Virus record (IMG/VR): IMGVR_UViG_3300022868_000022
Coordinates: 1 to 58,245 of that record
DNA from: a virus
Direction: 5' to 3' (one strand)
DNA: 58,245 bases
Part shown: positions 1-58,245 of the stretch, piece by piece
How the letters are laid out: each line of letters begins with the position of its first letter
Position numbering within the stretch: the first letter of the stretch is position 1
Program-made: the position numbers and the translations under genes
Notes under the pieces: generated by a model
Told to the model about the DNA's origin: nothing
The model's database searches: none
What the model saw: only the letters and a program-made list of their open reading frames with translations

Positions 1-690
1 TGTTGTTCCGCTAGTACCTGTTGTACCACTTGTACCACTAGTTCCTGTAGTACCGCTTGATCCGCTAGTACCGCTTGTACCATCTGTCCCTGAAGTACCA
101 CTTGTTCCACTTGTTCCTGTTGTACCACTTGTTCCACTAGTACCTGTTGTACCACTTGTACCATCTGTCCCTGATGAACCGTTAGTACCGCTTGTACCAT
201 CTGTTCCTGAAGTACCAGATGTACCACTTGTTCCTGTTGTTCCGCTAGTACCTGTTGTACCACTTGTACCGCTTGAGCCGTCAGTACCGCTTGAGCCGTT
301 AGTACCACTTGAGCCATCTGTCCCTGAAGTACCGCTTGAACCACTTGTTCCACTAGTACCTGTTGTACCACTTGTTCCGGCAGTACCAGATGTACCACTT
401 GAACCGCTTGGCCCTTGTCTTATTATATCAACTTTATCATATGTTATGTCACTAACAACAATATCAAATAATTGTGATGTACTATAATCAGTATTATCAA
501 CATAGAATTGAAATAGTCCATAACTATCTGATTGTATCTGTGGAGCTACTTCAATAGCAATACCACCAGTATATGATGTATATACTTTAGCAGCATCAGT
601 AGTTCCTGTTAAATATATGGTTACATCAATACCAGATTTAATGTTGCCATATGAGTCTCTTGAGCGTCCATTAAAGCTATATCTACTCAT
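1..690 (-). CDS. Collagen-like tail fibre/adhesin protein, partial (C-terminus beyond the window)
   Basis: The reading frame opens at the ATG complementary to 688-690 and stays open to the window edge, so only the N-terminal about 230 residues are present. Residues 1-92 form a small globular domain (MSRYSFNGRSRDSYGN...VTIYLTGTT) that resembles the start of the virion protein at 33351-33965 (VTIYL versus ITIYLATTS, a GGIA segment, then GLFQFYV versus GFFEFWI). From about base 412 down to base 1 the protein is uninterrupted Gly-X-Y triplets, mostly GTS, GTT, GSS, GTD and GTN, with proline only in the first triplet. This is a Thr/Ser-rich collagen-like stalk, typical of phage fibres. It ends a row of minus-strand virion-type genes. 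A fibre role is inferred. Confidence 0.75.
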   Translation of the reverse strand, partial: MSRYSFNGRSRDSYGNIKSGIDVTIYLTGTTDAAKVYTSYTGGIAIEVAPQIQSDSYGLFQFYVDNTDYSTSQLFDIVVSDITYDKVDIIRQGPSGSSGTSGTAGTSGTTGTSGTSGSSGTSGTDGSSGTNGSSGTDGSSGTSGTTGTSGTTGTSGTSGTSGTDGTSGTNGSSGTDGTSGTTGTSGTSGTTGTSGTSGTSGTDGTSGTSGSSGTTGTSGTSGTTGTSGTT

Positions 691-723
691 ATATTATCCC
701 GATTTTATTAAATATATTTTTCA

Positions 724-876
724 TTAGAAAATGTCACCTACCGTAAATGTTTCAATCCAATCCAATAATATCTTATATAAAGGATGGTCAGTATTATATG
801 TTCTTAATTCAAAATTTAAGATATCTGATGTATTATCAAAATTTAAGATATCTGATGTATTATCAAAATTTGGCAT
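724..876 (-). CDS. Small 50-residue protein with a duplicated NFDNTSDIL segment
   Basis: The protein starts MPNFDNTSDILNF and ends WIETFTVGDIF. Its ATG overlaps the stop of the upstream gene (TAATG), which implies translational coupling. A 9-residue block is perfectly duplicated by a 27-bp tandem repeat. No family is recognised. Its position between two virion-type genes suggests a tail-fibre or baseplate accessory role, by context only. Confidence 0.6.
   Translation of the reverse strand: MPNFDNTSDILNFDNTSDILNFELRTYNTDHPLYKILLDWIETFTVGDIF
811..864. repeat. 27-bp tandem repeat, two perfect copies
   Basis: Copies lie at 811-837 and 838-864, and a third partial copy begins at 865. The unit keeps the reading frame of the 50-residue protein and adds nine residues per copy, so it looks like a slippage duplication inside a gene. 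Confidence 0.9.
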
Positions 877-1166
877 TATAATTCTTCCACATTTAATTTA
901 GTTTTATGATAATAGGTATAACTATCTTTGACTATACGCCACACTATCTCATATTCATCCACAGTAGCCGTAACTTCCGTATTAACTAAAGCATAAATTT
1001 TATTTTCAGTAACTAAGCAATCAGCTTCAGCTTTAACTGTTGTACCATCACTATCTACAACACTAAAATATGCTCCTGAAGGATCAAAATCATCATCATC
1101 CTGATCTCTTATAGTAATTTCAACTGCTCGAATTTCACCCTGATAAAATGTTATATATGTTTTCAA
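876..1166 (-). CDS. Small beta-rich virion-type protein (baseplate or fibre accessory)
   Basis: This 96-residue protein opens MKTYITFYQGEIRAVEITIRD and consists of alternating beta-type segments with an acidic loop (DQDDDDFDPSG). The pattern, a short Ig-like strand sandwich in which a polymer input is stated in terms of a value and a type, resembles N-terminal domains of phage baseplate upper/fibre proteins (BppU-like); this is fold resemblance only. A TATAAATA late promoter lies upstream at 1188-1195 and an AGAAGG ribosome-binding site precedes the start. The stop overlaps the next start. Confidence 0.6.
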   Translation of the reverse strand: MKTYITFYQGEIRAVEITIRDQDDDDFDPSGAYFSVVDSDGTTVKAEADCLVTENKIYALVNTEVTATVDEYEIVWRIVKDSYTYYHKTKLNVEEL

Positions 1167-1187
1167 ATATTATACCTTCTATAAAGT

Positions 1188-1195
1188 TATTTATA
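1188..1195 (-). promoter_or_regulatory. T4-type late promoter box TATAAATA
   Basis: The plus-strand sequence tatttata is an exact TATAAATA on the minus strand, about 22 bases upstream of the start at 1166 and overlapping the 3' end of the upstream gene. A gp55-type sigma factor encoded at 34375 could recognise it. Confidence 0.65.
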
Positions 1196-1709
1196 CTTTT
1201 CCGCCAAAAATATCTTTAAGACTACCAAATAGACCTCTTTTTTTAACCTTTTTATATTTACTAGCAAGTCCTCTAAGAGCTTGTTTAGAAAAGTCTTTAT
1301 GAAAACTACCTACAACAGCTTTCTCTAAATCATCAAATGGCACTTCTTTAAGATTTTTTATGTAATATGTAGGGCTATAAAAATATCTTCTTACAGCAAT
1401 ATCCATAAAAGGATAATAAGTTTTAACAATACGCCATGTAAGCTTCATATCACCTTTAGTACGTTTAAGTACCTTTACCCATTCTTTTACAAACCTTTTT
1501 CTTTGAGATCTGGGAAGGTAATTAAGATTCACGCCCTGACAAAAACGCCACTGGCGACCTGTTTTTGGATGCGTGCCACTAAAACTATACATATGAAAAT
1601 ATAATGGTATTGGATCATTTTCCCATGCAGAATATCTGAAGACATACACATGACCTGACTTTAGAGTGACACCCTTTATTCTTTTTTTATATAGTACTCT
1701 TAATGCCAT
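1191..1709 (-). CDS. Conserved phage protein of unknown function, basic
   Basis: This 172-residue protein has an N-terminal beta domain (GHVYVFRYSAWENDPIPLYF), then a segment GVNLNYLPRSQRKRF, and ends in a very basic tail with a GLFGSLKDIFGGKV amphipathic end. The combination 'FRY-AW-DP-P' followed by 'NLNYLPR' recurs in large T4-like phages, but I cannot attach a verified function. It sits just downstream of the gp4-like head-completion gene, so a head or head-tail junction role is possible. Confidence 0.65.
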   Translation of the reverse strand: MALRVLYKKRIKGVTLKSGHVYVFRYSAWENDPIPLYFHMYSFSGTHPKTGRQWRFCQGVNLNYLPRSQRKRFVKEWVKVLKRTKGDMKLTWRIVKTYYPFMDIAVRRYFYSPTYYIKNLKEVPFDDLEKAVVGSFHKDFSKQALRGLASKYKKVKKRGLFGSLKDIFGGKV

Positions 1710-1788
1710 AATATTTTTCGCTACCTTTTATATTACCATTTACCATCTTTTATATATTTTGTGATATATTTTTCTAACAATTCTTTTT

Positions 1789-2250
1789 TCATTTATATAA
1801 CTCTTTCTCTGTTATAATCTTAAATATGAATCCACGCTTTCTACAAAAATCTGCAGCTGCTTTCCATTTAGCATTATTTGTTGCATATATTGCATTTTCA
1901 GATATTATAGTTTTTTGCTTCTTATTCTTACTACCTTTAGGGGCCATTACTTGATTATATGGCTTTACTTCAACAATATAAATTTTATCATCATCATTTT
2001 TATCACGAACTTTTATCATAAAGTCAGGGAAATATCTCCTTTGCTTTCGTTTTACTGGATCGTAATAAGGAATAATAACATCCTCTGAATTCCATTTAAT
2101 AATGCTTGAATTATTATCACACCATTGGCAAAAAGTTCGTTCCCACGATGATCTTGCTATTAAAGGATATGACCCAACATATTTATCTTTATTTATAGGA
2201 TTATATATTGTATGCTTTTTTGGATTAAACTGGGTTTTCATAAAGTTCAT
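1789..2250 (-). CDS. 4: Head completion nuclease, T4 gp4-like
   Basis: The 153-residue protein closely follows T4 gp4 (150 residues): N-terminal NPINKDKYVGSYPLIARSSW, then ERTFCQWCDNN, KWNSEDVIIPYYDPVKRK, RRYFPDF, IVEVKP and C-terminal ITEKELYK. The FPDF plus E-V-K pairing is the PD-(D/E)XK nuclease core. In T4, gp4 acts with gp50 and gp65 on packaged DNA ends before tail joining. The first ATG (2250) lies inside the end of the preceding small gene; the second, MKTQF at 2241, is an alternative start. Confidence 0.88.
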   Translation of the reverse strand: MNFMKTQFNPKKHTIYNPINKDKYVGSYPLIARSSWERTFCQWCDNNSSIIKWNSEDVIIPYYDPVKRKQRRYFPDFMIKVRDKNDDDKIYIVEVKPYNQVMAPKGSKNKKQKTIISENAIYATNNAKWKAAADFCRKRGFIFKIITEKELYK

Positions 2251-2365
2251 ATAATTTCTCTTTTGATATAGAACATTTAGATCTTTTTATATTATTTTTT
2301 ATAGCTGTTATCATTTCAAGATTATATATACTACTCATAATTTCAATTGGTATATTATAAGACAT
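2225..2365 (-). CDS. 46-residue hypothetical protein overlapping the gp4-like gene
   Basis: The frame starts MSYNIPIEIMSS and ends KLYELYENPV. It begins one base before the stop of the 2367-2633 gene and overlaps the gp4-like start by 26 bases, a compact arrangement typical of coupled genes. It is mostly alpha-helical and charged. No family is recognised. Confidence 0.55.
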   Translation of the reverse strand: MSYNIPIEIMSSIYNLEMITAIKNNIKRSKCSISKEKLYELYENPV

Positions 2366-2366
2366 A

Positions 2367-2633
2367 TTAATAATTTAGCATTGAAGCATCTCTTAATCTT
2401 TCATATAAACCTTTTGATATAGATATTATTTTTTTACTGTTTTGGTCTTTTTTTTGCATATCATCAAGTTTTTTAATAGCTATTTTCAAATCTTTCATTT
2501 CACCATCAATTAATTTTCTAATTCTTTTATATTTAACAGATAAATCATTATTATCATCTTCACTTATACCAACATTGCTTAAGCTTCCTTTGTCTAAATT
2601 ATATCCTTCAAGTCTATTATATTCTTGTGCCAT
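2367..2633 (-). CDS. Small protein A of a pair with identical 22-residue N-termini
   Basis: This 88-residue protein starts MAQEYNRLEGYNLDKGSLSN, identical to its upstream neighbour, and then diverges into a charged helical body (KYKRIRKLIDGEMKDLKIAIKK). The DNA encoding the shared end is almost identical too. A short shared head with unrelated bodies suggests a targeting or assembly signal, as in the leader family nearby. Function is unknown. Confidence 0.65.
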   Translation of the reverse strand: MAQEYNRLEGYNLDKGSLSNVGISEDDNNDLSVKYKRIRKLIDGEMKDLKIAIKKLDDMQKKDQNSKKIISISKGLYERLRDASMLNY

Positions 2634-2642
2634 AATTACTCC

Positions 2643-2888
2643 TTATATTTTTTTAATTAAACTATCTATAACCCTTTTAACATTACTTAATATTTTTTTT
2701 CCTAATTTTATATTGTCACTATTAATAGCTGTTTCAGCACTTTTAGTATATCCTGTTATTGTATTAAAAAGACTGTTAATTTCAGCTTGATATCCAGGCA
2801 ATCCAGTATTTTCTTCATTAACACCTACATTACTTAAGCTTCCTTTGTCTAAATTATATCCTTCAAGTCTATTATATTCTTGTGCCAT
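2643..2888 (-). CDS. Small protein B of a pair with identical 22-residue N-termini
   Basis: The first 22 residues equal those of the 2367-2633 product. The remaining 59 residues (QAEINSLFNTITGYTKSAET...) are a different helical segment. It has a good AAGGAG ribosome-binding site and a TATAAATA late promoter at 2919-2926, so it is probably a late virion or head-assembly protein. No known family is recognised. Confidence 0.65.
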   Translation of the reverse strand: MAQEYNRLEGYNLDKGSLSNVGVNEENTGLPGYQAEINSLFNTITGYTKSAETAINSDNIKLGKKILSNVKRVIDSLIKKI

Positions 2889-2918
2889 AATTGCTCCTTA
2901 TAAAATTATTATCATTAG

Positions 2919-2926
2919 TATTTATA
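2919..2926 (-). promoter_or_regulatory. T4-type late promoter box TATAAATA
   Basis: An exact minus-strand TATAAATA lies about 31 bases upstream of the start at 2888, in the only sizeable gap of this gene run. It would drive the paired small genes and the gp4-like gene. Confidence 0.7.
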
Positions 2927-2945
2927 ATTATTTATGATATTTTTG

Positions 2946-3251
2946 TTAAATTATTTTTATTAAACTGGATTTATCGAAAAAATCTTTGTGGGTGTTGTAC
3001 CATTTGTTAAGTTTAGGAAGGTATAATTTGCTTATTTTATCGAAGGTTTCATCTTCTTTAATTTCTTCTGTATCTGTATGCATATCAAATGCTAAAATTA
3101 TATTAAGAATATTATTTCTTTGTTGTTCTGTTAATGTTTCTGGATCAAATGATACTATAAGATCAACAATTTTTTTAAAAATCTTTTTGTCAAATCCTAC
3201 CTTAGTGCCTGGTGGTATGCCATATTCTGTTATATAATTTTTAAATCTCAT
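2946..3251 (-). CDS. Leader-bearing protein, unknown function
   Basis: The 101-residue protein begins MRFKNYITEYG, a clear member of the short leader family with an I-x-E ending. The rest is helical (FKKIVDLIVSFDPETLTEQQ, then a KISKLYLPKLNKWYNTHKDF tail). By analogy with T4 internal proteins the predicted cleavage is after Glu-9. No catalytic motif is visible. Confidence 0.65.
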   Translation of the reverse strand: MRFKNYITEYGIPPGTKVGFDKKIFKKIVDLIVSFDPETLTEQQRNNILNIILAFDMHTDTEEIKEDETFDKISKLYLPKLNKWYNTHKDFFDKSSLIKII

Positions 3252-3272
3252 AATTACCTGATATACTTATAT

Positions 3273-3662
3273 TTAATGGTACTTTACGATTTTCCGACCC
3301 GTAGCAGTTTTCCCAGATTTAGCCATTCTATTTGTCATTCTTGACCGTTGCTTACCTGCAGCACTTCTTTTAAATCTGGATTTCTTTCTTTTTATAGCTG
3401 ATTTATGAGTTCTGTAATATCGTTTAGTCTGCATTCGTTTTTGTGACTTGGTTCTTTGAGCTAGTCTAATCTCATGCATATCAATATCATCAAAATCAAG
3501 CTCATCATATATAGATTCAAGCATCATACGTTGTTCATCTGACATCATATCTTCTTGCTCATTAGTCAAAGATATTAAGAAATCAGCCATCTTACTAAAT
3601 GTCTCATCGTCATAGTCTTCATCACCATCAATATAATTGTCAATTTGTTCTAATATGCTCAT
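3273..3662 (-). CDS. Acidic-basic bipartite protein, possible prohead core/scaffold component
   Basis: The N-terminal about 70 residues are strongly acidic (MSILEQIDNYIDGDEDYDD, MLESIYDELDFDDIDMHEI). The C-terminal about 60 residues are extremely basic (RYYRTHKSAIKRKKSRFKRS, GKTATGRKIVKYH). The start resembles the long leader (I..IDNYI.) without a clean glutamate. A small, charge-split helical protein between leader genes is compatible with a prohead core protein like T4 gp67/gp68, but that is by composition and context only. Confidence 0.6.
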   Translation of the reverse strand: MSILEQIDNYIDGDEDYDDETFSKMADFLISLTNEQEDMMSDEQRMMLESIYDELDFDDIDMHEIRLAQRTKSQKRMQTKRYYRTHKSAIKRKKSRFKRSAAGKQRSRMTNRMAKSGKTATGRKIVKYH

Positions 3663-3664
3663 AG

Positions 3665-4030
3665 TTAATCCTTTATACCAGCTTCTTCTTCCATCTTTTT
3701 AAGTCTAGTATAGTAATCTTTTATTTCTGCCAAATGGTCTTTAGCTATACGCTCAGCAATAACAGGGCTTGAAGTATGCTCTTTTTCAATATCTATACCT
3801 AAACTCAATTCATTGTCATCATATGTTCCTTTAAAGTCTTTAGACCTACCTGATCCAAAGAATGAACCTAATAATTTATATATTACTTCTTCAAATTTAT
3901 GCTTATTTATCCCTAATTCATCAGCTAGATTATGAATTTCATCATCTTTTGGATTAGAATTTTTTAAGAAAAATTCTATTATATCGGCTGTAACATCCTT
4001 TTCTTCATTCAAATACTCATAAAATTTCAT
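3665..4030 (-). CDS. Leader-bearing DUF5661-like protein
   Basis: It begins with the leader MKFYEYLNEE. The remainder matches what I recall of the DUF5661 family: an ELGINKHKFEEVIYKLL segment, then a Gly/Ser loop (SFFGSGRSKDF) and a C-terminal HLAEIKDYYTRLKKMEEEAG block. That family occurs in bacteria and phages without an established activity. The leader appears to have been added to a free-standing domain. Confidence 0.65.
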   Translation of the reverse strand: MKFYEYLNEEKDVTADIIEFFLKNSNPKDDEIHNLADELGINKHKFEEVIYKLLGSFFGSGRSKDFKGTYDDNELSLGIDIEKEHTSSPVIAERIAKDHLAEIKDYYTRLKKMEEEAGIKD

Positions 4031-4037
4031 ATAACAC

Positions 4038-4331
4038 CTATTTTAAGCTTAATCTCTTTCTTAATTCATTCTTAATAAATAGCATATCAGGCCCTTTAAG
4101 ACCTTTATTTTCAATTTCATAGATAATGATATTATATTTTTCTCTATTAGAAATATCCTTTTCTCTTTGTTGATCTACAGCACTTTTATCAATCTCTTTT
4201 AAATAAATTGAAATTAAAAAATTGATAATCTTTTTGTCAATCTTTTTCTTAATAGCATCTTTAATACCACTTTCCATAATAATATCTTTATCTTCCAAAT
4301 ACCTGGCTATTTTATTTTCAATGCCTATCAT
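4038..4331 (-). CDS. Leader-type small protein, unknown function
   Basis: This 97-residue lysine-rich helical protein starts MIGIENKIARYLEDKD, matching the longer leader variant (I..KI.+YL.+). The body contains DKKIINFLISIYLKEIDKSA. The gene is separated by one base from its upstream neighbour. No domain is recognised. Confidence 0.55.
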   Translation of the reverse strand: MIGIENKIARYLEDKDIIMESGIKDAIKKKIDKKIINFLISIYLKEIDKSAVDQQREKDISNREKYNIIIYEIENKGLKGPDMLFIKNELRKRLSLK

Positions 4332-4332
4332 A

Positions 4333-4518
4333 TTAATCCTTGTCTTTAGTCCATTCTTTTTCGATCTGATTAAAAAATTCTTTTTTCTTATCGGCTGAAA
4401 GTTTTGCAGGTGATGTTACATTAAATTCTTTAAGTTTTTTCTTAAAAAACTTTTGATAAGCTGTTTCCTCTGTTAATGTACCCATAGTTAAATCTATTTT
4501 ATCAATAATATCATTCAT
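4333..4518 (-). CDS. Leader-type 61-residue protein
   Basis: It starts MNDIIDKIDLTMGTLTEE, a long-leader variant ending in L-T-E. The body KFFKKKLKEFNVTSPAKLS followed by KKKEFFNQIEKEW is a small helical domain also seen, as I recall, in other large phages without function. An AAAGGAGA ribosome-binding site is present and it is the first gene of the minus-strand late operon. Confidence 0.6.
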   Translation of the reverse strand: MNDIIDKIDLTMGTLTEETAYQKFFKKKLKEFNVTSPAKLSADKKKEFFNQIEKEWTKDKD

Positions 4519-4552
4519 TATACGATCTCCTTTATTTTATTTATCACATTGA

Positions 4553-4560
4553 TATTTATA
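4553..4560 (-). promoter_or_regulatory. T4-type late promoter box, leftward
   Basis: An exact minus-strand TATAAATA in the divergent intergenic region drives the gene starting at 4518. The start site would fall near 4547 with AAAGGAGA downstream, so this is a standard leader. Confidence 0.75.
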
Positions 4561-4577
4561 TTTTTATTGCTATTATT

Positions 4578-4585
4578 TATAAATA
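4578..4585 (+). promoter_or_regulatory. T4-type late promoter box, rightward
   Basis: An exact TATAAATA lies only 10 bases before the ATG at 4596. With T4 late-promoter spacing, transcription would start near 4591, leaving about five untranslated bases and no ribosome-binding site. Confidence 0.7.
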
Positions 4586-4595
4586 ATATTAAATT

Positions 4596-5219
4596 ATGGA
4601 CAAAATAATTATATTAGGTAAAGGCAAGTCATTAGAAAGATTATCAGAAGTAATAAAATATGCTAACAATTGTGTATTTGTAGATAATTTTAGCCCAGAG
4701 ATTGAATATTTTTGGGATATCCTAAAAGATAAAAATGTTTATCATTTCACTAATGGTATGATTAAAGGGGCTTTAGATAAAAAATATTATGATTTATTTA
4801 ACATTAAAGAATCTTATGCTAGGTCCACTATATTTCCAAAATTAAAATATGCTGATAATCAAATAAAGTTATATACCGATTATTATGAAAATATATTAAA
4901 TGTTAAAATGATACATGTTTCTGAAGAATATCATATAAAATATAAGACCATAAAGAATACAGGTATATATGCTGTATTGTGGGCATCAGAAACTTTAGGA
5001 CTTCATGATATATGGATTTGTGGATTTGATTTTCATCAGGACAATTATTTTTTAAATGATAACAAAGGTATAAGAATGATGAAAGGTAGATATGATGATG
5101 CTATAAGTGATTTTATTGATATAATTAAAACATTTCCTAATATAACATACCATATAGTGTTATCAAAAAAGATTAATAAAAATACTTTTAAAGGTTTACA
5201 GAATATAAATATTATATAA
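4596..5219 (+). CDS. DUF115/GT42-like Rossmann protein (possible glycan enzyme)
   Basis: The 207-residue protein starts with a Rossmann-like beta strand and loop (IIILGKGKSLERL). In the second half it carries NTGIYAVLWASETLGLHDIW followed by ICGFDF. The pattern TG..A...A..LG...I...G.DF is typical of the DUF115/MptE and sialyltransferase-type (GT42) families. It is the first rightward gene after the divergent promoters and lacks a visible ribosome-binding site. Substrate is unknown; a glycosyltransferase-like role is inferred from fold features. Confidence 0.55.
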   Translation: MDKIIILGKGKSLERLSEVIKYANNCVFVDNFSPEIEYFWDILKDKNVYHFTNGMIKGALDKKYYDLFNIKESYARSTIFPKLKYADNQIKLYTDYYENILNVKMIHVSEEYHIKYKTIKNTGIYAVLWASETLGLHDIWICGFDFHQDNYFLNDNKGIRMMKGRYDDAISDFIDIIKTFPNITYHIVLSKKINKNTFKGLQNINII

Positions 5220-5222
5220 ATA
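5204..5222 (+). promoter_or_regulatory. Two overlapping TATAAATA late promoter boxes
   Basis: Exact boxes occur at 5204-5211 and 5215-5222, overlapping the end of the preceding gene. The second predicts a transcript starting at or next to the ATG at 5228, and the first leaves a leader of about ten bases with only weak AGAG. Confidence 0.65.
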
Positions 5223-5227
5223 GAGAT

Positions 5228-5899
5228 ATGAGACTTAAAAATTATTTAACGGAATTAGCATCTAATTATGGCAAAGGAATCACAATGGTTGATATTGATG
5301 AAACATTGTTTAACACGTTTGCTAAAATTAAAGTAATTAAAAATGGTAAAGTAATTAAAGAGCTTGATAATCAAGAGTTTAATACATATGAACTTAAACC
5401 AAATGAATCATTTAATTTTGATGAATTTAGAAGTGCTGAAATATTTAATAAGACATCAATACCAATTCCCCAAACAGTTAATAGAATAAAAAGAATGATT
5501 AAGAACATTAAAGACAGAGGGTCCAAAATAGTATTTTTAACAGCTCGTGCAGATTTTGATGATAAAGAAGTATTTTTAAATACATTTCGTAAACATGGTA
5601 TACCAATAGATCAAATATATGTAGAAAGATCTGGTAATGATATAACAGGTACAGTTTCACAAAGGAAAAAGAAAATAGTATTAAGGTATCTTTTATCAGG
5701 TATGTATAGACGTTGTAGGCTCATAGATGATGATTTAAAAAATCTTAAAGATTTTTTATCAATAGAGAATGAATTACCACAAAATATAATAAATAAGATT
5801 AAAGAAATACATCATATATCTGATGATGAAACAATACCTGTTATAGAATTTTTTGCTTTGTTAGTAAAAAAAGACGGGTCATTAAAAAGAATTAAATAA
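5228..5899 (+). CDS. Leader-bearing HAD-superfamily phosphatase
   Basis: After the leader MRLKNYLTEL the protein has the HAD motifs in order: motif I MVDIDETLF (nucleophile Asp and second Asp), motif II FLTARAD, and an acidic motif IV RLIDDD with a lysine-rich stretch before it (QRKKKIVLRYLL). T4-like phages use such domains as 3'-phosphatases of polynucleotide kinase; here no kinase domain is present. The leader predicts packaging in the capsid and cleavage after Glu-9. The substrate could be a nucleic-acid 3' end or a small phosphate ester. Confidence 0.8.
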   Translation: MRLKNYLTELASNYGKGITMVDIDETLFNTFAKIKVIKNGKVIKELDNQEFNTYELKPNESFNFDEFRSAEIFNKTSIPIPQTVNRIKRMIKNIKDRGSKIVFLTARADFDDKEVFLNTFRKHGIPIDQIYVERSGNDITGTVSQRKKKIVLRYLLSGMYRRCRLIDDDLKNLKDFLSIENELPQNIINKIKEIHHISDDETIPVIEFFALLVKKDGSLKRIK

Positions 5900-5915
5900 A
5901 TAGGATAAGGATCTC

Positions 5916-6194
5916 ATGATAGTATATTCTGGAAGTAGATTAAAAGCAACAGATACAAATGGTGATACACAAAACGTATCTGATGCTGTAGTATATGCTA
6001 TATTGACTAAGAAATTAATAAATGGTGGATGGGATGCGGTATATATTGATGATGATAGAAAGATAGCTAAAAAAGGTAGTACAAAGAACTGGAATCCAAA
6101 ACCTACTATTTATAAATCATCAAATGTTCCACCAAAATTAAAAGAAAAGATAAAAAAGAAATTAAAGCAACTTAATATTGATATAATGGTGTAA
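5916..6194 (+). CDS. Small basic protein, unknown function
   Basis: This 92-residue protein has no leader (MIVYSGSRLKATDTNG). It has a central GGWDAVYIDDDRKIAKK strand-loop and a lysine-rich C-terminus (KLKEKIKKKLKQLNIDI). A ribosome-binding site AGGAT precedes the start. It lies between leader genes. No family is recognised. Confidence 0.55.
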   Translation: MIVYSGSRLKATDTNGDTQNVSDAVVYAILTKKLINGGWDAVYIDDDRKIAKKGSTKNWNPKPTIYKSSNVPPKLKEKIKKKLKQLNIDIMV

Positions 6195-6195
6195 T

Positions 6196-6714
6196 ATGAG
6201 ACTTGAGCAATATTTAAATGAATCTAAATCAATTATTTTTGTTCGTTATGGTGGATTATCAAAAATAGATCAAAAGAAATATGGTATTAGCCAGAATTTT
6301 CATAAAGCTCCAGCCAATAAAGGTATATTTGCTTTTACATGGCCTTATATTGAAGATTTTTTATGGGCATGGAAAGTGCCATTTAAAAAAGGTGAAACAG
6401 AAGATGAACAAAATAAAAGATTAAAAAAATTTATAAAAAATAATAGAAAAAAATTTACATATTCTGGATGGATATGGACACATTTTGAAAATGTTCCAAA
6501 TAATATGATAAAAAGAAGAAGTGGTTCATGGATTGAGATACATACAAGTGATTTTCAAAAATTATTCAAAAAACAAAAACATACAGATATGAAAGGATTG
6601 GATAAAAATCTTTATGGAATATCAAAAGATATTGTAAAAGACCCTTATAAAAGAGGTCTTGGTGGATTTATAAGTCGTGATCATTTAGAAGTATTTATTG
6701 AAAAAATAAATTAA
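6196..6714 (+). CDS. Leader-bearing protein, unknown function
   Basis: The leader MRLEQYLNES is identical over its first nine residues to that of the next gene, and the underlying 27 bases are the same. The body shows GIFAFTWPYIEDFLWAWKVP, a lysine-rich linker and WIWTHFENVP, with aromatic-rich strands. It ends in a GLGGFISRDHLEVFI segment. Enzyme-like strand/loop patterning is visible but no catalytic motif I recognise. Confidence 0.6.
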   Translation: MRLEQYLNESKSIIFVRYGGLSKIDQKKYGISQNFHKAPANKGIFAFTWPYIEDFLWAWKVPFKKGETEDEQNKRLKKFIKNNRKKFTYSGWIWTHFENVPNNMIKRRSGSWIEIHTSDFQKLFKKQKHTDMKGLDKNLYGISKDIVKDPYKRGLGGFISRDHLEVFIEKIN

Positions 6715-6721
6715 GGATAAT

Positions 6722-7270
6722 ATGAGACTTGAGCAATATTTAAATGAAGAAGTTATCAAATTAAGACATAGTTTTAAATTTGATAAGCTAAAAAAAGATA
6801 AGAAGTCTTTTTATAATGACCGTCAAATGGTTGGCCATGATAGAGCTATAGAAAGAGTAGATCAAATAGAAAATCTTTTTGCTAAAGTTACTAAAACAAG
6901 AAAGCAAAAAATGTTAGCATCATTGTTAATAGACTTTGACAGTACCGATTGGCATTATTTTGTAATACAAACATCAAAAAAAGATTTACAGATTTATAGC
7001 TACATATTAAGACGTATAGATAAAGTCATGCCATATAATTTATTAGCATGGCTTGATAACAAATCAGGGATATTAAAAACTCAATTAACTCATATATTAG
7101 AATATATGTCTTATTTAAGTAATGATAAAGCTTTATATCTTAAAAATTATTGTAAATCATTTAGTTTTTATGGTCTGAAATCAGATGAATCTGAAGAAAG
7201 ATTTAATAAATATCATAAAGGACTAGAAAAATATCCTTATATAAAATTTATAAAAAAGAATTGGAGATAG
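6722..7270 (+). CDS. Leader-bearing helical protein, unknown function
   Basis: The leader MRLEQYLNEE is followed by an all-helical, lysine-rich body of about 170 residues (RQMVGHDRAIERVDQIENLF, then YSYILRRIDKVMPYNLLAWL). An AAGGATAAT ribosome-binding site precedes the start. No known domain is recognised. The leader predicts an internal virion protein. Confidence 0.6.
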   Translation: MRLEQYLNEEVIKLRHSFKFDKLKKDKKSFYNDRQMVGHDRAIERVDQIENLFAKVTKTRKQKMLASLLIDFDSTDWHYFVIQTSKKDLQIYSYILRRIDKVMPYNLLAWLDNKSGILKTQLTHILEYMSYLSNDKALYLKNYCKSFSFYGLKSDESEERFNKYHKGLEKYPYIKFIKKNWR

Positions 7271-7271
7271 C

Positions 7272-7639
7272 ATGCGATTTAAACAATATATAACAGAACA
7301 GATGGTGTCATTATTTAATGTAAAAGTTGCTGGTGATATTAAAAAAAAGACTTATTAAAAAATATTAAAGCTCCTTTTGTAAATGTTAAGATTTCTACAT
7401 TGGGTGGTGATGATAGGACTTCTATAATATTAAATTTATCTCTTGATGATAAAAAAGATTGGCCAAATGGTATATTACAAAATTCAAGATATGCAATGTT
7501 TCATATTAATGCTGATGGTGTAATAGAACAGTTTACTAAATCATTTTCAATAAAAAAGAAATTTAGAAAATCAAAATTTAAGAATATATCAGATATAACT
7601 AAAAAAATTAATAAATATTTACAAACTATAAAAGGATAA
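7272..7639 (+). CDS. Leader-bearing protein interrupted by a -1 frameshift at A-AAA-AAG
   Basis: The ATG at 7272 starts MRFKQYITEQMVSLFNVKVA and the zero frame stops after 28 codons at 7358. A -1 shift on A-AAA-AAG (within the A8 run at 7341-7348 plus G) continues as KKKDLLKNIKAPFVNVKIST and stays open to 7639, giving one protein of about 122 residues. The heptamer is the classic bacterial -1 slippery sequence, so programmed shifting is possible; a one-base homopolymer deletion (real or sequencing) is equally compatible. The downstream part alone has only a TTG start at 7400. Confidence 0.6.
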
Positions 7640-7641
7640 CT

Positions 7642-8736
7642 ATGAGATTTAAAAGATATTTAATATTTAAAGCTTCAAAAAATGCTTCAAAAACAACCAG
7701 ATTACAGGAATGTTTACATTGTATTGGTCTAGGTATATATCAAATTAAAAAGAAAGCAATTACTATACAAGATATACAAGATGAGGCTCTTTTTAGAAAG
7801 GCGTTTGATAGATATGTTGATATTGATACTGGATACAATGAGTTATATAAATTTGTATTAGACAATCCTAATAAATGGGTTGAAGCTGTTGTAAGATCTA
7901 CAAATGCTTTAAAAAAATCAAAATGGATGAAGAAAAATAATTATACTTTTTATAGAGGTGTGTCCTTTATGAATATAATATATAATGAATTCAATAAATT
8001 AAAGAAAAGAGATAACATTAGTCTTGCTAATGACAAATGGAATCCTTCAGATATATGGGCATCATCTAAAACATCTATACCATCATTCGATTCATTAATT
8101 GAATTAAATCAATACATATCAAAAAGTTTAAAAAGTGGTGCTGTTGTTGGTATATCATTAAAAAAATCAACTTCTTCACCTGTTGTTGAGTGGTATGGAC
8201 CTGATGAAAACCCAGAGATAATAAAATATAAAGGAATAAGTAAACCAAAAGGAAAAAATGCTCCATTTCCTACAGGTATAATAATAAATACATCAAAAGC
8301 TAATATAAATTTCAGAAGTTTTAGAATTATTAAAGCTGCTCCAATAACAGGAGAAATTATAGGTGGTGGTAAAGCTGCTCGTGGTGGTAAAGTGCCATCA
8401 AGTATTAAAAAAGATGTAATTGATAAATATAAAATATCACAAATGAGTAAAAGTCGTATATCATCAATAGATGACAATAAATTAAAAGAATATGTTTCTA
8501 GTTTATGGAAACAATGTGGCCATAATTTTTCAGAAAATGATATAGCTAAGGGATGGTCTGATAGAGAGAAAAATATTCAAGATCGTACAGGATATTGGAT
8601 GTCAATAATAAATTCATTAGAAATAGGATCTTTTCTTAATCAAAACAAAAGCTTAGCTGATAATATTATAACAAAGTTTTATACAGGATCATCATCAAAA
8701 GGAAGTAATTCATCAGAATTTATAAAAGTATCATAG
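7642..8736 (+). CDS. 364-residue protein with degenerate leader and a YRG motif
   Basis: It begins MRFKRYLIFKASK, a leader without the usual glutamate. The central part has NYTFYRGVSF, then SGAVVGISLKKS and later a Gly-rich GGGKAARGGKVPSS loop; the C-terminal third is helical with a Ser-rich end. An isolated YRG in a beta strand recalls the first ADP-ribosyltransferase motif, but the other ART signatures are not clear. It is a large likely internal virion protein. Confidence 0.55.
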   Translation: MRFKRYLIFKASKNASKTTRLQECLHCIGLGIYQIKKKAITIQDIQDEALFRKAFDRYVDIDTGYNELYKFVLDNPNKWVEAVVRSTNALKKSKWMKKNNYTFYRGVSFMNIIYNEFNKLKKRDNISLANDKWNPSDIWASSKTSIPSFDSLIELNQYISKSLKSGAVVGISLKKSTSSPVVEWYGPDENPEIIKYKGISKPKGKNAPFPTGIIINTSKANINFRSFRIIKAAPITGEIIGGGKAARGGKVPSSIKKDVIDKYKISQMSKSRISSIDDNKLKEYVSSLWKQCGHNFSENDIAKGWSDREKNIQDRTGYWMSIINSLEIGSFLNQNKSLADNIITKFYTGSSSKGSNSSEFIKVS

Positions 8737-8746
8737 AGGAGATTAT

Positions 8747-9115
8747 ATGAAAATAACAAAAATAATAGCTAAGTACTTGAATGAATCTAGTATTTTAAAA
8801 TCAAATATAAAGAAAAAAATTAATGGTGAAATACAGAAATTCTTAAAACCAACGTACTTTAAAAAGATACCATTACAACCTTTATTTGATATACTTGAAA
8901 AATATAGCATTGTACCATTACAAGAAGATGATACTATATGGGATGGTCTTCTTCTTGGTGGTATAAAAAAGACAGAAAGAGTTGATTTTACTCTAGGTGA
9001 TTTATCATCAAAAGATAGTAAAAATAGATACCTTGTAATAACGAATGCTAAGCTTTCATTGTCATATTATAAAATGGAATCAGGCAAATATGAAGTTATT
9101 GCTTATATAGGATAA
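8747..9115 (+). CDS. Long-leader protein, unknown function
   Basis: The start MKITKIIAKYLNES is the longer leader variant ending in L-N-E. A helical region follows, then a beta region (DDTIWDGLLLGGIKKTERVD). A GAGGAG ribosome-binding site is well placed. The 122-residue product has no recognised domain. Confidence 0.6.
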   Translation: MKITKIIAKYLNESSILKSNIKKKINGEIQKFLKPTYFKKIPLQPLFDILEKYSIVPLQEDDTIWDGLLLGGIKKTERVDFTLGDLSSKDSKNRYLVITNAKLSLSYYKMESGKYEVIAYIG

Positions 9116-9116
9116 T

Positions 9117-9272
9117 ATGAAATTTAAACAATATATAGAATCAATAGTAGCCGGCGACGTAGAATCCGAACCAGTTAAGAATGGTAAGATATTAAGACGA
9201 AAGAAAAAGAAAAAGAAATCTGAGATTGAAAAAATATTAGATAAAGCAAGAGGTATGAGTGATGAAATTTAA
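9117..9272 (+). CDS. 51-residue basic leader peptide gene
   Basis: The frame starts at the ATG overlapping the previous stop region: MKFKQYIESIVAGDVESEP, then a cluster RRKKKKKKSE and a short helix ending in GMSDEI. It resembles T4 internal proteins in size, basic charge and leader (Y-I-E). It could bind DNA in the capsid; this is inferred from composition. Confidence 0.6.
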   Translation: MKFKQYIESIVAGDVESEPVKNGKILRRKKKKKKSEIEKILDKARGMSDEI

Positions 9273-9334
9273 AATTATTTAACAGAAAAATATTGCCTGT
9301 TGTATTAAAAGAAATATCTGAAGCTATATAATAA
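9262..9334 (+). pseudogene. Remnant of another leader gene
   Basis: An ATG at 9262 gives MKFKII and stops, but inserting one A restores MKFKNYLTEK, a perfect leader. After a second shift the sequence reads ILPVVLKEISEAI to a stop at 9332. Two lesions in about 70 bases indicate a decayed leader gene overlapping the end of the previous one. Confidence 0.5.
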
Positions 9335-9349
9335 AAAAGAGGAGTTAAT

Positions 9350-9610
9350 ATGAGATTTGAAAAATATTTAACAGAAAAGGATATTAAAACAACACCAATA
9401 GAAAATGCTATTATAAAGGGTATAGAACGATATGGATTTTTTTTTGATGAAAAGACAAAAAAATCTTTAGAGTTTATATCAAATGGTGGAAGTACATATG
9501 ATCAAGCTAAAAAAGCTATATCTAAAATAAAATCAGCATATAAAGAGATTAAAAAGACTAACATTACAGAAGTTGAAGATGAATATGTTATAGAAATAAT
9601 ATTAAAATAA
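9350..9610 (+). CDS. Leader-bearing small protein, unknown function
   Basis: The leader MRFEKYLTEK is preceded by a GAGGAG ribosome-binding site. The 86-residue product continues with helical segments (IENAIIKGIERYGFFF, AKKAISKIKSAYKEIKK) and an acidic end. No domain is recognised. Confidence 0.65.
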   Translation: MRFEKYLTEKDIKTTPIENAIIKGIERYGFFFDEKTKKSLEFISNGGSTYDQAKKAISKIKSAYKEIKKTNITEVEDEYVIEIILK

Positions 9611-9621
9611 GAGGGGATAAT

Positions 9622-11052
9622 ATGAATATAATAGAAAAATTAGAACAGTATAGTACTGATAAACTTGATGAATCAGGTATAAGAAACATGAAAAAATGGG
9701 CAAAGACTTTTAATAAAGCTGTATGCTATTATCATCAAGATACTGATGGTGTTACATCTGCAATATGCATGAAAGCTTACTTAGAACAGTATAAAATAAA
9801 GACTGTAGATTGTCATATGATACAATATGGAGGTTTAGAATTTGCAGTACAAGCACCACAAAAGGGTATGCTAGTTTATGCGGTTGATTTTGCTCATGCT
9901 AAACCTATATTTCAAATATGGACCGATCATCATGATTCTGAACATATAGGAGCAACAAAAGATATGTCAGTATCTTTTATTAAATCACCAGCTAATGTAT
10001 CACATATATCAATGACTATATCACCTAGAGATATATTTCCATCAAGAGATATACAAATTATATCAACAGTTGATTCAGCCGATTTTGCATCACAAGATTT
10101 AACTCCTGATGATATTATGAGAGCAGCATTTAAAGTAGATAAAAAAATATCAATAGAGAAAAATCATAAAGCAATGGGTCTTGTTGTTAATAAATTGCTT
10201 CTTTCTTATAAAAATAAAAAAGGATTTCTTGATAAATTAGTAATGACAGCTAAACCATCTCTTATATCAATATATACTACAATAGTCAATTTAGCTAAAA
10301 AAGAGGGGTACAATCCTCCTGAAGAAATAGAAAGAAATCAAGCAGCATATAACGCACAACAAAAAGGAAAATCAAAAGTAGGCAAATTAAGCGATATAAA
10401 GAATATTAAATGTGGTGAGTCTATTGAAGTAGGTAACACAGTTTGCCAATACGGTGGTGGTGCAATGGGAAAAGGTAAGCAATACGACAGGTATACAGTA
10501 TTTAAAAATCACCCTACAGTGGACTTCCTTTGCATAGGATGGCCTATGGGATTAATTCAAGCTTCTAAAAATCCATTTAAAGGCGGAGATACGCCAGTTC
10601 ATTTAGGTAAACTTGTATTAGGTAAAGTAATGTTGAAATATAAAAGTGCACTATCTAAAGATATTAATTTATCATATCTAAAAAGAACTTATGAATCTGA
10701 TATACTTAAAAAAGGTTTAGTTGGTTCTATAGGATATACATTTGATGACCTTATTAATTCATTTACTAATGATCAAATAAAAGGAATTGATTTAGAGAAG
10801 ACAGGTAAATGGAAGGATATTATAAAAGATATTACTAATAAACAATATAAAGATCTTAGTTTCAAACAAAAGAAAATATTAGATACAATAAGTATTAGTG
10901 CATGGGATATTGTTATGAGTCAGAGCGGTGGCCACAAGGCAATAACTAATGTGACTAATTTAAATTTTCTTGGTAAAGGTTATACAGATATAATGAAAAA
11001 AATTATGACGGATATAGTAACTGAATTACAGAAGTATAAATTAGAGGGTTAA
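9622..11052 (+). CDS. DHH-superfamily phosphoesterase with a long leader
   Basis: The 476-residue protein has the DHH-family signatures: YYHQDTDGVTSA (residues about 36-47, the D-x-D-G metal site), LVYAVDF, then IWTDHHDSEHIG (the DHH motif) and STVDSADF (further metal Asp). A second half with GGGAMGKGKQYDR and GWPMGLIQ resembles the substrate-binding DHHA1-type region. The start MNIIEKLEQYSTDKLDES fits the long leader. DHH enzymes include RecJ, nanoRNases and cyclic-dinucleotide phosphodiesterases. A packaged enzyme degrading short oligonucleotides or cyclic dinucleotides is an attractive but unproven idea. Confidence 0.8.
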   Translation: MNIIEKLEQYSTDKLDESGIRNMKKWAKTFNKAVCYYHQDTDGVTSAICMKAYLEQYKIKTVDCHMIQYGGLEFAVQAPQKGMLVYAVDFAHAKPIFQIWTDHHDSEHIGATKDMSVSFIKSPANVSHISMTISPRDIFPSRDIQIISTVDSADFASQDLTPDDIMRAAFKVDKKISIEKNHKAMGLVVNKLLLSYKNKKGFLDKLVMTAKPSLISIYTTIVNLAKKEGYNPPEEIERNQAAYNAQQKGKSKVGKLSDIKNIKCGESIEVGNTVCQYGGGAMGKGKQYDRYTVFKNHPTVDFLCIGWPMGLIQASKNPFKGGDTPVHLGKLVLGKVMLKYKSALSKDINLSYLKRTYESDILKKGLVGSIGYTFDDLINSFTNDQIKGIDLEKTGKWKDIIKDITNKQYKDLSFKQKKILDTISISAWDIVMSQSGGHKAITNVTNLNFLGKGYTDIMKKIMTDIVTELQKYKLEG

Positions 11053-11055
11053 TTA

Positions 11056-11063
11056 TATAAATA
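11056..11063 (+). promoter_or_regulatory. T4-type late promoter box TATAAATA
   Basis: An exact box lies between the DHH gene and the next leader gene, 17 bases before the ATG at 11080. The predicted start site is next to the AGAGGTG ribosome-binding site. Confidence 0.7.
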
Positions 11064-11079
11064 TAATAAGAGGTGATAA

Positions 11080-11379
11080 ATGAGATTTAAAAAATATATA
11101 AATGAAAGTTCTTCAACAGTATATACTGAAAAGGTTAAGAAAAGTGATCTATCAAACGCTGATTGGAAAAAATTAGATAAATATGGTAACTTTGATGAAT
11201 CACTTCCATTTTTGATTAAGATACTTAAAAAGAAAGGATATACATATAAAGGTAAAACACCTGGTAAATATAGTTCAGAGTATTGGACAAAAAAAGGAGA
11301 GAAGTGGAGAAATACTGGTGATTTTGAATTATATGATGGTGGTTTTATAGATATGGAATTAATATTAATGCATAATTGA
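11080..11379 (+). CDS. Leader-bearing small protein, unknown function
   Basis: The leader MRFKKYINESS matches the consensus perfectly. The 99-residue product contains YTYKGKTPGKYSSEYWTKKG and FELYDGGFIDMEL, suggestive of a small alpha/beta domain. It is directly downstream of a late promoter. Confidence 0.65.
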   Translation: MRFKKYINESSSTVYTEKVKKSDLSNADWKKLDKYGNFDESLPFLIKILKKKGYTYKGKTPGKYSSEYWTKKGEKWRNTGDFELYDGGFIDMELILMHN

Positions 11380-11398
11380 TAAATTAATGGAGAATAAT

Positions 11399-11593
11399 AT
11401 GAACATAACAGATAAGATAACAGACTATTTGAATGAAAATAAAATTGATGATTTTGTTAATAAATTTAAAAATAAAATGGGCAAAGATACCACAGAACAA
11501 ACAGCAAAAGGTTGGGTTGATGGTATAGGTGAATTAAGTAAATCAGATAAAAAGAAATTATTAGGTAAAATTTTAAATTATATAGAGGCTTAA
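11399..11593 (+). CDS. Long-leader small protein
   Basis: The ATG at 11399 is chosen over 11387 because the GGAG ribosome-binding site (11389-11392) lies between them. The product (64 residues) starts MNITDKITDYLNENK and has a small helical body ending LLGKILNYIEA. It is a typical internal-protein-sized product of unknown function. Confidence 0.6.
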   Translation: MNITDKITDYLNENKIDDFVNKFKNKMGKDTTEQTAKGWVDGIGELSKSDKKKLLGKILNYIEA

Positions 11594-11599
11594 TAAAAT

Positions 11600-11815
11600 A
11601 TGAAAATAAAAGAAACTACAAATAAATATTTAACAGAAAAACTAAAAGCAAGAAGTAGTAAATCAAATAAAATAGAAGATAAAGTTTATGATATGCTGTC
11701 TGGATCAGATTTTGAGAGATGGTATCCAAAAGATTATATAGACCATATAGAAGGAGCTCCTAAAGCTAAATCAAGAGATGATATCATCTCTGATATTAAA
11801 ACTATGTTGAGATAA
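11600..11815 (+). CDS. Long-leader small protein
   Basis: The product (71 residues) starts MKIKETTNKYLTEKL. A basic linker (KARSSKSNKIEDKV) leads to FERWYPKDYIDHIEGAPKAK. No domain is recognised; the leader ends in L-T-E. Confidence 0.6.
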   Translation: MKIKETTNKYLTEKLKARSSKSNKIEDKVYDMLSGSDFERWYPKDYIDHIEGAPKAKSRDDIISDIKTMLR

Positions 11816-11820
11816 AAATA

Positions 11821-12282
11821 ATGAGATTTAAAAAACTAATAGAAGCTACTATAACTAAAGGATATCCAGATACAGGTGGTATAGCAAGTGATGATGACTA
11901 TCCACCAGGAAATATTATTATTGGTCCTAAATATAAAAAGATTTATGTAGAACAGCCAAAAACAGGTGTTAAAATTGTTAAATATATTGAAGTTGATGAT
12001 TTTATGTGGGATGAATTTGATGGATGTGTTGGTATGCATAGAATGTCTAATTATGACAAGACTTTATTAACAATGATTCCTGTATATGGTGATAGAATGT
12101 TTAAGCATATGAGATGGACTGATACTAAAGGATTTGATACCGATCCTGAAAATATAGCACGAAAAAAAATTAGTCATGTTGATCAAAGAAGGGGTTTTGG
12201 TAGAAATGATGTAAATAAAAAAGAATACAAGACTACAAAAGCTAAAGATATAACTGAAATGGTTGATAAATATATAAAATAA
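11821..12282 (+). CDS. Leader-bearing protein, unknown function
   Basis: The leader is MRFKKLIEAT, a variant with L-I-E. The 153-residue protein has beta-rich middle segments (GNIIIGPKYKKIYVEQ, IKYIEVDDFMWDEFDG) and a basic C-terminal half with many His/Arg residues. The stop is three bases from the homing endonuclease start, so the latter inserted cleanly behind it. Confidence 0.6.
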   Translation: MRFKKLIEATITKGYPDTGGIASDDDYPPGNIIIGPKYKKIYVEQPKTGVKIVKYIEVDDFMWDEFDGCVGMHRMSNYDKTLLTMIPVYGDRMFKHMRWTDTKGFDTDPENIARKKISHVDQRRGFGRNDVNKKEYKTTKAKDITEMVDKYIK

Positions 12283-12285
12283 GAA

Positions 12286-12882
12286 ATGGTAATTTATAAA
12301 GTAACAAATAAAATAAATGGCAAATGTTATATTGGTCAAACAATATTAACAATTAATAAAAGAAAATCTGGGCATATTTATAAAAGTTTGAAAAAAAGTG
12401 ATAATTGTTATTTTCATAAAGCTATTAGAAAATATGGTAAAGATAATTTTTTATGGGAAATTATTTGTGAATGTAAAACTAAAAAAGAATTAAATGAAAA
12501 AGAAATTTATTATATAAAACAACAAAAATCATATGTTAAAGAAAATGGTTATAATTTAACTCATGGTGGTGAAGATAATCCAATGAATTATCAAAAATAT
12601 AGAGATAAAATTTCAAAAGCAAATAGTGGTGAATTAAATCCATTTTTTGGTAAAAAACATACACAAAAAACAATAAATAAAATTAAATCTTTTACTCAAA
12701 GTGATAATCATCCATCTATTAAGAAATGGATTTTAAAACATAAAGATGGCAGATCTTTAATTATTGAAAATCTAGAAAAATTTTGTAGAGAAAATAAATA
12801 TTATTCTGGAAATTTTAGAAATGTTAAAAGTGGTAAATATAAACAATATAGAGGATGGTATTTTTGTGATAATGTATCATAA
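12286..12882 (+). CDS. GIY-YIG homing endonuclease, free-standing
   Basis: The N-terminus has the split catalytic signature: VIYKVTNKINGKCYIGQTI (GIY-like VIY and YIG), followed by a conserved arginine region NKRKSGH and an ELNEKEIYYI glutamate. Then come DNA-binding modules: a NUMOD3-type repeat (NSGELNPFFGKKHTQKTINK) and a C-terminal helix-turn module around ENLEKFCRENKYY. Length (198 residues) fits Seg-like mobile endonucleases. It lies between two leader genes without a promoter and probably spreads by homing. Confidence 0.88.
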   Translation: MVIYKVTNKINGKCYIGQTILTINKRKSGHIYKSLKKSDNCYFHKAIRKYGKDNFLWEIICECKTKKELNEKEIYYIKQQKSYVKENGYNLTHGGEDNPMNYQKYRDKISKANSGELNPFFGKKHTQKTINKIKSFTQSDNHPSIKKWILKHKDGRSLIIENLEKFCRENKYYSGNFRNVKSGKYKQYRGWYFCDNVS

Positions 12883-12888
12883 GAAACT

Positions 12889-13719
12889 ATGAGACTTGAA
12901 AATTACTTAAATGAAAATAATATAAAAGATTGGACCGGATATATTAATAATAATAAGATGTTAAAATCCGCTGTAAAAGTATTACAGACTATTAATAAGA
13001 AAGGTTTTAAATGTTATATTGTAGGTGGATGTGTTAGAGATATTGTGTTAGGTATTCAGCCACATGATATTGATATATGTACTAATATGCCTATGGATAG
13101 AATAAGTAAATTATATAAAACTCATGATATAGGCAAATCAAAACAGTTTGGCATAGTCGTTATTAAGCAAGGGTCTTATAATTTTGAGATTGCGCAATTT
13201 CGCCAAGACGGCACATACAAAGATGGTAGACGACCTGATACTGTAAAAATATCAAGCTCTTTTAAAGATGATGCTAAAAGGAGAGATTTTCAAATTAATG
13301 CAATGGCAATTGATAAAGATGGTAATATTATTGATTATTTTAATGGTAAAAAAGATATTAAAAACAAAGTGTTAAAAACTGTAGGTGATCCTAATAAAAG
13401 ATTTGGCGAAGATTATTTAAGGATGTTAAGAGCAGCTCGTTTTTCAGCTAAATTGGATTTTGATATAGAACCAAAAACAAAGAAAGCTATTAAGAAATCT
13501 TCATATCGTATTCAAGATTTATCACCTGAAAGAATTAAAGATGAAATAATGAAAGCAGCATCTCAGTCAGGAGATGTCTTTGCTAAGTACCTAAATACAT
13601 TAGATGAATTGAATTTACTAAAATATATATTTCCAGAAATTATGAACTTAAAATGGTTTAAAGAAAATATGAAACATCATCCTGAAACATCTGGTTATGT
13701 AAGAAGAATTATAGAATGA
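12889..13719 (+). CDS. Leader-bearing CCA-adding/poly(A)-polymerase-type nucleotidyltransferase half
   Basis: After the leader MRLENYLNEN come class II nucleotidyltransferase motifs: VGGCVRDIVLG, then HDIDICT (catalytic D-x-D), RRDFQINAMA, and RFGEDYLRMLRAARFSAKL, followed by LSPERIKDEI. The protein ends at MKHHPETSGYV, which corresponds to the point in bacterial CCA-adding enzymes just before the HD domain. The following gene supplies that HD domain. Activity could be CCA repair of tRNA or poly(A) addition to host or phage RNA after injection. Confidence 0.85.
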   Translation: MRLENYLNENNIKDWTGYINNNKMLKSAVKVLQTINKKGFKCYIVGGCVRDIVLGIQPHDIDICTNMPMDRISKLYKTHDIGKSKQFGIVVIKQGSYNFEIAQFRQDGTYKDGRRPDTVKISSSFKDDAKRRDFQINAMAIDKDGNIIDYFNGKKDIKNKVLKTVGDPNKRFGEDYLRMLRAARFSAKLDFDIEPKTKKAIKKSSYRIQDLSPERIKDEIMKAASQSGDVFAKYLNTLDELNLLKYIFPEIMNLKWFKENMKHHPETSGYVRRIIE

Positions 13720-14468
13720 GATTAATGAACTTTATAAATGAGCAATTAATAGCAGCAAGAAATAAATATGCTGAAGGGAAAAAATTAGGTGAATTAGAAA
13801 AATATGATCGTAATAATCCTGAACATGATGATCCTAAAAAATATTTGTATTTTTCAACAGGAGCTACAGTATATTCACATACCATAGAAGCAATAAAGCA
13901 AGTTAAGATTGATCAGCCATTACAAATGTTAGCTACTGCATTACATGATACAGGTAAAGGTGTTACTCTTAGTGATAAAAAAGGTTTACCTACATATTAT
14001 GGCCATGCTAAAGAGAGTATTGAATTAGTTAATAGCATAGCTGATAGATTAAAAATGAGTAATAAAGAAAGAAATGCTTTGTTGTTTGCTGTAGGCAATC
14101 ATATGAAATTTCATAATATTCTTGGTATGAAAACAAGCAAGATAGTCAAACTTGTTAATGATGATAATTGGGATGTTTTAGTAGCTGTATCTTTCGCAGA
14201 TAGTGCATCAAGAGGTTCTTCATTTATACATGCTGGTGAATTTGAAAAAATAGTTGATAAGTGTATAAAATTAAAAGATAAATACAATATAAAAGAAGTT
14301 AAAAAAAGATTAAAGCTTGTTGATGGTAATCGTGTTATGGAGTTATTAGGATTAAAACCCGGACCTAAAGTTGGCAAAATAATTAAAGAAATATCAGCAT
14401 GGGTTATTGATAATGATATAAAAGATACAAAATTAATAGATGAGAGGATATTAGAATATGAGACTTAA
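13716..14468 (+). CDS. Leader-bearing HD domain, second half of a CCA-enzyme
   Basis: The ATGA overlap couples it to the nucleotidyltransferase gene. The leader is MRLMNFINEQ. The HD domain shows YSHTIEAIKQV, LATALHDTGKG (His-Asp), YYGHAKESIELV and AVGNHMKFH, in the order seen in E. coli-type Cca, where it has phosphatase and 2',3'-cyclic phosphodiesterase activity. The C-terminal ELLGLKPGPKVGKIIKE also matches the end of such enzymes. Thus one bacterial enzyme is split, and the second half carries its own leader. Confidence 0.82.
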   Translation: MRLMNFINEQLIAARNKYAEGKKLGELEKYDRNNPEHDDPKKYLYFSTGATVYSHTIEAIKQVKIDQPLQMLATALHDTGKGVTLSDKKGLPTYYGHAKESIELVNSIADRLKMSNKERNALLFAVGNHMKFHNILGMKTSKIVKLVNDDNWDVLVAVSFADSASRGSSFIHAGEFEKIVDKCIKLKDKYNIKEVKKRLKLVDGNRVMELLGLKPGPKVGKIIKEISAWVIDNDIKDTKLIDERILEYET

Positions 14469-15234
14469 ACAATACTTAAATGAAAGTTATACTGCTGAAG
14501 AAGTGGTTGAAATAATTAAAAAAGATTGTCCTAGATCTTATATAGTACAAACTAAAGGAGAATTTTTTTATCGTGGAACTAAAGATTCAATAAATGATAT
14601 CAAAAAATTTAAATCAAGAACTGATAGAATACCAAAAGATACACCTCCTGAATTACATAACATGTTAGATAGTTTGTTTAAAAGGTATCTTGGATGGCAT
14701 GCTAGAAGTGAAGGAACATTCGTTAATGGAAAAAAAGATAATATTAGTGGATATGGTATATCATTTATGTTTTTTCCTATAGGCAAATATGATTTTGTGT
14801 GGTCGCCTAGTATAGAAGATTTATATTCTAAAATAGAACAAAATTATATGTTAGAAGAACCTGAATATTTATTTATAAGTGATTATGATTATGATTATGA
14901 ATATAATGAAGAATCTGGAAATGGAAAATATGAATATGAAGGTATATTATATAATAATATCAATGATATAGAAGATACTAAAAATATAACAGGTAATAAT
15001 ATAGAAAATGATGCTGTATGGATACCTAACATGACATTTGAAGAATATAGAGAAAAATCTATAGATGATTATGAAAACAATAGAGATACTTATTTACATG
15101 ACTTAATTAAAACATATAGTAAAACAAATCTTAATAAAGCAATGAAATCAGGACATGAAGTTATGTTTAGATGTAAAGAATACTATATGGTTGATGCAAA
15201 ATTCAGTAAAATTTTAAGAAAGGAATTATGGTAA
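14458..15234 (+). CDS. Leader-bearing YRG-motif protein A (ADP-ribosyltransferase-like, tentative)
   Basis: The leader is MRLKQYLNES. The body has EFFYRGTKD, then KRYLGWHARSEGTFVNG, YGISFMFFPIG, and near the end SGHEVMFRCKEYYMVD. The order R (in YRG), S/T-G strand, and a late E-V-M strand resembles the R-S-E layout of ADP-ribosyltransferases such as T4 Alt/Mod, and T4 Alt is itself packaged. The resemblance is motif-level only. It is a paralogue of the 16020-16679 protein; an acidic Tyr/Asp insert (YDYDYEYNEE) is specific to this copy. Confidence 0.6.
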   Translation: MRLKQYLNESYTAEEVVEIIKKDCPRSYIVQTKGEFFYRGTKDSINDIKKFKSRTDRIPKDTPPELHNMLDSLFKRYLGWHARSEGTFVNGKKDNISGYGISFMFFPIGKYDFVWSPSIEDLYSKIEQNYMLEEPEYLFISDYDYDYEYNEESGNGKYEYEGILYNNINDIEDTKNITGNNIENDAVWIPNMTFEEYREKSIDDYENNRDTYLHDLIKTYSKTNLNKAMKSGHEVMFRCKEYYMVDAKFSKILRKELW

Positions 15235-15243
15235 AGGATAAAT

Positions 15244-16023
15244 ATGAAAGGTTATTATTATTATAAGGCGTTAAGAAAGACTATTATACAATTTTTGGAT
15301 ATCTTTAATGACATTTATGTTGCAAGATATGATGCAGACGGTGTTCTTATTAAGACTTTTAAAGTCCCTCTTAAATTTGCTCCAAAAGAAAAAGTTTACT
15401 ATTATATTTTTGAGAATAATAAGAGAGAAGAAATGTTGCCTATAATGGCTGTAGATATTGCTTCTATTGATTTTGCTGAGGATAGGTTAGTTAATAAACA
15501 TAAAAGAATATCAGTGTCTAAAGATACAACAACAAGTTTAATGTCGTCATATTTAACACCTATACCTTATAACATAACATTCAATCTTAACATATGGTCA
15601 TTATATATTATTGATATTGATCAGATATATGAGCAAATACTACCATTCTTTACACCATATATTTTTATAAGAGTGTATATACCTGAATTGGATTCAACAT
15701 TTGATATAAAGGTTATATTACAAGGAAGCTCATCTGAGTCAACATTAGAGATGGGTGAGGAAGATGAAAGAATTATAAAATGGAATTCTTCATTTGTAGT
15801 TCAAACATACTTATTTAAACCATTATCAGATGTTGGTATAGTTAAAAAGGTATTTCCAAGATTGTTTACTAGTAAAACTGGATTTGGGAATAGAAATACC
15901 GAATCAATTTTTACATCAGGTGCAGCACCATCTGCTGCAGCGGAATCAATGTTTCTTGAAGGAACTGGCTATGATGCTGATGCTGCAATACTATATGATT
16001 ATGAGGTATTTCCTAAACAATGA
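15244..16023 (+). CDS. 15: Tail sheath stabiliser/completion protein, T4 gp15-like
   Basis: The 259-residue protein matches the gp15 pattern: an N-terminal GYYYYKALRKTIIQFLDIFN, then KVPLKFAPKEKV, MLPIMAVDIASIDF, SSYLTPIPYNITFNLNIW, QILPFFTPYIFI and a WNSSFVVQTYLFKP strand. In T4, gp15 caps the tail and joins it to the head neck. It sits between the two YRG paralogues and next to tail tube and sheath genes. Confidence 0.85.
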   Translation: MKGYYYYKALRKTIIQFLDIFNDIYVARYDADGVLIKTFKVPLKFAPKEKVYYYIFENNKREEMLPIMAVDIASIDFAEDRLVNKHKRISVSKDTTTSLMSSYLTPIPYNITFNLNIWSLYIIDIDQIYEQILPFFTPYIFIRVYIPELDSTFDIKVILQGSSSESTLEMGEEDERIIKWNSSFVVQTYLFKPLSDVGIVKKVFPRLFTSKTGFGNRNTESIFTSGAAPSAAAESMFLEGTGYDADAAILYDYEVFPKQ

Positions 16024-16679
16024 GACTTAAACGATATTTAAAAGAAGATGGTAATATTGACAGTATAATAGATAATCTTAAAAAAGATTGTAAGCCATTT
16101 CTTGATCAAGTTAAGAATTCATTCTTTTATAGAGGATATAAAGGTGATTTTGTTAAAGATATTAAGAAAGTTAAATCTAGAATAGATAGACGACCATCTG
16201 ATACTATAATTGATGTGCATAATACGTTAGATGATCTGTTCAAAAAAAAATTTGGATGGAAAGCAAGAAGTGAAGGAGTATTTGCTACAGGAAGTGAATA
16301 TCAAGCTTGTCAATATGGCATATCATATTTATTTTTCCCTATAGCAAAATTTAATTTTATATGGTCACTTGATATTATTGATTTATATATAAAAATAAGT
16401 AAAGATAATTTTAATGGTGCATACTCTGTTACAAGAGGTGAATATAAATATGATAAAGATAAAAAAGAATTTATAACATTTGAAGAATGGAAGCAAGAAA
16501 AATTTGAAGAGCATAATAAAAAGCAAGAAGAATTTTTTAACAAACTTGCTAAATTATATAGTAAAACAAATCTTAATAAAGCAATGAAATCAGGACATGA
16601 AGTTATGTTTAAATGTAAAGAATATTATTTAGTGAATACTAGTTTAAAAAAATATTTATTAAAGGAATTATGGAAATAA
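16020..16679 (+). CDS. Leader-bearing YRG-motif protein B (paralogue)
   Basis: It starts MRLKRYLKED by ATGA overlap with the gp15-like gene. It shares with protein A NSFFYRGYKG, KARSEGVFATG, YGISYLFFPIA and SGHEVMFKCKEYYLV. The DNA for the C-terminal region (TYSKTNLNKAMKSGHE-type segment) is almost identical in the two genes, so duplication or gene conversion is recent. The ADP-ribosyltransferase idea stands or falls with its paralogue. Confidence 0.6.
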   Translation: MRLKRYLKEDGNIDSIIDNLKKDCKPFLDQVKNSFFYRGYKGDFVKDIKKVKSRIDRRPSDTIIDVHNTLDDLFKKKFGWKARSEGVFATGSEYQACQYGISYLFFPIAKFNFIWSLDIIDLYIKISKDNFNGAYSVTRGEYKYDKDKKEFITFEEWKQEKFEEHNKKQEEFFNKLAKLYSKTNLNKAMKSGHEVMFKCKEYYLVNTSLKKYLLKELWK

Positions 16680-17180
16680 ATGCCAAACATAGAATTAAAT
16701 AAAACCACTAGTGCTAATTTTGAATTAGTTTTTCCTGTATTACCATCAGAGACTACATTAGATGCTGCAGATGAATTTGTATTAAACATATCTAATACAA
16801 CAATACCTGCTACAACATTAGATGAAGAAGAGCATAGATGGCAAGCATTTAAAACAACAGTACATCAGGGTGGTGTAACTTTTGATCCATTAACAGTAAC
16901 ATTTATAGTTGACGCGTCTTATAAGAACTGGAAATTATTGTTTGAATGGCTGACATATATAAATAATAATTATAATAAAGCTGATGAAGAGCATGCTGCA
17001 TATGTTATAGACACCACATTAAATATAAAAGACAATTTTAATACATCTGTTTTATCATTATCATTTGTCAATATGTGGGTTCAATCTCTTGGTGATGTAA
17101 GTATAAGCTATAGAGAAGGTGAAGTTGTTACAGAATGTCAAGCTACCTTTAGATATGATAGATATGAGATAAAAGAATAA
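16680..17180 (+). CDS. Tail tube-fold protein (gp19 family), first copy
   Basis: The 166-residue protein has the tube-protein pattern: SANFELVFPVLP, ISNTTIPATTLDEEEHRW, a HQGGVTFDPLTVTFIVD strand pair, KLLFEWLTYI and a C-terminal YREGEVVTECQATFRYD. It directly precedes the sheath gene. A second tube-like gene follows the sheath, so one may form the main tube and the other a tube terminator or minor ring. Confidence 0.75.
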   Translation: MPNIELNKTTSANFELVFPVLPSETTLDAADEFVLNISNTTIPATTLDEEEHRWQAFKTTVHQGGVTFDPLTVTFIVDASYKNWKLLFEWLTYINNNYNKADEEHAAYVIDTTLNIKDNFNTSVLSLSFVNMWVQSLGDVSISYREGEVVTECQATFRYDRYEIKE

Positions 17181-17194
17181 AAATAGAATAAAAA

Positions 17195-17241
17195 TATAAA
17201 TAGAATTAAGAATACAAAAAATAAAGAGAAATGTATAAATA
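17195..17241 (+). promoter_or_regulatory. Two T4-type late promoters ahead of the tail sheath gene
   Basis: Exact TATAAATA boxes at 17195-17202 and 17234-17241 sit in the 95-base gap before the sheath gene, which also has the best ribosome-binding site of the region (AGGAGGA at 17264-17270). Doubling fits the high sheath demand. Confidence 0.75.
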
Positions 17242-17275
17242 GTATTAAAGATTTTATATATTTAGGAGGATAAAC

Positions 17276-19009
17276 ATGGGATTTTATTTAAGTCCAATAG
17301 TAGATATTAATGAGGTTGATTTAAGCACAACAATACCTGCTGTTGCTACATCTATTGGTGTGATTATATTAAGAGGGACATATAAAGGCCCTGAAAGAAA
17401 AACAACATTGATAACAAATATTGATGATTTAATCACTACTTTTGGTAAGCCAACAAGTACAGCGGATTGTTATAGAGATATTTTATCAGCTGCAGGATTT
17501 TTAAAATATGGTAATAAATTATATTGTACTCGGTCAATGGCCGCAGGTGCAACATTTTCAGGTACTAAAGCAACAAGTGGTGCATCAGCAACATTTGTCC
17601 CATATACGGTAGATAATGCTTATAAATTAACAGATTTTAATAGTGAAGATCCTGATGAATTTGCTGATGAAGTAGCACCATCTGGAACAGACCCAATGTG
17701 GTTTATAGCTAATTCAAGAGGAACAAATGGTAATAATGTAAGAATAGCTGTAGTTGATTATACTACTTATACAGCAATGATACAAGAAGGTACGCATAGT
17801 GATTGGGCAACATATTCAGATATTGTAAGTATTGATAGCCCAATGGATGATACTACTGATTTTCTTGTTGTTGTATCAGCAAAAGATCAAGGTGAAACTA
17901 CATGGACAGTAAAAGAATCATGGAATGTATCAACAGATGAAGATAAAACAGATGATGAGGGTGTTAAAAAGTTTGCTGAAACCGTAATAAATGGTAGATC
18001 AAAATATATTGAAATAGCTCTTAATCCATTACAAGTTGATAATACAATAACATTAAGTACTGAAGATTATCAACAATTTGGTGGTGGTCAAATAGATGAT
18101 GCTGTAACTCCTTTAGGTATAACAGATGCTATTATAATGACTGACTTAGATTTATATTCAAATGCTGAAGATATTGATGTTAATATTTTTATAGATTCTG
18201 ATAAATCAACTACTATAAAACAGTATATAACAACTATATGTGGTACTACTAGAAAAGATTGTATAGGTATTTTAGATTGTTTATACGCTGATGTTGTAAA
18301 TAATAGTGGTAGTGAAGCAACTGATCTTAGATTATTTAGAAACACTACTTTAAATGAAAATGATAGCTATGTAAGTCTATATGGTAATTGGCTTAATGTT
18401 TATGATAAATGGAATGGTAGATATAGATGGGTGCCAGTATCAGGATATGTTGGTGGTATTTTTGCTAATACAGATGATGTAACCGATCCTTGGTTTGCAC
18501 CAGCAGGTCTTAATAGAGCCTTATTAACAAGTGTTAGAAAACTTGCATGGAATCCAACATTAGGTGAGAGGGATATACTTTATAAGAATGGTATTAATCC
18601 TATTGTAAGTTTTTCTGGACAAGGTAAAGTCGTGTGGGGCCAAAAAACATTATTAGATAAAAGTTCAGCTTTTAATAGAATTAATGTAAGAAGATTGTTC
18701 TTGGTTCTTGAAAAGGCTATAAGTACTGCTAGTAAATACTTCTTATTTGAACCAAATGATAATCTTACACGTTTGCTATTAATGAATATGATAGATCCAT
18801 TTTTGAGAGATGTAAGAAGTCGTAGAGGGGTTTATGAATATCTGGTAGTATGTGATGAAACTAATAATACAGGAGAACGTATAGATAGAAATGAATTATG
18901 GTGTGATATTTATATTAAACCAACTCGTGCGGCAGAATTTATTGTACTTAATTTTATAGCAACAAAGACTGGCGTATCATTTACTGAAATACAAAGTGGT
19001 TCTGCTTAG
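17276..19009 (+). CDS. 18: Tail sheath protein, T4 gp18-like
   Basis: The 577-residue protein starts FYLSPIVDINEVDLSTTIPA and has the sheath signature in the N-terminus (GVIILRGTYKGPERKTTLIT). The conserved C-terminal contraction domain includes WVPVSGYVGGIFANTD, FAPAGLNRALL, and KNGINPIVSFSGQGKVVWGQ, then INVRRLFLVLEKAI and GVYEYLVVCDETNN. It is shorter than T4 gp18 (659). It forms the contractile outer tail. Confidence 0.93.
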   Translation: MGFYLSPIVDINEVDLSTTIPAVATSIGVIILRGTYKGPERKTTLITNIDDLITTFGKPTSTADCYRDILSAAGFLKYGNKLYCTRSMAAGATFSGTKATSGASATFVPYTVDNAYKLTDFNSEDPDEFADEVAPSGTDPMWFIANSRGTNGNNVRIAVVDYTTYTAMIQEGTHSDWATYSDIVSIDSPMDDTTDFLVVVSAKDQGETTWTVKESWNVSTDEDKTDDEGVKKFAETVINGRSKYIEIALNPLQVDNTITLSTEDYQQFGGGQIDDAVTPLGITDAIIMTDLDLYSNAEDIDVNIFIDSDKSTTIKQYITTICGTTRKDCIGILDCLYADVVNNSGSEATDLRLFRNTTLNENDSYVSLYGNWLNVYDKWNGRYRWVPVSGYVGGIFANTDDVTDPWFAPAGLNRALLTSVRKLAWNPTLGERDILYKNGINPIVSFSGQGKVVWGQKTLLDKSSAFNRINVRRLFLVLEKAISTASKYFLFEPNDNLTRLLLMNMIDPFLRDVRSRRGVYEYLVVCDETNNTGERIDRNELWCDIYIKPTRAAEFIVLNFIATKTGVSFTEIQSGSA

Positions 19010-19066
19010 AATAAGAGAAATAAAATAAAAATAAATGTATAAAAATATACATTAGGAGGATATATC

Positions 19067-19615
19067 ATGGCAAGTTTTGATATAGATAGTTTTAGAGCAA
19101 ATTTTAAAAGTGGAGCAAGAGCATATTTATTCTATGTTACACCAACATTTCCAACATCAATTGGTGCTGATACAGAGCAAGCAACTTATTTAGTTAAAGC
19201 TTCTTCTATACCAACACAAACATTAGAGGAAATTATAACAAATTGGCAAGGTTTTGATTATAAAATGGCTGGTAAGTATGCTTACGCTGATTGGACAGTA
19301 TCATTTAATGTTGATAAAGATGCTAAAATAATTCAATGGTATTATGATTGGCAACGATTGATACATGATCCAACAAGTAATGTTCATTCATCACCTGCAG
19401 ATTATATGGTAGATCAACAACTTGAAATGCTTGATCTTGATGGTACACCTATAGCTAAATACAAATTAGTAGGTGCATGGGCAAAAGAGATTGGAGCTAT
19501 AACATTAGATTACGCTACTAATGAAGTTGCTACATTTGATGTTACATTTACTTATCAATATCATGTAATTGATAGAGGAGCAGGATATGCGAAGGCTGTA
19601 TCATTTGCTGGATAA
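19067..19615 (+). CDS. 19: Tail tube protein, T4 gp19-like
   Basis: This 182-residue protein starts with SFRANFKSGARAYLFYVTPTF and has ASSIPTQTLEEIITNWQGFD, KYAYADWTVSFNVD, WYYDWQRLIHDP and a final VATFDVTFTYQYHVI strand. It forms hexameric rings of the inner tube. The gene has AGGAGG and a near-consensus TATAAAAA late box (19038-19045). It follows the sheath as in T4. Confidence 0.88.
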   Translation: MASFDIDSFRANFKSGARAYLFYVTPTFPTSIGADTEQATYLVKASSIPTQTLEEIITNWQGFDYKMAGKYAYADWTVSFNVDKDAKIIQWYYDWQRLIHDPTSNVHSSPADYMVDQQLEMLDLDGTPIAKYKLVGAWAKEIGAITLDYATNEVATFDVTFTYQYHVIDRGAGYAKAVSFAG

Positions 19616-19639
19616 AAATAAAATATAAGAGGATACAAT

Positions 19640-20368
19640 ATGTCAAATTTTAAAGATTATTTAAATGTGTATGAATTTGAAACCGTATTACCTGGTAGCG
19701 GTGAGACAGTAAAATTTAAACCAATAATAACAGGTCAGATCAAAAAACTTTTAACTTATGAAAATAGTACATCAGAAGAAGTTGATATAGCTTTAGATAA
19801 CCTTATTACTTCTTCTGTAATATCAGAAGGATTTGATATCAATAGACTTTATATACAAGATAGATTTTTTCTTTTAGTTGAATTAAGGAAAATGTCTAAA
19901 GGAAGTACTTATCAATTTTCTGCAATATGTCAGAAATGTAAATCACAGATGATAGTTAATGTTGATTTAAAAAATATAGAAGTCATTCCTTATAATGTTG
20001 AAAACGATACAATAAAATTAGATGATAATATATCAGTTAAATTAAAACATATAACAAGAGGTGATCAGAAGCAGTCTTTTGACTTTATTAAGAAAGGATT
20101 ATCTGATACTCAAAAAATGGCTGAGATGATGATAGGATCATACGCTTCATCCATAACATCTATAACAACACCAGAAGGTGAAGATGAAAATATTGATATA
20201 GCTGATAAAATTTATTTCATTAATAATTTACCTCAAGGTATGTATGAAAAAGTAACAACATGGTCCAAAGAAAATGATTTTGGATTAAATTTCTCTTATG
20301 ACACTGTATGTAGGTCATGCGGTAATAAAAAGACCATAGATATACCTCTAGAGAATTTTTTTTTCTAA
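19640..20368 (+). CDS. Tail assembly chaperone / T4 gp26-family protein with zinc-type Cys pairs
   Basis: The 242-residue protein opens SNFKDYLNVYEFETVLPGSG and contains two CxxC pairs (CQKC at mid-protein, CRSC near the end) that probably bind zinc. The segment PIITGQIKKLLTYENS resembles the T4 baseplate/gp26 family. Located between the tail tube and the tape measure, it occupies the usual position of tail assembly chaperones. Its last codons, a run of nine T bases followed by TAA, form a T-TTT-TTC slippery site; a -1 shift would fuse it to the small frame that follows. Confidence 0.75.
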   Translation: MSNFKDYLNVYEFETVLPGSGETVKFKPIITGQIKKLLTYENSTSEEVDIALDNLITSSVISEGFDINRLYIQDRFFLLVELRKMSKGSTYQFSAICQKCKSQMIVNVDLKNIEVIPYNVENDTIKLDDNISVKLKHITRGDQKQSFDFIKKGLSDTQKMAEMMIGSYASSITSITTPEGEDENIDIADKIYFINNLPQGMYEKVTTWSKENDFGLNFSYDTVCRSCGNKKTIDIPLENFFF

Positions 20369-20373
20369 TAAAA

Positions 20374-20547
20374 ATGATATATTTCGATGATAATATATCA
20401 AATATCATGGAAGAGCAATACCAATTAGCTAGAAAAATTAATATATCAGTATCAGAATCTAATATGTTACCAATATTTGAGATGGAGTCTTATGTAGATA
20501 TGTTAATAAAAGAATTAAATCAAGAAAAAGAGAACTTAAAATTATAA
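20374..20547 (+). CDS. Small 57-residue frame, probable -1 frameshift extension of the tail chaperone
   Basis: The frame opens MIYFDDNISNIMEEQYQLA and ends in KELNQEKENLKL, acidic and helical. It is in the -1 frame relative to the gene before it and has no stop between the slippery T run (20356-20364) and this ATG. It lacks a convincing ribosome-binding site. It is read either as a separate protein or, more likely, as the extended form of the chaperone. Confidence 0.6.
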   Translation: MIYFDDNISNIMEEQYQLARKINISVSESNMLPIFEMESYVDMLIKELNQEKENLKL

Positions 20548-20562
20548 GAATAAGAGAATGGA

Positions 20563-20925
20563 ATGAATATAATAAAAACAATAGATAAATATTTAATGGA
20601 AAGTAAAAATTCTAGTAAAGTTGCTATTATTAATGCTATGGAAATATATTTTGATTATATGGGTGATGATCCAATATATAATAAACAATCTGAAATGGAT
20701 AAAGGCGAAAATATTATAATTAAATGGATTGATAAAAATTTAACAAAATCAATACTTGATGAAAAAGATTATTCAAAAAAAGTTACTAAAATTAAAATAA
20801 TGCTTAATAAAATTAAGAAAGAAAAAATTAAAAATAAACATCTTGAAATATTTAAAGAAATGTTAAGTGATAAAACAAAAAAAGAATATTTTGCTGAAGA
20901 ATTAGCTACACCCGATAAAATATAA
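20563..20925 (+). CDS. Long-leader protein, unknown function
   Basis: The start MNIIKTIDKYLMES is a clear long leader. The 120-residue product is lysine-rich and helical (KKVTKIKIMLNKIKKEKIKN). It is inserted between the tail chaperone and tape measure genes, an odd place unless leader genes are mobile modules. Confidence 0.65.
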   Translation: MNIIKTIDKYLMESKNSSKVAIINAMEIYFDYMGDDPIYNKQSEMDKGENIIIKWIDKNLTKSILDEKDYSKKVTKIKIMLNKIKKEKIKNKHLEIFKEMLSDKTKKEYFAEELATPDKI

Positions 20926-20951
20926 AAATATGAATATATAGAACTTAAAAT

Positions 20952-20959
20952 TATAAATA
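20952..20959 (+). promoter_or_regulatory. T4-type late promoter box TATAAATA
   Basis: An exact box lies 100 bases before the tape measure gene. Transcripts from it would pass a 14-bp palindrome CTTTAAGCTTAAAG (20973-20986) and a terminator-like hairpin before reaching the gene. Confidence 0.65.
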
Positions 20960-20999
20960 GATGTAAGTCTCACTTTAAGCTTAAAGCTTAATGGATCGT

Positions 21000-21044
21000 A
21001 AAGGTCTAAAGGACGGTTTAACCTCAATCCTTTAGACCTTTTTT
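21000..21044 (+). terminator. Rho-independent terminator-like hairpin
   Basis: A perfect 14-bp stem (aaaggtctaaagga at 21000-21013 with tcctttagaccttt at 21028-21041) with a 14-base loop is followed by a run of T to 21044. It is the strongest intrinsic terminator in the window. It separates the tail tube/chaperone cluster from the tape measure gene. Confidence 0.8.
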
Positions 21045-21059
21045 AATTTGGAGTAATAA

Positions 21060-23441
21060 ATGCCTGAAAAAACAATTAATATAGAAGATATAATAAATGA
21101 TTTAAGAAAATCCGTAGATGAAACTAAAAAAATTACATTATCTACAGATGATTTATATAAAAGAAATCAAGAAGCTATTGATAAATTATATAAAAAAGAT
21201 ACTTTCAAAAAAATGGATAATACTGTATCTAATTCAATGTCTGGTATATCTAATTCTATTAAAATGGCTTTTTCTGGTATGTCTGGAAGTATTAAAAATT
21301 TCTTTTCTAAGAAACCAATAGATGATCTAAAAGAAGAAGTAAAAAGTGGATTAGAAAATGTTGGAACTGTTACAGGTAAACACATGTCTGATATTATGGG
21401 ATCTACATTTATGAGTGTTTTTGATGATCTTAAATCTGTTGCTGGTTCAATATGGAATATGAGTAAAAATGCTTTGGGATTTTTTACTGGAAATGAAGAA
21501 GATGAAACTGATAGTGAAAAAGCTACACAAGAAATAAGAGATAGTATTGATGAATTAACTAGTGGTGGTAAACTTGAAACATATAGTCCTGATATACAAG
21601 AAGCCTTTAAATTTTTGAGTGAAAATTTAGGTGATGATGCTGAAAAAACACAAGATATTTTATCTTTATTAAATGAAAATTTTGAAGAAAATCAATTGGC
21701 TAGAACTAAAGCTGCTCTTAAAGATAAACAACCTAAAATTAAATCAACACCACTTATGATGGCTGTTATGGCATTAGGTGTTTTAATAGGTGCTGTTGTA
21801 AAAAGTCTTATTATACCATTTGAGTTATTATATCAAGGTCTTAATAAGTTAATGCCTATAGGTAAATGGCTTAGTGATTTAGGATCATCATTATTAAAAT
21901 TACCTGGATTAAAAACTTTTGGTAAAGGTGGTAAAGGTCTTGAAATACTTGGTAAAATTAGTGGTTTTTTTAAAGAACTTCCTAAAAGATCTAAATTAAT
22001 AGGAAAATTTGTTAAAGGATTTATGAAAGGATTTAAAATTCTTGGTTGGCCTTTGACTATATTACTTGGTGTTATTGATTTTATAAAAGGATTTATGACA
22101 ACTGAGGGTAGTATTATAGATAAAATTAAAGGTGGTTTAATAGGAGCTATTAAAGGATTTATAGAATTTCCTGTTAAGGTCATTGGTTGGATTGCTGATA
22201 AAATTTTAGGTCTTTTTGGTGTTGAAATAAAAGGCGGTGCTGGTAATGCGATGATGAAAGGCCTTATGTGGGTAGTTAGTAAAGCATTGGATGTAATATT
22301 ATGGCCATACAGAATGCTATATAAAGGTATTAAAAAAATTATAGATTTTTTTAGTTCAAGCAAAGAAGGAGAAGAAGGACCAGGTATATTAGATAAAATT
22401 AAAGAATATGCTATTTTAGGTCTTAAAATAGTATTTGCTCCATATTATCTTGCTTATAAAGGTATTAAAAAAATTATAGATTTTTTTAGTTCAAGCAAAG
22501 AAGGAGAAGAGGGACCAGGTATATTAGATAAAATTAAAGAATATGCTATTTTAGGTCTTAAAATAGTATTTGCTCCATATTATCTTGCTTATAAAGGTAT
22601 TAAAAAAATTATAGATTTTTTTAGTTCAAGCAAAGAAGGAGAAGAAGGACCAGGTATTTTAGATAAATTAATTGATGCGTCTAAACAGGCATTATATTTT
22701 ATAACATGGCCATATAGAATGTTATATAAAGGTCTTATATGGTTAGTTGGTAAAGCAACAGAATTTGCTGCATCTGATACAGGACAATCTGTGTTAGATA
22801 CTATAATTGATATGTCTAAACAAGCAATAGATTTTATAACATGGCCATACAGAATGTTATATAAAGGTATTAAAAAAATTATTGATTGGTTTGCTACATC
22901 AGAAGGCGGTGAACCAAGTATATTAGATCAACTTTGGACTTATCTTAAAGAACTTCCAGGCAAAGTTAAAGATTGGATTTTAGAAAATGTACCTGGTGCT
23001 AAATTAGCTGCTAAAGCGGGTGGTGCTATAGCAAGCGGTGCTAAAAAAGCTGCTGGTGGTGTTAAAAATGCTTGGAATTGGGCATGGGGTAATGATAAAG
23101 AAGAAGAAGAAAAAAATGTTGAAAAAAAGAAATCTATACAAGATTTAACAAAAACTAAAGTACCATCAACTCAAAATAAAATAGATGATATTGAAAAAGA
23201 AAAAGCATTAATGTTGGCAAAAGAAAAAAAAGATGTTGCTGATTTAAATAAAAAATCATCAGAACAATTAGAAAAAGCAAATAAATTAATTAAAGAGCAA
23301 ACTAAAGAAGGTAAAGAAGGTACTAAATCTATGGTTAATGTAATATCATCAACTTCAAATCAACAAAACATACAACCAGATGAAATTAAAGATGAAATAG
23401 AAAGTTTTGGTTTGTTGATTGGTAATAAAGGAATGTCATAA
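21060..23441 (+). CDS. Tape measure protein (putative)
   Basis: The 793-residue protein lies at the tape measure position, after the chaperone and before gp48/54, gp53 and hub genes. Residues 1-220 are helical with amphipathic stretches; a hydrophobic segment near 230-250 (MMAVMALGVLIGAVVKSLII) and further glycine/isoleucine-rich helices suggest membrane insertion during DNA entry. The middle has 45-residue tandem repeats containing KGIKKIIDFFSSSKEGEE, and related WPYRMLYKG units. The C-terminus is a charged helix. T4 gp29 is 590 residues. Confidence 0.75.
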   Translation: MPEKTINIEDIINDLRKSVDETKKITLSTDDLYKRNQEAIDKLYKKDTFKKMDNTVSNSMSGISNSIKMAFSGMSGSIKNFFSKKPIDDLKEEVKSGLENVGTVTGKHMSDIMGSTFMSVFDDLKSVAGSIWNMSKNALGFFTGNEEDETDSEKATQEIRDSIDELTSGGKLETYSPDIQEAFKFLSENLGDDAEKTQDILSLLNENFEENQLARTKAALKDKQPKIKSTPLMMAVMALGVLIGAVVKSLIIPFELLYQGLNKLMPIGKWLSDLGSSLLKLPGLKTFGKGGKGLEILGKISGFFKELPKRSKLIGKFVKGFMKGFKILGWPLTILLGVIDFIKGFMTTEGSIIDKIKGGLIGAIKGFIEFPVKVIGWIADKILGLFGVEIKGGAGNAMMKGLMWVVSKALDVILWPYRMLYKGIKKIIDFFSSSKEGEEGPGILDKIKEYAILGLKIVFAPYYLAYKGIKKIIDFFSSSKEGEEGPGILDKIKEYAILGLKIVFAPYYLAYKGIKKIIDFFSSSKEGEEGPGILDKLIDASKQALYFITWPYRMLYKGLIWLVGKATEFAASDTGQSVLDTIIDMSKQAIDFITWPYRMLYKGIKKIIDWFATSEGGEPSILDQLWTYLKELPGKVKDWILENVPGAKLAAKAGGAIASGAKKAAGGVKNAWNWAWGNDKEEEEKNVEKKKSIQDLTKTKVPSTQNKIDDIEKEKALMLAKEKKDVADLNKKSSEQLEKANKLIKEQTKEGKEGTKSMVNVISSTSNQQNIQPDEIKDEIESFGLLIGNKGMS
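22320..22672 (+). repeat. 135-bp tandem repeat in the tape measure gene
   Basis: Two complete units (22320-22454 and 22455-22589) and a partial third (from 22590 to about 22660) are almost identical at the DNA level. Each encodes 45 residues (IIDFFSSSKEGEEGPGILDK, then KEYAILGLKIVFAPYYLAYK). Copy number would alter protein and so tail length. Confidence 0.9.
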
Positions 23442-24409
23442 TGAATATAGGTACATCAGTCAAAGGATTAGCTGGGATAGGAGCAAATAGACTTGTTGAT
23501 GCTGCTCAAGAAAAATTACTTGGTCGTAATTTTATTAGAAGACCTCGTGGAATAGCTGTACCTCATGCATTTCATATAGGGTCTTTATGGATTGTTTTAG
23601 ATGTTTTTAAATTACCTGATAGTTCTGTTTGTCGTATCGAAAAAAATATTAATAGTGGTGATTTAACAACAAAAATACAATTTGCTTTCTTAGCACCTAA
23701 TTCTATAATAGAAGCTATAGGTCATACATGGGATAGTTATGAGACTATTTTATCTATGGCTCAACAAAAGGTTAAACAAGGAAAAACATTTGTTAAAAAA
23801 GGAGGCCAAATTTTTAAAACAGGAAAAGATGTTGTTAAAAGTTTTGGATCTTCTGAAAATATAGATTCAGCTATGACAAATGTTCGTCAAGGCATGGGTG
23901 TTGAATCTCCTGTAAAATATAAGGTAGATACACCTTTAGTATATCAAGATTCAAATAGGAGAAAATATGATTTTGAATTTAATTTAATTGATGAAGGTGA
24001 TCCTGGATGTGATATAATGATGCCAATAAGAAAATTGGAAGAATATTCTAGTGCTCAAGCAATAAGAGATGCTGCTGCTGGCCCAACAGGTAAAATTAAT
24101 TTTCCTTATGTGTTTAGAATATCATCATTTCCTAGTGATATGATAAAAGTTAAATACGCTGCTCTTGAAATGATAACAGCAACATATAATGGACCATATA
24201 AATGGGGATATCCTACATCAGCTACCCTTCAATTATCATTTGTTGATTTAGAACCTACATATAGTAGTACATTTACACAAACAAGTAAATTATCTATCAC
24301 ATTTAGTGGTAAAGCAGATATGATAACAAAAAAAGCAACTCAATTAAAAAAAGATATAGTTAGTTCACCTGCTTATAATGCTATATCACAAAAATTTACA
24401 AGAACATAA
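23441..24409 (+). CDS. Baseplate tube initiator/cap, T4 gp48/gp54 family
   Basis: The 322-residue protein overlaps the tape measure stop by one base (TAATG). The C-terminal half holds the family pattern: YKVDTPLVYQDSNRRKYDFE, PIRKLEEYSSA, NFPYVFRISSFP and GYPTSATLQLSFVDLEPTY. In T4 these proteins link the baseplate hub to the first tube ring. Its place between tape measure and gp53 supports the assignment; I cannot say which of gp48 or gp54 it is. Confidence 0.75.
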   Translation: MNIGTSVKGLAGIGANRLVDAAQEKLLGRNFIRRPRGIAVPHAFHIGSLWIVLDVFKLPDSSVCRIEKNINSGDLTTKIQFAFLAPNSIIEAIGHTWDSYETILSMAQQKVKQGKTFVKKGGQIFKTGKDVVKSFGSSENIDSAMTNVRQGMGVESPVKYKVDTPLVYQDSNRRKYDFEFNLIDEGDPGCDIMMPIRKLEEYSSAQAIRDAAAGPTGKINFPYVFRISSFPSDMIKVKYAALEMITATYNGPYKWGYPTSATLQLSFVDLEPTYSSTFTQTSKLSITFSGKADMITKKATQLKKDIVSSPAYNAISQKFTRT

Positions 24410-24416
24410 GGATATT

Positions 24417-24797
24417 ATGGCAGCAACAACTAAAGTAACAACTGATTTTTATACTCTAACTGATCATAGACTCAGCAATGTATCATTTTTAAAACTATTT
24501 AATATACTGGAAGAAAGTAATACTAAATACATGAATTTTTTTAGATCATATAGCATTAATGATGACATTCTTAATAATACTCTATATTACTTTACTTATG
24601 ATGTTGAAAACGAAGATTGGTGGGATATGATATCATTTAAAATTTATGGATCATCTAATTTATGGTGGGTTATATGTATGATGAATAATATTATTAATCC
24701 ATATGAAGAATTGTCTGAAGGTGATCAAATAAAAGTTCTTAAAGAAAGTTATTTGTATATGTTGTTAAAAGAAATAGAAAGTATATCGGAGTTATAA
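24417..24797 (+). CDS. 53: Baseplate wedge protein, T4 gp53-like
   Basis: The ATG at 24417 is preferred because AAGGAT lies just upstream; an in-frame ATG at 24378 would overlap the previous gene by 32 bases. The 126-residue product has YYFTYDVENEDWWDMISFKI, YGSSNLWWVICMMNNI and NPYEELSEGDQIKVL, a LysM-like motif known in gp53, which clamps wedges together. Confidence 0.85.
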   Translation: MAATTKVTTDFYTLTDHRLSNVSFLKLFNILEESNTKYMNFFRSYSINDDILNNTLYYFTYDVENEDWWDMISFKIYGSSNLWWVICMMNNIINPYEELSEGDQIKVLKESYLYMLLKEIESISEL

Positions 24798-24798
24798 T

Positions 24799-26064
24799 AT
24801 GTCAGTAGATACTAGTAAAAAACAAGATCATGGGTCGGTATACTCAATAATAATAGAGCTTGATAATCAAATGGTTACATTAAATAACAAAGATATCAAG
24901 AATTTTTATTTCATAGAAGATATAATGTCATTCTGTATTGTTGGTAAACTTGTATTTGATGATATGGTAGGACTTTTTGAATTTGGTCCTTTCACTGGTA
25001 ATGAAAAAATTCATCTTATTTATGGTGAAGATAGTGATATCATTAGAAAATTTGATATATATAAAGTTAATAATATAACTCAAAATATGGGATCACAAAT
25101 AACAAGTGCTAATACAATTGAATTGCTGATAGTTGATACCACTTTTATGAACTTGACTAATAAAAAATTTAGTAAGTCATGGAAGGATACTAAAATATCA
25201 TCTATAGTATCAGATGTAGCAACTGATATGTTAGATATTGAAGAATTTGAAGAATTTGAAGACACTAACGAAACACTTGATTATTTTTATATGCCTTATT
25301 GGACACCACAAGAAACTTTATTATGGTTGATGAGGCGTAGTTCTAGTAATCAATTAGATGAAGCAGGTTATTTATTTTATAATAACACCAAAGGAACTAA
25401 TTTTGTAACACTTGAAAAACTTTTACAACAAAAAAAATTAATGTCATCTTTTGGTACAGGTATATCTAAAGATAATGGTATATATGTATTTGAGAGCGCT
25501 AATCTTTATCTTAGAAATAAAATATTATCATGGAATATTAGCAGCATTGATCTAACAGGAGCTAGCGTTTTAAAAGGAAGTAATAGACTAGGCTATAATT
25601 TTAAAACTAAAACATTTATCAATAATAGTTATGATTATTCCACTTCAATATCTAAATATACTATGTTAGGTAAAAAAACCTTATTTACTGATATAAGTGA
25701 TAGTACTACAAGATATGTACTTGATGGTGAAAGTGATTCTAATATTATTGATAATATATATTATAGCAGATTCATTAAGAAATATTGTTTACAGCAATGT
25801 GTTTCAATTGTAACAAGAGGATGTGAAGGAAGATATGCTGGTGGTATGATAGAAATAAATTGGCTTAGTACTAGTGGTAAAGAGAAAACAAATTTATTGC
25901 TTAAGGGAAAATATCTTATTAAGTCTATAACTCATAGTTTTACTAATGGTACACCACAATATAAAAATAAAATGGTATTAATTAAAAATGCTTATAGTGA
26001 TATACATCATAAGACACTTGTTAAATCAGTTAAGACTAATATATCAGGTGTTAGGAGTGCATAA
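24799..26064 (+). CDS. 27: Baseplate hub protein, T4 gp27-like
   Basis: The 421-residue protein immediately precedes the spike gene, as gp27 precedes gp5 functionally. It has two beta-rich tube-like domains (YSIIIELDNQMVTLNNKDIK, FCIVGKLVFDDMVGLFEFG, IHLIYGEDSD), a middle with YFYMPYWTPQETLLWLMRRS that is typical of hub proteins, and a C-terminal KGKYLIKSITHSFTNG strand. It would form the trimeric hub around the spike. Confidence 0.8.
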   Translation: MSVDTSKKQDHGSVYSIIIELDNQMVTLNNKDIKNFYFIEDIMSFCIVGKLVFDDMVGLFEFGPFTGNEKIHLIYGEDSDIIRKFDIYKVNNITQNMGSQITSANTIELLIVDTTFMNLTNKKFSKSWKDTKISSIVSDVATDMLDIEEFEEFEDTNETLDYFYMPYWTPQETLLWLMRRSSSNQLDEAGYLFYNNTKGTNFVTLEKLLQQKKLMSSFGTGISKDNGIYVFESANLYLRNKILSWNISSIDLTGASVLKGSNRLGYNFKTKTFINNSYDYSTSISKYTMLGKKTLFTDISDSTTRYVLDGESDSNIIDNIYYSRFIKKYCLQQCVSIVTRGCEGRYAGGMIEINWLSTSGKEKTNLLLKGKYLIKSITHSFTNGTPQYKNKMVLIKNAYSDIHHKTLVKSVKTNISGVRSA

Positions 26065-27257
26065 TGATAAAGAATGAACCACAAGATTATCAGTTAGCAA
26101 GACAAAAACTTGAAGGTATATATCGCGGTGTGATTGAAGCAAATGATGACACTTTAAAAGCTGGTAGATGTAGAATAAGAGTTTTTGGCGTCCATACAGC
26201 TACTAAAATCAAGACCGATATTGAAGGTATACCTACAGATGACTTACCTTGGGCTGAGCCTGTTATGGGTCTATTAGAGGGGTCTGTGTCGGGATTTGGT
26301 TTATGGTCTGTTCCTTTACAGGGATCACATGTAATGTTATTTTTTGAAAATGGAAATATAATGCAGCCAAGATATTTTGCTACTGTGCCTGGCATACCAT
26401 CTGTTGCACCAGATATAGAGCAAGGTTTTAATGATCCTGATGGCACATATCCAATATCAGAAATATTAGCACCTCATAAACCAAATGCATTAAATGAGGC
26501 TGATGTCCATAAATTAGCAAGAGATGTTACTACAAGTACTATAGTCGAATCTAAAAATGCTGCAAGAGATTTAGCAATATCAAAGGCTGGTGGTGGTACG
26601 TGGGACGAACCAGCATCAGGATATAATTCAGTATATCCAAATAACATAGTACTAGCAACACATGGTGGTCTGACTGTAGAAATGGACAATACACCAGATA
26701 ACAGAAGATTTCATATATATCATCCATCTAATACTTATATAGAAGTTTTTGAAAATGGAGATGTTGTAATTAAGAATAATAATAATAAATATGAGATAGT
26801 AACAAATGATAAAAATATTCATATTAAATCAAATGAAAATAAAACAATAGATGGGAACAAGACAAAAAAGATTGGTGGTAATGATACTATAAATATAGCT
26901 GGGAATAAGATAAAAGATGTTACAGGCAATGATAATATAACTATAAAGGGTGCTGTAACAAAAAGTGTTACAGGAAGTCATACTGAAACAATTGGTGGTA
27001 CAATGAATATCACTGTAACAGGAAATTGTACTATAACAGCTCCAACGATTACAGCAACAGGAAATTTTATATCAACAAGTGGTACGTCAGAATTATCAAA
27101 ACAAGGGCCACAAAAAAAATTAATGAATGAAGATCTTATAGATATATTTAACAATCATACTCATAGTGGTGTTCAAACTGGTACAGATACTACAGGAGCT
27201 GTAAATTCAACATCAGCATCATTGACGCAAGCGACAGCAAATTCAACAGCTAGTTAA
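26064..27257 (+). CDS. 5: Baseplate central spike, gp5/gpV-type without lysozyme domain
   Basis: The N-terminal OB-fold is evident (YRGVIEANDDTLKAGRCRIR, VFGVHTATK, LPWAEPVMGL, GSHVMLFFENGN). After a linker come repeated short beta-helix turns (NGDVVIKNNNNKYEI, IHIKSNENKTIDGNK, KIGGNDTINIAGNK). Near the end HTHSG is a His-x-His that could bind a metal ion at the spike tip, as in P2 gpV. T4 gp5 carries a lysozyme between OB-fold and helix; that region here has no lysozyme-like sequence. Confidence 0.85.
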   Translation: MIKNEPQDYQLARQKLEGIYRGVIEANDDTLKAGRCRIRVFGVHTATKIKTDIEGIPTDDLPWAEPVMGLLEGSVSGFGLWSVPLQGSHVMLFFENGNIMQPRYFATVPGIPSVAPDIEQGFNDPDGTYPISEILAPHKPNALNEADVHKLARDVTTSTIVESKNAARDLAISKAGGGTWDEPASGYNSVYPNNIVLATHGGLTVEMDNTPDNRRFHIYHPSNTYIEVFENGDVVIKNNNNKYEIVTNDKNIHIKSNENKTIDGNKTKKIGGNDTINIAGNKIKDVTGNDNITIKGAVTKSVTGSHTETIGGTMNITVTGNCTITAPTITATGNFISTSGTSELSKQGPQKKLMNEDLIDIFNNHTHSGVQTGTDTTGAVNSTSASLTQATANSTAS

Positions 27258-27260
27258 TCT

Positions 27261-27306
27261 ATGCCGTAGGGCTTAAACCCTAACTCAACCATTGATATTA
27301 AAGGAT
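27261..27306 (+). repeat. 46-bp intergenic repeat, copy 1
   Basis: The sequence begins atgccgtagggcttaaacc and ends in attaaaggat. It contains a small TAGGG(N6)CCCTA hairpin. It is repeated 160 bases downstream with one mismatch. The 230-base gap 27258-27489 has no gene. Confidence 0.85.
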
Positions 27307-27374
27307 ATACAATATTATGTTGGGATTAAAGAGAATGTTGTAAGACCTTATATATCAATAGTTTACAAAGATTT

Positions 27375-27382
27375 TATAAATA
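27375..27382 (+). promoter_or_regulatory. T4-type late promoter box TATAAATA
   Basis: An exact box between the two 46-bp repeats would start a transcript near 27388, with the 9-bp hairpin and repeat copy 2 in its 100-base leader, ahead of the gp25-like gene. Confidence 0.65.
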
Positions 27383-27397
27383 TTATAGGATATATTA

Positions 27398-27421
27398 TAA
27401 GATTTAAGATAATAAATCTTA
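27398..27421 (+). other. 9-bp stem hairpin in the gp25 leader
   Basis: taagattta (27398-27406) pairs with taaatctta (27413-27421) across a six-base loop. It immediately abuts repeat copy 2. There is no U-tract, so this is an RNA structure or protein site rather than a clear terminator. Confidence 0.55.
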
Positions 27422-27466
27422 TGCCGTAGGGCTCAAACCCTAACTCAACCATTGATATTAAAGGAT
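27421..27466 (+). repeat. 46-bp intergenic repeat, copy 2
   Basis: It matches copy 1 (27261-27306) except T to C in the loop of the TAGGG/CCCTA hairpin. The loop substitution leaves the stem intact, consistent with selection on structure. Confidence 0.85.
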
Positions 27467-27489
27467 GTAAGAAAAAAGGAAAATAAAAA

Positions 27490-27870
27490 ATGCCAGTTTA
27501 TTCAGATATAGATATTGAATTATCAAGAGCAACAGATGGTGATATAACAAGAGATACGGAATTTGATGCTGTTGAAAATTCATTAAAGAACATAATAACA
27601 ACAATGCAGGGAAGTAGAAGAATGTTACCAGAATTTGCTGTTAATATATACCAAACTCTTTTTGAACCAATGGATGAGAATACAGCTTATACTATAGGTA
27701 CTAAAATTCTTGAAGCTATTGAGCAATGGGATGATAGAATTATTATTAGTAATGTAAATATTAATGCTAACTATGATTCAAATCAATATGAGGTAAAAAT
27801 AGATTATGGTATTAAAGACTTTCCACTTTCAGAAACAAGAACAGTAGATTATATATTAAGACAGGATTAA
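27490..27870 (+). CDS. 25: Baseplate wedge protein, T4 gp25-like
   Basis: The 126-residue protein has the gp25/lysozyme-like fold signature: DGDITRDTEFDAVENSLKNI, GSRRMLPEFAVNIYQTLFEP, and a C-terminal KIDYGIKDFP strand pair. The family includes the conserved wedge component of all contractile machines and binds sheath and gp6. Its stop is separated by four bases from the next leader gene. Confidence 0.88.
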   Translation: MPVYSDIDIELSRATDGDITRDTEFDAVENSLKNIITTMQGSRRMLPEFAVNIYQTLFEPMDENTAYTIGTKILEAIEQWDDRIIISNVNINANYDSNQYEVKIDYGIKDFPLSETRTVDYILRQD

Positions 27871-27874
27871 TTAT

Positions 27875-29479
27875 ATGAGATTTATCAAATACTTACAAGA
27901 AGCATTAACTTTAAAGCAAGTCAAAGAAATCAAACCTGCTATACTGTCTAAAAAATATAAGACATATCTTAATAAAGTCTTTAAAGGTGAAGACAGGATA
28001 TACCTTGATTTTGATGCTAATAAAGAAGACATTAAACCTCCTAAGGCTATAGATAATTTTATTAAATCTAATAAGTTAAAGATTGTTAATTATAAGAAAG
28101 GTATTGTACAGTCGGGTAAAAAAATATTAAGACTTGGTAAAGTGTTGTCTAAAAATAAAGAACAAGATCTATTAAAAGTATTTATTAATGACAAGAGAAG
28201 AACTAGTGGTAAGAAAACTGATTTGCTTATAGTTATATCCAGACATCCATATGATTTAGCTGGCATGAGTACTGACCGTGGATGGACAAGTTGTATGGAC
28301 TTACAAGGTGGTATGTTTCAAAAATATATACATAAAGATATAAAATACGGTACTTTAGTAGCGTATATTATTAATACAAATGATAAAAATATTAATAAGC
28401 CTATAGGAAGGATTCTTATAAAACAATTTATAAATATAGATAATGAAAAGGATATGGTACTTTATCCAGAGAAAAAAGTTTATGGATCTGATGTCTCTGG
28501 ATTTAGAAAAAGAATTATAGCATGGCTTAAGACTTTTCAGAAGTTTAAAGGTACATATGAAATAAATCCTGAATTATATGTTGATACAGGGACAAATGTT
28601 ATAGGTTTAGGTTATAAAGATAGCTCTGACTTTAAAATAAGGGGATTATATTATCAAAATAATCCAGATGATAAAGATGCTAAAAAAGAATTTATTGATA
28701 TTATAAGAAAACAATATTATCAAAATCATCCAAATGACCCTGATGCTAAAACAGATAATGATTATGGTATTAAAAAAAGATATTATGATAACCATCCTGA
28801 AGATAAAGATGCTAAAACAGATGAATATCAAAGTATAAGAATGGAATATTATAAAAAACATCCTGAAGATAAAGATGCTAAAACAGATGAATATCAAAGT
28901 ATAAGAATGGAATATTATAAAAAACATCCTGAAGATAAAGATGCTAAAAAAGATAGTGATAATGATGTAAGAAGGATATATTATGACCATCATCCGAATG
29001 ATAAAGATGCAATAAAAGACGTTGATAGTGAAATAAGAATAACATATTATAAACATAATCCTAATGATCCTAATGCTAAAATAAATGACAATGTAAATAT
29101 AAGAAAGGCATATTATTTAAAAAATCAAGATGATAAGGATGCTAAAAAAGATAAAAGTCTTCATATAAGAAGATTTTATTATGACAATCATCCGAATGAT
29201 AAAGATGCTAAAACAGATGAATATCAAAGTATAAGAATGGAATATTATGAAAATCATCCGAATGATAAAGATGCTATGAAAGATCCTGGTAATATTGTAA
29301 GAAAACAATATTATCATAATAACCCTGAAGATAAAAATGCTAAGAAAGATGATAATACTCGCATAAGAGAATTATATTATTATAATCATCCGAATGATAA
29401 GGATGCTATGAAAGATGATTGGCATTATATAAGAAAACAATATTATGAAAATCATCCAGAAGAAGAAAAAAAGAAATAA
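27875..29479 (+). CDS. Leader-bearing 13-fold 22-residue repeat protein
   Basis: The leader is MRFIKYLQEA. Residues 10-250 form a globular domain with VISRHPYDLAGMSTDRGWTS, CMDLQGG, YGTLVAYIINTND and GRILIKQF; this domain is, as I recall, widespread in large phages but uncharacterised. From about residue 255 the protein is 13 consecutive 22-residue repeats of pattern IR..YY..HP.DKDAK.D, rich in Tyr, Asp, Lys and His, ending in EEEKKK. The repeats resemble DNA- or metal-binding solenoids only in being regular. It is packed between gp25 and gp6. Confidence 0.65.
   Translation: MRFIKYLQEALTLKQVKEIKPAILSKKYKTYLNKVFKGEDRIYLDFDANKEDIKPPKAIDNFIKSNKLKIVNYKKGIVQSGKKILRLGKVLSKNKEQDLLKVFINDKRRTSGKKTDLLIVISRHPYDLAGMSTDRGWTSCMDLQGGMFQKYIHKDIKYGTLVAYIINTNDKNINKPIGRILIKQFINIDNEKDMVLYPEKKVYGSDVSGFRKRIIAWLKTFQKFKGTYEINPELYVDTGTNVIGLGYKDSSDFKIRGLYYQNNPDDKDAKKEFIDIIRKQYYQNHPNDPDAKTDNDYGIKKRYYDNHPEDKDAKTDEYQSIRMEYYKKHPEDKDAKTDEYQSIRMEYYKKHPEDKDAKKDSDNDVRRIYYDHHPNDKDAIKDVDSEIRITYYKHNPNDPNAKINDNVNIRKAYYLKNQDDKDAKKDKSLHIRRFYYDNHPNDKDAKTDEYQSIRMEYYENHPNDKDAMKDPGNIVRKQYYHNNPEDKNAKKDDNTRIRELYYYNHPNDKDAMKDDWHYIRKQYYENHPEEEKKK
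28640..29465 (+). repeat. 66-bp repeat array (13 units) in a leader gene
   Basis: Units of 66 bases encode 22 residues each; units 3-5 and 9 share long identical stretches (e.g. the KTDEYQSIRMEYY segment), indicating recent expansion. The array makes up the C-terminal half of the gene. Confidence 0.85.
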
Positions 29480-29488
29480 GGAGTACAA

Positions 29489-31177
29489 ATGACTACATTA
29501 GTCCCAGGTTATTTAGATATAGATTACAACACATATATACAAAAAATAAAAGAGCAACTTCAAGTTGACCCTGTATTTGCTGATTATAATTATGAAGGTT
29601 CTAATATAGCAATTCTTATAGAACTTATGGCATATCTTGCTGATATTAATACATTTCTTTTAAATAAATTAGCAAAAAATATTTATATTGATACTGCTGA
29701 TACATACGAAACAGTACATATGTTATCACATTTAAGAGGATATAATCCTAGTGGTTATAGATCAGCATCAACTACTGTTACAGTATCTATAGGCGCTTCT
29801 GCTGGTGTGTCTATAGGTGATACTATCTTAGTATCACCTTGGAAAACAATAACATGTCCAGATGCTACTGATACAGCAGGTAATGTTATAAAATTTTCTA
29901 CTACCGCAGAATATACAGAAACAATTCCTTTATCAGCATCATTTCCATATACCATTTCATTATATGCTAGACAAGGTGATGTTACTGAATATACATATAC
30001 TGGTGATGATATTATTAATTATAAATTGTTTTTACCTAATGAAAATTTTGATTATGATAATGATTTAGATGATCAATCACCTTCAATACAGGTTCAGATA
30101 GGTGATGATATATGGGACCGAATATCTGATTTTTATGATAATTTATCAGGTCTTTATACAGAAGATGATGTTTTTATGTTCAAATATGATAAATATGAAA
30201 AATATTTAATAGAATTTTCATCATTAAGAAATTATCCTGCTTCTACTGAAGATATTACAGTAACAGTATTAAAATCTTTAGGCGCTGCCGGTACTGTAGG
30301 TGCGGATAATATTACTTTACCGGAAACCAATTTTTTATATAATCAAACTACTTCAGCATGGTCTTCTAATGATTATTTAACAGTAACTAATACAGATGCT
30401 ACAGTAAGTTCGGCTGATCCAGAAACAATAACAGAGATTGTAAATGCTTCAACAGGTGTTATGCATTCACAATATAGAAATGTTACAGCAAAAGATTATA
30501 TATCTCATTTAGAATCAAGATCTGATGTAGATGTTGCTAACGTATGGGGTGAGCAAGAAGTAGCTCCATCTGGGAGTGTAACTGATTATAATAAAGTTTA
30601 TGTATCTGTTATACCTAATGAATGGGGAACAAGTACTATAGAAACATCAGCAGCAAGTGCTGGTATAGAAGAACCTTATGAATGGTCTGAAACATATCAA
30701 GATCTTCTTTCAGTATATCTTGAACCAAGAAAAATGCTAAGTGCTTATGAAGCTTATGAATTACCTGAATTGATTTATTTTAAAATTGATATGGGTATTA
30801 AAATTAAAAGAACGTATACATTTGCTAATGTATCTAATGATGTTAAAAATAAATTAACATACTTTTTTAGTACTACAAATAGAAGCTTTAATGAAACTAT
30901 ATCATTTATAGATATAATAGAATTCATAACAGATACTACTATTGAATCAACAACAGATGATTTTGATCAAACAAAGGGAATACAAACTCTTATAATAAGA
31001 AATATTGATGTTCTTAATGCTACAGTATATGAACCTAACACTATAGGTAATGATCCTCAATTTACTGTAGCATCATCAACATATACAGGTGAAAATAAGT
31101 TAAGAAAAATAACACTAGGTAGTAATCAATATCCTGCAATATCTATAGATGATTGTGTATTTACAGAGGAAACATAA
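29489..31177 (+). CDS. 6: Baseplate wedge protein, T4 gp6-like (baseplate J family)
   Basis: The 562-residue protein has the J/gp6 start: an LDIDYNTYIQKIKEQLQ, then EGSNIAILIELMAYLADINT, LLNKLAKNIYIDTA and HLRGYNPSGYRSA. The C-terminal domain has TAKDYISHLESRSDVDVANV, a known J-family dimerisation segment, and ELIYFKIDMGIKIKR. gp6 forms the ring that triggers sheath contraction. It follows gp25, as in many contractile phages. Confidence 0.88.
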   Translation: MTTLVPGYLDIDYNTYIQKIKEQLQVDPVFADYNYEGSNIAILIELMAYLADINTFLLNKLAKNIYIDTADTYETVHMLSHLRGYNPSGYRSASTTVTVSIGASAGVSIGDTILVSPWKTITCPDATDTAGNVIKFSTTAEYTETIPLSASFPYTISLYARQGDVTEYTYTGDDIINYKLFLPNENFDYDNDLDDQSPSIQVQIGDDIWDRISDFYDNLSGLYTEDDVFMFKYDKYEKYLIEFSSLRNYPASTEDITVTVLKSLGAAGTVGADNITLPETNFLYNQTTSAWSSNDYLTVTNTDATVSSADPETITEIVNASTGVMHSQYRNVTAKDYISHLESRSDVDVANVWGEQEVAPSGSVTDYNKVYVSVIPNEWGTSTIETSAASAGIEEPYEWSETYQDLLSVYLEPRKMLSAYEAYELPELIYFKIDMGIKIKRTYTFANVSNDVKNKLTYFFSTTNRSFNETISFIDIIEFITDTTIESTTDDFDQTKGIQTLIIRNIDVLNATVYEPNTIGNDPQFTVASSTYTGENKLRKITLGSNQYPAISIDDCVFTEET

Positions 31178-33336
31178 TGAGTAAATTTATTGATATACCA
31201 TATTTTATAATGGAAGATTTTATAGATGTTATTAAACCATATGAATATGATTACCCAACAACAGGCCATCTTACAGGTCCTAAAACTGGAATAACAGCAA
31301 AGTATGGTTTTGGTCTTGATTTATGGATTAAAGATAAACAAGATGATAATATACCTGCAGCTACTAATAAATATGGTTATTATAAAATTAGAGGAATACC
31401 TATAAGTGGTACACCAACAGATAACATTTATCAATTTCATCTTGAAACTACTAATTATAGACCATCAATATTAACTGTAGATGAATTAGCATTATATGCT
31501 GGATATGATGTTTATTTTATAAAAAAAGAGCATCAAATTCGTGAATTTATTAATAATACATCTGAATATGAAGATTATGTTAATATTAATAAGATATTTT
31601 TATATTTTGGTAAATTATATCCTTTAAGCGATGGAAGTGGTAAATTTAATATAGTATGTAATAATTTTAATAATAATGCTTTAAAAGCTCTTCCTATAGG
31701 TAATAGAACAACTAATCTTAAACAATTATTTAGCTTATTTTTTGATAAGATATATAGTAAATGTTATAATTTGTCAAAAAATACATGGTCTATGGTTGAT
31801 CCAGATGAAGTTCCTGAAAAATATCTTGAATATATTTATGATATTTATGATATGAATTATTTAAGTGATTTGGATATTTTAGATAGAAGATCATATGCTG
31901 CTGCATTACCAGATTTACTTAAAAGAAAAGGAACATATTCATCATTATATATTGTTTTTAGATCTGTTATACCCTTTACATCTAATTATCTTAATGTATA
32001 TGAAAGATGGCATGATGTGTCAATAACAGAAAATATAAATGATAATTTTGAAGATCATTTATATACTTCTTATCCTGATTATGGATCAGCAACATTAAGT
32101 GCCGGAGCTGGTGCTGAATATTATGAATCATTTGGAACATATCCTGATATTGCAAGTAAAGTAATATCACCACATTATAGAACTGAAATAGATTTAAATA
32201 ATGAATCTTATGGTAATGACTATATTTTTAATGAAGATTTATCAGATCGTCTTGTAGCTGCATGGGAAGAAATAAGACCTGTATGTAAATATGCTCATTA
32301 TTCATTACTTTTATCACCAATATCAGATTTTACAGGGTCTTTTATAGCTCTTTATGATACTGGAGCTACAGTTGATACTAAATGTTGTAAACCAATAACA
32401 ATATTGGATGATAAAGTATTATATAGACGAGAAGGTGCTAGTATATCATGGGATGTTATACATAATCTTGATAGTAAAAATGTTGTAGTTCAATTTTTTA
32501 GCTTAGATTTAGAACAAATTATACCATCTAATATTGAATATTTAACAATGAATTCAATAAAAGTTACATTTGGATATGCTACATCTGGTCTTGCAGTAAT
32601 AACTTTACCAGATTATACACATACTCAATCTAGTGGTGCTTCAGCATGGTCTATAACACATTCATTAGCAGATAATTTTCCATTAATACAAATTGAAGAT
32701 TTAACAGATAGTCATTTCTTTCCATTAAATATAACATCTGATGATGCTAATAATATGACTGTAACATTTATAGAAGATACTACAGGATATGGTATTGTTG
32801 CTTCTGGTGAATACACACATACTCAATCATCTGCAAGTACTTTATGGACTGTTGAGCATGATTTAGATGCTTATGCTGTTCAAGTACAGTGTTATAATTC
32901 TAGTAATGAATTAATGTATCCAGCTACTGTAACTATAACAACAAATAATATAGTAACATTAACATTTTTTACAGCCGAAGCAGGTCATGCTGTAATAAAA
33001 GCTATTAGTAAAAGTGCATTTAGTATGTCTTCTATAACAGAAAATATTAGTTACGCTAAAGTCGGCACATCTGGTAGTAATGCATGGGATGCTATAACTA
33101 ATAATGACTTAGAATCACCTGTAGGAACATATACATATACAGCGACATTAACTTCAGATGATAATTATTATTATGTTGAATCTAATATAAATACAGCAGA
33201 AGATATGGATATAACGGAAATTGGTATATTTGATACTTCTGATGACATAATATTCTATACATTTAATAACTTACTATTTAAAAAATCAACTATTGATCTT
33301 AAATTATGGTATAGAATAGAAAGAAAATCTAATTAA
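31177..33336 (+). CDS. Baseplate wedge/tail protein I-like with triplicated C-terminal beta domain (gp7 position)
   Basis: The ATG at 31177 (MSKFIDIPYF) is chosen because GAGGA precedes it and it overlaps the gp6 stop (TAATG). The N-terminal 330 residues include EKYLEYIYDIYDMNYLSDLD and AAALPDLLKRKGTYSSLYIV, a tail-protein-I-like helical pattern. From about residue 420 there are three repeats of a small beta domain built around HTQSS.AS.W.I.H.L followed by 60 residues. The C-terminus ends in a fibre-type strand domain. It probably connects the wedge to fibres. Confidence 0.7.
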   Translation: MSKFIDIPYFIMEDFIDVIKPYEYDYPTTGHLTGPKTGITAKYGFGLDLWIKDKQDDNIPAATNKYGYYKIRGIPISGTPTDNIYQFHLETTNYRPSILTVDELALYAGYDVYFIKKEHQIREFINNTSEYEDYVNINKIFLYFGKLYPLSDGSGKFNIVCNNFNNNALKALPIGNRTTNLKQLFSLFFDKIYSKCYNLSKNTWSMVDPDEVPEKYLEYIYDIYDMNYLSDLDILDRRSYAAALPDLLKRKGTYSSLYIVFRSVIPFTSNYLNVYERWHDVSITENINDNFEDHLYTSYPDYGSATLSAGAGAEYYESFGTYPDIASKVISPHYRTEIDLNNESYGNDYIFNEDLSDRLVAAWEEIRPVCKYAHYSLLLSPISDFTGSFIALYDTGATVDTKCCKPITILDDKVLYRREGASISWDVIHNLDSKNVVVQFFSLDLEQIIPSNIEYLTMNSIKVTFGYATSGLAVITLPDYTHTQSSGASAWSITHSLADNFPLIQIEDLTDSHFFPLNITSDDANNMTVTFIEDTTGYGIVASGEYTHTQSSASTLWTVEHDLDAYAVQVQCYNSSNELMYPATVTITTNNIVTLTFFTAEAGHAVIKAISKSAFSMSSITENISYAKVGTSGSNAWDAITNNDLESPVGTYTYTATLTSDDNYYYVESNINTAEDMDITEIGIFDTSDDIIFYTFNNLLFKKSTIDLKLWYRIERKSN

Positions 33337-33350
33337 ACAAGGAGCATATA

Positions 33351-33965
33351 ATGTCAAGAGCACATTATTGGAGTTATTTATTAAATGAAGAAGGACAGCC
33401 TGTTGATGCAGCTAATATAACAATATATTTAGCTACTACATCTACTGCTGCTTATGTTTTTAGTGTTGAAAGTGGTGGTATAGCATCAAATACAGCACCA
33501 CAAACAACAACAAATGATGAAGGATTTTTTGAGTTTTGGATAGGAGCATCTAATGAAATTAATGGATATGATGCTGGTCAAAAATTCAAAATCACATGGT
33601 CAAGTCCTGGTACAATAAGTGATGGTGAAATAGATAATATGGAAATATTAACTGTTCCAGGTGAAGTAGATGAAACTGATACAGATACCTTAAAAAATAA
33701 ATTTGTTAGTAATTTACTAGCAAAAGGATGGTCTGCTAAAACAGATACCCTGACATCAGCTATAGCATCTGCTAGTTGGCAAGTTTCTGGAGGTGATAAT
33801 TATTATGAATTAACTCATAATCTTAATAATAGCTATCCTTTGGTAATGTTATACAATGATGCTGACAATAAAACTGATACCATAGAAGTTGAAACATTAA
33901 CAATTAATTCAGTAAGATTATGGAAGACCGATACTCCAACATGTCATGTTACAGTGATAGGATAA
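33351..33965 (+). CDS. Fibre/baseplate-attached beta protein
   Basis: The 204-residue protein has an N-terminal domain (SRAHYWSYLLNEEGQPVDAA, ITIYLATTSTAAYVF, EGFFEFWIGAS) that is paralogous to the head of the collagen-like fibre at 1-690. The C-terminal 60 residues (WQVSGGDNYYELTHNLNNSY) resemble one repeat of the protein encoded just upstream. It is thus a module mosaic of tail-fibre type. Confidence 0.7.
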   Translation: MSRAHYWSYLLNEEGQPVDAANITIYLATTSTAAYVFSVESGGIASNTAPQTTTNDEGFFEFWIGASNEINGYDAGQKFKITWSSPGTISDGEIDNMEILTVPGEVDETDTDTLKNKFVSNLLAKGWSAKTDTLTSAIASASWQVSGGDNYYELTHNLNNSYPLVMLYNDADNKTDTIEVETLTINSVRLWKTDTPTCHVTVIG

Positions 33966-33975
33966 GAGGTATAAT

Positions 33976-34329
33976 ATGAGATTTTTAAAATATTTATCAT
34001 ACTCAGGACTAGATGAGAATACTAATAAATTTAGAATATTACGAATCAATCTTGTTAATGATAACACATGTTATAAAGACATAATACAAGAGACATGCAA
34101 AAAATATGATATAGATTCTAATAAAATATATGGTATATTGAACAGTCTTAATGATGATTTTAAAAATATTTATAAAGGTAAATTTAGATTTGAATTTTGT
34201 CTTGAAGAAGGTACTACTATAGATAATATTAAGATAAATAAAAAATATGTTAAGAGATTTAAGATTATGTTATTTGAAGCTAACAATAAATTAGCTAAAA
34301 TAAAAAAATGTGTAGAAAAGATAATATAA
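33976..34329 (+). CDS. Protein with degenerate leader, unknown function
   Basis: It starts MRFLKYLSYSGLDEN; the glutamate is moved to an L-D-E five residues later. The body is mixed alpha/beta (ILRINLVNDNTCYKDIIQE, RFEFCLEEGTTIDNIKINKK). It is the last gene of the late plus-strand run. No domain is recognised. Confidence 0.55.
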   Translation: MRFLKYLSYSGLDENTNKFRILRINLVNDNTCYKDIIQETCKKYDIDSNKIYGILNSLNDDFKNIYKGKFRFEFCLEEGTTIDNIKINKKYVKRFKIMLFEANNKLAKIKKCVEKII

Positions 34330-34331
34330 TG

Positions 34332-34361
34332 TTTACAATATTATATAGTATGTTGTATAAT
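34332..34361 (+). promoter_or_regulatory. Sigma70-like promoter before the gp55 gene
   Basis: TTTACA (34332-34337), 18-base spacer, TATAAT (34356-34361). The predicted start near 34368 is about seven bases before the ATG, leaving essentially no leader. A host-type promoter ahead of a late sigma factor fits early or middle expression. Confidence 0.65.
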
Positions 34362-34374
34362 CTAACAATACTTT

Positions 34375-34785
34375 ATGAGTAAAGAACATGCAAAATATTA
34401 TGTAAACAACAAAGACCTCCTCAAAGAAGTTATTGATTTTAAAAAAAAGGGCATTGCTTCAAATGCCCTTGCTTTAATGTTAATCAATATAGCTAAACGA
34501 TATTCTTCTAAAGGCAGTTTTGCCAGATACACATGGCGGGAAGATATGGTAAGTGAAGCGGTACTGACCTGCATCAAATACTTAAAGAATTTCAATTCTG
34601 AAAAATCTGATAATGCTTTTGCATATGTTACTCAGATATGTAAAAATTCTTTTAAAGCTTACATAAAAAAACAAACAAAACATAAAGAAATCAAAGACAT
34701 ATGTTATAAGAACAATGATATTATATTTGAAGATCAAAAAGATTATAATAAAAAAGCGATAAATTACGAATTATTGATAGGTTAA
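34375..34785 (+). CDS. 55: Late-transcription sigma factor, T4 gp55-like
   Basis: The 136-residue protein parallels T4 gp55: KYYVNNKDLLKEVIDFKKKG, NALALMLINIAKRY, SFARYTWREDMVSEAVLTCI, KYLKNFNSEKSDNAFAYVTQ and CKNSFKAYIKKQTKHKEIK. This is the sigma region 2-like module that recognises TATAAATA. It has no ribosome-binding site. It begins a block of transcription and recombination genes, followed after five bases by gp47. Confidence 0.9.
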   Translation: MSKEHAKYYVNNKDLLKEVIDFKKKGIASNALALMLINIAKRYSSKGSFARYTWREDMVSEAVLTCIKYLKNFNSEKSDNAFAYVTQICKNSFKAYIKKQTKHKEIKDICYKNNDIIFEDQKDYNKKAINYELLIG

Positions 34786-34790
34786 TAAAA

Positions 34791-35804
34791 ATGTTAAATG
34801 ATAAAATGATTTTGTTTAGTGATATACATCTTGGTCTATATCAATCATCTGATATATGGCATACTGTTGTTATAGATCTTATTAATAGTATAATAGATAC
34901 ATGTGAACGTAACAATATAAAAACAATAACATTTCTTGGTGATTGGTTTGACAACAGAAAATCAATCAATGTTAAAACTCTCCAATATTCCAATGAAATA
35001 ATGGCCCTCCTTAAAGACTATCAAGTTAATATAATAGTAGGTAATCATGATACATTTTATAAAGACAGGATAAAACCATGTAGTGTTTCTATCTATAACA
35101 AATGGGATAACATTAACATAATAGATGATGCTTATGCTAATGGCAACATAATTATGTTGCCATGGTCATGTTACAAATCAGATGATATAAAAAAATATAA
35201 GAAATTTGATATAGTCATGGCACATCTTGAGCTTAATGGATTCCCGATGTCAAGTAATTATATTTTTAAAGAGCATGATAGATTAAGTGCTAAAGATTTT
35301 GAAGACTTTCATATGGTATATAGTGGGCATTTTCATATACCATCAGTCAAAAAAAATATAACGTATATTGGAGCACCATTCCAACAAACATTTAATGATA
35401 TTAATGGCATCAGAGGGTACTATATATATGACAATGGTGAAACAGAATTTATAGAGTTTACTAAATACCCAAAGTTTGTTAAAATATATAGTGATGATAT
35501 CATTGAATCTGATATTAAAGACAATATTGTTAATTTTGTATTTACTAAAGACTATGGTAAAACAGATAACAATAATATGATAGAAAAAATACAGTCTTTT
35601 GGTCCATTACAATTTAATGCTGATTTTAGTAATGTTACTGAAAAGGTTGATATAAAAGATGATGAATCTGATATGACAGTAAAAGACAATAAAGAGATTT
35701 TATTTGATACAATAAAAAATGTGGATGTTCCTGATCATATTAAAGTAAACACTCTTAAAAAAATAATTGATCATTTAATGGATGAAATGATGTATGGAAA
35801 ATAA
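34791..35804 (+). CDS. 47: Recombination nuclease subunit, T4 gp47-like (Mre11/SbcD)
   Basis: The calcineurin-type phosphoesterase motifs are complete: ILFSDIHLGL (D-x-H), TFLGDWFDNR (G-D-x-x-D), IIVGNHDTF (G-N-H-D), VMAHLEL and VYSGHFHIPS (G-H-x-H). Length (337) equals T4 gp47 (339). It forms the nuclease complex with gp46, whose gene lies 3.7 kb downstream rather than adjacent, and processes DNA ends for recombination-dependent replication. Confidence 0.92.
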   Translation: MLNDKMILFSDIHLGLYQSSDIWHTVVIDLINSIIDTCERNNIKTITFLGDWFDNRKSINVKTLQYSNEIMALLKDYQVNIIVGNHDTFYKDRIKPCSVSIYNKWDNINIIDDAYANGNIIMLPWSCYKSDDIKKYKKFDIVMAHLELNGFPMSSNYIFKEHDRLSAKDFEDFHMVYSGHFHIPSVKKNITYIGAPFQQTFNDINGIRGYYIYDNGETEFIEFTKYPKFVKIYSDDIIESDIKDNIVNFVFTKDYGKTDNNNMIEKIQSFGPLQFNADFSNVTEKVDIKDDESDMTVKDNKEILFDTIKNVDVPDHIKVNTLKKIIDHLMDEMMYGK

Positions 35805-36204
35805 TGAAAATTTAACAGATGAAGATTATTATTTAGATAATCCTGACGGTACATTTGTTAATTCACCAAATCGTGAATTAAATGATGATGTTAATATTGC
35901 TGACTATGTCATAACAGAAAATCCGTCATGTATTACTTATACTGATAGTACTATTACTGGTACAAGTTATATTAATCCAAGTTCATATACCTATAATTAT
36001 TCTGTTTTAAGCGTTTTAGAAATATGTATGAATGTTATAATTAAAGATGGTATGTCTACATTTATGGAAAGGATATTAAAAATATTATCATCAAAAGAAA
36101 CACTAGATGATTTTAATATTATTGATATGATTAATAAGAAAGAAAAGAAAGAAAAAAAAGATAGAATAATACCTGAAAAATTATTTAAATTAGAGGATAT
36201 ATGA
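35794..36204 (+). CDS. Small protein with C-terminal IPEKLF motif
   Basis: The 136-residue protein overlaps the gp47 gene end by 11 bases. The acidic, Asn/Thr/Ser-rich N-terminus is probably flexible; a helix (SVLEICMNVIIKDGMSTFME) follows, and the end is a lysine run followed by DRIIPEKLFKLEDI. The last segment matches the ends of the proteins at 36201, 38995 and 48315. Function is unknown. Confidence 0.6.
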   Translation: MENNENLTDEDYYLDNPDGTFVNSPNRELNDDVNIADYVITENPSCITYTDSTITGTSYINPSSYTYNYSVLSVLEICMNVIIKDGMSTFMERILKILSSKETLDDFNIIDMINKKEKKEKKDRIIPEKLFKLEDI

Positions 36205-36776
36205 GTAATAATACTACTAATAATACTACTAATGCTGTTAATCCCTTTTATTTTTTAAATAGATATGGTAGAGGTGATGCCAATATATCTGAATATCCGT
36301 ATCAATCAAATGATACTGCTAATATAAAAAAATATGATGTATGTTGCTTATTTTGTGATTACGCTACAACAAATGTTATACAAGATGATATAATATATAA
36401 TCCATTTTATATATGCGATAGATGTAAAAGATCGTGGAGACAAGAAGATAAAATTATATTATTAGAACGTATGCTGTACCATATTCATAAAGCATCATAT
36501 AATATTGATAAATTATCTAATAAGTTATATAATACAATGTATTTTCTTAAAAATGAAAAATTTATACATGATTTTCAAATAAAAAGAGATGAAATATTAA
36601 TATATATGGAAAATAATATAATAGATGGATATAATGGATATAATACTCGTTATAATACAAATGATCATAATAGTTCTTATGTATTTAAATATTATTTTGA
36701 TTTGAGATTTGGCAAAAGATTTGATATACCAAAAAAGAAGAGATTAGTACCTGATGAATTGTTTAAAATAGAATAA
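36201..36776 (+). CDS. Zinc-finger protein with C-terminal VPDELFKIE motif
   Basis: It starts by ATGA overlap with the previous gene. A CLFC...CDRC pair (residues about 50-77) suggests a zinc ribbon, followed by RSWRQEDKIILLERMLYHIH and helical segments. It ends KKRLVPDELFKIE, as in other members of the C-terminal motif set. The N-terminus is Asn/Thr-rich. No function is assignable. Confidence 0.6.
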   Translation: MSNNTTNNTTNAVNPFYFLNRYGRGDANISEYPYQSNDTANIKKYDVCCLFCDYATTNVIQDDIIYNPFYICDRCKRSWRQEDKIILLERMLYHIHKASYNIDKLSNKLYNTMYFLKNEKFIHDFQIKRDEILIYMENNIIDGYNGYNTRYNTNDHNSSYVFKYYFDLRFGKRFDIPKKKRLVPDELFKIE

Positions 36777-36788
36777 AGAGGATATATA

Positions 36789-37781
36789 ATGAAAAAATAT
36801 TTAGTAACTGGAAGCTCGGGTTTTATAGGATATCATCTATGTAAGAGATTATTAGATGAGGGTAAATTTGTTGTTGGAATAGACAATCAGAATGATTATT
36901 ATGATGTAGATCTTAAAATAGATAGAAATGAACAATTACAAAAATATAATAATTTTTCATGCTATTATAATGACATATCTGATAAAAAGCATGTTGATAA
37001 TATATTTAATATAGAAAGACCTGATATAGTATGTAATTTAGCAGCATATGCTGGCATACCATATTCTATGGAAAACCCTTATATATTTGAGCATGTAAAC
37101 TGTGAAGGATTCCTTAACATTATAGAAGCATCAAAAAAATATGAAGTGTCTAATTTTATATATGCTTCATCTAGTAGTATTTATGGTAAAAGTAAGTCGC
37201 CTACTAAAGAAGAAGATGATACAGAACATCCTCTTAATATTTATGCTGCATCAAAGAAATACAATGAAGTGTTAGCATATTCTTATAGTGAGTCATTTGG
37301 TATGAATTGTACAGGTCTTAGATTTTTTACATGCTATGGGCCATGGGGCAGACCAGATATGTCAATATATATCTGGACAAAGGCTATATTTGAAGATAAA
37401 GAGTTAATAATAAACAATAATGGTGAAATGTTTAGAGATTATACATATGTTGGTGATATTGTTGATGGTATAATAAGAGTTATGGATAAGCCTCAAAAAT
37501 ATGCAATATATAACTTAGGCAGAGGTGAGACAGTAAAGATTTTAGATGTTATTGAAATCATTGAAGATATTACTAATTTACAAGCAAAGAAAAAAATGGT
37601 ATCTTTACCTAAAGGTGAATTATTAACATCTTTAGCTACTATAGATAAGGCAAGTAAAGAAATTGGATATAATCCCAAGATAAGTATATCAGAAGGTGTA
37701 CAAAATTTTATTGAATGGTATGTAAATTATTTTAAGGAGAAACAATATGTTAAGATTCGAAGATGTCCCAACAGAGATTAA
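36789..37781 (+). CDS. NAD-dependent nucleotide-sugar epimerase/dehydratase
   Basis: The extended SDR fold is clear: NAD-binding TGSSGFIGYHLCKRLLDEGK at the N-terminus, NLAAYAGIPYSMENP, catalytic Ser/Tyr-Lys region IYASSSSIYG and YAASKKYNE, then GLRFFTCYGPWGRPDMSIY and FRDYTYVGDIVDGI. These fit UDP-glucuronate/UDP-glucose 4-epimerases. Together with glycosyltransferase-like genes at 4596, 44734 and 46489 it may build sugars for virion or DNA decoration. The last 35 bases overlap the next gene. Confidence 0.88.
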   Translation: MKKYLVTGSSGFIGYHLCKRLLDEGKFVVGIDNQNDYYDVDLKIDRNEQLQKYNNFSCYYNDISDKKHVDNIFNIERPDIVCNLAAYAGIPYSMENPYIFEHVNCEGFLNIIEASKKYEVSNFIYASSSSIYGKSKSPTKEEDDTEHPLNIYAASKKYNEVLAYSYSESFGMNCTGLRFFTCYGPWGRPDMSIYIWTKAIFEDKELIINNNGEMFRDYTYVGDIVDGIIRVMDKPQKYAIYNLGRGETVKILDVIEIIEDITNLQAKKKMVSLPKGELLTSLATIDKASKEIGYNPKISISEGVQNFIEWYVNYFKEKQYVKIRRCPNRD

Positions 37782-38214
37782 TGATATTTTTAGAGAAGTT
37801 AGAGCAGAACATTTCCCAGAACTTAGAAATGCTAATATTAAGATTCTTTATGATTTGAAAAAAAGGCAATCAAATGGTAAGATTACATTAGCAAGGATAC
37901 AAAAGACAAATGACTTATTAAGATATTTGACTATAGATGAGTCGGCAGAAAATGAAGGTCATGATTATATTATTTTTATTGATAAAAAGATTTTTGATAA
38001 TATAACAAGAGAAGAAAAAATAAAAATTTTACGTCATGAATTGAGGCATACATTAGTTGATATTGACAGTAATACGCCATATAAATTAATTCCACATGAT
38101 ATAGAAGATTTTCATGAAGAAATTGAGCTTAACAAAAATGAGCCTATGTGGAGACAAAGGCTTGCTAATTTATGTCAAGATTTGTATGGCCAAGAAGCTG
38201 ATGATAGAGAATGA
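37747..38214 (+). CDS. Putative phage metallopeptidase
   Basis: The AAGGAGA ribosome-binding site fixes the start at 37747. The core is ILRHELRHTLVD (H-E-x-x-H), followed by YKLIPHDIEDFHEEI, which supplies a third His and acidic residues. This spacing matches the putative phage metallopeptidase family (PF18894-type). No signal peptide is seen, so it is cytoplasmic. Target unknown. Confidence 0.7.
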   Translation: MLRFEDVPTEINDIFREVRAEHFPELRNANIKILYDLKKRQSNGKITLARIQKTNDLLRYLTIDESAENEGHDYIIFIDKKIFDNITREEKIKILRHELRHTLVDIDSNTPYKLIPHDIEDFHEEIELNKNEPMWRQRLANLCQDLYGQEADDRE

Positions 38215-38473
38215 TTATCATAAAATAGCAGATAATATAGCCTCTCTTGTTATAGAAAAACAGATAGCTTATGGTGATTCTTTTGGTCGTTCTGGTACAG
38301 TACTTAAAGAAATGTATCCTAATGGTATAAAACCAGAACAATATAATGATATGTTGACAGTTGTAAGAATAATTGATAAATTATTTAGAATAGCTAATCA
38401 AAAGGATGCATTTAATGAGAATCCATATAATGATATTATTGGATATGGTATTCTTGGAGCCAGTACAAAATAG
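38201..38473 (+). CDS. Nucleotide-modification-associated/MazG-like domain protein
   Basis: The start at 38201 (MIENDYHKIADNI) overlaps the previous stop; upstream in-frame ATGs would run deep into it. The 90-residue product has YGDSFGRSGTVLKEMY, VVRIIDKLFRIA and DIIGYGILG, resembling the 'nucleotide modification associated domain 1' (DUF1599). That family is related to all-alpha nucleotide pyrophosphohydrolases. Function here is inferred only. Confidence 0.6.
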   Translation: MIENDYHKIADNIASLVIEKQIAYGDSFGRSGTVLKEMYPNGIKPEQYNDMLTVVRIIDKLFRIANQKDAFNENPYNDIIGYGILGASTK

Positions 38474-38483
38474 AGAGGTTATA

Positions 38484-39002
38484 ATGAAATTATTTAGATC
38501 GCTTGTAATTATAGTATCAATAGGCATCTTGTTTATTTTTTTAACATCTGTATATGGTGTAGTGAGATTATGTGATAGAGCTGATAGATTGGATTTAGTA
38601 AAACAGCAACAGATTACAATAGCTTCTAAAAATTTTATAATTAATTATAGACTTAATCAAATTAGGGCTTTAGAAAGAGAATTAAATAGAACTCAGGTGG
38701 TAACAATTTCATTTTACCACCCTGCCTCAGGCGGTATAAACAGTGATAGTGATCCAGATAATACTGCTTTTATGAGAAAGCCTGTACCCGGTAAAACAGT
38801 AGCAATATCACCTGAATTAACTAACATGGGTTGGGGTGATGCTAATGTCTATATTCCGGGTTATGGTGTATTTATTATGGAAGATAAAATGGATAAATCT
38901 GTTAAGGGACTACAGATTGATATTTGTGTAGCATCTAAAAAAATAGCAAATAAATTGGGTATCAAACGTAATATAACAGTAACAAGGCTTATACATGGAT
39001 AA
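38484..39002 (+). CDS. Membrane-anchored 3D-domain protein (possible peptidoglycan enzyme)
   Basis: GAGAGG precedes the ATG at 38484. Residues 1-25 form a transmembrane anchor (SLVIIVSIGILFIFLTSVYG), followed by a short coiled region. The C-terminal domain has TISFYHPASGGINSDSD, AISPEL, YIPGYGVFIMEDKMD and a GLQIDICV end, the double-psi barrel '3D' domain found in MltA-type transglycosylases and stationary-phase proteins. It probably acts in the periplasm or outside face of the membrane, perhaps in lysis or superinfection control. Confidence 0.7.
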   Translation: MKLFRSLVIIVSIGILFIFLTSVYGVVRLCDRADRLDLVKQQQITIASKNFIINYRLNQIRALERELNRTQVVTISFYHPASGGINSDSDPDNTAFMRKPVPGKTVAISPELTNMGWGDANVYIPGYGVFIMEDKMDKSVKGLQIDICVASKKIANKLGIKRNITVTRLIHG

Positions 39003-39366
39003 ATATAAAAAAGTATCAAATAATTATTATGCTCATAAACAAAAAGATTATGGTAAAGAATATGAAAAAGTTGATGGCCATTTTGTAAAAAATAATTATG
39101 AATTAGATCTTTTTTCTTATGTTAATAATAATAAACAATATTACATATGTGAAGGAAGAACAGGTGCTTCTATATCAGGTACAGGTGAAGAAACAATTTA
39201 TGATGCTACAAATCGAATGATATATAATATGAGAGATGAAAGAAAAAATAGGATAGAAAATCAAATGAAAAAATATATAGAAAAATATGGTCTTACACCA
39301 AGATATTGTAAAGTCGGAAATTATTCTAAACCATTGATACCTAAAGAATTATTTATGATTGATTAA
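38995..39366 (+). CDS. Small protein with C-terminal IPKELFMID motif
   Basis: It overlaps the previous gene by eight bases. The 123-residue product contains YVNNNKQYYICEGRTGASIS and a helical basic region (RDERKNRIENQMKKYIEKYG), and ends KPLIPKELFMID. Function is unknown; the end links it to the shared C-terminal motif set. Confidence 0.6.
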   Translation: MDKYKKVSNNYYAHKQKDYGKEYEKVDGHFVKNNYELDLFSYVNNNKQYYICEGRTGASISGTGEETIYDATNRMIYNMRDERKNRIENQMKKYIEKYGLTPRYCKVGNYSKPLIPKELFMID

Positions 39367-39400
39367 CATTATATAATATATGTAGTATAAAGGATTTATT

Positions 39401-39550
39401 ATGAATTATGAAATTTTAGGAATGTGTATTTTTTTAGGATCATATCTTTTTGCATGGTATTATCATGAAGGATTAAAACGTACTATGCATCCAGCTATAT
39501 TATATTTTTGGGGTTGTATATCTGGATTTATTTACGGGATAAAAATATGA
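39401..39550 (+). CDS. Small membrane protein (49 residues)
   Basis: The frame MNYEILGMCIFLGSYLFAWY continues YHEGLKRTMHPAILYFWG and ends IYGIKI. Two hydrophobic segments predict a double-pass peptide. It has AAAGGA upstream and its TGA overlaps the gp46 start (ATGA). Confidence 0.6.
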   Translation: MNYEILGMCIFLGSYLFAWYYHEGLKRTMHPAILYFWGCISGFIYGIKI

Positions 39551-41739
39551 AAATTGAATTTGAAAATGTTGAGTTTAAAAACTTTTTGTCTTATGGTAAA
39601 ATACCACAAAATATTGAATTTAGACCAGGTGTAAATCTTATTCTTGGTACTGATGAACTAAGAGGAAGATCAAATGCTAGCGGTAAAAGTTCATTTTTTG
39701 AAACAATACCCTTTGCCCTTTTTGGTAAAACCAATAGAGGTATTAACAAAAAACAGATTATAAATTGGAAAAATAAAAAAAATTGTGAAGTAGTGTTAAA
39801 TTTTAAAAAAGGATCTGATAATTACAGGATATTAAGAGCTTTAAAGCCTGATAAATTAGAGATATATAAAAACACGGTTTTAATTCCACCACCATCTGAT
39901 GTAAGAGTATATCAAAAAACCTTAGAGAATGAAATTCTTAACATGGATTTTAATTCATCTATGCCTCTATTATATGTCAATCTAAATGCATTTACACCTA
40001 TATTTAAGATGGATAAACCACAGAAAAGAAAATTCCTTGAGCGCGTCTTTAATCTTGGATTTTTTTCAAGTCTTAATGAAAAAAGTAATAGCAAACTGAA
40101 GAAAACAAATGATAACATATATAAGATAACTGTCAATAATGATAAAGATAAAAGTACTATAAAAGAGATTGAAAGTCAAAATTTATCATTAACATTAAAG
40201 TTGGATAATATTGTATCATCACAGAATGATATTGATGTATTACAAAATAGTTTAGATACAGATGATACAATAGATAGTGATATTGTAGACTTTAAAATAA
40301 AAAAGAATGAAATATTAGAGGATCTACAGGACATTAAAGAAGAATATAATACTCTATGCACTACATTATCTGTTAAAAATAATGAGCTTAAAAATATTAA
40401 AAAGTATATGGATGAATACAAAGTAGATGAAAATATTTTAAATCAATTGAATACAAAGCGTGATGAATTAAAGATTTTAGGGGCTACCAAAGATATTGAA
40501 GAACTTATAAAAATAAAAGAGAATGAAATCAATATCTTAGAAAATAGTATTAAAGATTTTAGGACCAAAAATGAAGATATGGTTATAACTATATCAAGTC
40601 TTATGACCACATTAAAATCTACTAAAGATAGATATAACAAACTTAAAGATAACAATAAATGTCCTTTATGTGGATGTCCTTTATTGCTATCAGGTAATGA
40701 TGTATTAAAAAATCTTGACAATGAATGTATATCATTATCTAAATCTATCTTAAAATTAAAAGATGATAAATTAATTTTAACTAATAAAATTAATAATTTA
40801 ATGAAGGATAAATTAATATTAACTGATAGCATAAAAGACCTTAATACTAAAATGTTTAAAATATCAAAAATGTTAGTTGATGTAACTAATCTTGAATCTA
40901 AAACTGGTGATATTACTAAGTATAATGATTTTAAAGATAAATATATTGCATTATTTGATATAACCAAAAATATTATTAAGCAAAAAATAGAGCATGATGT
41001 TGTTATTAAAAAGAAGAAGGTAGTTATAGATGATATAGATGAAAATATTATATTGTGCCAGCTTAAGATAGACAAACAACAAGAGATTAAAAATAAAATT
41101 GATATACTATATGAGAGAGTTAAACAAGAACAGGTTATACGAGATGAATTAACTTTACTTATTAATGATAATATTAATAAAATCAAAGAGTTAAAGAAAG
41201 GTTCTGTAATTTATACAAAGAAGATTGATAAGCTTAATGAGATTATTGATTATTTTGACTACATTAAAATTTTATGTAAAGACGAAAATGTTAAACAGCA
41301 TGCTATAAAGTCTAAGATACCGTATATTAATAAACAGATAAATCATTACTTAGCAGAGAGTGGCATGAATTTTTATGTTAAGATAAGCAATTGGCTTGAA
41401 GATGAGATATTAGGGCCTGGTATAACCAATTGTTCTTATGGTAATTTAAGTGGTGGTGAGAGTCGAAGTATTGACTTATCTTTACAATTTGCATTTTTAG
41501 ATATATCAAGACTTCAATTTGGTGTATATCCAGATATATTGTTACTTGATGAATTATTAGATTCATCTGTTGATACAAAAGGACTTGTGAGTATTTTAAA
41601 CATTGTTAAAACAAGGCAGCAAGAAGATAATAGTAAAGTGTTCTTAATAACACATAGACAAGAGATAGAAAATATAGATGTTGATAATATTTATTTGGTT
41701 ACAAAAAAAGATGGGTTTAGTAATATACAATTACAATAA
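39547..41739 (+). CDS. 46: Recombination ATPase subunit, T4 gp46-like (Rad50/SbcC)
   Basis: The start MKIEFENVEFKNFLSYGK at 39547 is chosen by homology and the ATGA overlap; an upstream ATG at 39508 adds 13 unlikely residues. Walker A GRSNASGKSS is at residues 40-49, then a Q-loop region; two long coiled coils flank the zinc hook CPLCGC near residue 372; the signature LSGGES is near 634 and Walker B DILLLDEL near 660. At 730 residues it is longer than T4 gp46 (560), mostly in the coiled coil. Confidence 0.93.
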   Translation: MKIEFENVEFKNFLSYGKIPQNIEFRPGVNLILGTDELRGRSNASGKSSFFETIPFALFGKTNRGINKKQIINWKNKKNCEVVLNFKKGSDNYRILRALKPDKLEIYKNTVLIPPPSDVRVYQKTLENEILNMDFNSSMPLLYVNLNAFTPIFKMDKPQKRKFLERVFNLGFFSSLNEKSNSKLKKTNDNIYKITVNNDKDKSTIKEIESQNLSLTLKLDNIVSSQNDIDVLQNSLDTDDTIDSDIVDFKIKKNEILEDLQDIKEEYNTLCTTLSVKNNELKNIKKYMDEYKVDENILNQLNTKRDELKILGATKDIEELIKIKENEINILENSIKDFRTKNEDMVITISSLMTTLKSTKDRYNKLKDNNKCPLCGCPLLLSGNDVLKNLDNECISLSKSILKLKDDKLILTNKINNLMKDKLILTDSIKDLNTKMFKISKMLVDVTNLESKTGDITKYNDFKDKYIALFDITKNIIKQKIEHDVVIKKKKVVIDDIDENIILCQLKIDKQQEIKNKIDILYERVKQEQVIRDELTLLINDNINKIKELKKGSVIYTKKIDKLNEIIDYFDYIKILCKDENVKQHAIKSKIPYINKQINHYLAESGMNFYVKISNWLEDEILGPGITNCSYGNLSGGESRSIDLSLQFAFLDISRLQFGVYPDILLLDELLDSSVDTKGLVSILNIVKTRQQEDNSKVFLITHRQEIENIDVDNIYLVTKKDGFSNIQLQ

Positions 41740-41750
41740 TAAGTGGTATT

Positions 41751-41975
41751 ATGAATAATGAAGAATTTAATAATATAAAAGAATTTAATAATATAAAAGA
41801 AGCTTTAATTGATTCTATTAAAGATATGGATAAATTAAAGCTGTTACCAGTTTTTTTACAAAAATATTATTTTGGACATAATATGCTTGAAAATACTTAT
41901 TTTCAAGCATTAATAGATCATTTTGCATATCATATTGTTATGTATCTAAAAGAAAGAGATTTAAAAAATGAATAA
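41751..41975 (+). CDS. Small protein with duplicated EEFNNIK start
   Basis: The 74-residue product begins NNEEFNNIKEFNNIKEALID, a short in-frame duplication, and continues as an aromatic helical domain (FLQKYYFGHNMLENTYFQAL). No family is recognised. Its stop overlaps the next ATG. Confidence 0.5.
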   Translation: MNNEEFNNIKEFNNIKEALIDSIKDMDKLKLLPVFLQKYYFGHNMLENTYFQALIDHFAYHIVMYLKERDLKNE

Positions 41976-42187
41976 AGTATTCATTCGTCAATACAGTCTT
42001 GTAAAATTTAATATTGATGGTCTTGATCCATTGTGGCAAAATAAATATCCCTTTGAAAAGGATAGGATATATATTTTCTTCGGAGAAATACCAAACATGT
42101 TAGGTCATTGTATTGTAATGGATTACTGGTAAAATTCATTCAGGATACCATGTTGATAATTTTATGGAGGTAGATGATGTGGAGTAA
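41968..42187 (+). pseudogene. Small conserved phage protein broken by a frameshift
   Basis: The first frame (54 residues, MNKVFIRQYSLVKFNIDG... GEIPNMLGHCIVMDYW) stops at 42132. The +1 frame immediately continues GKIHSGYHVDNFMEVDDVE to 42187, which reads as the natural end of the same protein (…GHC.V.D…GKI.SGYH..NF.E is a pattern I recall from other phages). One deleted base at 42126-42130 would rejoin them. It may be a real lesion or a sequencing error. Confidence 0.5.
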
Positions 42188-42341
42188 AAAGGATATAGAA
42201 TTAAATAAGGATTTTCATGTATGGTGGGATGATATGGGATATCATTATCAACCTCTAAATGAAGAAGAAGCTGATTGGCTGATTGTAGTGAAGTGGTGGG
42301 CATGGAAATCATATCAAAAAGGAAGAACTGAGAATAATTAG
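42177..42341 (+). CDS. 54-residue Trp-rich hypothetical protein
   Basis: GGAGG at 42166-42170 positions the ATG. The product MWSKKDIELNKDFHVWWDD ends in WLIVVKWWAWKSYQKGR. It overlaps the end of the shifted frame of the preceding gene. Function is unknown. Confidence 0.5.
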   Translation: MWSKKDIELNKDFHVWWDDMGYHYQPLNEEEADWLIVVKWWAWKSYQKGRTENN

Positions 42342-42474
42342 ATTTATATTTTGTTTTATATTTACTTTATTAACATTAAATGTATTTAGTTTTGAAATAA
42401 AATATAATGATGGATTAATTATAAAATCAATAGGTTGGCCAGAAAAAATAAAAAATAGATATGGGAGAAAATAA
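42328..42474 (+). CDS. Possible small secreted/membrane peptide with non-ATG start
   Basis: An open frame begins CTG-AGA-ATA five bases after AAGGAAG and encodes RIIRFIFCFIFTLLTLNVFS followed by about 27 residues, which looks like a signal peptide. There is no in-frame ATG. If real it uses CTG or another rare start; otherwise the gene is damaged. Confidence 0.3.
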   Translation: MRIIRFIFCFIFTLLTLNVFSFEIKYNDGLIIKSIGWPEKIKNRYGRK

Positions 42475-43042
42475 ATTGAAAAGAAAAAAATTGAAATATC
42501 TTGTTCAAAAAAGAATGGATAAAAAAACACCTGGTTCAAGTGATTTTATGAACACTCAAATTGAATCATTAATTGATGTTATAGCACCATTAATACAAGA
42601 TGAAGATGATAGAGCTAGATTGGGTATAAGTAAATCAAATACTAATGAAGTACCTGAAGATAAATTAAAACCTAAAACAGGGTATATATCCGATATATTA
42701 GATAAAATAGATTTAATAGATAAAATTAATAAAGAAGATATTTTTAATAATGATGTTGAAGGATATGATATACCTGATATAATAACACAAGATAGAAACC
42801 ATATTTATCGTATTATGAGTGAAATGTTAGATAATCCAGATAGTTGTGGGTTATATCAAACAACTAAAGCTTTTAATGAGTTAGAAAAATTAGTAAATGA
42901 TGCTAGGTTAGAAGCTGCAGGTTGGACTTGGGCCCTAGCTTGTACTCAATTGGATTCTAATATTGATCCAAGGGAATACAATCAAGTTAATATAATTGAA
43001 CAAATACAAAAAGATCTTAATCCACCATATAAAAAGAAATAA
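42461..43042 (+). CDS. Hypothetical protein, possible small replication accessory
   Basis: The ATG at 42461 reads MGENKLKRKKLKYLVQKRMD, but the only good ribosome-binding site (GGGAG) is inside these codons, so the TTG at 42476 may be the real start. The rest is mostly helical with ITQDRNHIYRIMSEMLDNPD and LEAAGWTWALACTQLD. It directly precedes the recombinase gene. No family is recognised. Confidence 0.6.
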   Translation: MGENKLKRKKLKYLVQKRMDKKTPGSSDFMNTQIESLIDVIAPLIQDEDDRARLGISKSNTNEVPEDKLKPKTGYISDILDKIDLIDKINKEDIFNNDVEGYDIPDIITQDRNHIYRIMSEMLDNPDSCGLYQTTKAFNELEKLVNDARLEAAGWTWALACTQLDSNIDPREYNQVNIIEQIQKDLNPPYKKK

Positions 43043-43053
43043 TAGGAGATAAC

Positions 43054-44163
43054 ATGTCATTAGAAGATATCTTAAAATCAATAAACAAAAATGTTAAAGG
43101 TGTTCATATGTCAACTTTAACTGATAGTGATGTATCAAAAACAGAAGGATGGATAAAAACACCATCATTAGATCTTAATAGAATATTATCAGGTAGTTTA
43201 CATAAAGGCATTTCAGATAAAAATCTTGTTGGTATAGTTGGTCCAGAACATACTATGAAAAGTAGTTTTATGATTTTATGTATGTCTGAAGCAATAAAGC
43301 AGGGATTTAAGCCTATAATAATTGATACTGAACGTGGTGTTAATGATGAATTTTGTAAACGATGGGGTCTTGATTTAGATAAAACAGGATATATTTATAC
43401 GCCCTGGGTAGATAAAGTGAAAAGTATTTTGGCTAGCATTAAAGAATCGGGTGAGGAAAAACTTATCATTGGTATAGATAGCATAGGTGGCCTGGACTCG
43501 TATAAGATGTATACAGACGCTCTTAAAGATGATCCTAAGTCTGACCAAGGCCAACTTCAAAAACGTATCAGATCCCTCTTAAAACTACTTCTTAATATAA
43601 CTATTGAGCAAAAATCAATAGCTATTGTAACAGGTCATATGTATAGCTCACCAGATATGTTTACACCAGATCAAATTGGTGGTGGTAAAGCTATGAAATT
43701 ATTTCCAAGTATTTTGATAAGCCTAAAGAAAAAACTTATCAAAGATGGTACTACTAAAGATAGCAATATTGTTGGTAATGAGATTACAGCAACTACTGTT
43801 AAAAATAGAACATATCCACCTTTCCAACAAGCTACTGTTGCTATAGATTATAAAAATGGTATTAATCCTTATGCCGGTTTATTAGACTTGATGGTAAAGG
43901 CTAATATAATTGAAAAATCTGGTGCATGGTATTCATATAAAGAGCAACGATTAGGACAGGGTGCTATAAAAGCATCAGAAGCATTAAAAGACTTTCCAGA
44001 ATGTATAGAAAGTCTTGAACAATGGTTAGAAGCTACTGGATATTCTAATATTAATGAAAATTTTAAAGAAGCTGAAGAATTAGTATTTAAACCAGAAATA
44101 GTTGAAGAAAATAAATCGACTGTTAAGAAAAATGGTAAAAAAATAAAAATTACTAAAAAATAA
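43054..44163 (+). CDS. uvsX: RecA-like recombinase, T4 UvsX-like
   Basis: The 369-residue protein (T4 UvsX 391) has an altered Walker A GPEHTMKSS at residues 63-71, IIIDTERGVND (catalytic Glu region), Walker B LIIGIDSIGG near 138-147, an L2-like stretch (HMYSSPDMFTPDQIGGGKAM), and a lysine-rich C-terminus. In T4-like phages UvsX drives recombination-dependent replication with gp46/47. AGGAGA precedes the start. Confidence 0.92.
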   Translation: MSLEDILKSINKNVKGVHMSTLTDSDVSKTEGWIKTPSLDLNRILSGSLHKGISDKNLVGIVGPEHTMKSSFMILCMSEAIKQGFKPIIIDTERGVNDEFCKRWGLDLDKTGYIYTPWVDKVKSILASIKESGEEKLIIGIDSIGGLDSYKMYTDALKDDPKSDQGQLQKRIRSLLKLLLNITIEQKSIAIVTGHMYSSPDMFTPDQIGGGKAMKLFPSILISLKKKLIKDGTTKDSNIVGNEITATTVKNRTYPPFQQATVAIDYKNGINPYAGLLDLMVKANIIEKSGAWYSYKEQRLGQGAIKASEALKDFPECIESLEQWLEATGYSNINENFKEAEELVFKPEIVEENKSTVKKNGKKIKITKK

Positions 44164-44186
44164 AACATATTATACTAAGGAGTATT

Positions 44187-44387
44187 ATGTTAGAAAGTAC
44201 TTTTTTGAATCTACCTGAGAGCCTTCCAGATAGAAAACAAATTGGTCAAATATATTTAGAAGGTGAACATATGATATCCCAAAAAACATCAAAGCATAAA
44301 GGTGATATAGTATCATATTATGAAATCATTACTGTATATAATCCTAAAAAATATGAATTTGTTCCAAAATATGAAAAACTAGAATAA
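44187..44387 (+). CDS. Small hypothetical protein (66 residues)
   Basis: It starts MLESTFLNLPESLPDRKQIG after a good AAGGAG site. A beta-type segment (SYYEIITVYNPKKYEF) ends in FVPKYEKLE. No family is recognised. Confidence 0.55.
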   Translation: MLESTFLNLPESLPDRKQIGQIYLEGEHMISQKTSKHKGDIVSYYEIITVYNPKKYEFVPKYEKLE

Positions 44388-44398
44388 GGGAGAGTAAA

Positions 44399-44737
44399 AT
44401 GGAAAAGAAAAAAATAAGTATATTTAGAGTAGAGTATGATAGAGTTGGTATGGAGCAGTCATGGACAGCTTTTATTGCTGCATATAGTGCTGATGAAGCT
44501 GTGGATTATATTCACGCTACAGTAGGCGGTAATTTAAGAATTAATACATGTGGTTTTACATGTAGATTAGATGCTATATCTAATAGTCTAAGGTCTGTTA
44601 TAGTTGGTTCTGCTGGATCTGTTGGTGTTAAACAAGTAAAAGGCAAACCTGATGAAAAAGTACCAGAAGCACCAACACCAAAGCAAAAATCAAAGACAAT
44701 CAAGAAAGTTAATATTGGTAATATTGGTAAAAAATGA
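44399..44737 (+). CDS. Small hypothetical protein with basic tail
   Basis: The 112-residue product has a small alpha/beta domain (SIFRVEYDRVGMEQSWTAFI, AAYSADEAVDYIHATVGG) and a flexible Pro/Lys-rich tail. The first domain resembles compact phage adaptor domains, but no function is known. Its stop overlaps the next start (ATGATAA). Confidence 0.55.
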   Translation: MEKKKISIFRVEYDRVGMEQSWTAFIAAYSADEAVDYIHATVGGNLRINTCGFTCRLDAISNSLRSVIVGSAGSVGVKQVKGKPDEKVPEAPTPKQKSKTIKKVNIGNIGKK

Positions 44738-45606
44738 TAATTGATACATTTAATATAGACAATTTACTTAAATCTTGGTTATCTAAAGACTTTACTGTTA
44801 TTAGCACAAAAGAGAGACAAAATATAGCTATTAACGCATCTGATACACAATTAGATGCGTTAATAATAGATTGGATTCCTAGTGAATGGCCTGGAAAAGA
44901 GAAACAATTAATAGACCAGACTAAACTTGTTGAAAAGTATATTAAAAAGAATAAAAAAGTTATAATTTTTGATAGATATCTTGGTATTACTGTTAATGAA
45001 TTTAAATGGTTTACAAAAAGGAATGTTGTATTATTTGAACCAGCTTTAAATTATAGATCCGGGTTTACATATATGCCATTTCCTGTTAAAATAAAAAATA
45101 TTAATGATGATTTTATAACCAAAGAAAAAAGAAAATATGATCTTATATATAAAGGAAATCTAACAGATAAGACTAAATGGTTTGAAAATTATTATATAGA
45201 GTTTAAGAAGAAATATCCTGAAAAAATAATATCATATGATGCTATAATTGATAGAGAATGTGGACAGAAATATAAAACATTTGATGTTATAGAAAATAAA
45301 ATATCTTATATAGATGCTAAATCTACTATTATTATAGGGTCTAAACAAGAGTATAATATAGGGTATTTAAATCAAGGGTTTGTAGAAGCATTAGCATTAG
45401 ATTGTTTACCTTTAATACCAGCAGAACATAGGTATTATAATGGTATGATTACTGTAAATAATATAAATGAAGCTGAACTTTATACTTCATTGTATGATGA
45501 ATTGGATATAGGATTATTGATAGATTGTCATGATCGTATTAAAAAATATTATCCTGAAATGATGATAGAGTATGCTGTTGATATGATTAAATTTTTTATA
45601 AAATAA
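44734..45606 (+). CDS. Glycosyltransferase-like protein (CgeB/GT-B type, tentative)
   Basis: The 290-residue protein has a first Rossmann-like half (ALIIDWIPSEWPGKEKQ, KKVIIFDRYLG) and a second half with YDLIYKGNLTDKTKWF, then SYIDAKSTIIIGSKQEYN and the acceptor segment GYLNQGFVEALALDCLPLIP. The last block resembles the sugar-nucleotide binding region of CgeB/GT-4-like glycosyltransferases. Donor and acceptor are unknown. Confidence 0.65.
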   Translation: MIIDTFNIDNLLKSWLSKDFTVISTKERQNIAINASDTQLDALIIDWIPSEWPGKEKQLIDQTKLVEKYIKKNKKVIIFDRYLGITVNEFKWFTKRNVVLFEPALNYRSGFTYMPFPVKIKNINDDFITKEKRKYDLIYKGNLTDKTKWFENYYIEFKKKYPEKIISYDAIIDRECGQKYKTFDVIENKISYIDAKSTIIIGSKQEYNIGYLNQGFVEALALDCLPLIPAEHRYYNGMITVNNINEAELYTSLYDELDIGLLIDCHDRIKKYYPEMMIEYAVDMIKFFIK

Positions 45607-45700
45607 GGAGATGGGATATGTATCATATATGGAATAGATCCTATAGAATCTAGAATAGTTTTTAGTAGTAAATCAATTATCAAAAATAAGAGGGATAATA

Positions 45701-46012
45701 ATGAAAAATAATGTAAATGATAAAAAAATGGATATTTCGTTATCAAGAACATATACTATAAACACAGGAAATTATAGTAGTATTAAACCATCTGTTACAA
45801 TAACAAAGACTTCTATTGACAGAAAGGATTTTCAAGAAGAATATGAGGAATTGACTGAATTAATAGATTCTGTTATAGCATTAGAGACATTAAAAATATC
45901 TGATGAAATGTCCACAATTAATAACATAGGATATAAAGACTATACTGATATCATTAGAAAAGATGAAGATGATATAGGTATGTTTATTAAAAAATTCTCT
46001 GAAAAGGACTAA
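45701..46012 (+). CDS. Hypothetical acidic protein
   Basis: The 103-residue product, after AGAGGG, is hydrophilic with SVTITKTSIDRKDFQEEYEE and an acidic helix. No family is recognised. It is followed two bases later by the next gene. Confidence 0.55.
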   Translation: MKNNVNDKKMDISLSRTYTINTGNYSSIKPSVTITKTSIDRKDFQEEYEELTELIDSVIALETLKISDEMSTINNIGYKDYTDIIRKDEDDIGMFIKKFSEKD

Positions 46013-46013
46013 T

Positions 46014-46319
46014 ATGAAAAAAGTTACTAAAAAACAATACAATCAAACTGTTATGCCTCCAATATATGATATTATTGAAGGTAAATATAAAGTATTATAT
46101 ATAAATTATGGTAAGTTACGATTTACTGCATCTTATGTTGATAAAGCACCAAATGTCGGGTCTAGTATGATATGGGATAGTATACAATATAAAGTATCTT
46201 ATGTTAATGAAAAGGAAAAAAGATTTTCTGCTGTATTTGTACAGATAATAACAGAACCACAAGACGTGCCGTTACCAGAAGATACTATAAAAACAAAGAA
46301 TGTAGCAACTTTGATATAA
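46014..46319 (+). CDS. Hypothetical beta-rich protein
   Basis: The 101-residue product reads IIEGKYKVLYINYGKLRFTA, YKVSYVNEKEKRFSAVFVQI and a proline-rich end, suggesting a small beta barrel. No family is recognised. Confidence 0.55.
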   Translation: MKKVTKKQYNQTVMPPIYDIIEGKYKVLYINYGKLRFTASYVDKAPNVGSSMIWDSIQYKVSYVNEKEKRFSAVFVQIITEPQDVPLPEDTIKTKNVATLI

Positions 46320-46329
46320 GGATGTATTT

Positions 46330-46395
46330 ATGATTAGTTTTATTTGTGATTTTCTTTTTGTATTTATTATAATAGTAGCATTAGAAAATCTTTAA
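46330..46395 (+). CDS. Possible 21-residue membrane peptide
   Basis: The frame MISFICDFLFVFIIIVALEN-L follows AAGGA at 46319-46323. It is one hydrophobic helix. Such micro-proteins are easily produced by chance in AT-rich DNA, hence low confidence. Confidence 0.35.
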   Translation: MISFICDFLFVFIIIVALENL

Positions 46396-46416
46396 TAGTC
46401 AAATAATTTTAAAGGC

Positions 46417-46484
46417 TGTGGGATTAGAAAACCTTATGTCCCTGGATGATATCTTAAAGGGATAGCATAAAAGGCCCAACCACA
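46417..46484 (+). ncRNA. Predicted structured RNA element upstream of a glycosyltransferase-like gene
   Basis: Nested pairings are visible: TGTGG 46417-46421 with CCACA 46480-46484; CCTTATG 46432-46438 with CATAAAAGG 46466-46474 (two bulged A); TCCCT 46439-46443 with AGGGA 46458-46462. The element has markedly more G+C than its surroundings and ends five bases before the ATG at 46489, covering the place where a ribosome-binding site would be. It may be a cis-regulatory leader or a small RNA. Confidence 0.5.
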
Positions 46485-46488
46485 TATT

Positions 46489-47151
46489 ATGCTTAAAATA
46501 ATAAAAAATAATAAAAATGCTGATATATTAATTGTAACACCTTTATATACAGGTCATAAAATATCTAAAGAGACAAAAAAATCTCTTAAACATAATAATG
46601 CAAATTATATATGGATATCTTATGAAAGTACTATGAAGCATGCTGCAAATGTACAAGGTGCTTTAGATAGTTATGAAAAGGATCATATTTTACCACCATA
46701 TATTTTTGTACTTGATAGGGATATCATTCTTGGTAAAAATTGTATAGATAAGTTATATGATACTATGATAAAAGAAGCTGTTAAATCAGATAAAATTATA
46801 GCATTTGTATATACACCATTTGAATATAAAGGTCATATTAATATGAAGTTCCCACCAATAGAATATGATATTAACAGATTGGTTAGAGGAAATTATATAT
46901 CATCTAATAGCTTATATAATACAGAGTGTATTAAAAAAGTTGGTGGGTTTGTTATAGAGGAAAAATATCATCGCTTATCAGATTGGGCGATGTGGCTAAA
47001 AATGTTTAAGTATGGTTTTTATGGTAAGTTATGTAAGGATGGATATTTTACAGCAATAAGTACTAAAAATGATATATCTTGTGGAACAAATGAAGAATAT
47101 GTTATTACTCATAAACATGTAGTACAAGATTTTATTTATCCACTAAAATAA
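46489..47151 (+). CDS. Glycosyltransferase family 2-like protein (GT-A)
   Basis: The 220-residue protein has NADILIVTPLYTGHKIS, then VLDRDIILGKNCIDKLYDTM (the D-x-D-type donor/metal motif in IFVLDRDI), GNYISSNSLYNTECIKKVGG and a RLSDWAMWLKMFKYGFYG acceptor-site block with a W-D-x-W-like pattern. These are GT-A hallmarks. It lacks a ribosome-binding site other than one hidden in the structured leader. The 3' end overlaps the convergent minus-strand gene by 20 bases. Confidence 0.7.
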   Translation: MLKIIKNNKNADILIVTPLYTGHKISKETKKSLKHNNANYIWISYESTMKHAANVQGALDSYEKDHILPPYIFVLDRDIILGKNCIDKLYDTMIKEAVKSDKIIAFVYTPFEYKGHINMKFPPIEYDINRLVRGNYISSNSLYNTECIKKVGGFVIEEKYHRLSDWAMWLKMFKYGFYGKLCKDGYFTAISTKNDISCGTNEEYVITHKHVVQDFIYPLK

Positions 47152-47260
47152 TCTTAAAACAAATGGTACAATAAAATTTAAGTCTTCTTCTATCATCTAT
47201 ACCAATTAAATCCATTGTTTTACCACAACATTTAGGTTTAACTACGTCTTTTATTTTCAT
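47132..47260 (-). CDS. 42-residue zinc-ribbon microprotein
   Basis: The frame MKIKDVVKPKCCGKTMDLIG continues RRRLKFYCTICFKIILVDK. A CC pair and a C-x-x-C pair around a basic loop are characteristic of a small zinc ribbon. It overlaps the end of the convergent GT-A gene and the end of the next minus-strand gene. Confidence 0.6.
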   Translation of the reverse strand: MKIKDVVKPKCCGKTMDLIGIDDRRRLKFYCTICFKIILVDK

Positions 47261-47498
47261 CACATGTCCAATCATTATTTCTTTTTTTATCTGTTTTTAT
47301 CATATTATCTAGTTGATACTGAGCATCTTTTTTAGTATTATAACAATATTGTTTATAACAACATTGTTTATAACAACATTGTTTATAACAACAATCTATC
47401 CATTTACTATATAATACAATACTAAATATTCTATACACAACTTTCATTTGAATCTTGAAATATCCATATTTGTTTTCACATATTCTATATTCAGACAT
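47238..47498 (-). CDS. Protein with repeated CCYKQ cysteine-rich segment
   Basis: The 86-residue product has an ordinary N-terminus (MSEYRICENKYGYFKIQMKV) and then CCYKQ repeated three times, encoded by a 15-bp tandem repeat (about 47341-47394), followed by a charged tail. The repeat seems a slippage product in an otherwise conserved-looking reading frame. Function is unknown. Confidence 0.5.
   Translation of the reverse strand: MSEYRICENKYGYFKIQMKVVYRIFSIVLYSKWIDCCYKQCCYKQCCYKQYCYNTKKDAQYQLDNMIKTDKKRNNDWTCDENKRRS
47341..47394. repeat. 15-bp tandem repeat, three copies
   Basis: The unit tttataacaacattg recurs with one or two mismatches, encoding YKQCC on the minus strand. It keeps the reading frame of its host gene. 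Confidence 0.8.
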
Positions 47499-47743
47499 TA
47501 TATTTTACCTTCCCAAGCACATCCTTTCCAACCACCCTTTCCCTTAGCGTTCATAGTACCTTCTTCAAGTCTTGACCAAATAGAGCCATTTGTTGGATAT
47601 GACATTCTAATGCATTCAAATCCAGTTGATGACATTGTTAAGAAAGCACAACATTTATCTCCTTGTCCTAAGCGACAAATACTTTTTGCTTTATTTACTG
47701 ATAACTTATATTCTGTTGCGTGATCATCTATAATTTTTTCCAT
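47498..47743 (-). CDS. Conserved Cys/Gly-rich small phage protein
   Basis: The 81-residue product has ICRLGQGDKCCAFLTMSSTG, FECIRMS, SIWSRLEEGTMNAKGKGGW and a final GCAWEGKI. I recall this pattern from other large phages, with no function. Cysteines may bind metal. Confidence 0.65.
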   Translation of the reverse strand: MEKIIDDHATEYKLSVNKAKSICRLGQGDKCCAFLTMSSTGFECIRMSYPTNGSIWSRLEEGTMNAKGKGGWKGCAWEGKI

Positions 47744-47816
47744 ATTTTATCCTTTAAATATGATTGATGGGGTTTTGGATAGCAAATAACAAGTCTCGGA
47801 TTAACCGTATCTATGT

Positions 47817-47954
47817 CGCCACTTCCGCCGCCTACTTGCCAATGACAAACCAGCAAATCATTTTCCTATTCTGTTTTGTCAATTCCGCCACTTCCGCCGC
47901 CTACTTGCCAATGACAAACCAGCAAATCATTTTCCTATTCTGTTTTGTCAATTC
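47817..47954. repeat. 69-bp perfect tandem repeat, GC-rich relative to the genome
   Basis: Copies at 47817-47885 and 47886-47954 are identical, followed by the first six bases of a third. The unit contains CGCCACTTCCGCCGCCTAC, much richer in G+C than flanking DNA. It fills most of a 234-base gap without a convincing gene; the open plus-strand frame across it (47764-48024) lacks coding character. Confidence 0.9.
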
Positions 47955-47977
47955 CGCCACCCCAGTAATATTAAGTT

Positions 47978-48166
47978 TTATGATAATGAATCATCTACTA
48001 TATCATCAGGATCTATTCTTTTAGTTGACCATGCTTCACCATCAGTTGACCATACTTTACCAGTATTCCATACTTCATTATGTTCTTGTTTATATTCCTT
48101 ATTAGTTTTTGTTAATACAGGTTTATCTTCAATTTTTTTAACATTACCTAAAATATCTTCAAACAT
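47978..48166 (-). CDS. Small hypothetical protein (62 residues)
   Basis: It starts MFEDILGNVKKIEDKPVL and has a repeated W-containing segment (VWNTGKVWSTDGEAWSTK). It has an AAGGAG ribosome-binding site. No family is recognised. Confidence 0.55.
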   Translation of the reverse strand: MFEDILGNVKKIEDKPVLTKTNKEYKQEHNEVWNTGKVWSTDGEAWSTKRIDPDDIVDDSLS

Positions 48167-48168
48167 TT

Positions 48169-48315
48169 TTACTCCTTAGTTAATATGTTTCTTTTCATTT
48201 TATCTTTTTCAATATAACATATAGCAATCAACTTGTCAATAAATCTTTCATAATCATTACCTTTATATAATGTCTTAATTTGTTGTATAAAAGCATATAG
48301 TTTATTAAATTCCAT
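48169..48315 (-). CDS. 48-residue hypothetical protein
   Basis: The frame MEFNKLYAFIQQIKTLYKGN ends KRNILTKE. Its ATG overlaps the stop of the upstream repeat protein (TAATG) and its end contains the ribosome-binding site of the next gene. It is helical and basic. Confidence 0.55.
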   Translation of the reverse strand: MEFNKLYAFIQQIKTLYKGNDYERFIDKLIAICYIEKDKMKRNILTKE

Positions 48316-48626
48316 TATATCTCCCACATTTCTTTAGGTATTAACTGTCGCCTTAATCTTATATTTATATGTTCTTGTTCTGTAATTTTTTCACCATTAA
48401 TAAACCATAACATAGAACCATCAGATCCTTTTACTGCTGGGCCATTTGTACGATGTAACTTACCCATAACCCACCATTCTTTTTTACCATAGATATATTC
48501 TATAGCTGGTCCATCTGTACGATGTCGTGCACCTTCTTTATACCATAACATATCACCATTATTATATATTACAGCCGGTCCATCTATACGATGTAATAAA
48601 CCCTTTTCATTTCTATATTCTTTCAT
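48315..48626 (-). CDS. HRTDGPA-repeat (MORN-like) protein with IPKEMWEI end
   Basis: Three copies of a 24-residue unit with consensus LHRIDGPAVIY..G..LWY..G are present, typical of the 'WY..G..HRTDGPA' repeats seen in phage and bacterial proteins. The end RRQLIPKEMWEI matches the C-terminal motif of proteins encoded at 35794, 36201 and 38995. It overlaps the methyltransferase stop by four bases. Confidence 0.7.
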   Translation of the reverse strand: MKEYRNEKGLLHRIDGPAVIYNNGDMLWYKEGARHRTDGPAIEYIYGKKEWWVMGKLHRTNGPAVKGSDGSMLWFINGEKITEQEHINIRLRRQLIPKEMWEI

Positions 48627-49195
48627 TTTATAGCTTCCATAAAAAGACTTCCTATACGATGCCTGTCAAACGCGGTAGTTCTTAATTCTTCTAGACTACT
48701 ATTTTTCCATCCACTCTGTACAATATTTTTAAATCCAACATTTTTTAATAAGAATGACATATATTCCATATCAAAACAATTAACATGTCCATTAGTAATA
48801 CTTGGTTGTTTTTTAATAGAATATACCCAATTACAAAATAATCCACCTATAGGTTCTTTAGGATTTCTATATGACATATCAGCCTTATGAAAAAATTCAA
48901 TATCATTTTTTACATAAGCTTCTGATGCTTGCTTTATATCAGGTACTATAATCCTTAATAGACCCTTTGGTTTAAGTACTCTATAAAATTCTGACAATAC
49001 AAAATTTATATCCTTTGGATATATATGTTCTAGCATATGTGACGTGAAGATGATACTTACTGTATCATCTTCAAATGGTAAAGCAGTACATGATATATTA
49101 ACTTTTACATCTGTATTAGGTCCACCAATATCTACTATAGTCCATCCTGGTACTACGGGGTGCCCCTTTCCGGCACCAATATTAAGTTTAATCAT
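48623..49195 (-). CDS. Class I SAM-dependent methyltransferase
   Basis: Motif I is KLNIGAGKGHPVVPGW (Gly-rich SAM loop), followed by VDIGG, LPFEDDTVSIIFTSHMLEHI (motif for Methyltransf_11 type), FYRVLKPKGLLRIIVPD and a C-terminal FLLKNVGFKNI. The 190-residue size fits small methyltransferases acting on sugars, lipids or small molecules, often within glycan clusters. Confidence 0.82.
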   Translation of the reverse strand: MIKLNIGAGKGHPVVPGWTIVDIGGPNTDVKVNISCTALPFEDDTVSIIFTSHMLEHIYPKDINFVLSEFYRVLKPKGLLRIIVPDIKQASEAYVKNDIEFFHKADMSYRNPKEPIGGLFCNWVYSIKKQPSITNGHVNCFDMEYMSFLLKNVGFKNIVQSGWKNSSLEELRTTAFDRHRIGSLFMEAIK

Positions 49196-49225
49196 CTATC
49201 TCCTTTTATATGTATTATAACAGAA

Positions 49226-49447
49226 CTATAATTCAATTCTGTTATATAAATCTTCTATTTTTGTTATTATATTTTTAATATTTTTTTCACAATCTTTAAT
49301 ATTATTAACTATTTCTTTCATTGATAATATCATCGAGCTTTCAAAAAACTCAATTTATGCTAAAATTTGTGAATTATCGTACTTACTATTATCTGATAAA
49401 ATTTGCAGTTCATCCCTTAAATTATAATCTTCTATACAATTTTTCAT
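49226..49447 (-). pseudogene. Small gene interrupted by an in-frame TAA
   Basis: From an ATG with a strong AGGAGG site the frame reads MKNCIEDYNLRDELQILSDN...QILA, stops at 49355, then continues in the same frame as IEFFESSMILSMKEIVNNIK...LYNRIEL to 49226. A single nonsense change explains it. Alternatively two small proteins are made, the second from an internal ATG without a clear ribosome-binding site. Confidence 0.45.
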
Positions 49448-49459
49448 TTTATCCTCCTT

Positions 49460-49837
49460 TTATTGACCATAATTTTGTAAATTATATTTAACTGAATCAA
49501 CTGCTTGTTGTATTGCACCACCAAATAATGAAGCTAATATATCACCAGACATTTCTTTCATCATTTCTTTCACAGCCTTACTTGCCATAATTTTTCCATT
49601 ATTTCCATATACAACATTAAATTCTGGTGAATTTAAATACTCTTTTATAATAGATTTAAATTTCTTTTGAACTTCAATTTTAATAATATTCGGTAAATCT
49701 GTTGTTATATAATTATCAATGGTTTCTTTAATTACTTTATCCCATTGTTCTGTTGGCACAATATTTATAAGACTTTGCTGTACATTTAATCTAATACGTT
49801 CAGCAATATCAGTTGATTTTATTATTAAATCTGACAT
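49460..49837 (-). CDS. Hypothetical helical protein (125 residues)
   Basis: The protein reads IAERIRLNVQQSLINIVPTE, FKSIIKEYLNSPEF and ASKAVKEMMKEMSGDILASL, fully helical with a Gly/Gln-rich end. It has an AAGGAT site. No family is recognised. Confidence 0.6.
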   Translation of the reverse strand: MSDLIIKSTDIAERIRLNVQQSLINIVPTEQWDKVIKETIDNYITTDLPNIIKIEVQKKFKSIIKEYLNSPEFNVVYGNNGKIMASKAVKEMMKEMSGDILASLFGGAIQQAVDSVKYNLQNYGQ

Positions 49838-49838
49838 A

Positions 49839-50297
49839 TTATATCCTTTTATATTTTATTATAGTAATATCTTCATCACCTAACACATCATTAATAATTT
49901 GTAAAATTTTGTTCCAATCACCACCAGCTAAACCAGCACCTATAAGTGGTAGACCAAATCGTTTCCCTTTAAAATTATCTTTAATCCATTTCATACACTG
50001 TTCTATTGCATCATAATCAGCCATTTTACCATACCCATAATTAAATTGAGTATATGCATTAACTACAATAAAATTAAATCCATTTCTTTCTATATTTGCA
50101 AATGAGCAAGTACCTAATTTATCTTTAGATCCTTTTATTGTTTTTCTATCAGCATTAAATGCTTCTATAAATTCATTTTTAATTGTTTTTGCTATCCCAC
50201 CACCCATAGTACAAAAACAATTACAACCGTGAATTATTACATCAAATTCACCATTTTTTGCCTTTTCAATTAGATCCCCATAAATAGTATTAATCAT
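49839..50297 (-). CDS. Macro-domain protein (ADP-ribose-1''-phosphate/ADP-ribosyl hydrolase type)
   Basis: The start MINTIYGDLIEKAKNG at 50297 is chosen because the macro fold begins there; an upstream in-frame ATG (50330) adds 11 residues and overlaps the next gene. Signatures are DVIIHGCNCFCTMGGGIAKT, FIVVNAYTQ and GLPLIGAGLAGGDWNKI, which bind ADP-ribose. The GAGLAGGDW version is typical of Poa1p/ADP-ribosyl hydrolase-like phage and bacterial proteins. It could reverse ADP-ribosylation or recycle ADP-ribose-phosphate from tRNA splicing/CCA repair. Confidence 0.85.
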   Translation of the reverse strand: MINTIYGDLIEKAKNGEFDVIIHGCNCFCTMGGGIAKTIKNEFIEAFNADRKTIKGSKDKLGTCSFANIERNGFNFIVVNAYTQFNYGYGKMADYDAIEQCMKWIKDNFKGKRFGLPLIGAGLAGGDWNKILQIINDVLGDEDITIIKYKRI

Positions 50298-50298
50298 T

Positions 50299-51114
50299 TT
50301 AAAATGATTCCATATTATTTTTAACATCATCTTTAACTTTTTGATGTATTTTTTCTAAAAAAATAACATACTTAGCTGTTAAATCTTTAAGATTATCATA
50401 ATTAAGATATATTAATGTAAATCTTTCATCGTTATTTATTAATATTACAGAAGTTTTATTATTACCCCATTTATAAATATGATAAGTCTGACTAATGTTT
50501 TTTCCAAACATATTATATACAGGTTCTAATATTAGAACGCCTTCACCATATTTTTTATTAAATTTATTTTTAACAAGATTAAGATTTTTATTACAACCAA
50601 AAATATGTATAAACAATAATTTTTTTGTTTTTTGTGAAAAATGAAAACTACCACCACTAAAAAGAGTAGTGTTAGTGTTAAAAATCATATAATCTTGTCT
50701 TAATATTGGATTTCCACTATATGGATATAATTTTAAATGTCCTGAATCAAAACCAACAAATCTATCATCTATACTAGTTGTGCCTGGAAAATAAAATCCA
50801 TTAGTAGATTCTATATAATACTTATCATAATAACGAACATGGCCATTCATTTTATATAAATCCTGACTTTCTATTCTTATATCATAATTTTTTTTCAATA
50901 ATATTTTTTTAATATCATTATATGACATATCCCATGATGTATTTGAAAATGTAATGATATCATCACAAGTTTTTTTAAATACAATATCCGATTCTAATGA
51001 TCTTGAACCTGTCATTTTATTCAATTTTTTTAAACTATCTTTAAGATTAAAAGCACTGGCTGAAATTGCACATAAAAAAATAACACAAATTATTGCCAAA
51101 CAAATTTTTTTCAT
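50299..51114 (-). CDS. Secreted/periplasmic protein, unknown function
   Basis: The start at 51114 has AAAGGAG upstream and a clear signal peptide (MKKICLAIICVIFLCAISAS-A, cleavage after ASA). The mature 250 residues are beta-rich with alternating Tyr/Phe and a DLTAKYVIFLEKIHQKVKDD helix at the end. No domain is recognised; it may act on the host envelope or exclude other phages. Confidence 0.7.
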   Translation of the reverse strand: MKKICLAIICVIFLCAISASAFNLKDSLKKLNKMTGSRSLESDIVFKKTCDDIITFSNTSWDMSYNDIKKILLKKNYDIRIESQDLYKMNGHVRYYDKYYIESTNGFYFPGTTSIDDRFVGFDSGHLKLYPYSGNPILRQDYMIFNTNTTLFSGGSFHFSQKTKKLLFIHIFGCNKNLNLVKNKFNKKYGEGVLILEPVYNMFGKNISQTYHIYKWGNNKTSVILINNDERFTLIYLNYDNLKDLTAKYVIFLEKIHQKVKDDVKNNMESF

Positions 51115-51125
51115 AATAACTCCTT

Positions 51126-51335
51126 TTATGTTCTTGTTAAAATATCCTGAGCAATAAGAACAGGACAATTAATGTCATGTATAAAATCATCAGGATTACC
51201 AAAATATTCTTCCAATTTACTATTACAAAATTCACAATACCAATATGAATCAAGATCTTTATCCACATATCTTAAAGGATTTTCTGTTACAGCTTTTGCT
51301 ACAATCAACACATCTTCTTTATTAAATTCACACAT
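51126..51335 (-). CDS. Small zinc-binding protein
   Basis: The 69-residue protein has YCEFCNSKLEEYFGNPDDFI followed by HDINCPVLIAQDIL: C-x-x-C plus H and C, a compact zinc finger. I recall HD..CPVLIA endings in phage proteins of unknown function. Confidence 0.65.
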   Translation of the reverse strand: MCEFNKEDVLIVAKAVTENPLRYVDKDLDSYWYCEFCNSKLEEYFGNPDDFIHDINCPVLIAQDILTRT

Positions 51336-51467
51336 TATTTAATTTTCCTCTATTTTATATTGAAATAGCTATAAAATCACCATCCTTACAATAATGAATA
51401 TCATGTTAAGATAGTTATCATTTGAGTGTTATTATGAGCCCTTTAAATGTCTTTATGGCATGTTTAA

Positions 51468-51704
51468 TTACTTATCTTTATCAACCAGCCAATAATTCCA
51501 TATTCCTTTTGCCCAACAGTAAGTGTACCAAAGAATAAGAAACATAATGCCCCATTGGTCATGTTTAAACGCTGTATAAACCCATGCAGGCTCAGATATT
51601 AACCCAAAAACAAAACCCCATCTGCTCCATTTTTCTTTGCGTGATAAAAACCATATTGAAATACATCCAAATATTATAATCCAAAACTGACAAAATGTTT
51701 CCAT
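51468..51704 (-). CDS. Small membrane protein with two or three helices
   Basis: The 78-residue protein has FWIIIFGCISIWFLSRKE and WGIMFLILWYTYCWAKG hydrophobic segments with a Trp-rich loop (RWGFVFGLISEPAWVY). The pattern recurs in phage and bacterial small membrane proteins without function. There is an AAGGAG ribosome-binding site. Confidence 0.65.
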   Translation of the reverse strand: METFCQFWIIIFGCISIWFLSRKEKWSRWGFVFGLISEPAWVYTAFKHDQWGIMFLILWYTYCWAKGIWNYWLVDKDK

Positions 51705-51733
51705 TTATTTCTCCTTAAAACATCTTTCTTTAT

Positions 51734-51988
51734 CTACGCATTTGTTTCAACATCAAAGCAAAGTTTCATAAACTTTGTTGCTGCTTCATTTCCTATTCTA
51801 TGTGCATCTTCAAATGACAATGAAGATGTTGCTTTATCCATACCTATTGCATCAAAACACATCATAGCTATATTACAATGCCATGAATGAGCATAAGAAC
51901 CTTGGACTGATGGTTCATCTTGTTCCATTGCTAATTTTAATGTTTTGAATGCTTTAGCAATACTTTCTTCTGATATTATTTTATTCAT
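51734..51988 (-). CDS. Conserved small phage protein (84 residues)
   Basis: The product has QGSYAHSWHCNIAMMCFDAI and FEDAHRIGNEAATKFMKLCF, a two-helix domain I recall in other phages without function. Start and upstream stop overlap (ATGA). Confidence 0.6.
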   Translation of the reverse strand: MNKIISEESIAKAFKTLKLAMEQDEPSVQGSYAHSWHCNIAMMCFDAIGMDKATSSLSFEDAHRIGNEAATKFMKLCFDVETNA

Positions 51989-52152
51989 AGTACCTCCTTT
52001 AATGATTCAGATTTAACCATTTCTATTATAGAATTTTGAACCATATTCTTATAAAATAATTTATAACTTACTGTTTTTGCGATCCAATAACCCCCGTAAA
52101 TAAAAAAACCTAAAAATATAATCATTCCCAAATATATACAAATTTTTTTCAT
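51985..52152 (-). CDS. 55-residue membrane protein
   Basis: It starts MKKICIYLGMIIFLGFFIYG with one transmembrane helix or uncleaved signal and a polar tail ending LKEVL. Its end carries the AAGGAGG ribosome-binding site of the next gene and its TGA overlaps that gene's ATG. Confidence 0.6.
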   Translation of the reverse strand: MKKICIYLGMIIFLGFFIYGGYWIAKTVSYKLFYKNMVQNSIIEMVKSESLKEVL

Positions 52153-52155
52153 TTT

Positions 52156-53055
52156 TTATAACCTTTCTATTAATATTGATCTTACAATTTTTGGTGATAC
52201 TTCTGTACCATTAACAGGTTGATTAAATATACCTGACGCAAATTCTATAGCATGATCTTGCTTAATGTTATCATAAACACCTCTACTAAATTTACCTGAT
52301 GGAAAAACCTTTATTGGCTTATATCCATGCTCTTTAAATTTATCAGGTACAGCAACAGCCGCACTTGCAACATACTTTATTTTAAATCCTCTGTCAAGTA
52401 AATTATGTAATTGTTTTTTAAAATCTCTTTCTTTGTTATAGAATACTGGATGTACTTCTATCAGTATCTTACAAGGAAAATTATTATCAAACAAATCCAT
52501 GGCACCATCTAATATTTCTACTTCAGCTCCTTCTGTATCTGACTTAATAAAAAGTTTTTCAAATGGTTTATCTTTCATAAATTCAGTTAGCGTAGTACAT
52601 GGTACTGTTATACTACCAGATGTATGTTTAGTGGGTACTGTTGAATTAAGATTTGTAGCATCTGCTGTATAAAATGTTAAATCTCCTACAATATTACCCA
52701 TAGCAGTTTGATAAGAACTAACTATATCATCAAATTTATTAGCTTTTACTGACATATTTAATAATTCTATATTTCTTGGATCGGGTTCTATAGCATAAAC
52801 TTTACCACGTCCATTATGTTTCTTGATCATTCCTGCTGTAATAAATGTATTAATACCAACATTAGCACCAATATCAACAAATGTTGCATCTGTATCAGTT
52901 TCTTTTCTTTGTAAGAAAGCAAATTCAGGCTCTCTAATATCCATATTTCCGGTAGGCATATTTCTTAATGTACTATGGATACCTGCACCATTTTTTAACA
53001 AATACATTACATGCCCATTTACTACATTGGTTACTACATTGCTTTTATCTATCAT
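52156..53055 (-). CDS. FkbM-type methyltransferase
   Basis: The ATG at 53055 follows AGGAG; the longer frame would need a TTG at 53070. Motifs are TFVDIGANVGINTFITAGMI (SAM motif I), VYAIEPDPRNIELL (motif II with acidic ribose-binding Glu), YQTAMGNIVGDLTFYTAD and LFIKSDTEGAEVEILDGA (motif IV). FkbM enzymes O-methylate sugars. Together with the other methyltransferase and the glycosyltransferases it suggests surface glycan modification. Confidence 0.88.
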   Translation of the reverse strand: MIDKSNVVTNVVNGHVMYLLKNGAGIHSTLRNMPTGNMDIREPEFAFLQRKETDTDATFVDIGANVGINTFITAGMIKKHNGRGKVYAIEPDPRNIELLNMSVKANKFDDIVSSYQTAMGNIVGDLTFYTADATNLNSTVPTKHTSGSITVPCTTLTEFMKDKPFEKLFIKSDTEGAEVEILDGAMDLFDNNFPCKILIEVHPVFYNKERDFKKQLHNLLDRGFKIKYVASAAVAVPDKFKEHGYKPIKVFPSGKFSRGVYDNIKQDHAIEFASGIFNQPVNGTEVSPKIVRSILIERL

Positions 53056-53088
53056 AAGTCTCCTGTGCAATTTTATTTATTTTATTAC

Positions 53089-53406
53089 CTATACCTTTTC
53101 AAGTCTTTTCATACATTCTTTACAATCTATATTAACAGCTTTATCATCTATCCATAAGTCATAATATGGTTTATATAGTACCAAATCATGATACTTTACA
53201 CCCCATTCTTTAAATTGATTTAAAGTTTTTTCTTTCCAATCTATTTTAGTTACAGTACCCCTAGCAGTATAATAGATTATAATATGACCTTCATCATATA
53301 AATCATTAATCTTTTTTATATTATTAGGTTTAGGATCTGAATTATAATGTTTACCTTCTCTATCTTCAAAACATATAGTGTTATCAATATCACAATATAT
53401 TATCAT
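53089..53406 (-). CDS. HAD-like phosphatase (capsular-polysaccharide-type)
   Basis: The 105-residue protein has motif I YCDIDNTICFED, motif II IIIYYTARGTV, and motif IV LWIDDKAVN. The minimal size without cap domain matches small HAD proteins in sugar-biosynthesis loci and phages. It overlaps the next gene by four bases. Confidence 0.78.
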   Translation of the reverse strand: MIIYCDIDNTICFEDREGKHYNSDPKPNNIKKINDLYDEGHIIIYYTARGTVTKIDWKEKTLNQFKEWGVKYHDLVLYKPYYDLWIDDKAVNIDCKECMKRLEKV

Positions 53407-53639
53407 ATTATTCCTTGTTTTATTTCATTTATTATACTCATAAAATATGGAGCACATTTTTCTCCATAAGTTTTAGCATTTTCTTTTAACAAATGGCATG
53501 CTTCTGATATAAATTGTTCTGGATTATCTCTATATCTTTGGTCCCATTCAGTAAATGCTTTTTCTAATTCTGTTATAGATATTAAACAATTTTTTCGTTC
53601 TGTTATTTTTATTGGTGGTGTATGATTATTTGTTGTCAT
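53403..53639 (-). CDS. Conserved small phage protein (78 residues)
   Basis: The product has an N-terminal Thr/Pro/Ile start and the segment ELEKAFTEWDQRYRDNPEQF followed by AKTYGEKCAPYFMSII. This pattern occurs in many phages; function is unknown. Confidence 0.65.
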   Translation of the reverse strand: MTTNNHTPPIKITERKNCLISITELEKAFTEWDQRYRDNPEQFISEACHLLKENAKTYGEKCAPYFMSIINEIKQGII

Positions 53640-53641
53640 TT

Positions 53642-53815
53642 TTATTCCTTTTCCTTTTCAAGAACTTCTTTCCAATGTTTTATCATTACTTCTTTACAAA
53701 GTTTTTCATGTTTTAACAATGATTTACCAGTTTTATTACAATCATCATCAAGTTTTGCTACTACAATTTTCCATTGATTTCGACTTAAAAATCTTCTTGC
53801 CATTTTAGGTTTCAT
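53642..53815 (-). CDS. 57-residue basic protein
   Basis: It starts MKPKMARRFLSRNQWKIVVA and ends EVLEKEKE; helical and basic-acidic. Its ATG overlaps the stop region of the next upstream gene (ATGAAA over TAA), implying coupling. No family is recognised. Confidence 0.6.
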   Translation of the reverse strand: MKPKMARRFLSRNQWKIVVAKLDDDCNKTGKSLLKHEKLCKEVMIKHWKEVLEKEKE

Positions 53816-54114
53816 TTATTTTTCTCCTCTATAAAATCATCAGGACGGTTTCCATCAGGATCGTTAATATTTAGCCCTACAGGATAATAACAAGTACTAT
53901 AAATCATAATTTCTCTACCATCCTCTAAATCAATCCTTGCCGGTATTTTACCATGTCCACAACAACTTGCTACTGTTATAATATTTGCAGCATTTAAAGC
54001 AGCCACAATATCAGCAATACAAAAATCAATCCCTTGTATTCTACCTTTAATTGGCATAGGTATTTGACACTCGTATGTTCCCATACCACAACATTTATCA
54101 GGTTTTTTCATCAT
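53812..54114 (-). CDS. Conserved Cys-containing phage protein
   Basis: GGAG precedes the ATG-ATG at 54114; an earlier in-frame ATG overlaps the previous gene. The product has KPDKCCGMGTYECQIPMPIK, IDFCIADIVAALNAANIITV and ASCCGHGKIPARIDLEDGRE, cysteines and histidine that may bind a metal. I recall this family from mycobacterial and other phages; function is unknown. Confidence 0.65.
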   Translation of the reverse strand: MMKKPDKCCGMGTYECQIPMPIKGRIQGIDFCIADIVAALNAANIITVASCCGHGKIPARIDLEDGREIMIYSTCYYPVGLNINDPDGNRPDDFIEEKNK

Positions 54115-54497
54115 CTTACTCCGCCTGTCCATTTCTTATCTGATACTATCTCAGCTTTAATTACTTTTAAATTCACATAAATAGTATTTTCAAGTGTTCT
54201 TATAATTCTATGAGTTTCTTCTTCAACATTATCTATAGTAACATCAAATCTATTTGATGCCATATTTGTTAATCTACCAAGTAACAATTCGCATACTTCA
54301 TGAAAAGCTGACTTCTTTATATTTTTATCATTTGCATTTTCTTCCCATTCCGTATTCAGTATTATAACTGCTATACCATCAACACAATTATATCTTATTT
54401 CAGCTCTTGCATCATTAAGTAATTCATGTTCATAATGTATTTGCCAACACTTTAAACCAAAATAATCAATCCATTTTATACATTCTGTTTTAAACAT
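54111..54497 (-). CDS. Conserved phage protein with HEVCELL motif
   Basis: The 128-residue protein contains AIRYN-type strands and KSAFHEVCELLLGRLTNMAS followed by EEETHRIIRTLEN. The HE plus a second His (THRIIRTLEN) suggests a metal-binding helix pair like small zinc peptidases, but the canonical HExxH is not present. Function is unknown. Confidence 0.6.
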   Translation of the reverse strand: MFKTECIKWIDYFGLKCWQIHYEHELLNDARAEIRYNCVDGIAVIILNTEWEENANDKNIKKSAFHEVCELLLGRLTNMASNRFDVTIDNVEEETHRIIRTLENTIYVNLKVIKAEIVSDKKWTGGVR

Positions 54498-54525
54498 CTC
54501 AAATTGTTTTGTTGTTGTTTTAATA

Positions 54526-55560
54526 TCACATCTCCTTAAAAGCTTTTTTATATATTAATGGTAAAATATCTTTGTTGTCCATCTTAGCAAATAAATATGA
54601 TGCTATATCAGGATGGTATTTTTTAACCCACACAGCATATTCTTTTCTTGAAGTCTTTGGTGCTGTGTTATAACAGATATTAACATGTTCTGTAATATTT
54701 GTTATGGTATTTGTTATGGTATCAACCCAACCATCGAATTCACCATAAAATTCATCTGGTATAGATTCTTTTGCTTTATTAATTATACCAGACTTATGAC
54801 ATTCTAAGGCATATTTAAAAGATAATCCACTGATTAATTTATGTATTTTTTTATATTCATCACCTTTAAATTTAAATCTTTTGCCATTTTTAAATTCAAC
54901 AACCCATCCTTCTTGATTTGCTGGTAATATTTTTGATGCACCTATAATATCATCTACAGTATCAAATGTATACCTTTTTGGTAATCTAAATTTATATAAA
55001 TTAGCAATATCATATAATATGTTATAAGGTATATAAGATGCGGTGAATCTATCTCTAATACCAAGTAATGCTAAACCAGACCATTTGTTGTAATCTATAA
55101 CAATCCTATTATCAGGATAAATTATTTCAAATAACATGGTCCAATTATATGGTATATCTTTTATATTATGATGTTTATTTAAGTGCTCAGTAGCCCATAA
55201 TGCTTGATCACTATCAAATGAACCTCTTGTTGATATCATCATTTTATCTTTTAATCTATAATGGATACCCAAACTACCATCCATTTTTTCAGTGACATTT
55301 TTTATTTTAGATGTTGTTGTTTTATTATTTTCACCCCAATTAAAAAATTTATCAAAAGGTCTGGCTATAATCTCTGCAGTATTTTTATTTATTATCAAAC
55401 CACGACATGCAATTTCTAAATTAGTCCACATATTATCATATTGAACTTTTGGTCTGTAATTAAATAACAATAAATCATCCTTTTGGCGTATATATACTGT
55501 GTCTGGAAATTCTATATCATGTAATACATGATATTGTATGTTATCTATAGTGTTTTTCAT
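54526..55560 (-). CDS. rnlA: RNA ligase, T4 Rnl1 (RnlA)-type
   Basis: The 344-residue protein has CRGLIINKNTAEIIARPFDK upstream of the adenylylation motif I TEKMDGSLG (K-x-D-G), then motif III TMLFEIIYPDNRIV, motif IV EGWVVEF and motif V KFKGDEYKKIH. The RGLII...FDKFFN start is characteristic of Rnl1-family ligases. In T4 it repairs tRNA cut by host anticodon nuclease; here a tRNA-like gene, a second ligase, HAD phosphatases and CCA-enzyme halves are encoded. Confidence 0.9.
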   Translation of the reverse strand: MKNTIDNIQYHVLHDIEFPDTVYIRQKDDLLLFNYRPKVQYDNMWTNLEIACRGLIINKNTAEIIARPFDKFFNWGENNKTTTSKIKNVTEKMDGSLGIHYRLKDKMMISTRGSFDSDQALWATEHLNKHHNIKDIPYNWTMLFEIIYPDNRIVIDYNKWSGLALLGIRDRFTASYIPYNILYDIANLYKFRLPKRYTFDTVDDIIGASKILPANQEGWVVEFKNGKRFKFKGDEYKKIHKLISGLSFKYALECHKSGIINKAKESIPDEFYGEFDGWVDTITNTITNITEHVNICYNTAPKTSRKEYAVWVKKYHPDIASYLFAKMDNKDILPLIYKKAFKEM

Positions 55561-55921
55561 AAATTTTTATTGCCATATCAGCCATTTCTTGTAATTCATT
55601 TTTAGAAACATCTTTATTATTCATAAAATTGACCATACTATCAACCACATTATGATATAATATATCATTGTTATATTTTTCTTCTGATGGTATTGTATCA
55701 TTATTTTCATACAAGTCATCTGTATAAAGTCCTAAGTCACCGCCCTGTCCTTGAATTACAGTATTAACAAAATCAACTAACAAAGCATCTATTGTTTCCT
55801 GATATAATTCACCACCATTATAACAATTCATATGGCTATTTCTGGTAATAGACTCTAATGCTTTAAGATGATAATGCTTTACTTCATTTACTAATAAATT
55901 TATTAATTTATCGTTTATCAT
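55541..55921 (-). CDS. Hypothetical protein (126 residues)
   Basis: It overlaps the RNA ligase start by 20 bases. The protein is acidic and helical with FVNTVIQGQGGDLGLYTDDL and a KNELQEMADMAIKIYEKHYR end. No family is recognised. Confidence 0.6.
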   Translation of the reverse strand: MINDKLINLLVNEVKHYHLKALESITRNSHMNCYNGGELYQETIDALLVDFVNTVIQGQGGDLGLYTDDLYENNDTIPSEEKYNNDILYHNVVDSMVNFMNNKDVSKNELQEMADMAIKIYEKHYR

Positions 55922-56169
55922 AATACTTCCTTATATTTTTTTAATATCGGTGGTGTTGGGAATTTATATTTCTTAAAATGAGCTTCTTCGGTTTCTGATT
56001 TATATAAAAATTGGCCATCTGCTTTAAACATTAAGCCATTAGCGGCTTTAAAAACACGAACAAAACAATATTCAGGATCACATTTAAAGCCACATGATAT
56101 TCTTCCATATCTATAGCCGTAAAACCAATATGTGCCTTCTTTTGTAGGCCATTCTTTTGACCATTCCAT
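55918..56169 (-). CDS. Conserved small phage protein (83 residues)
   Basis: The product reads EWPTKEGTYWFYGYRYGRIS, then YCFVRVFKAANGLMFKADGQ, a beta-rich tryptophan-containing domain I recall in phages without function. The AAGGAG site and an extended -10 promoter lie upstream. Confidence 0.65.
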   Translation of the reverse strand: MEWSKEWPTKEGTYWFYGYRYGRISCGFKCDPEYCFVRVFKAANGLMFKADGQFLYKSETEEAHFKKYKFPTPPILKKYKEVL

Positions 56170-56196
56170 AATACTCCTTTCTTATTATTTTAACAT

Positions 56197-56202
56197 ATTA
56201 TA
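56197..56202 (-). promoter_or_regulatory. Extended -10 promoter (TGG-TATAAT)
   Basis: On the minus strand TTGGTATAATATG reads as an extended -10 element with TG one base before TATAAT; no clear -35 is visible. It would start transcription near 56190, upstream of the start at 56169. Confidence 0.55.
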
Positions 56203-56206
56203 CCAA

Positions 56207-56545
56207 TTATTTATCATATACCCCAGATTTATTACTAAATAAATAATCATACAATTGTTCTACAGTATCTAATCGTACTTTTGAATCATCTTTCAAAATA
56301 ATATAACAACAATCTTCACATTTACCAGCATCAGGAGCATCATATAACCACCAACTTATTGTTTCATATTCATCTTCCATTTCAGATTCCAATACATCAA
56401 TTATACCATTTGTTAAATCACTTGTTATAAGCGGTACTAACCAACCATCAAAAAATGGTTCTAAAGCGTTACAAAAATTATGTTCTTTTTTATTTTGTTC
56501 TATAATACCACATATCATTTTCACAAAATTTTCTTTTTTCATCAC
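56207..56545 (-). CDS. Hypothetical protein (112 residues)
   Basis: It has TISWWLYDAPDAGKCEDCCY and LDTVEQLYDYLFSN, with Cys pairs C-x-x-C-C that may be structural. The AAAGGAGT site precedes the start. No family is recognised. Confidence 0.6.
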   Translation of the reverse strand: MMKKENFVKMICGIIEQNKKEHNFCNALEPFFDGWLVPLITSDLTNGIIDVLESEMEDEYETISWWLYDAPDAGKCEDCCYIILKDDSKVRLDTVEQLYDYLFSNKSGVYDK

Positions 56546-56589
56546 ATACTCCTTTATAATTCATCACTTCATTTATAATATCCTTTATT

Positions 56590-56673
56590 AAACAATAAGC
56601 TTACACCGCCTTATCTAATTTGGACCACCCAAATCCACAGGTCTTTTTTCATTAACCCCTCAACTTATTGTTT
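56590..56673 (-). ncRNA. Predicted structured small RNA with 10-bp closing stem
   Basis: The ends AAACAATAAG (56664-56673) and CTTATTGTTT (56590-56599) pair perfectly over ten bases. Inside, ATTTGG and CCAAAT form a 6-bp stem with a 5-base loop, and GACC/GGTC offers an alternative. The 84-base unit lies four bases beyond the tRNA-like gene. It resembles in position the stable RNAs of T4 tRNA clusters; family unknown. Confidence 0.5.
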
Positions 56674-56676
56674 GAT

Positions 56677-56796
56677 GATAAAGACAGGACTCGAACCTGT
56701 ATGGTACGTTTCTGTGTGACTCCAGGACATACTTAATCAAAATACCCCTGAAAAGTGTACCTTACATATTAGCGTCTACCATTTCGCCACTCTATC
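56677..56796 (-). tRNA. tRNA-like gene, abnormally long (about 120 nt), class II-type
   Basis: Acceptor strands GATAGAG (5') and CTTTATC (3') pair over seven bases with one G-U. The D arm GCG-AAATGGTAGA-CGC resembles tRNA-Leu. The T arm ACAGG-TTCGAGT-CCTGT is perfect. Between D and T arms there are about 73 bases instead of about 45 or fewer, containing GGTAC...GTACC and GGTACACTT/AAGTATGTCC pairings. The anticodon cannot be assigned; GTAAGGT next to the D arm would give AAG, but its 3' stem is missing. It may hold an insertion, an intron or be decayed. Confidence 0.65.
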
Positions 56797-57104
56797 ATAC
56801 ACTACATTCTTTAATTTGTAATTTAAAATCTGCTTTATTAGGAATGATTTCAAAATTTAATTGTTCAATCATTCCTAATAATAATTCTTTTGTTGTTATT
56901 TCTTTATAATTTCCTTGTAAAAGAATAGATTGATTTGATTTAAGTTTACCTGTTTTATTTTCTAAATCTTGCATTCTTTGATAAAGTCTGTGTAATTCAT
57001 CTCTTTGATTATCTTGTATTTCTTTTAATAATTTTTTGCTTATCATATTATACCTTTTATAACTACATATTTATTAATTCTCTTTATCATACACTACATT
57101 CTTT
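56793..57104. repeat. 20-bp direct repeat flanking a small gene (56793-56812 and 57085-57104)
   Basis: The sequence tatcatacactacattcttt is present perfectly at both places, 292 bases apart. It encodes the same C-terminus, KECSV, in two unrelated genes, and in the first copy it runs into the tRNA 5' end. It suggests recombination at a tRNA-gene edge. Confidence 0.85.
56795..57046 (-). CDS. Small helical protein ending KECSV
   Basis: The 83-residue product is a predicted coiled coil (RDELHRLYQRMQDLENKTGK) followed by TTKELLLGMIEQLNFEI. The stop codon overlaps the 5' base of the tRNA-like gene. Its last residues equal those of the RNA ligase upstream, because of the 20-bp repeat. Confidence 0.6.
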   Translation of the reverse strand: MISKKLLKEIQDNQRDELHRLYQRMQDLENKTGKLKSNQSILLQGNYKEITTKELLLGMIEQLNFEIIPNKADFKLQIKECSV

Positions 57105-58004
57105 TATAACAGTCTTTTGTACTTGTTTGTTAATGTATTTAGAATAATGTTTTTCCCATACAATATCATCTTTTGCTGAATCTTTCTTAACATCTAATAC
57201 AATCTCCCTCATAACATCACCTATAAGTTTTTTTGTATATCCAGGAAATTTACTCATAGCTGACTGAATACGATTTTCATTAATATATGGATCTATATCA
57301 CTATAATCATATTCAATTCTTGGTTTTTTGTTCTTTGGTTTTCTTACCATCTCATCAAAATTTTGATGTTTTATTTTGAAAATGTATCGTGAAAGACCTG
57401 TTAATTTAGGTCTTGATAAACATCTAACAACATATCCCTCAATTATGTTACCCTCAATAGGATTAATAAATGAAACTATTTTAGTCTGATCACCTTCAAG
57501 ACTTGCTGTTAAAGTCTCTACAAGTTTATTAAATGTAGTTTTTACAATACTATGTACTGGAGCATATTGAAATGGTTTAAATTCACTAGCAATATCAATG
57601 GTATAATACTGAAATGTATGATATTTACCTTCATTGTCTTTAAAATCAAAGATATAAAAAGCTTTATCACCATAATCTACACCTTTTTGTATACCCTGAC
57701 CGGCAATCTCACCATAAGCAAAGTCAATATCAGTATTAAGATCAAAAAATGACTTCCAATCATACCCGTCCATAACTTCTTTATATTTTGTAGGTAAAAG
57801 ATGGCCATTTCGTGTAAAGTATCTTGGTCCATCTTTGTATTTATTGCTTATACAAATTGAAGAACCATGAATTTTTTCAGAAATATGAAATTCTTCAACA
57901 TCATTTGCTAAATCAATATCATCAGTATATTTATCTACAATTTTTGGTATATATTTATAATTTTCAATTTCAGAAAATCTAACAAATTTTTTATCTTCAG
58001 ACAT
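57087..58004 (-). CDS. rnlB: RNA ligase, T4 Rnl2 (RnlB)-type
   Basis: The 305-residue protein has motif I ISEKIHGSSICI (nucleophile Lys, K-x-x-G), YFTRNG (motif Ia-like), motif III FAYGEIAGQGIQKG with a KAFYIFDF motif IIIa, motif IV EGNIIEGYVVRC and motif V FKIKHQNF. This is the Rnl2 order, and a C-terminal helical domain follows. Rnl2 enzymes seal nicks in double-stranded RNA such as cut tRNA or mRNA hybrids. It starts the operon leading to the tRNA-like gene. Confidence 0.9.
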   Translation of the reverse strand: MSEDKKFVRFSEIENYKYIPKIVDKYTDDIDLANDVEEFHISEKIHGSSICISNKYKDGPRYFTRNGHLLPTKYKEVMDGYDWKSFFDLNTDIDFAYGEIAGQGIQKGVDYGDKAFYIFDFKDNEGKYHTFQYYTIDIASEFKPFQYAPVHSIVKTTFNKLVETLTASLEGDQTKIVSFINPIEGNIIEGYVVRCLSRPKLTGLSRYIFKIKHQNFDEMVRKPKNKKPRIEYDYSDIDPYINENRIQSAMSKFPGYTKKLIGDVMREIVLDVKKDSAKDDIVWEKHYSKYINKQVQKTVIKECSV

Positions 58005-58027
58005 AATATCTCCTTATTGTTTAATAT

Positions 58028-58056
58028 ATAATATCATAGATTTTTTGTTATGTCAA
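58028..58056 (-). promoter_or_regulatory. Sigma70-like promoter of the Rnl2/tRNA operon
   Basis: On the minus strand TTGACA (58056-58051) is followed after 17 bases by TATTAT (58033-58028). The start would be near 58021, with AAGGAGA before the ATG at 58004. It is the best host-type promoter seen. Confidence 0.75.
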
Positions 58057-58245
58057 TATGAAATATAAAATCTAATTGTTTTTACACCTTCAGGTAAATC
58101 TGTAATATCTATTTCATATCCCTGGGCATTTTCATTAGACCATTCTTTTGGTTCAAAATTTATTTTGAGTGGATATTTTGGATCATTATCTATACCATTA
58201 CCACCAAAATATTTATCAACAATATCAGGCGGATTTATATCACAT
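58053..58245 (-). CDS. Partial gene, C-terminal 63 residues
   Basis: The frame is open from the window edge to a TGA at 58053: DINPPDIVDKYFGGNGIDND, then NFEPKEWSNENAQGYEIDIT and VKTIRFYISY. No motif identifies it. Its stop overlaps the -35 element of the promoter for the next gene. Confidence 0.55.
   Translation of the reverse strand, partial: CDINPPDIVDKYFGGNGIDNDPKYPLKINFEPKEWSNENAQGYEIDITDLPEGVKTIRFYISY

Follow-up and report, generated by a model that had tools for sequence, protein, structure and literature searches.

A phage CCA-adding-type enzyme encoded in two leader-bearing pieces, and the probable homing-endonuclease origin of the break

Two reading frames for one tRNA nucleotidyltransferase

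The window analysed here is the whole of a 58-kb virus record (IMGVR_UViG_3300022868_000022; 58,245 nucleotides), whose family matches to a tail sheath, a sheath stabiliser and a hub-lysozyme mark the virus as a contractile-tailed phage. Two plus-strand reading frames, at 12889..13719 and 13716..14468, overlap by the sequence ATGA (13716-13719), the start codon of the second overlapping the stop of the first. The upstream piece (NT, 276 aa) comprises a nucleotidyltransferase head and an RNA-binding part, with Pfam matches to PolyA_pol (4.4e-35) and PolyA_pol_RNAbd (3.9e-14) and the motifs GGCVRD (residue 46), HDID (59), RRDFQINAM (131) and EDYLRMLRAARF (174); it has the RNA-binding domain and the head-domain motifs GGxVRD...DxD, RRDFxINAM and EDxLRxxRAxRF of class II tRNA nucleotidyltransferases (PF01743 family). 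The downstream piece (HD, 250 aa) comprises an HD domain and a C-terminal part, with matches to Pfam tRNA_NucTran2_2 (4e-6), Pfam HD (0.004, under its cut-off) and phrog_2244 (7e-12). Its motifs SHT (54), HDTGKG (77), GHA (96), NHMKFH (128), ADSASRG (161) and DGNRVMELLGLKPGPKVG (203) include the HD signature of the E. coli Cca type and further metal-site residues (H55, HD77-78, H97, H129, D162). All the active-site motifs that were looked for are intact in the two pieces.

Both NT and HD match a single family, the phrog_2244 tRNA nucleotidyltransferases, on adjoining stretches of its 392-position profile (2-226 and 216-387, respectively), and on this evidence they are two parts of one bacterial-type tRNA nucleotidyltransferase of the CCA-adding kind. 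An earlier note, written from the letters of this DNA, had likewise described a CCA-adding-type enzyme split into two genes with a leader each, the second beginning with MRLMNFINE at an ATGA overlap; reading frames, Pfam and phrog_2244 agree with that description, and the kinship to Cca that it proposed to look for in profile searches was found for both pieces. It had also placed the break at the HPE segment, and in alignments with single-chain relatives the homology indeed stops directly after HHPETSG and picks up again at GATVYSHT.

The homologous blocks are separated by about 160 nt, which encode about 38 extra residues and a leader. The YVRRIIE that ends NT (the C-tail, 13696..13716) and the first 48 or so residues of HD find no clear counterpart in the alignment with unbroken relatives. 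The latter stretch includes the leader MRLMNFINE (13716..13742) and, beyond a spacer, the N-tail KKLGELEKYDRNNPEHDDPKKY (13779..13844), which like the C-tail is missing from the single-chain enzymes. NT itself opens with a capsid-targeting-like leader, MRLENYLNE (12889..12915), that ends in an LxE site. Among the 359 reading frames of the window and of G001, a related 161-kb phage that has about 30 genes in common with it, NT alone ends in the C-tail motif (chance about 7e-5 per reading frame). Contigs from two other metagenomes hold both halves at 99.6-100% identity, the replicate contig L001 differing from the window by one residue, and a contig from a third metagenome holds the upstream half, where the contig end cuts it.

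Unbroken relatives, homing endonucleases and matched tails

Viral contigs supplied 80 related loci for comparison. Most of them encode the enzyme as a single chain, which in the nearest clade has about 470-480 aa and one leader, and we conclude that the split is derived. These near, unbroken relatives bear a leader, one each, a point on which the earlier note had rested a test of its proposal. The single-chain phage tRNA nucleotidyltransferases of phrog_2244 (L031, L039 and G001) are orthologues whose NT part is 64-69% identical to that of the window and which also start with one leader, but they are unbroken and lack both the tails and the second leader. On the tree, the split enzymes are scattered and several adjoin unbroken ones. 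A leader-bearing single-chain enzyme with 68% identity also occurs in L111, probably a phage contig, which was binned under the archaeal Thermoplasmata. Another locus, L074, was set aside as a plain frameshift rather than a split gene.

A GIY-YIG gene lies between the pieces in six split relatives (L070/L079, L076, L077, L086, L121 and L122). The break is at the same site as in the window in L070 and L079, and in a loop of the head domain, after EVAQFRxD, in L076, L077, L086, L121 and L122, where it is made by a GIY-YIG-type gene. Two far relatives, L118 and L120, share the break site of the window and have retained the tails; their pieces are separated by gaps of 41 and 129 nt that hold no nuclease gene. 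The clearest trace of an insertion comes from L070, which is 91% identical to the single-chain L039: the two are identical up to HPETRG, where the element follows in L070, and after about 30 diverged codons they are again nearly identical. This pattern would be that of co-conversion, as after recent homing, and the diverged tract behind the element resembles the start of the window's HD piece.

Between the window's own pieces no endonuclease gene is present, and we therefore class the window only as a probable descendant of a homing-split gene. A gene for a 198-aa GIY-YIG/NUMOD3 homing endonuclease does lie just upstream of NT (12286..12882, plus strand; Pfam GIY-YIG 3.3e-8, NUMOD3 4.3e-9), and in an alignment of 207 positions its product shows 35% identity to the nuclease encoded between the L070 pieces. 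A mobile GIY-YIG element that brought matched tails has most likely left the split as its scar; in the window itself, a nuclease would have caused the break and later have been lost. Neither the two tails nor this tie to homing endonucleases figured in the earlier note.

A precedent exists in the Aeromonas phage Aeh1, in which mobE splits NrdA into NrdA-a and NrdA-b and the split enzyme is fully functional (PMC2988022). There, as in the split relatives with a GIY-YIG gene, the gene of a homing endonuclease has divided that of an enzyme into two reading frames. The window's pieces have extra terminal tails at the break, which are missing from unbroken relatives. The Aeh1 case differs in the gene affected, in the nuclease (HNH there, GIY-YIG here) and in its tails, which have no similarity to those described here. 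Unlike in Aeh1, one tail pair recurs across nine lineages and two sites of breakage, and a capsid leader can stand on the second piece.

Crona et al. (2011) reportedly describe extra terminal tails of split NrdA that act as interaction domains. The present tails are likely, from their conservation and from one AlphaFold model, to dock the two pieces. Each of the nine split lineages has, at the end of its upstream piece, residues resembling [YTF]V[RQ][KR][IV] (a tail of about 7-9 residues) and, on its downstream piece, the sequence KLGPxxxYDPNNPEHxDPxKY or one close to it (22 residues), whichever the break site. In 35 of the 36 lineage pairs the tails resemble each other more than the enzymes do, a similarity that is partly due to selection because four lineages (L118, L120, L121 and L122) were found via the tail pattern, while L070, L076, L077 and L086 were found via the enzyme. 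Most variation in the tail codons falls at third positions, and this, together with the paired conservation at two sites with or without a nuclease, argues for a role as protein. L120 was modelled with AlphaFold as one chain, read through the intergenic gap. This model (pLDDT 87.7) resembles CCA-adding enzymes along the whole of both pieces (Z 33) and places beta strands at TVQKII in the C-tail and at KLGPKIT and YKLN in the N-tail, with a pLDDT of about 63-68 at best. The model of the loop-site relative L122, which included an out-of-frame linker of 250 residues, gives the tails low confidence and shows no such strands, the C-tail being helical.

Pattern scans of IMG/VR with the N-tail returned only split tRNA nucleotidyltransferases, save for chance matches (evidently L124-L126 and L128) and one small protein. 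The latter is a 75-aa phage protein (L130, 2470-2697; also L131) whose N-terminus ENFDPNNLDHVNHYKYF resembles the N-tail; it could be the source of the tail or a coincidence. A tblastn search of a phage collection with the tail consensus gave no match, short queries being weak in such a search. L127 was rejected as a split relative, as it is without tails and encodes an unrelated HD-kinase protein, apparently an HD domain fused to a P-loop kinase (2977-4083 of LR756500.1, from a 462-kb phage).

The main alternative to docking is that the pieces work separately, NT adding nucleotides alone and HD acting as a free phosphohydrolase, with the tails as scars and with two leaders because the proteins are independent. 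Gram-positive CCA enzymes add nucleotides without an HD domain, each piece is a natural module with its own start and leader, and the metal-site motifs are kept in HD. Against it, the loop-site splits cut within the catalytic domain, so that those pieces must reassemble to work, and yet they carry the same tails; the HD piece moreover includes the C-terminal tRNA_NucTran2_2 part. We consider separate action unlikely, if the strongest of the rivals.

Leaders and capsid targeting

NT and HD share the start MRLxx[YF][LI]NE, a leader that begins 12 reading frames of the window and 27 of G001, where shuffled sequences gave expectations of 0.03 and 0.08. The gene that follows HD (14458..15234, plus strand; phrog_11975, leader MRLKQYLNE) has a leader-bearing paralogue at 16020-16679, and the two flank the tail sheath stabiliser gene; both are candidates for packaged effectors. 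Leaders also begin a HAD phosphatase at 5228-5899 (Acid_phosphat_B 4e-7; phrog_415 polynucleotide kinase 2e-6), possibly a second packaged RNA-end repair enzyme, and a 534-aa reading frame in the tail module (27875-29479, MRFIKYLQE, no family match).

The capsid targeting sequence (CTS) of phage T4 reads MKTYQEFIAE. Like it, the leader is a short N-terminal peptide with the same hydrophobic and aromatic spacing, kept in MRLxxYLNE and in the MKTFEKYLNE of G001, and a terminal [LI]xE; it differs in having nine residues that begin with MR[LF]. In addition, between 12 and 27 genes of a record start with the motif, the two pieces of a tRNA enzyme among them. In T4, the 10-residue CTS is carried by IPI-III and Alt (PMC9026906, PMC7411985), residues 4 and 7 matter most for targeting and residues 8 and 10 for processing, and the protease gp21 cleaves after L/I-X-E (PMC9026906). 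Again as in T4, a gp21-like protease (PF03420, 9e-29) is encoded by G001, together with T4-type head genes for scaffold, major head protein, portal and terminase, and the LQE at residue 42 of its head protein is a plausible cleavage site. No head gene was recognised in the window, which is a fragment. The leader is in keeping with a capsid-targeting sequence of the T4 type, and the proteins that bear it would be packaged.

The leaders may instead serve otherwise, as membrane or nucleoid targeting signals or as recombination hubs between genes, and the leader genes, which are clustered and in many cases adjoin one another, could be taken in that sense. The spacing, the key positions and the final [LI]xE match the T4 CTS (PMC9026906), codons 6 and 9 of the leaders show synonymous variation, and the relative G001 encodes a gp21-like protease, all of which make such a role distinctly less probable than capsid targeting and, in our estimate, quite unlikely.

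A second leader is found in both lineages of the leader clade split at the window's site (the window and L070/L079). The L070 HD piece starts with MKYREYLSE, the equivalent of the window's MRLMNFINE, and in each the leader is followed by a spacer and then KKLG, so that in this clade the N-tail is, to judge from the sequences, one that gained a capsid leader. Downstream pieces of the other split lineages start directly at MKLG or similar. Since the diverged L070 tract resembles the window, the second leader was possibly gained once, on the element; the window and L070 may share one element, and these are perhaps not two independent gains. The downstream pieces of the loop-site splits L076, L077, L086, L121 and L122 are without a leader, and some of these phages have leader-like starts on upstream pieces or on neighbouring genes. 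Other apparent leader types, for example MRFDEYYLTE, MNKLMTKYVDLLE and xxTLxFYLE, occur on several genes neighbouring L076, L086 and L122. The leaderless pieces either ride into the head with the first piece or belong to phages in which packaging is dispensable.

The five leaderless pieces also limit the proposal of the earlier note that each half is targeted on its own: it is partly supported, by the second leader of the leader clade, and does not extend to the loop-site splits. Its stronger wording, that a second leader only makes sense with separate targeting, is not supported in view of these five relatives.

Proposed history and function

That the insertion inactivated the enzyme, the pieces now being lost by decay, would accord with the longer end branch of the joined window enzyme on the tree (0.37, against 0.16 for L031, its nearest single-chain kin). 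This reading is very unlikely, given intact active-site motifs in both pieces, frames that are open in independent assemblies and conserved tails and leaders. Splicing to one chain, at the RNA level by an intron or at the protein level by a split intein, is more remote still: exact joins at the break would give the correct length, but Rfam searches found no group I or II core at the break, with no intron in L070, L076, L077 or L086 and no match at gathering score in the window, about 160 nt (window) or 41 nt (between the L118 reading frames) is too short for a ribozyme core, Pfam scans found no Hint domain and no Hint-fold halves at the break, and the tails are conserved as protein. A sequencing frameshift or misassembly, for which the existence of single-chain relatives could be cited, is ruled out because independent contigs of other metagenomes show the same break and because the homologous blocks lie about 38 extra residues and a leader apart.

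We regard it as somewhat more probable than not that a one-chain CCA enzyme was split by a GIY-YIG gene since lost, and that its pieces dock by their tails, are both packaged and serve in tRNA repair. A T4-like phage would have had a bacterial-type CCA-adding enzyme in one chain with one capsid-targeting leader, and a GIY-YIG homing endonuclease gene would have broken the gene by landing where the catalytic body passes into the HD domain. The edges of the element would have left a short C-terminal tail on NT and a 22-residue N-terminal tail on HD, which most likely dock the two together. The nuclease gene between the pieces would later have been lost or moved, a related one now sitting just upstream. 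With a leader on the second piece too, both pieces could enter the prohead, where a gp21-like protease would trim each of them after NE, and once injected they would act early in infection to rebuild tRNA 3' ends that have been trimmed.

The best solved structural relatives are CCA-adding enzymes. With bacterial class II enzymes (PDB 6q52, 1miv), and with E. coli Cca and its HD domain, the phage enzyme shares the fold over both pieces, to judge from the L120 model, and the catalytic motifs; it differs in its two chains, leaders and tails. All eight of the tRNA genes found in G001 encode CCA, so the enzyme, judged from these genes, more likely repairs trimmed tRNA ends than matures phage tRNAs. 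A T4 Rnl2-type RNA ligase without a leader (57087-58004, minus strand; PF09414 5e-13, T4_Rnl2_C 2e-8) fits the tRNA-repair theme. The window also encodes a leaderless 476-aa protein (9622-11052) with a weak DHH match (2e-5, under its cut-off).

A broader proposal, which we put forward tentatively and at somewhat less than even likelihood, is that the GIY-YIG element of phage tRNA nucleotidyltransferase genes brings a matched pair of tags, a C-terminal peptide of the YVRKII kind and an N-terminal module of the KLGPxxxYDPNNPEHxDPxKY kind, that staple the broken enzyme together wherever the element has landed, the second tag having gained a capsid leader. If true, this would add to introns and inteins a third means of interrupting a gene that leaves it functional, and where the enzyme is packaged, a leader on the second tag would bring the downstream piece into the head as well as the upstream one. 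The proposal is made testable by the nine lineages and two break sites, by the near-identical alleles L039 (unbroken) and L070, and by the conserved tail pair, which could provide a small natural protein-pairing tag. The findings further point to an enzyme that repairs tRNA 3' ends and is packaged in the virion, as would suit a response of these phages to host defences that attack tRNA.
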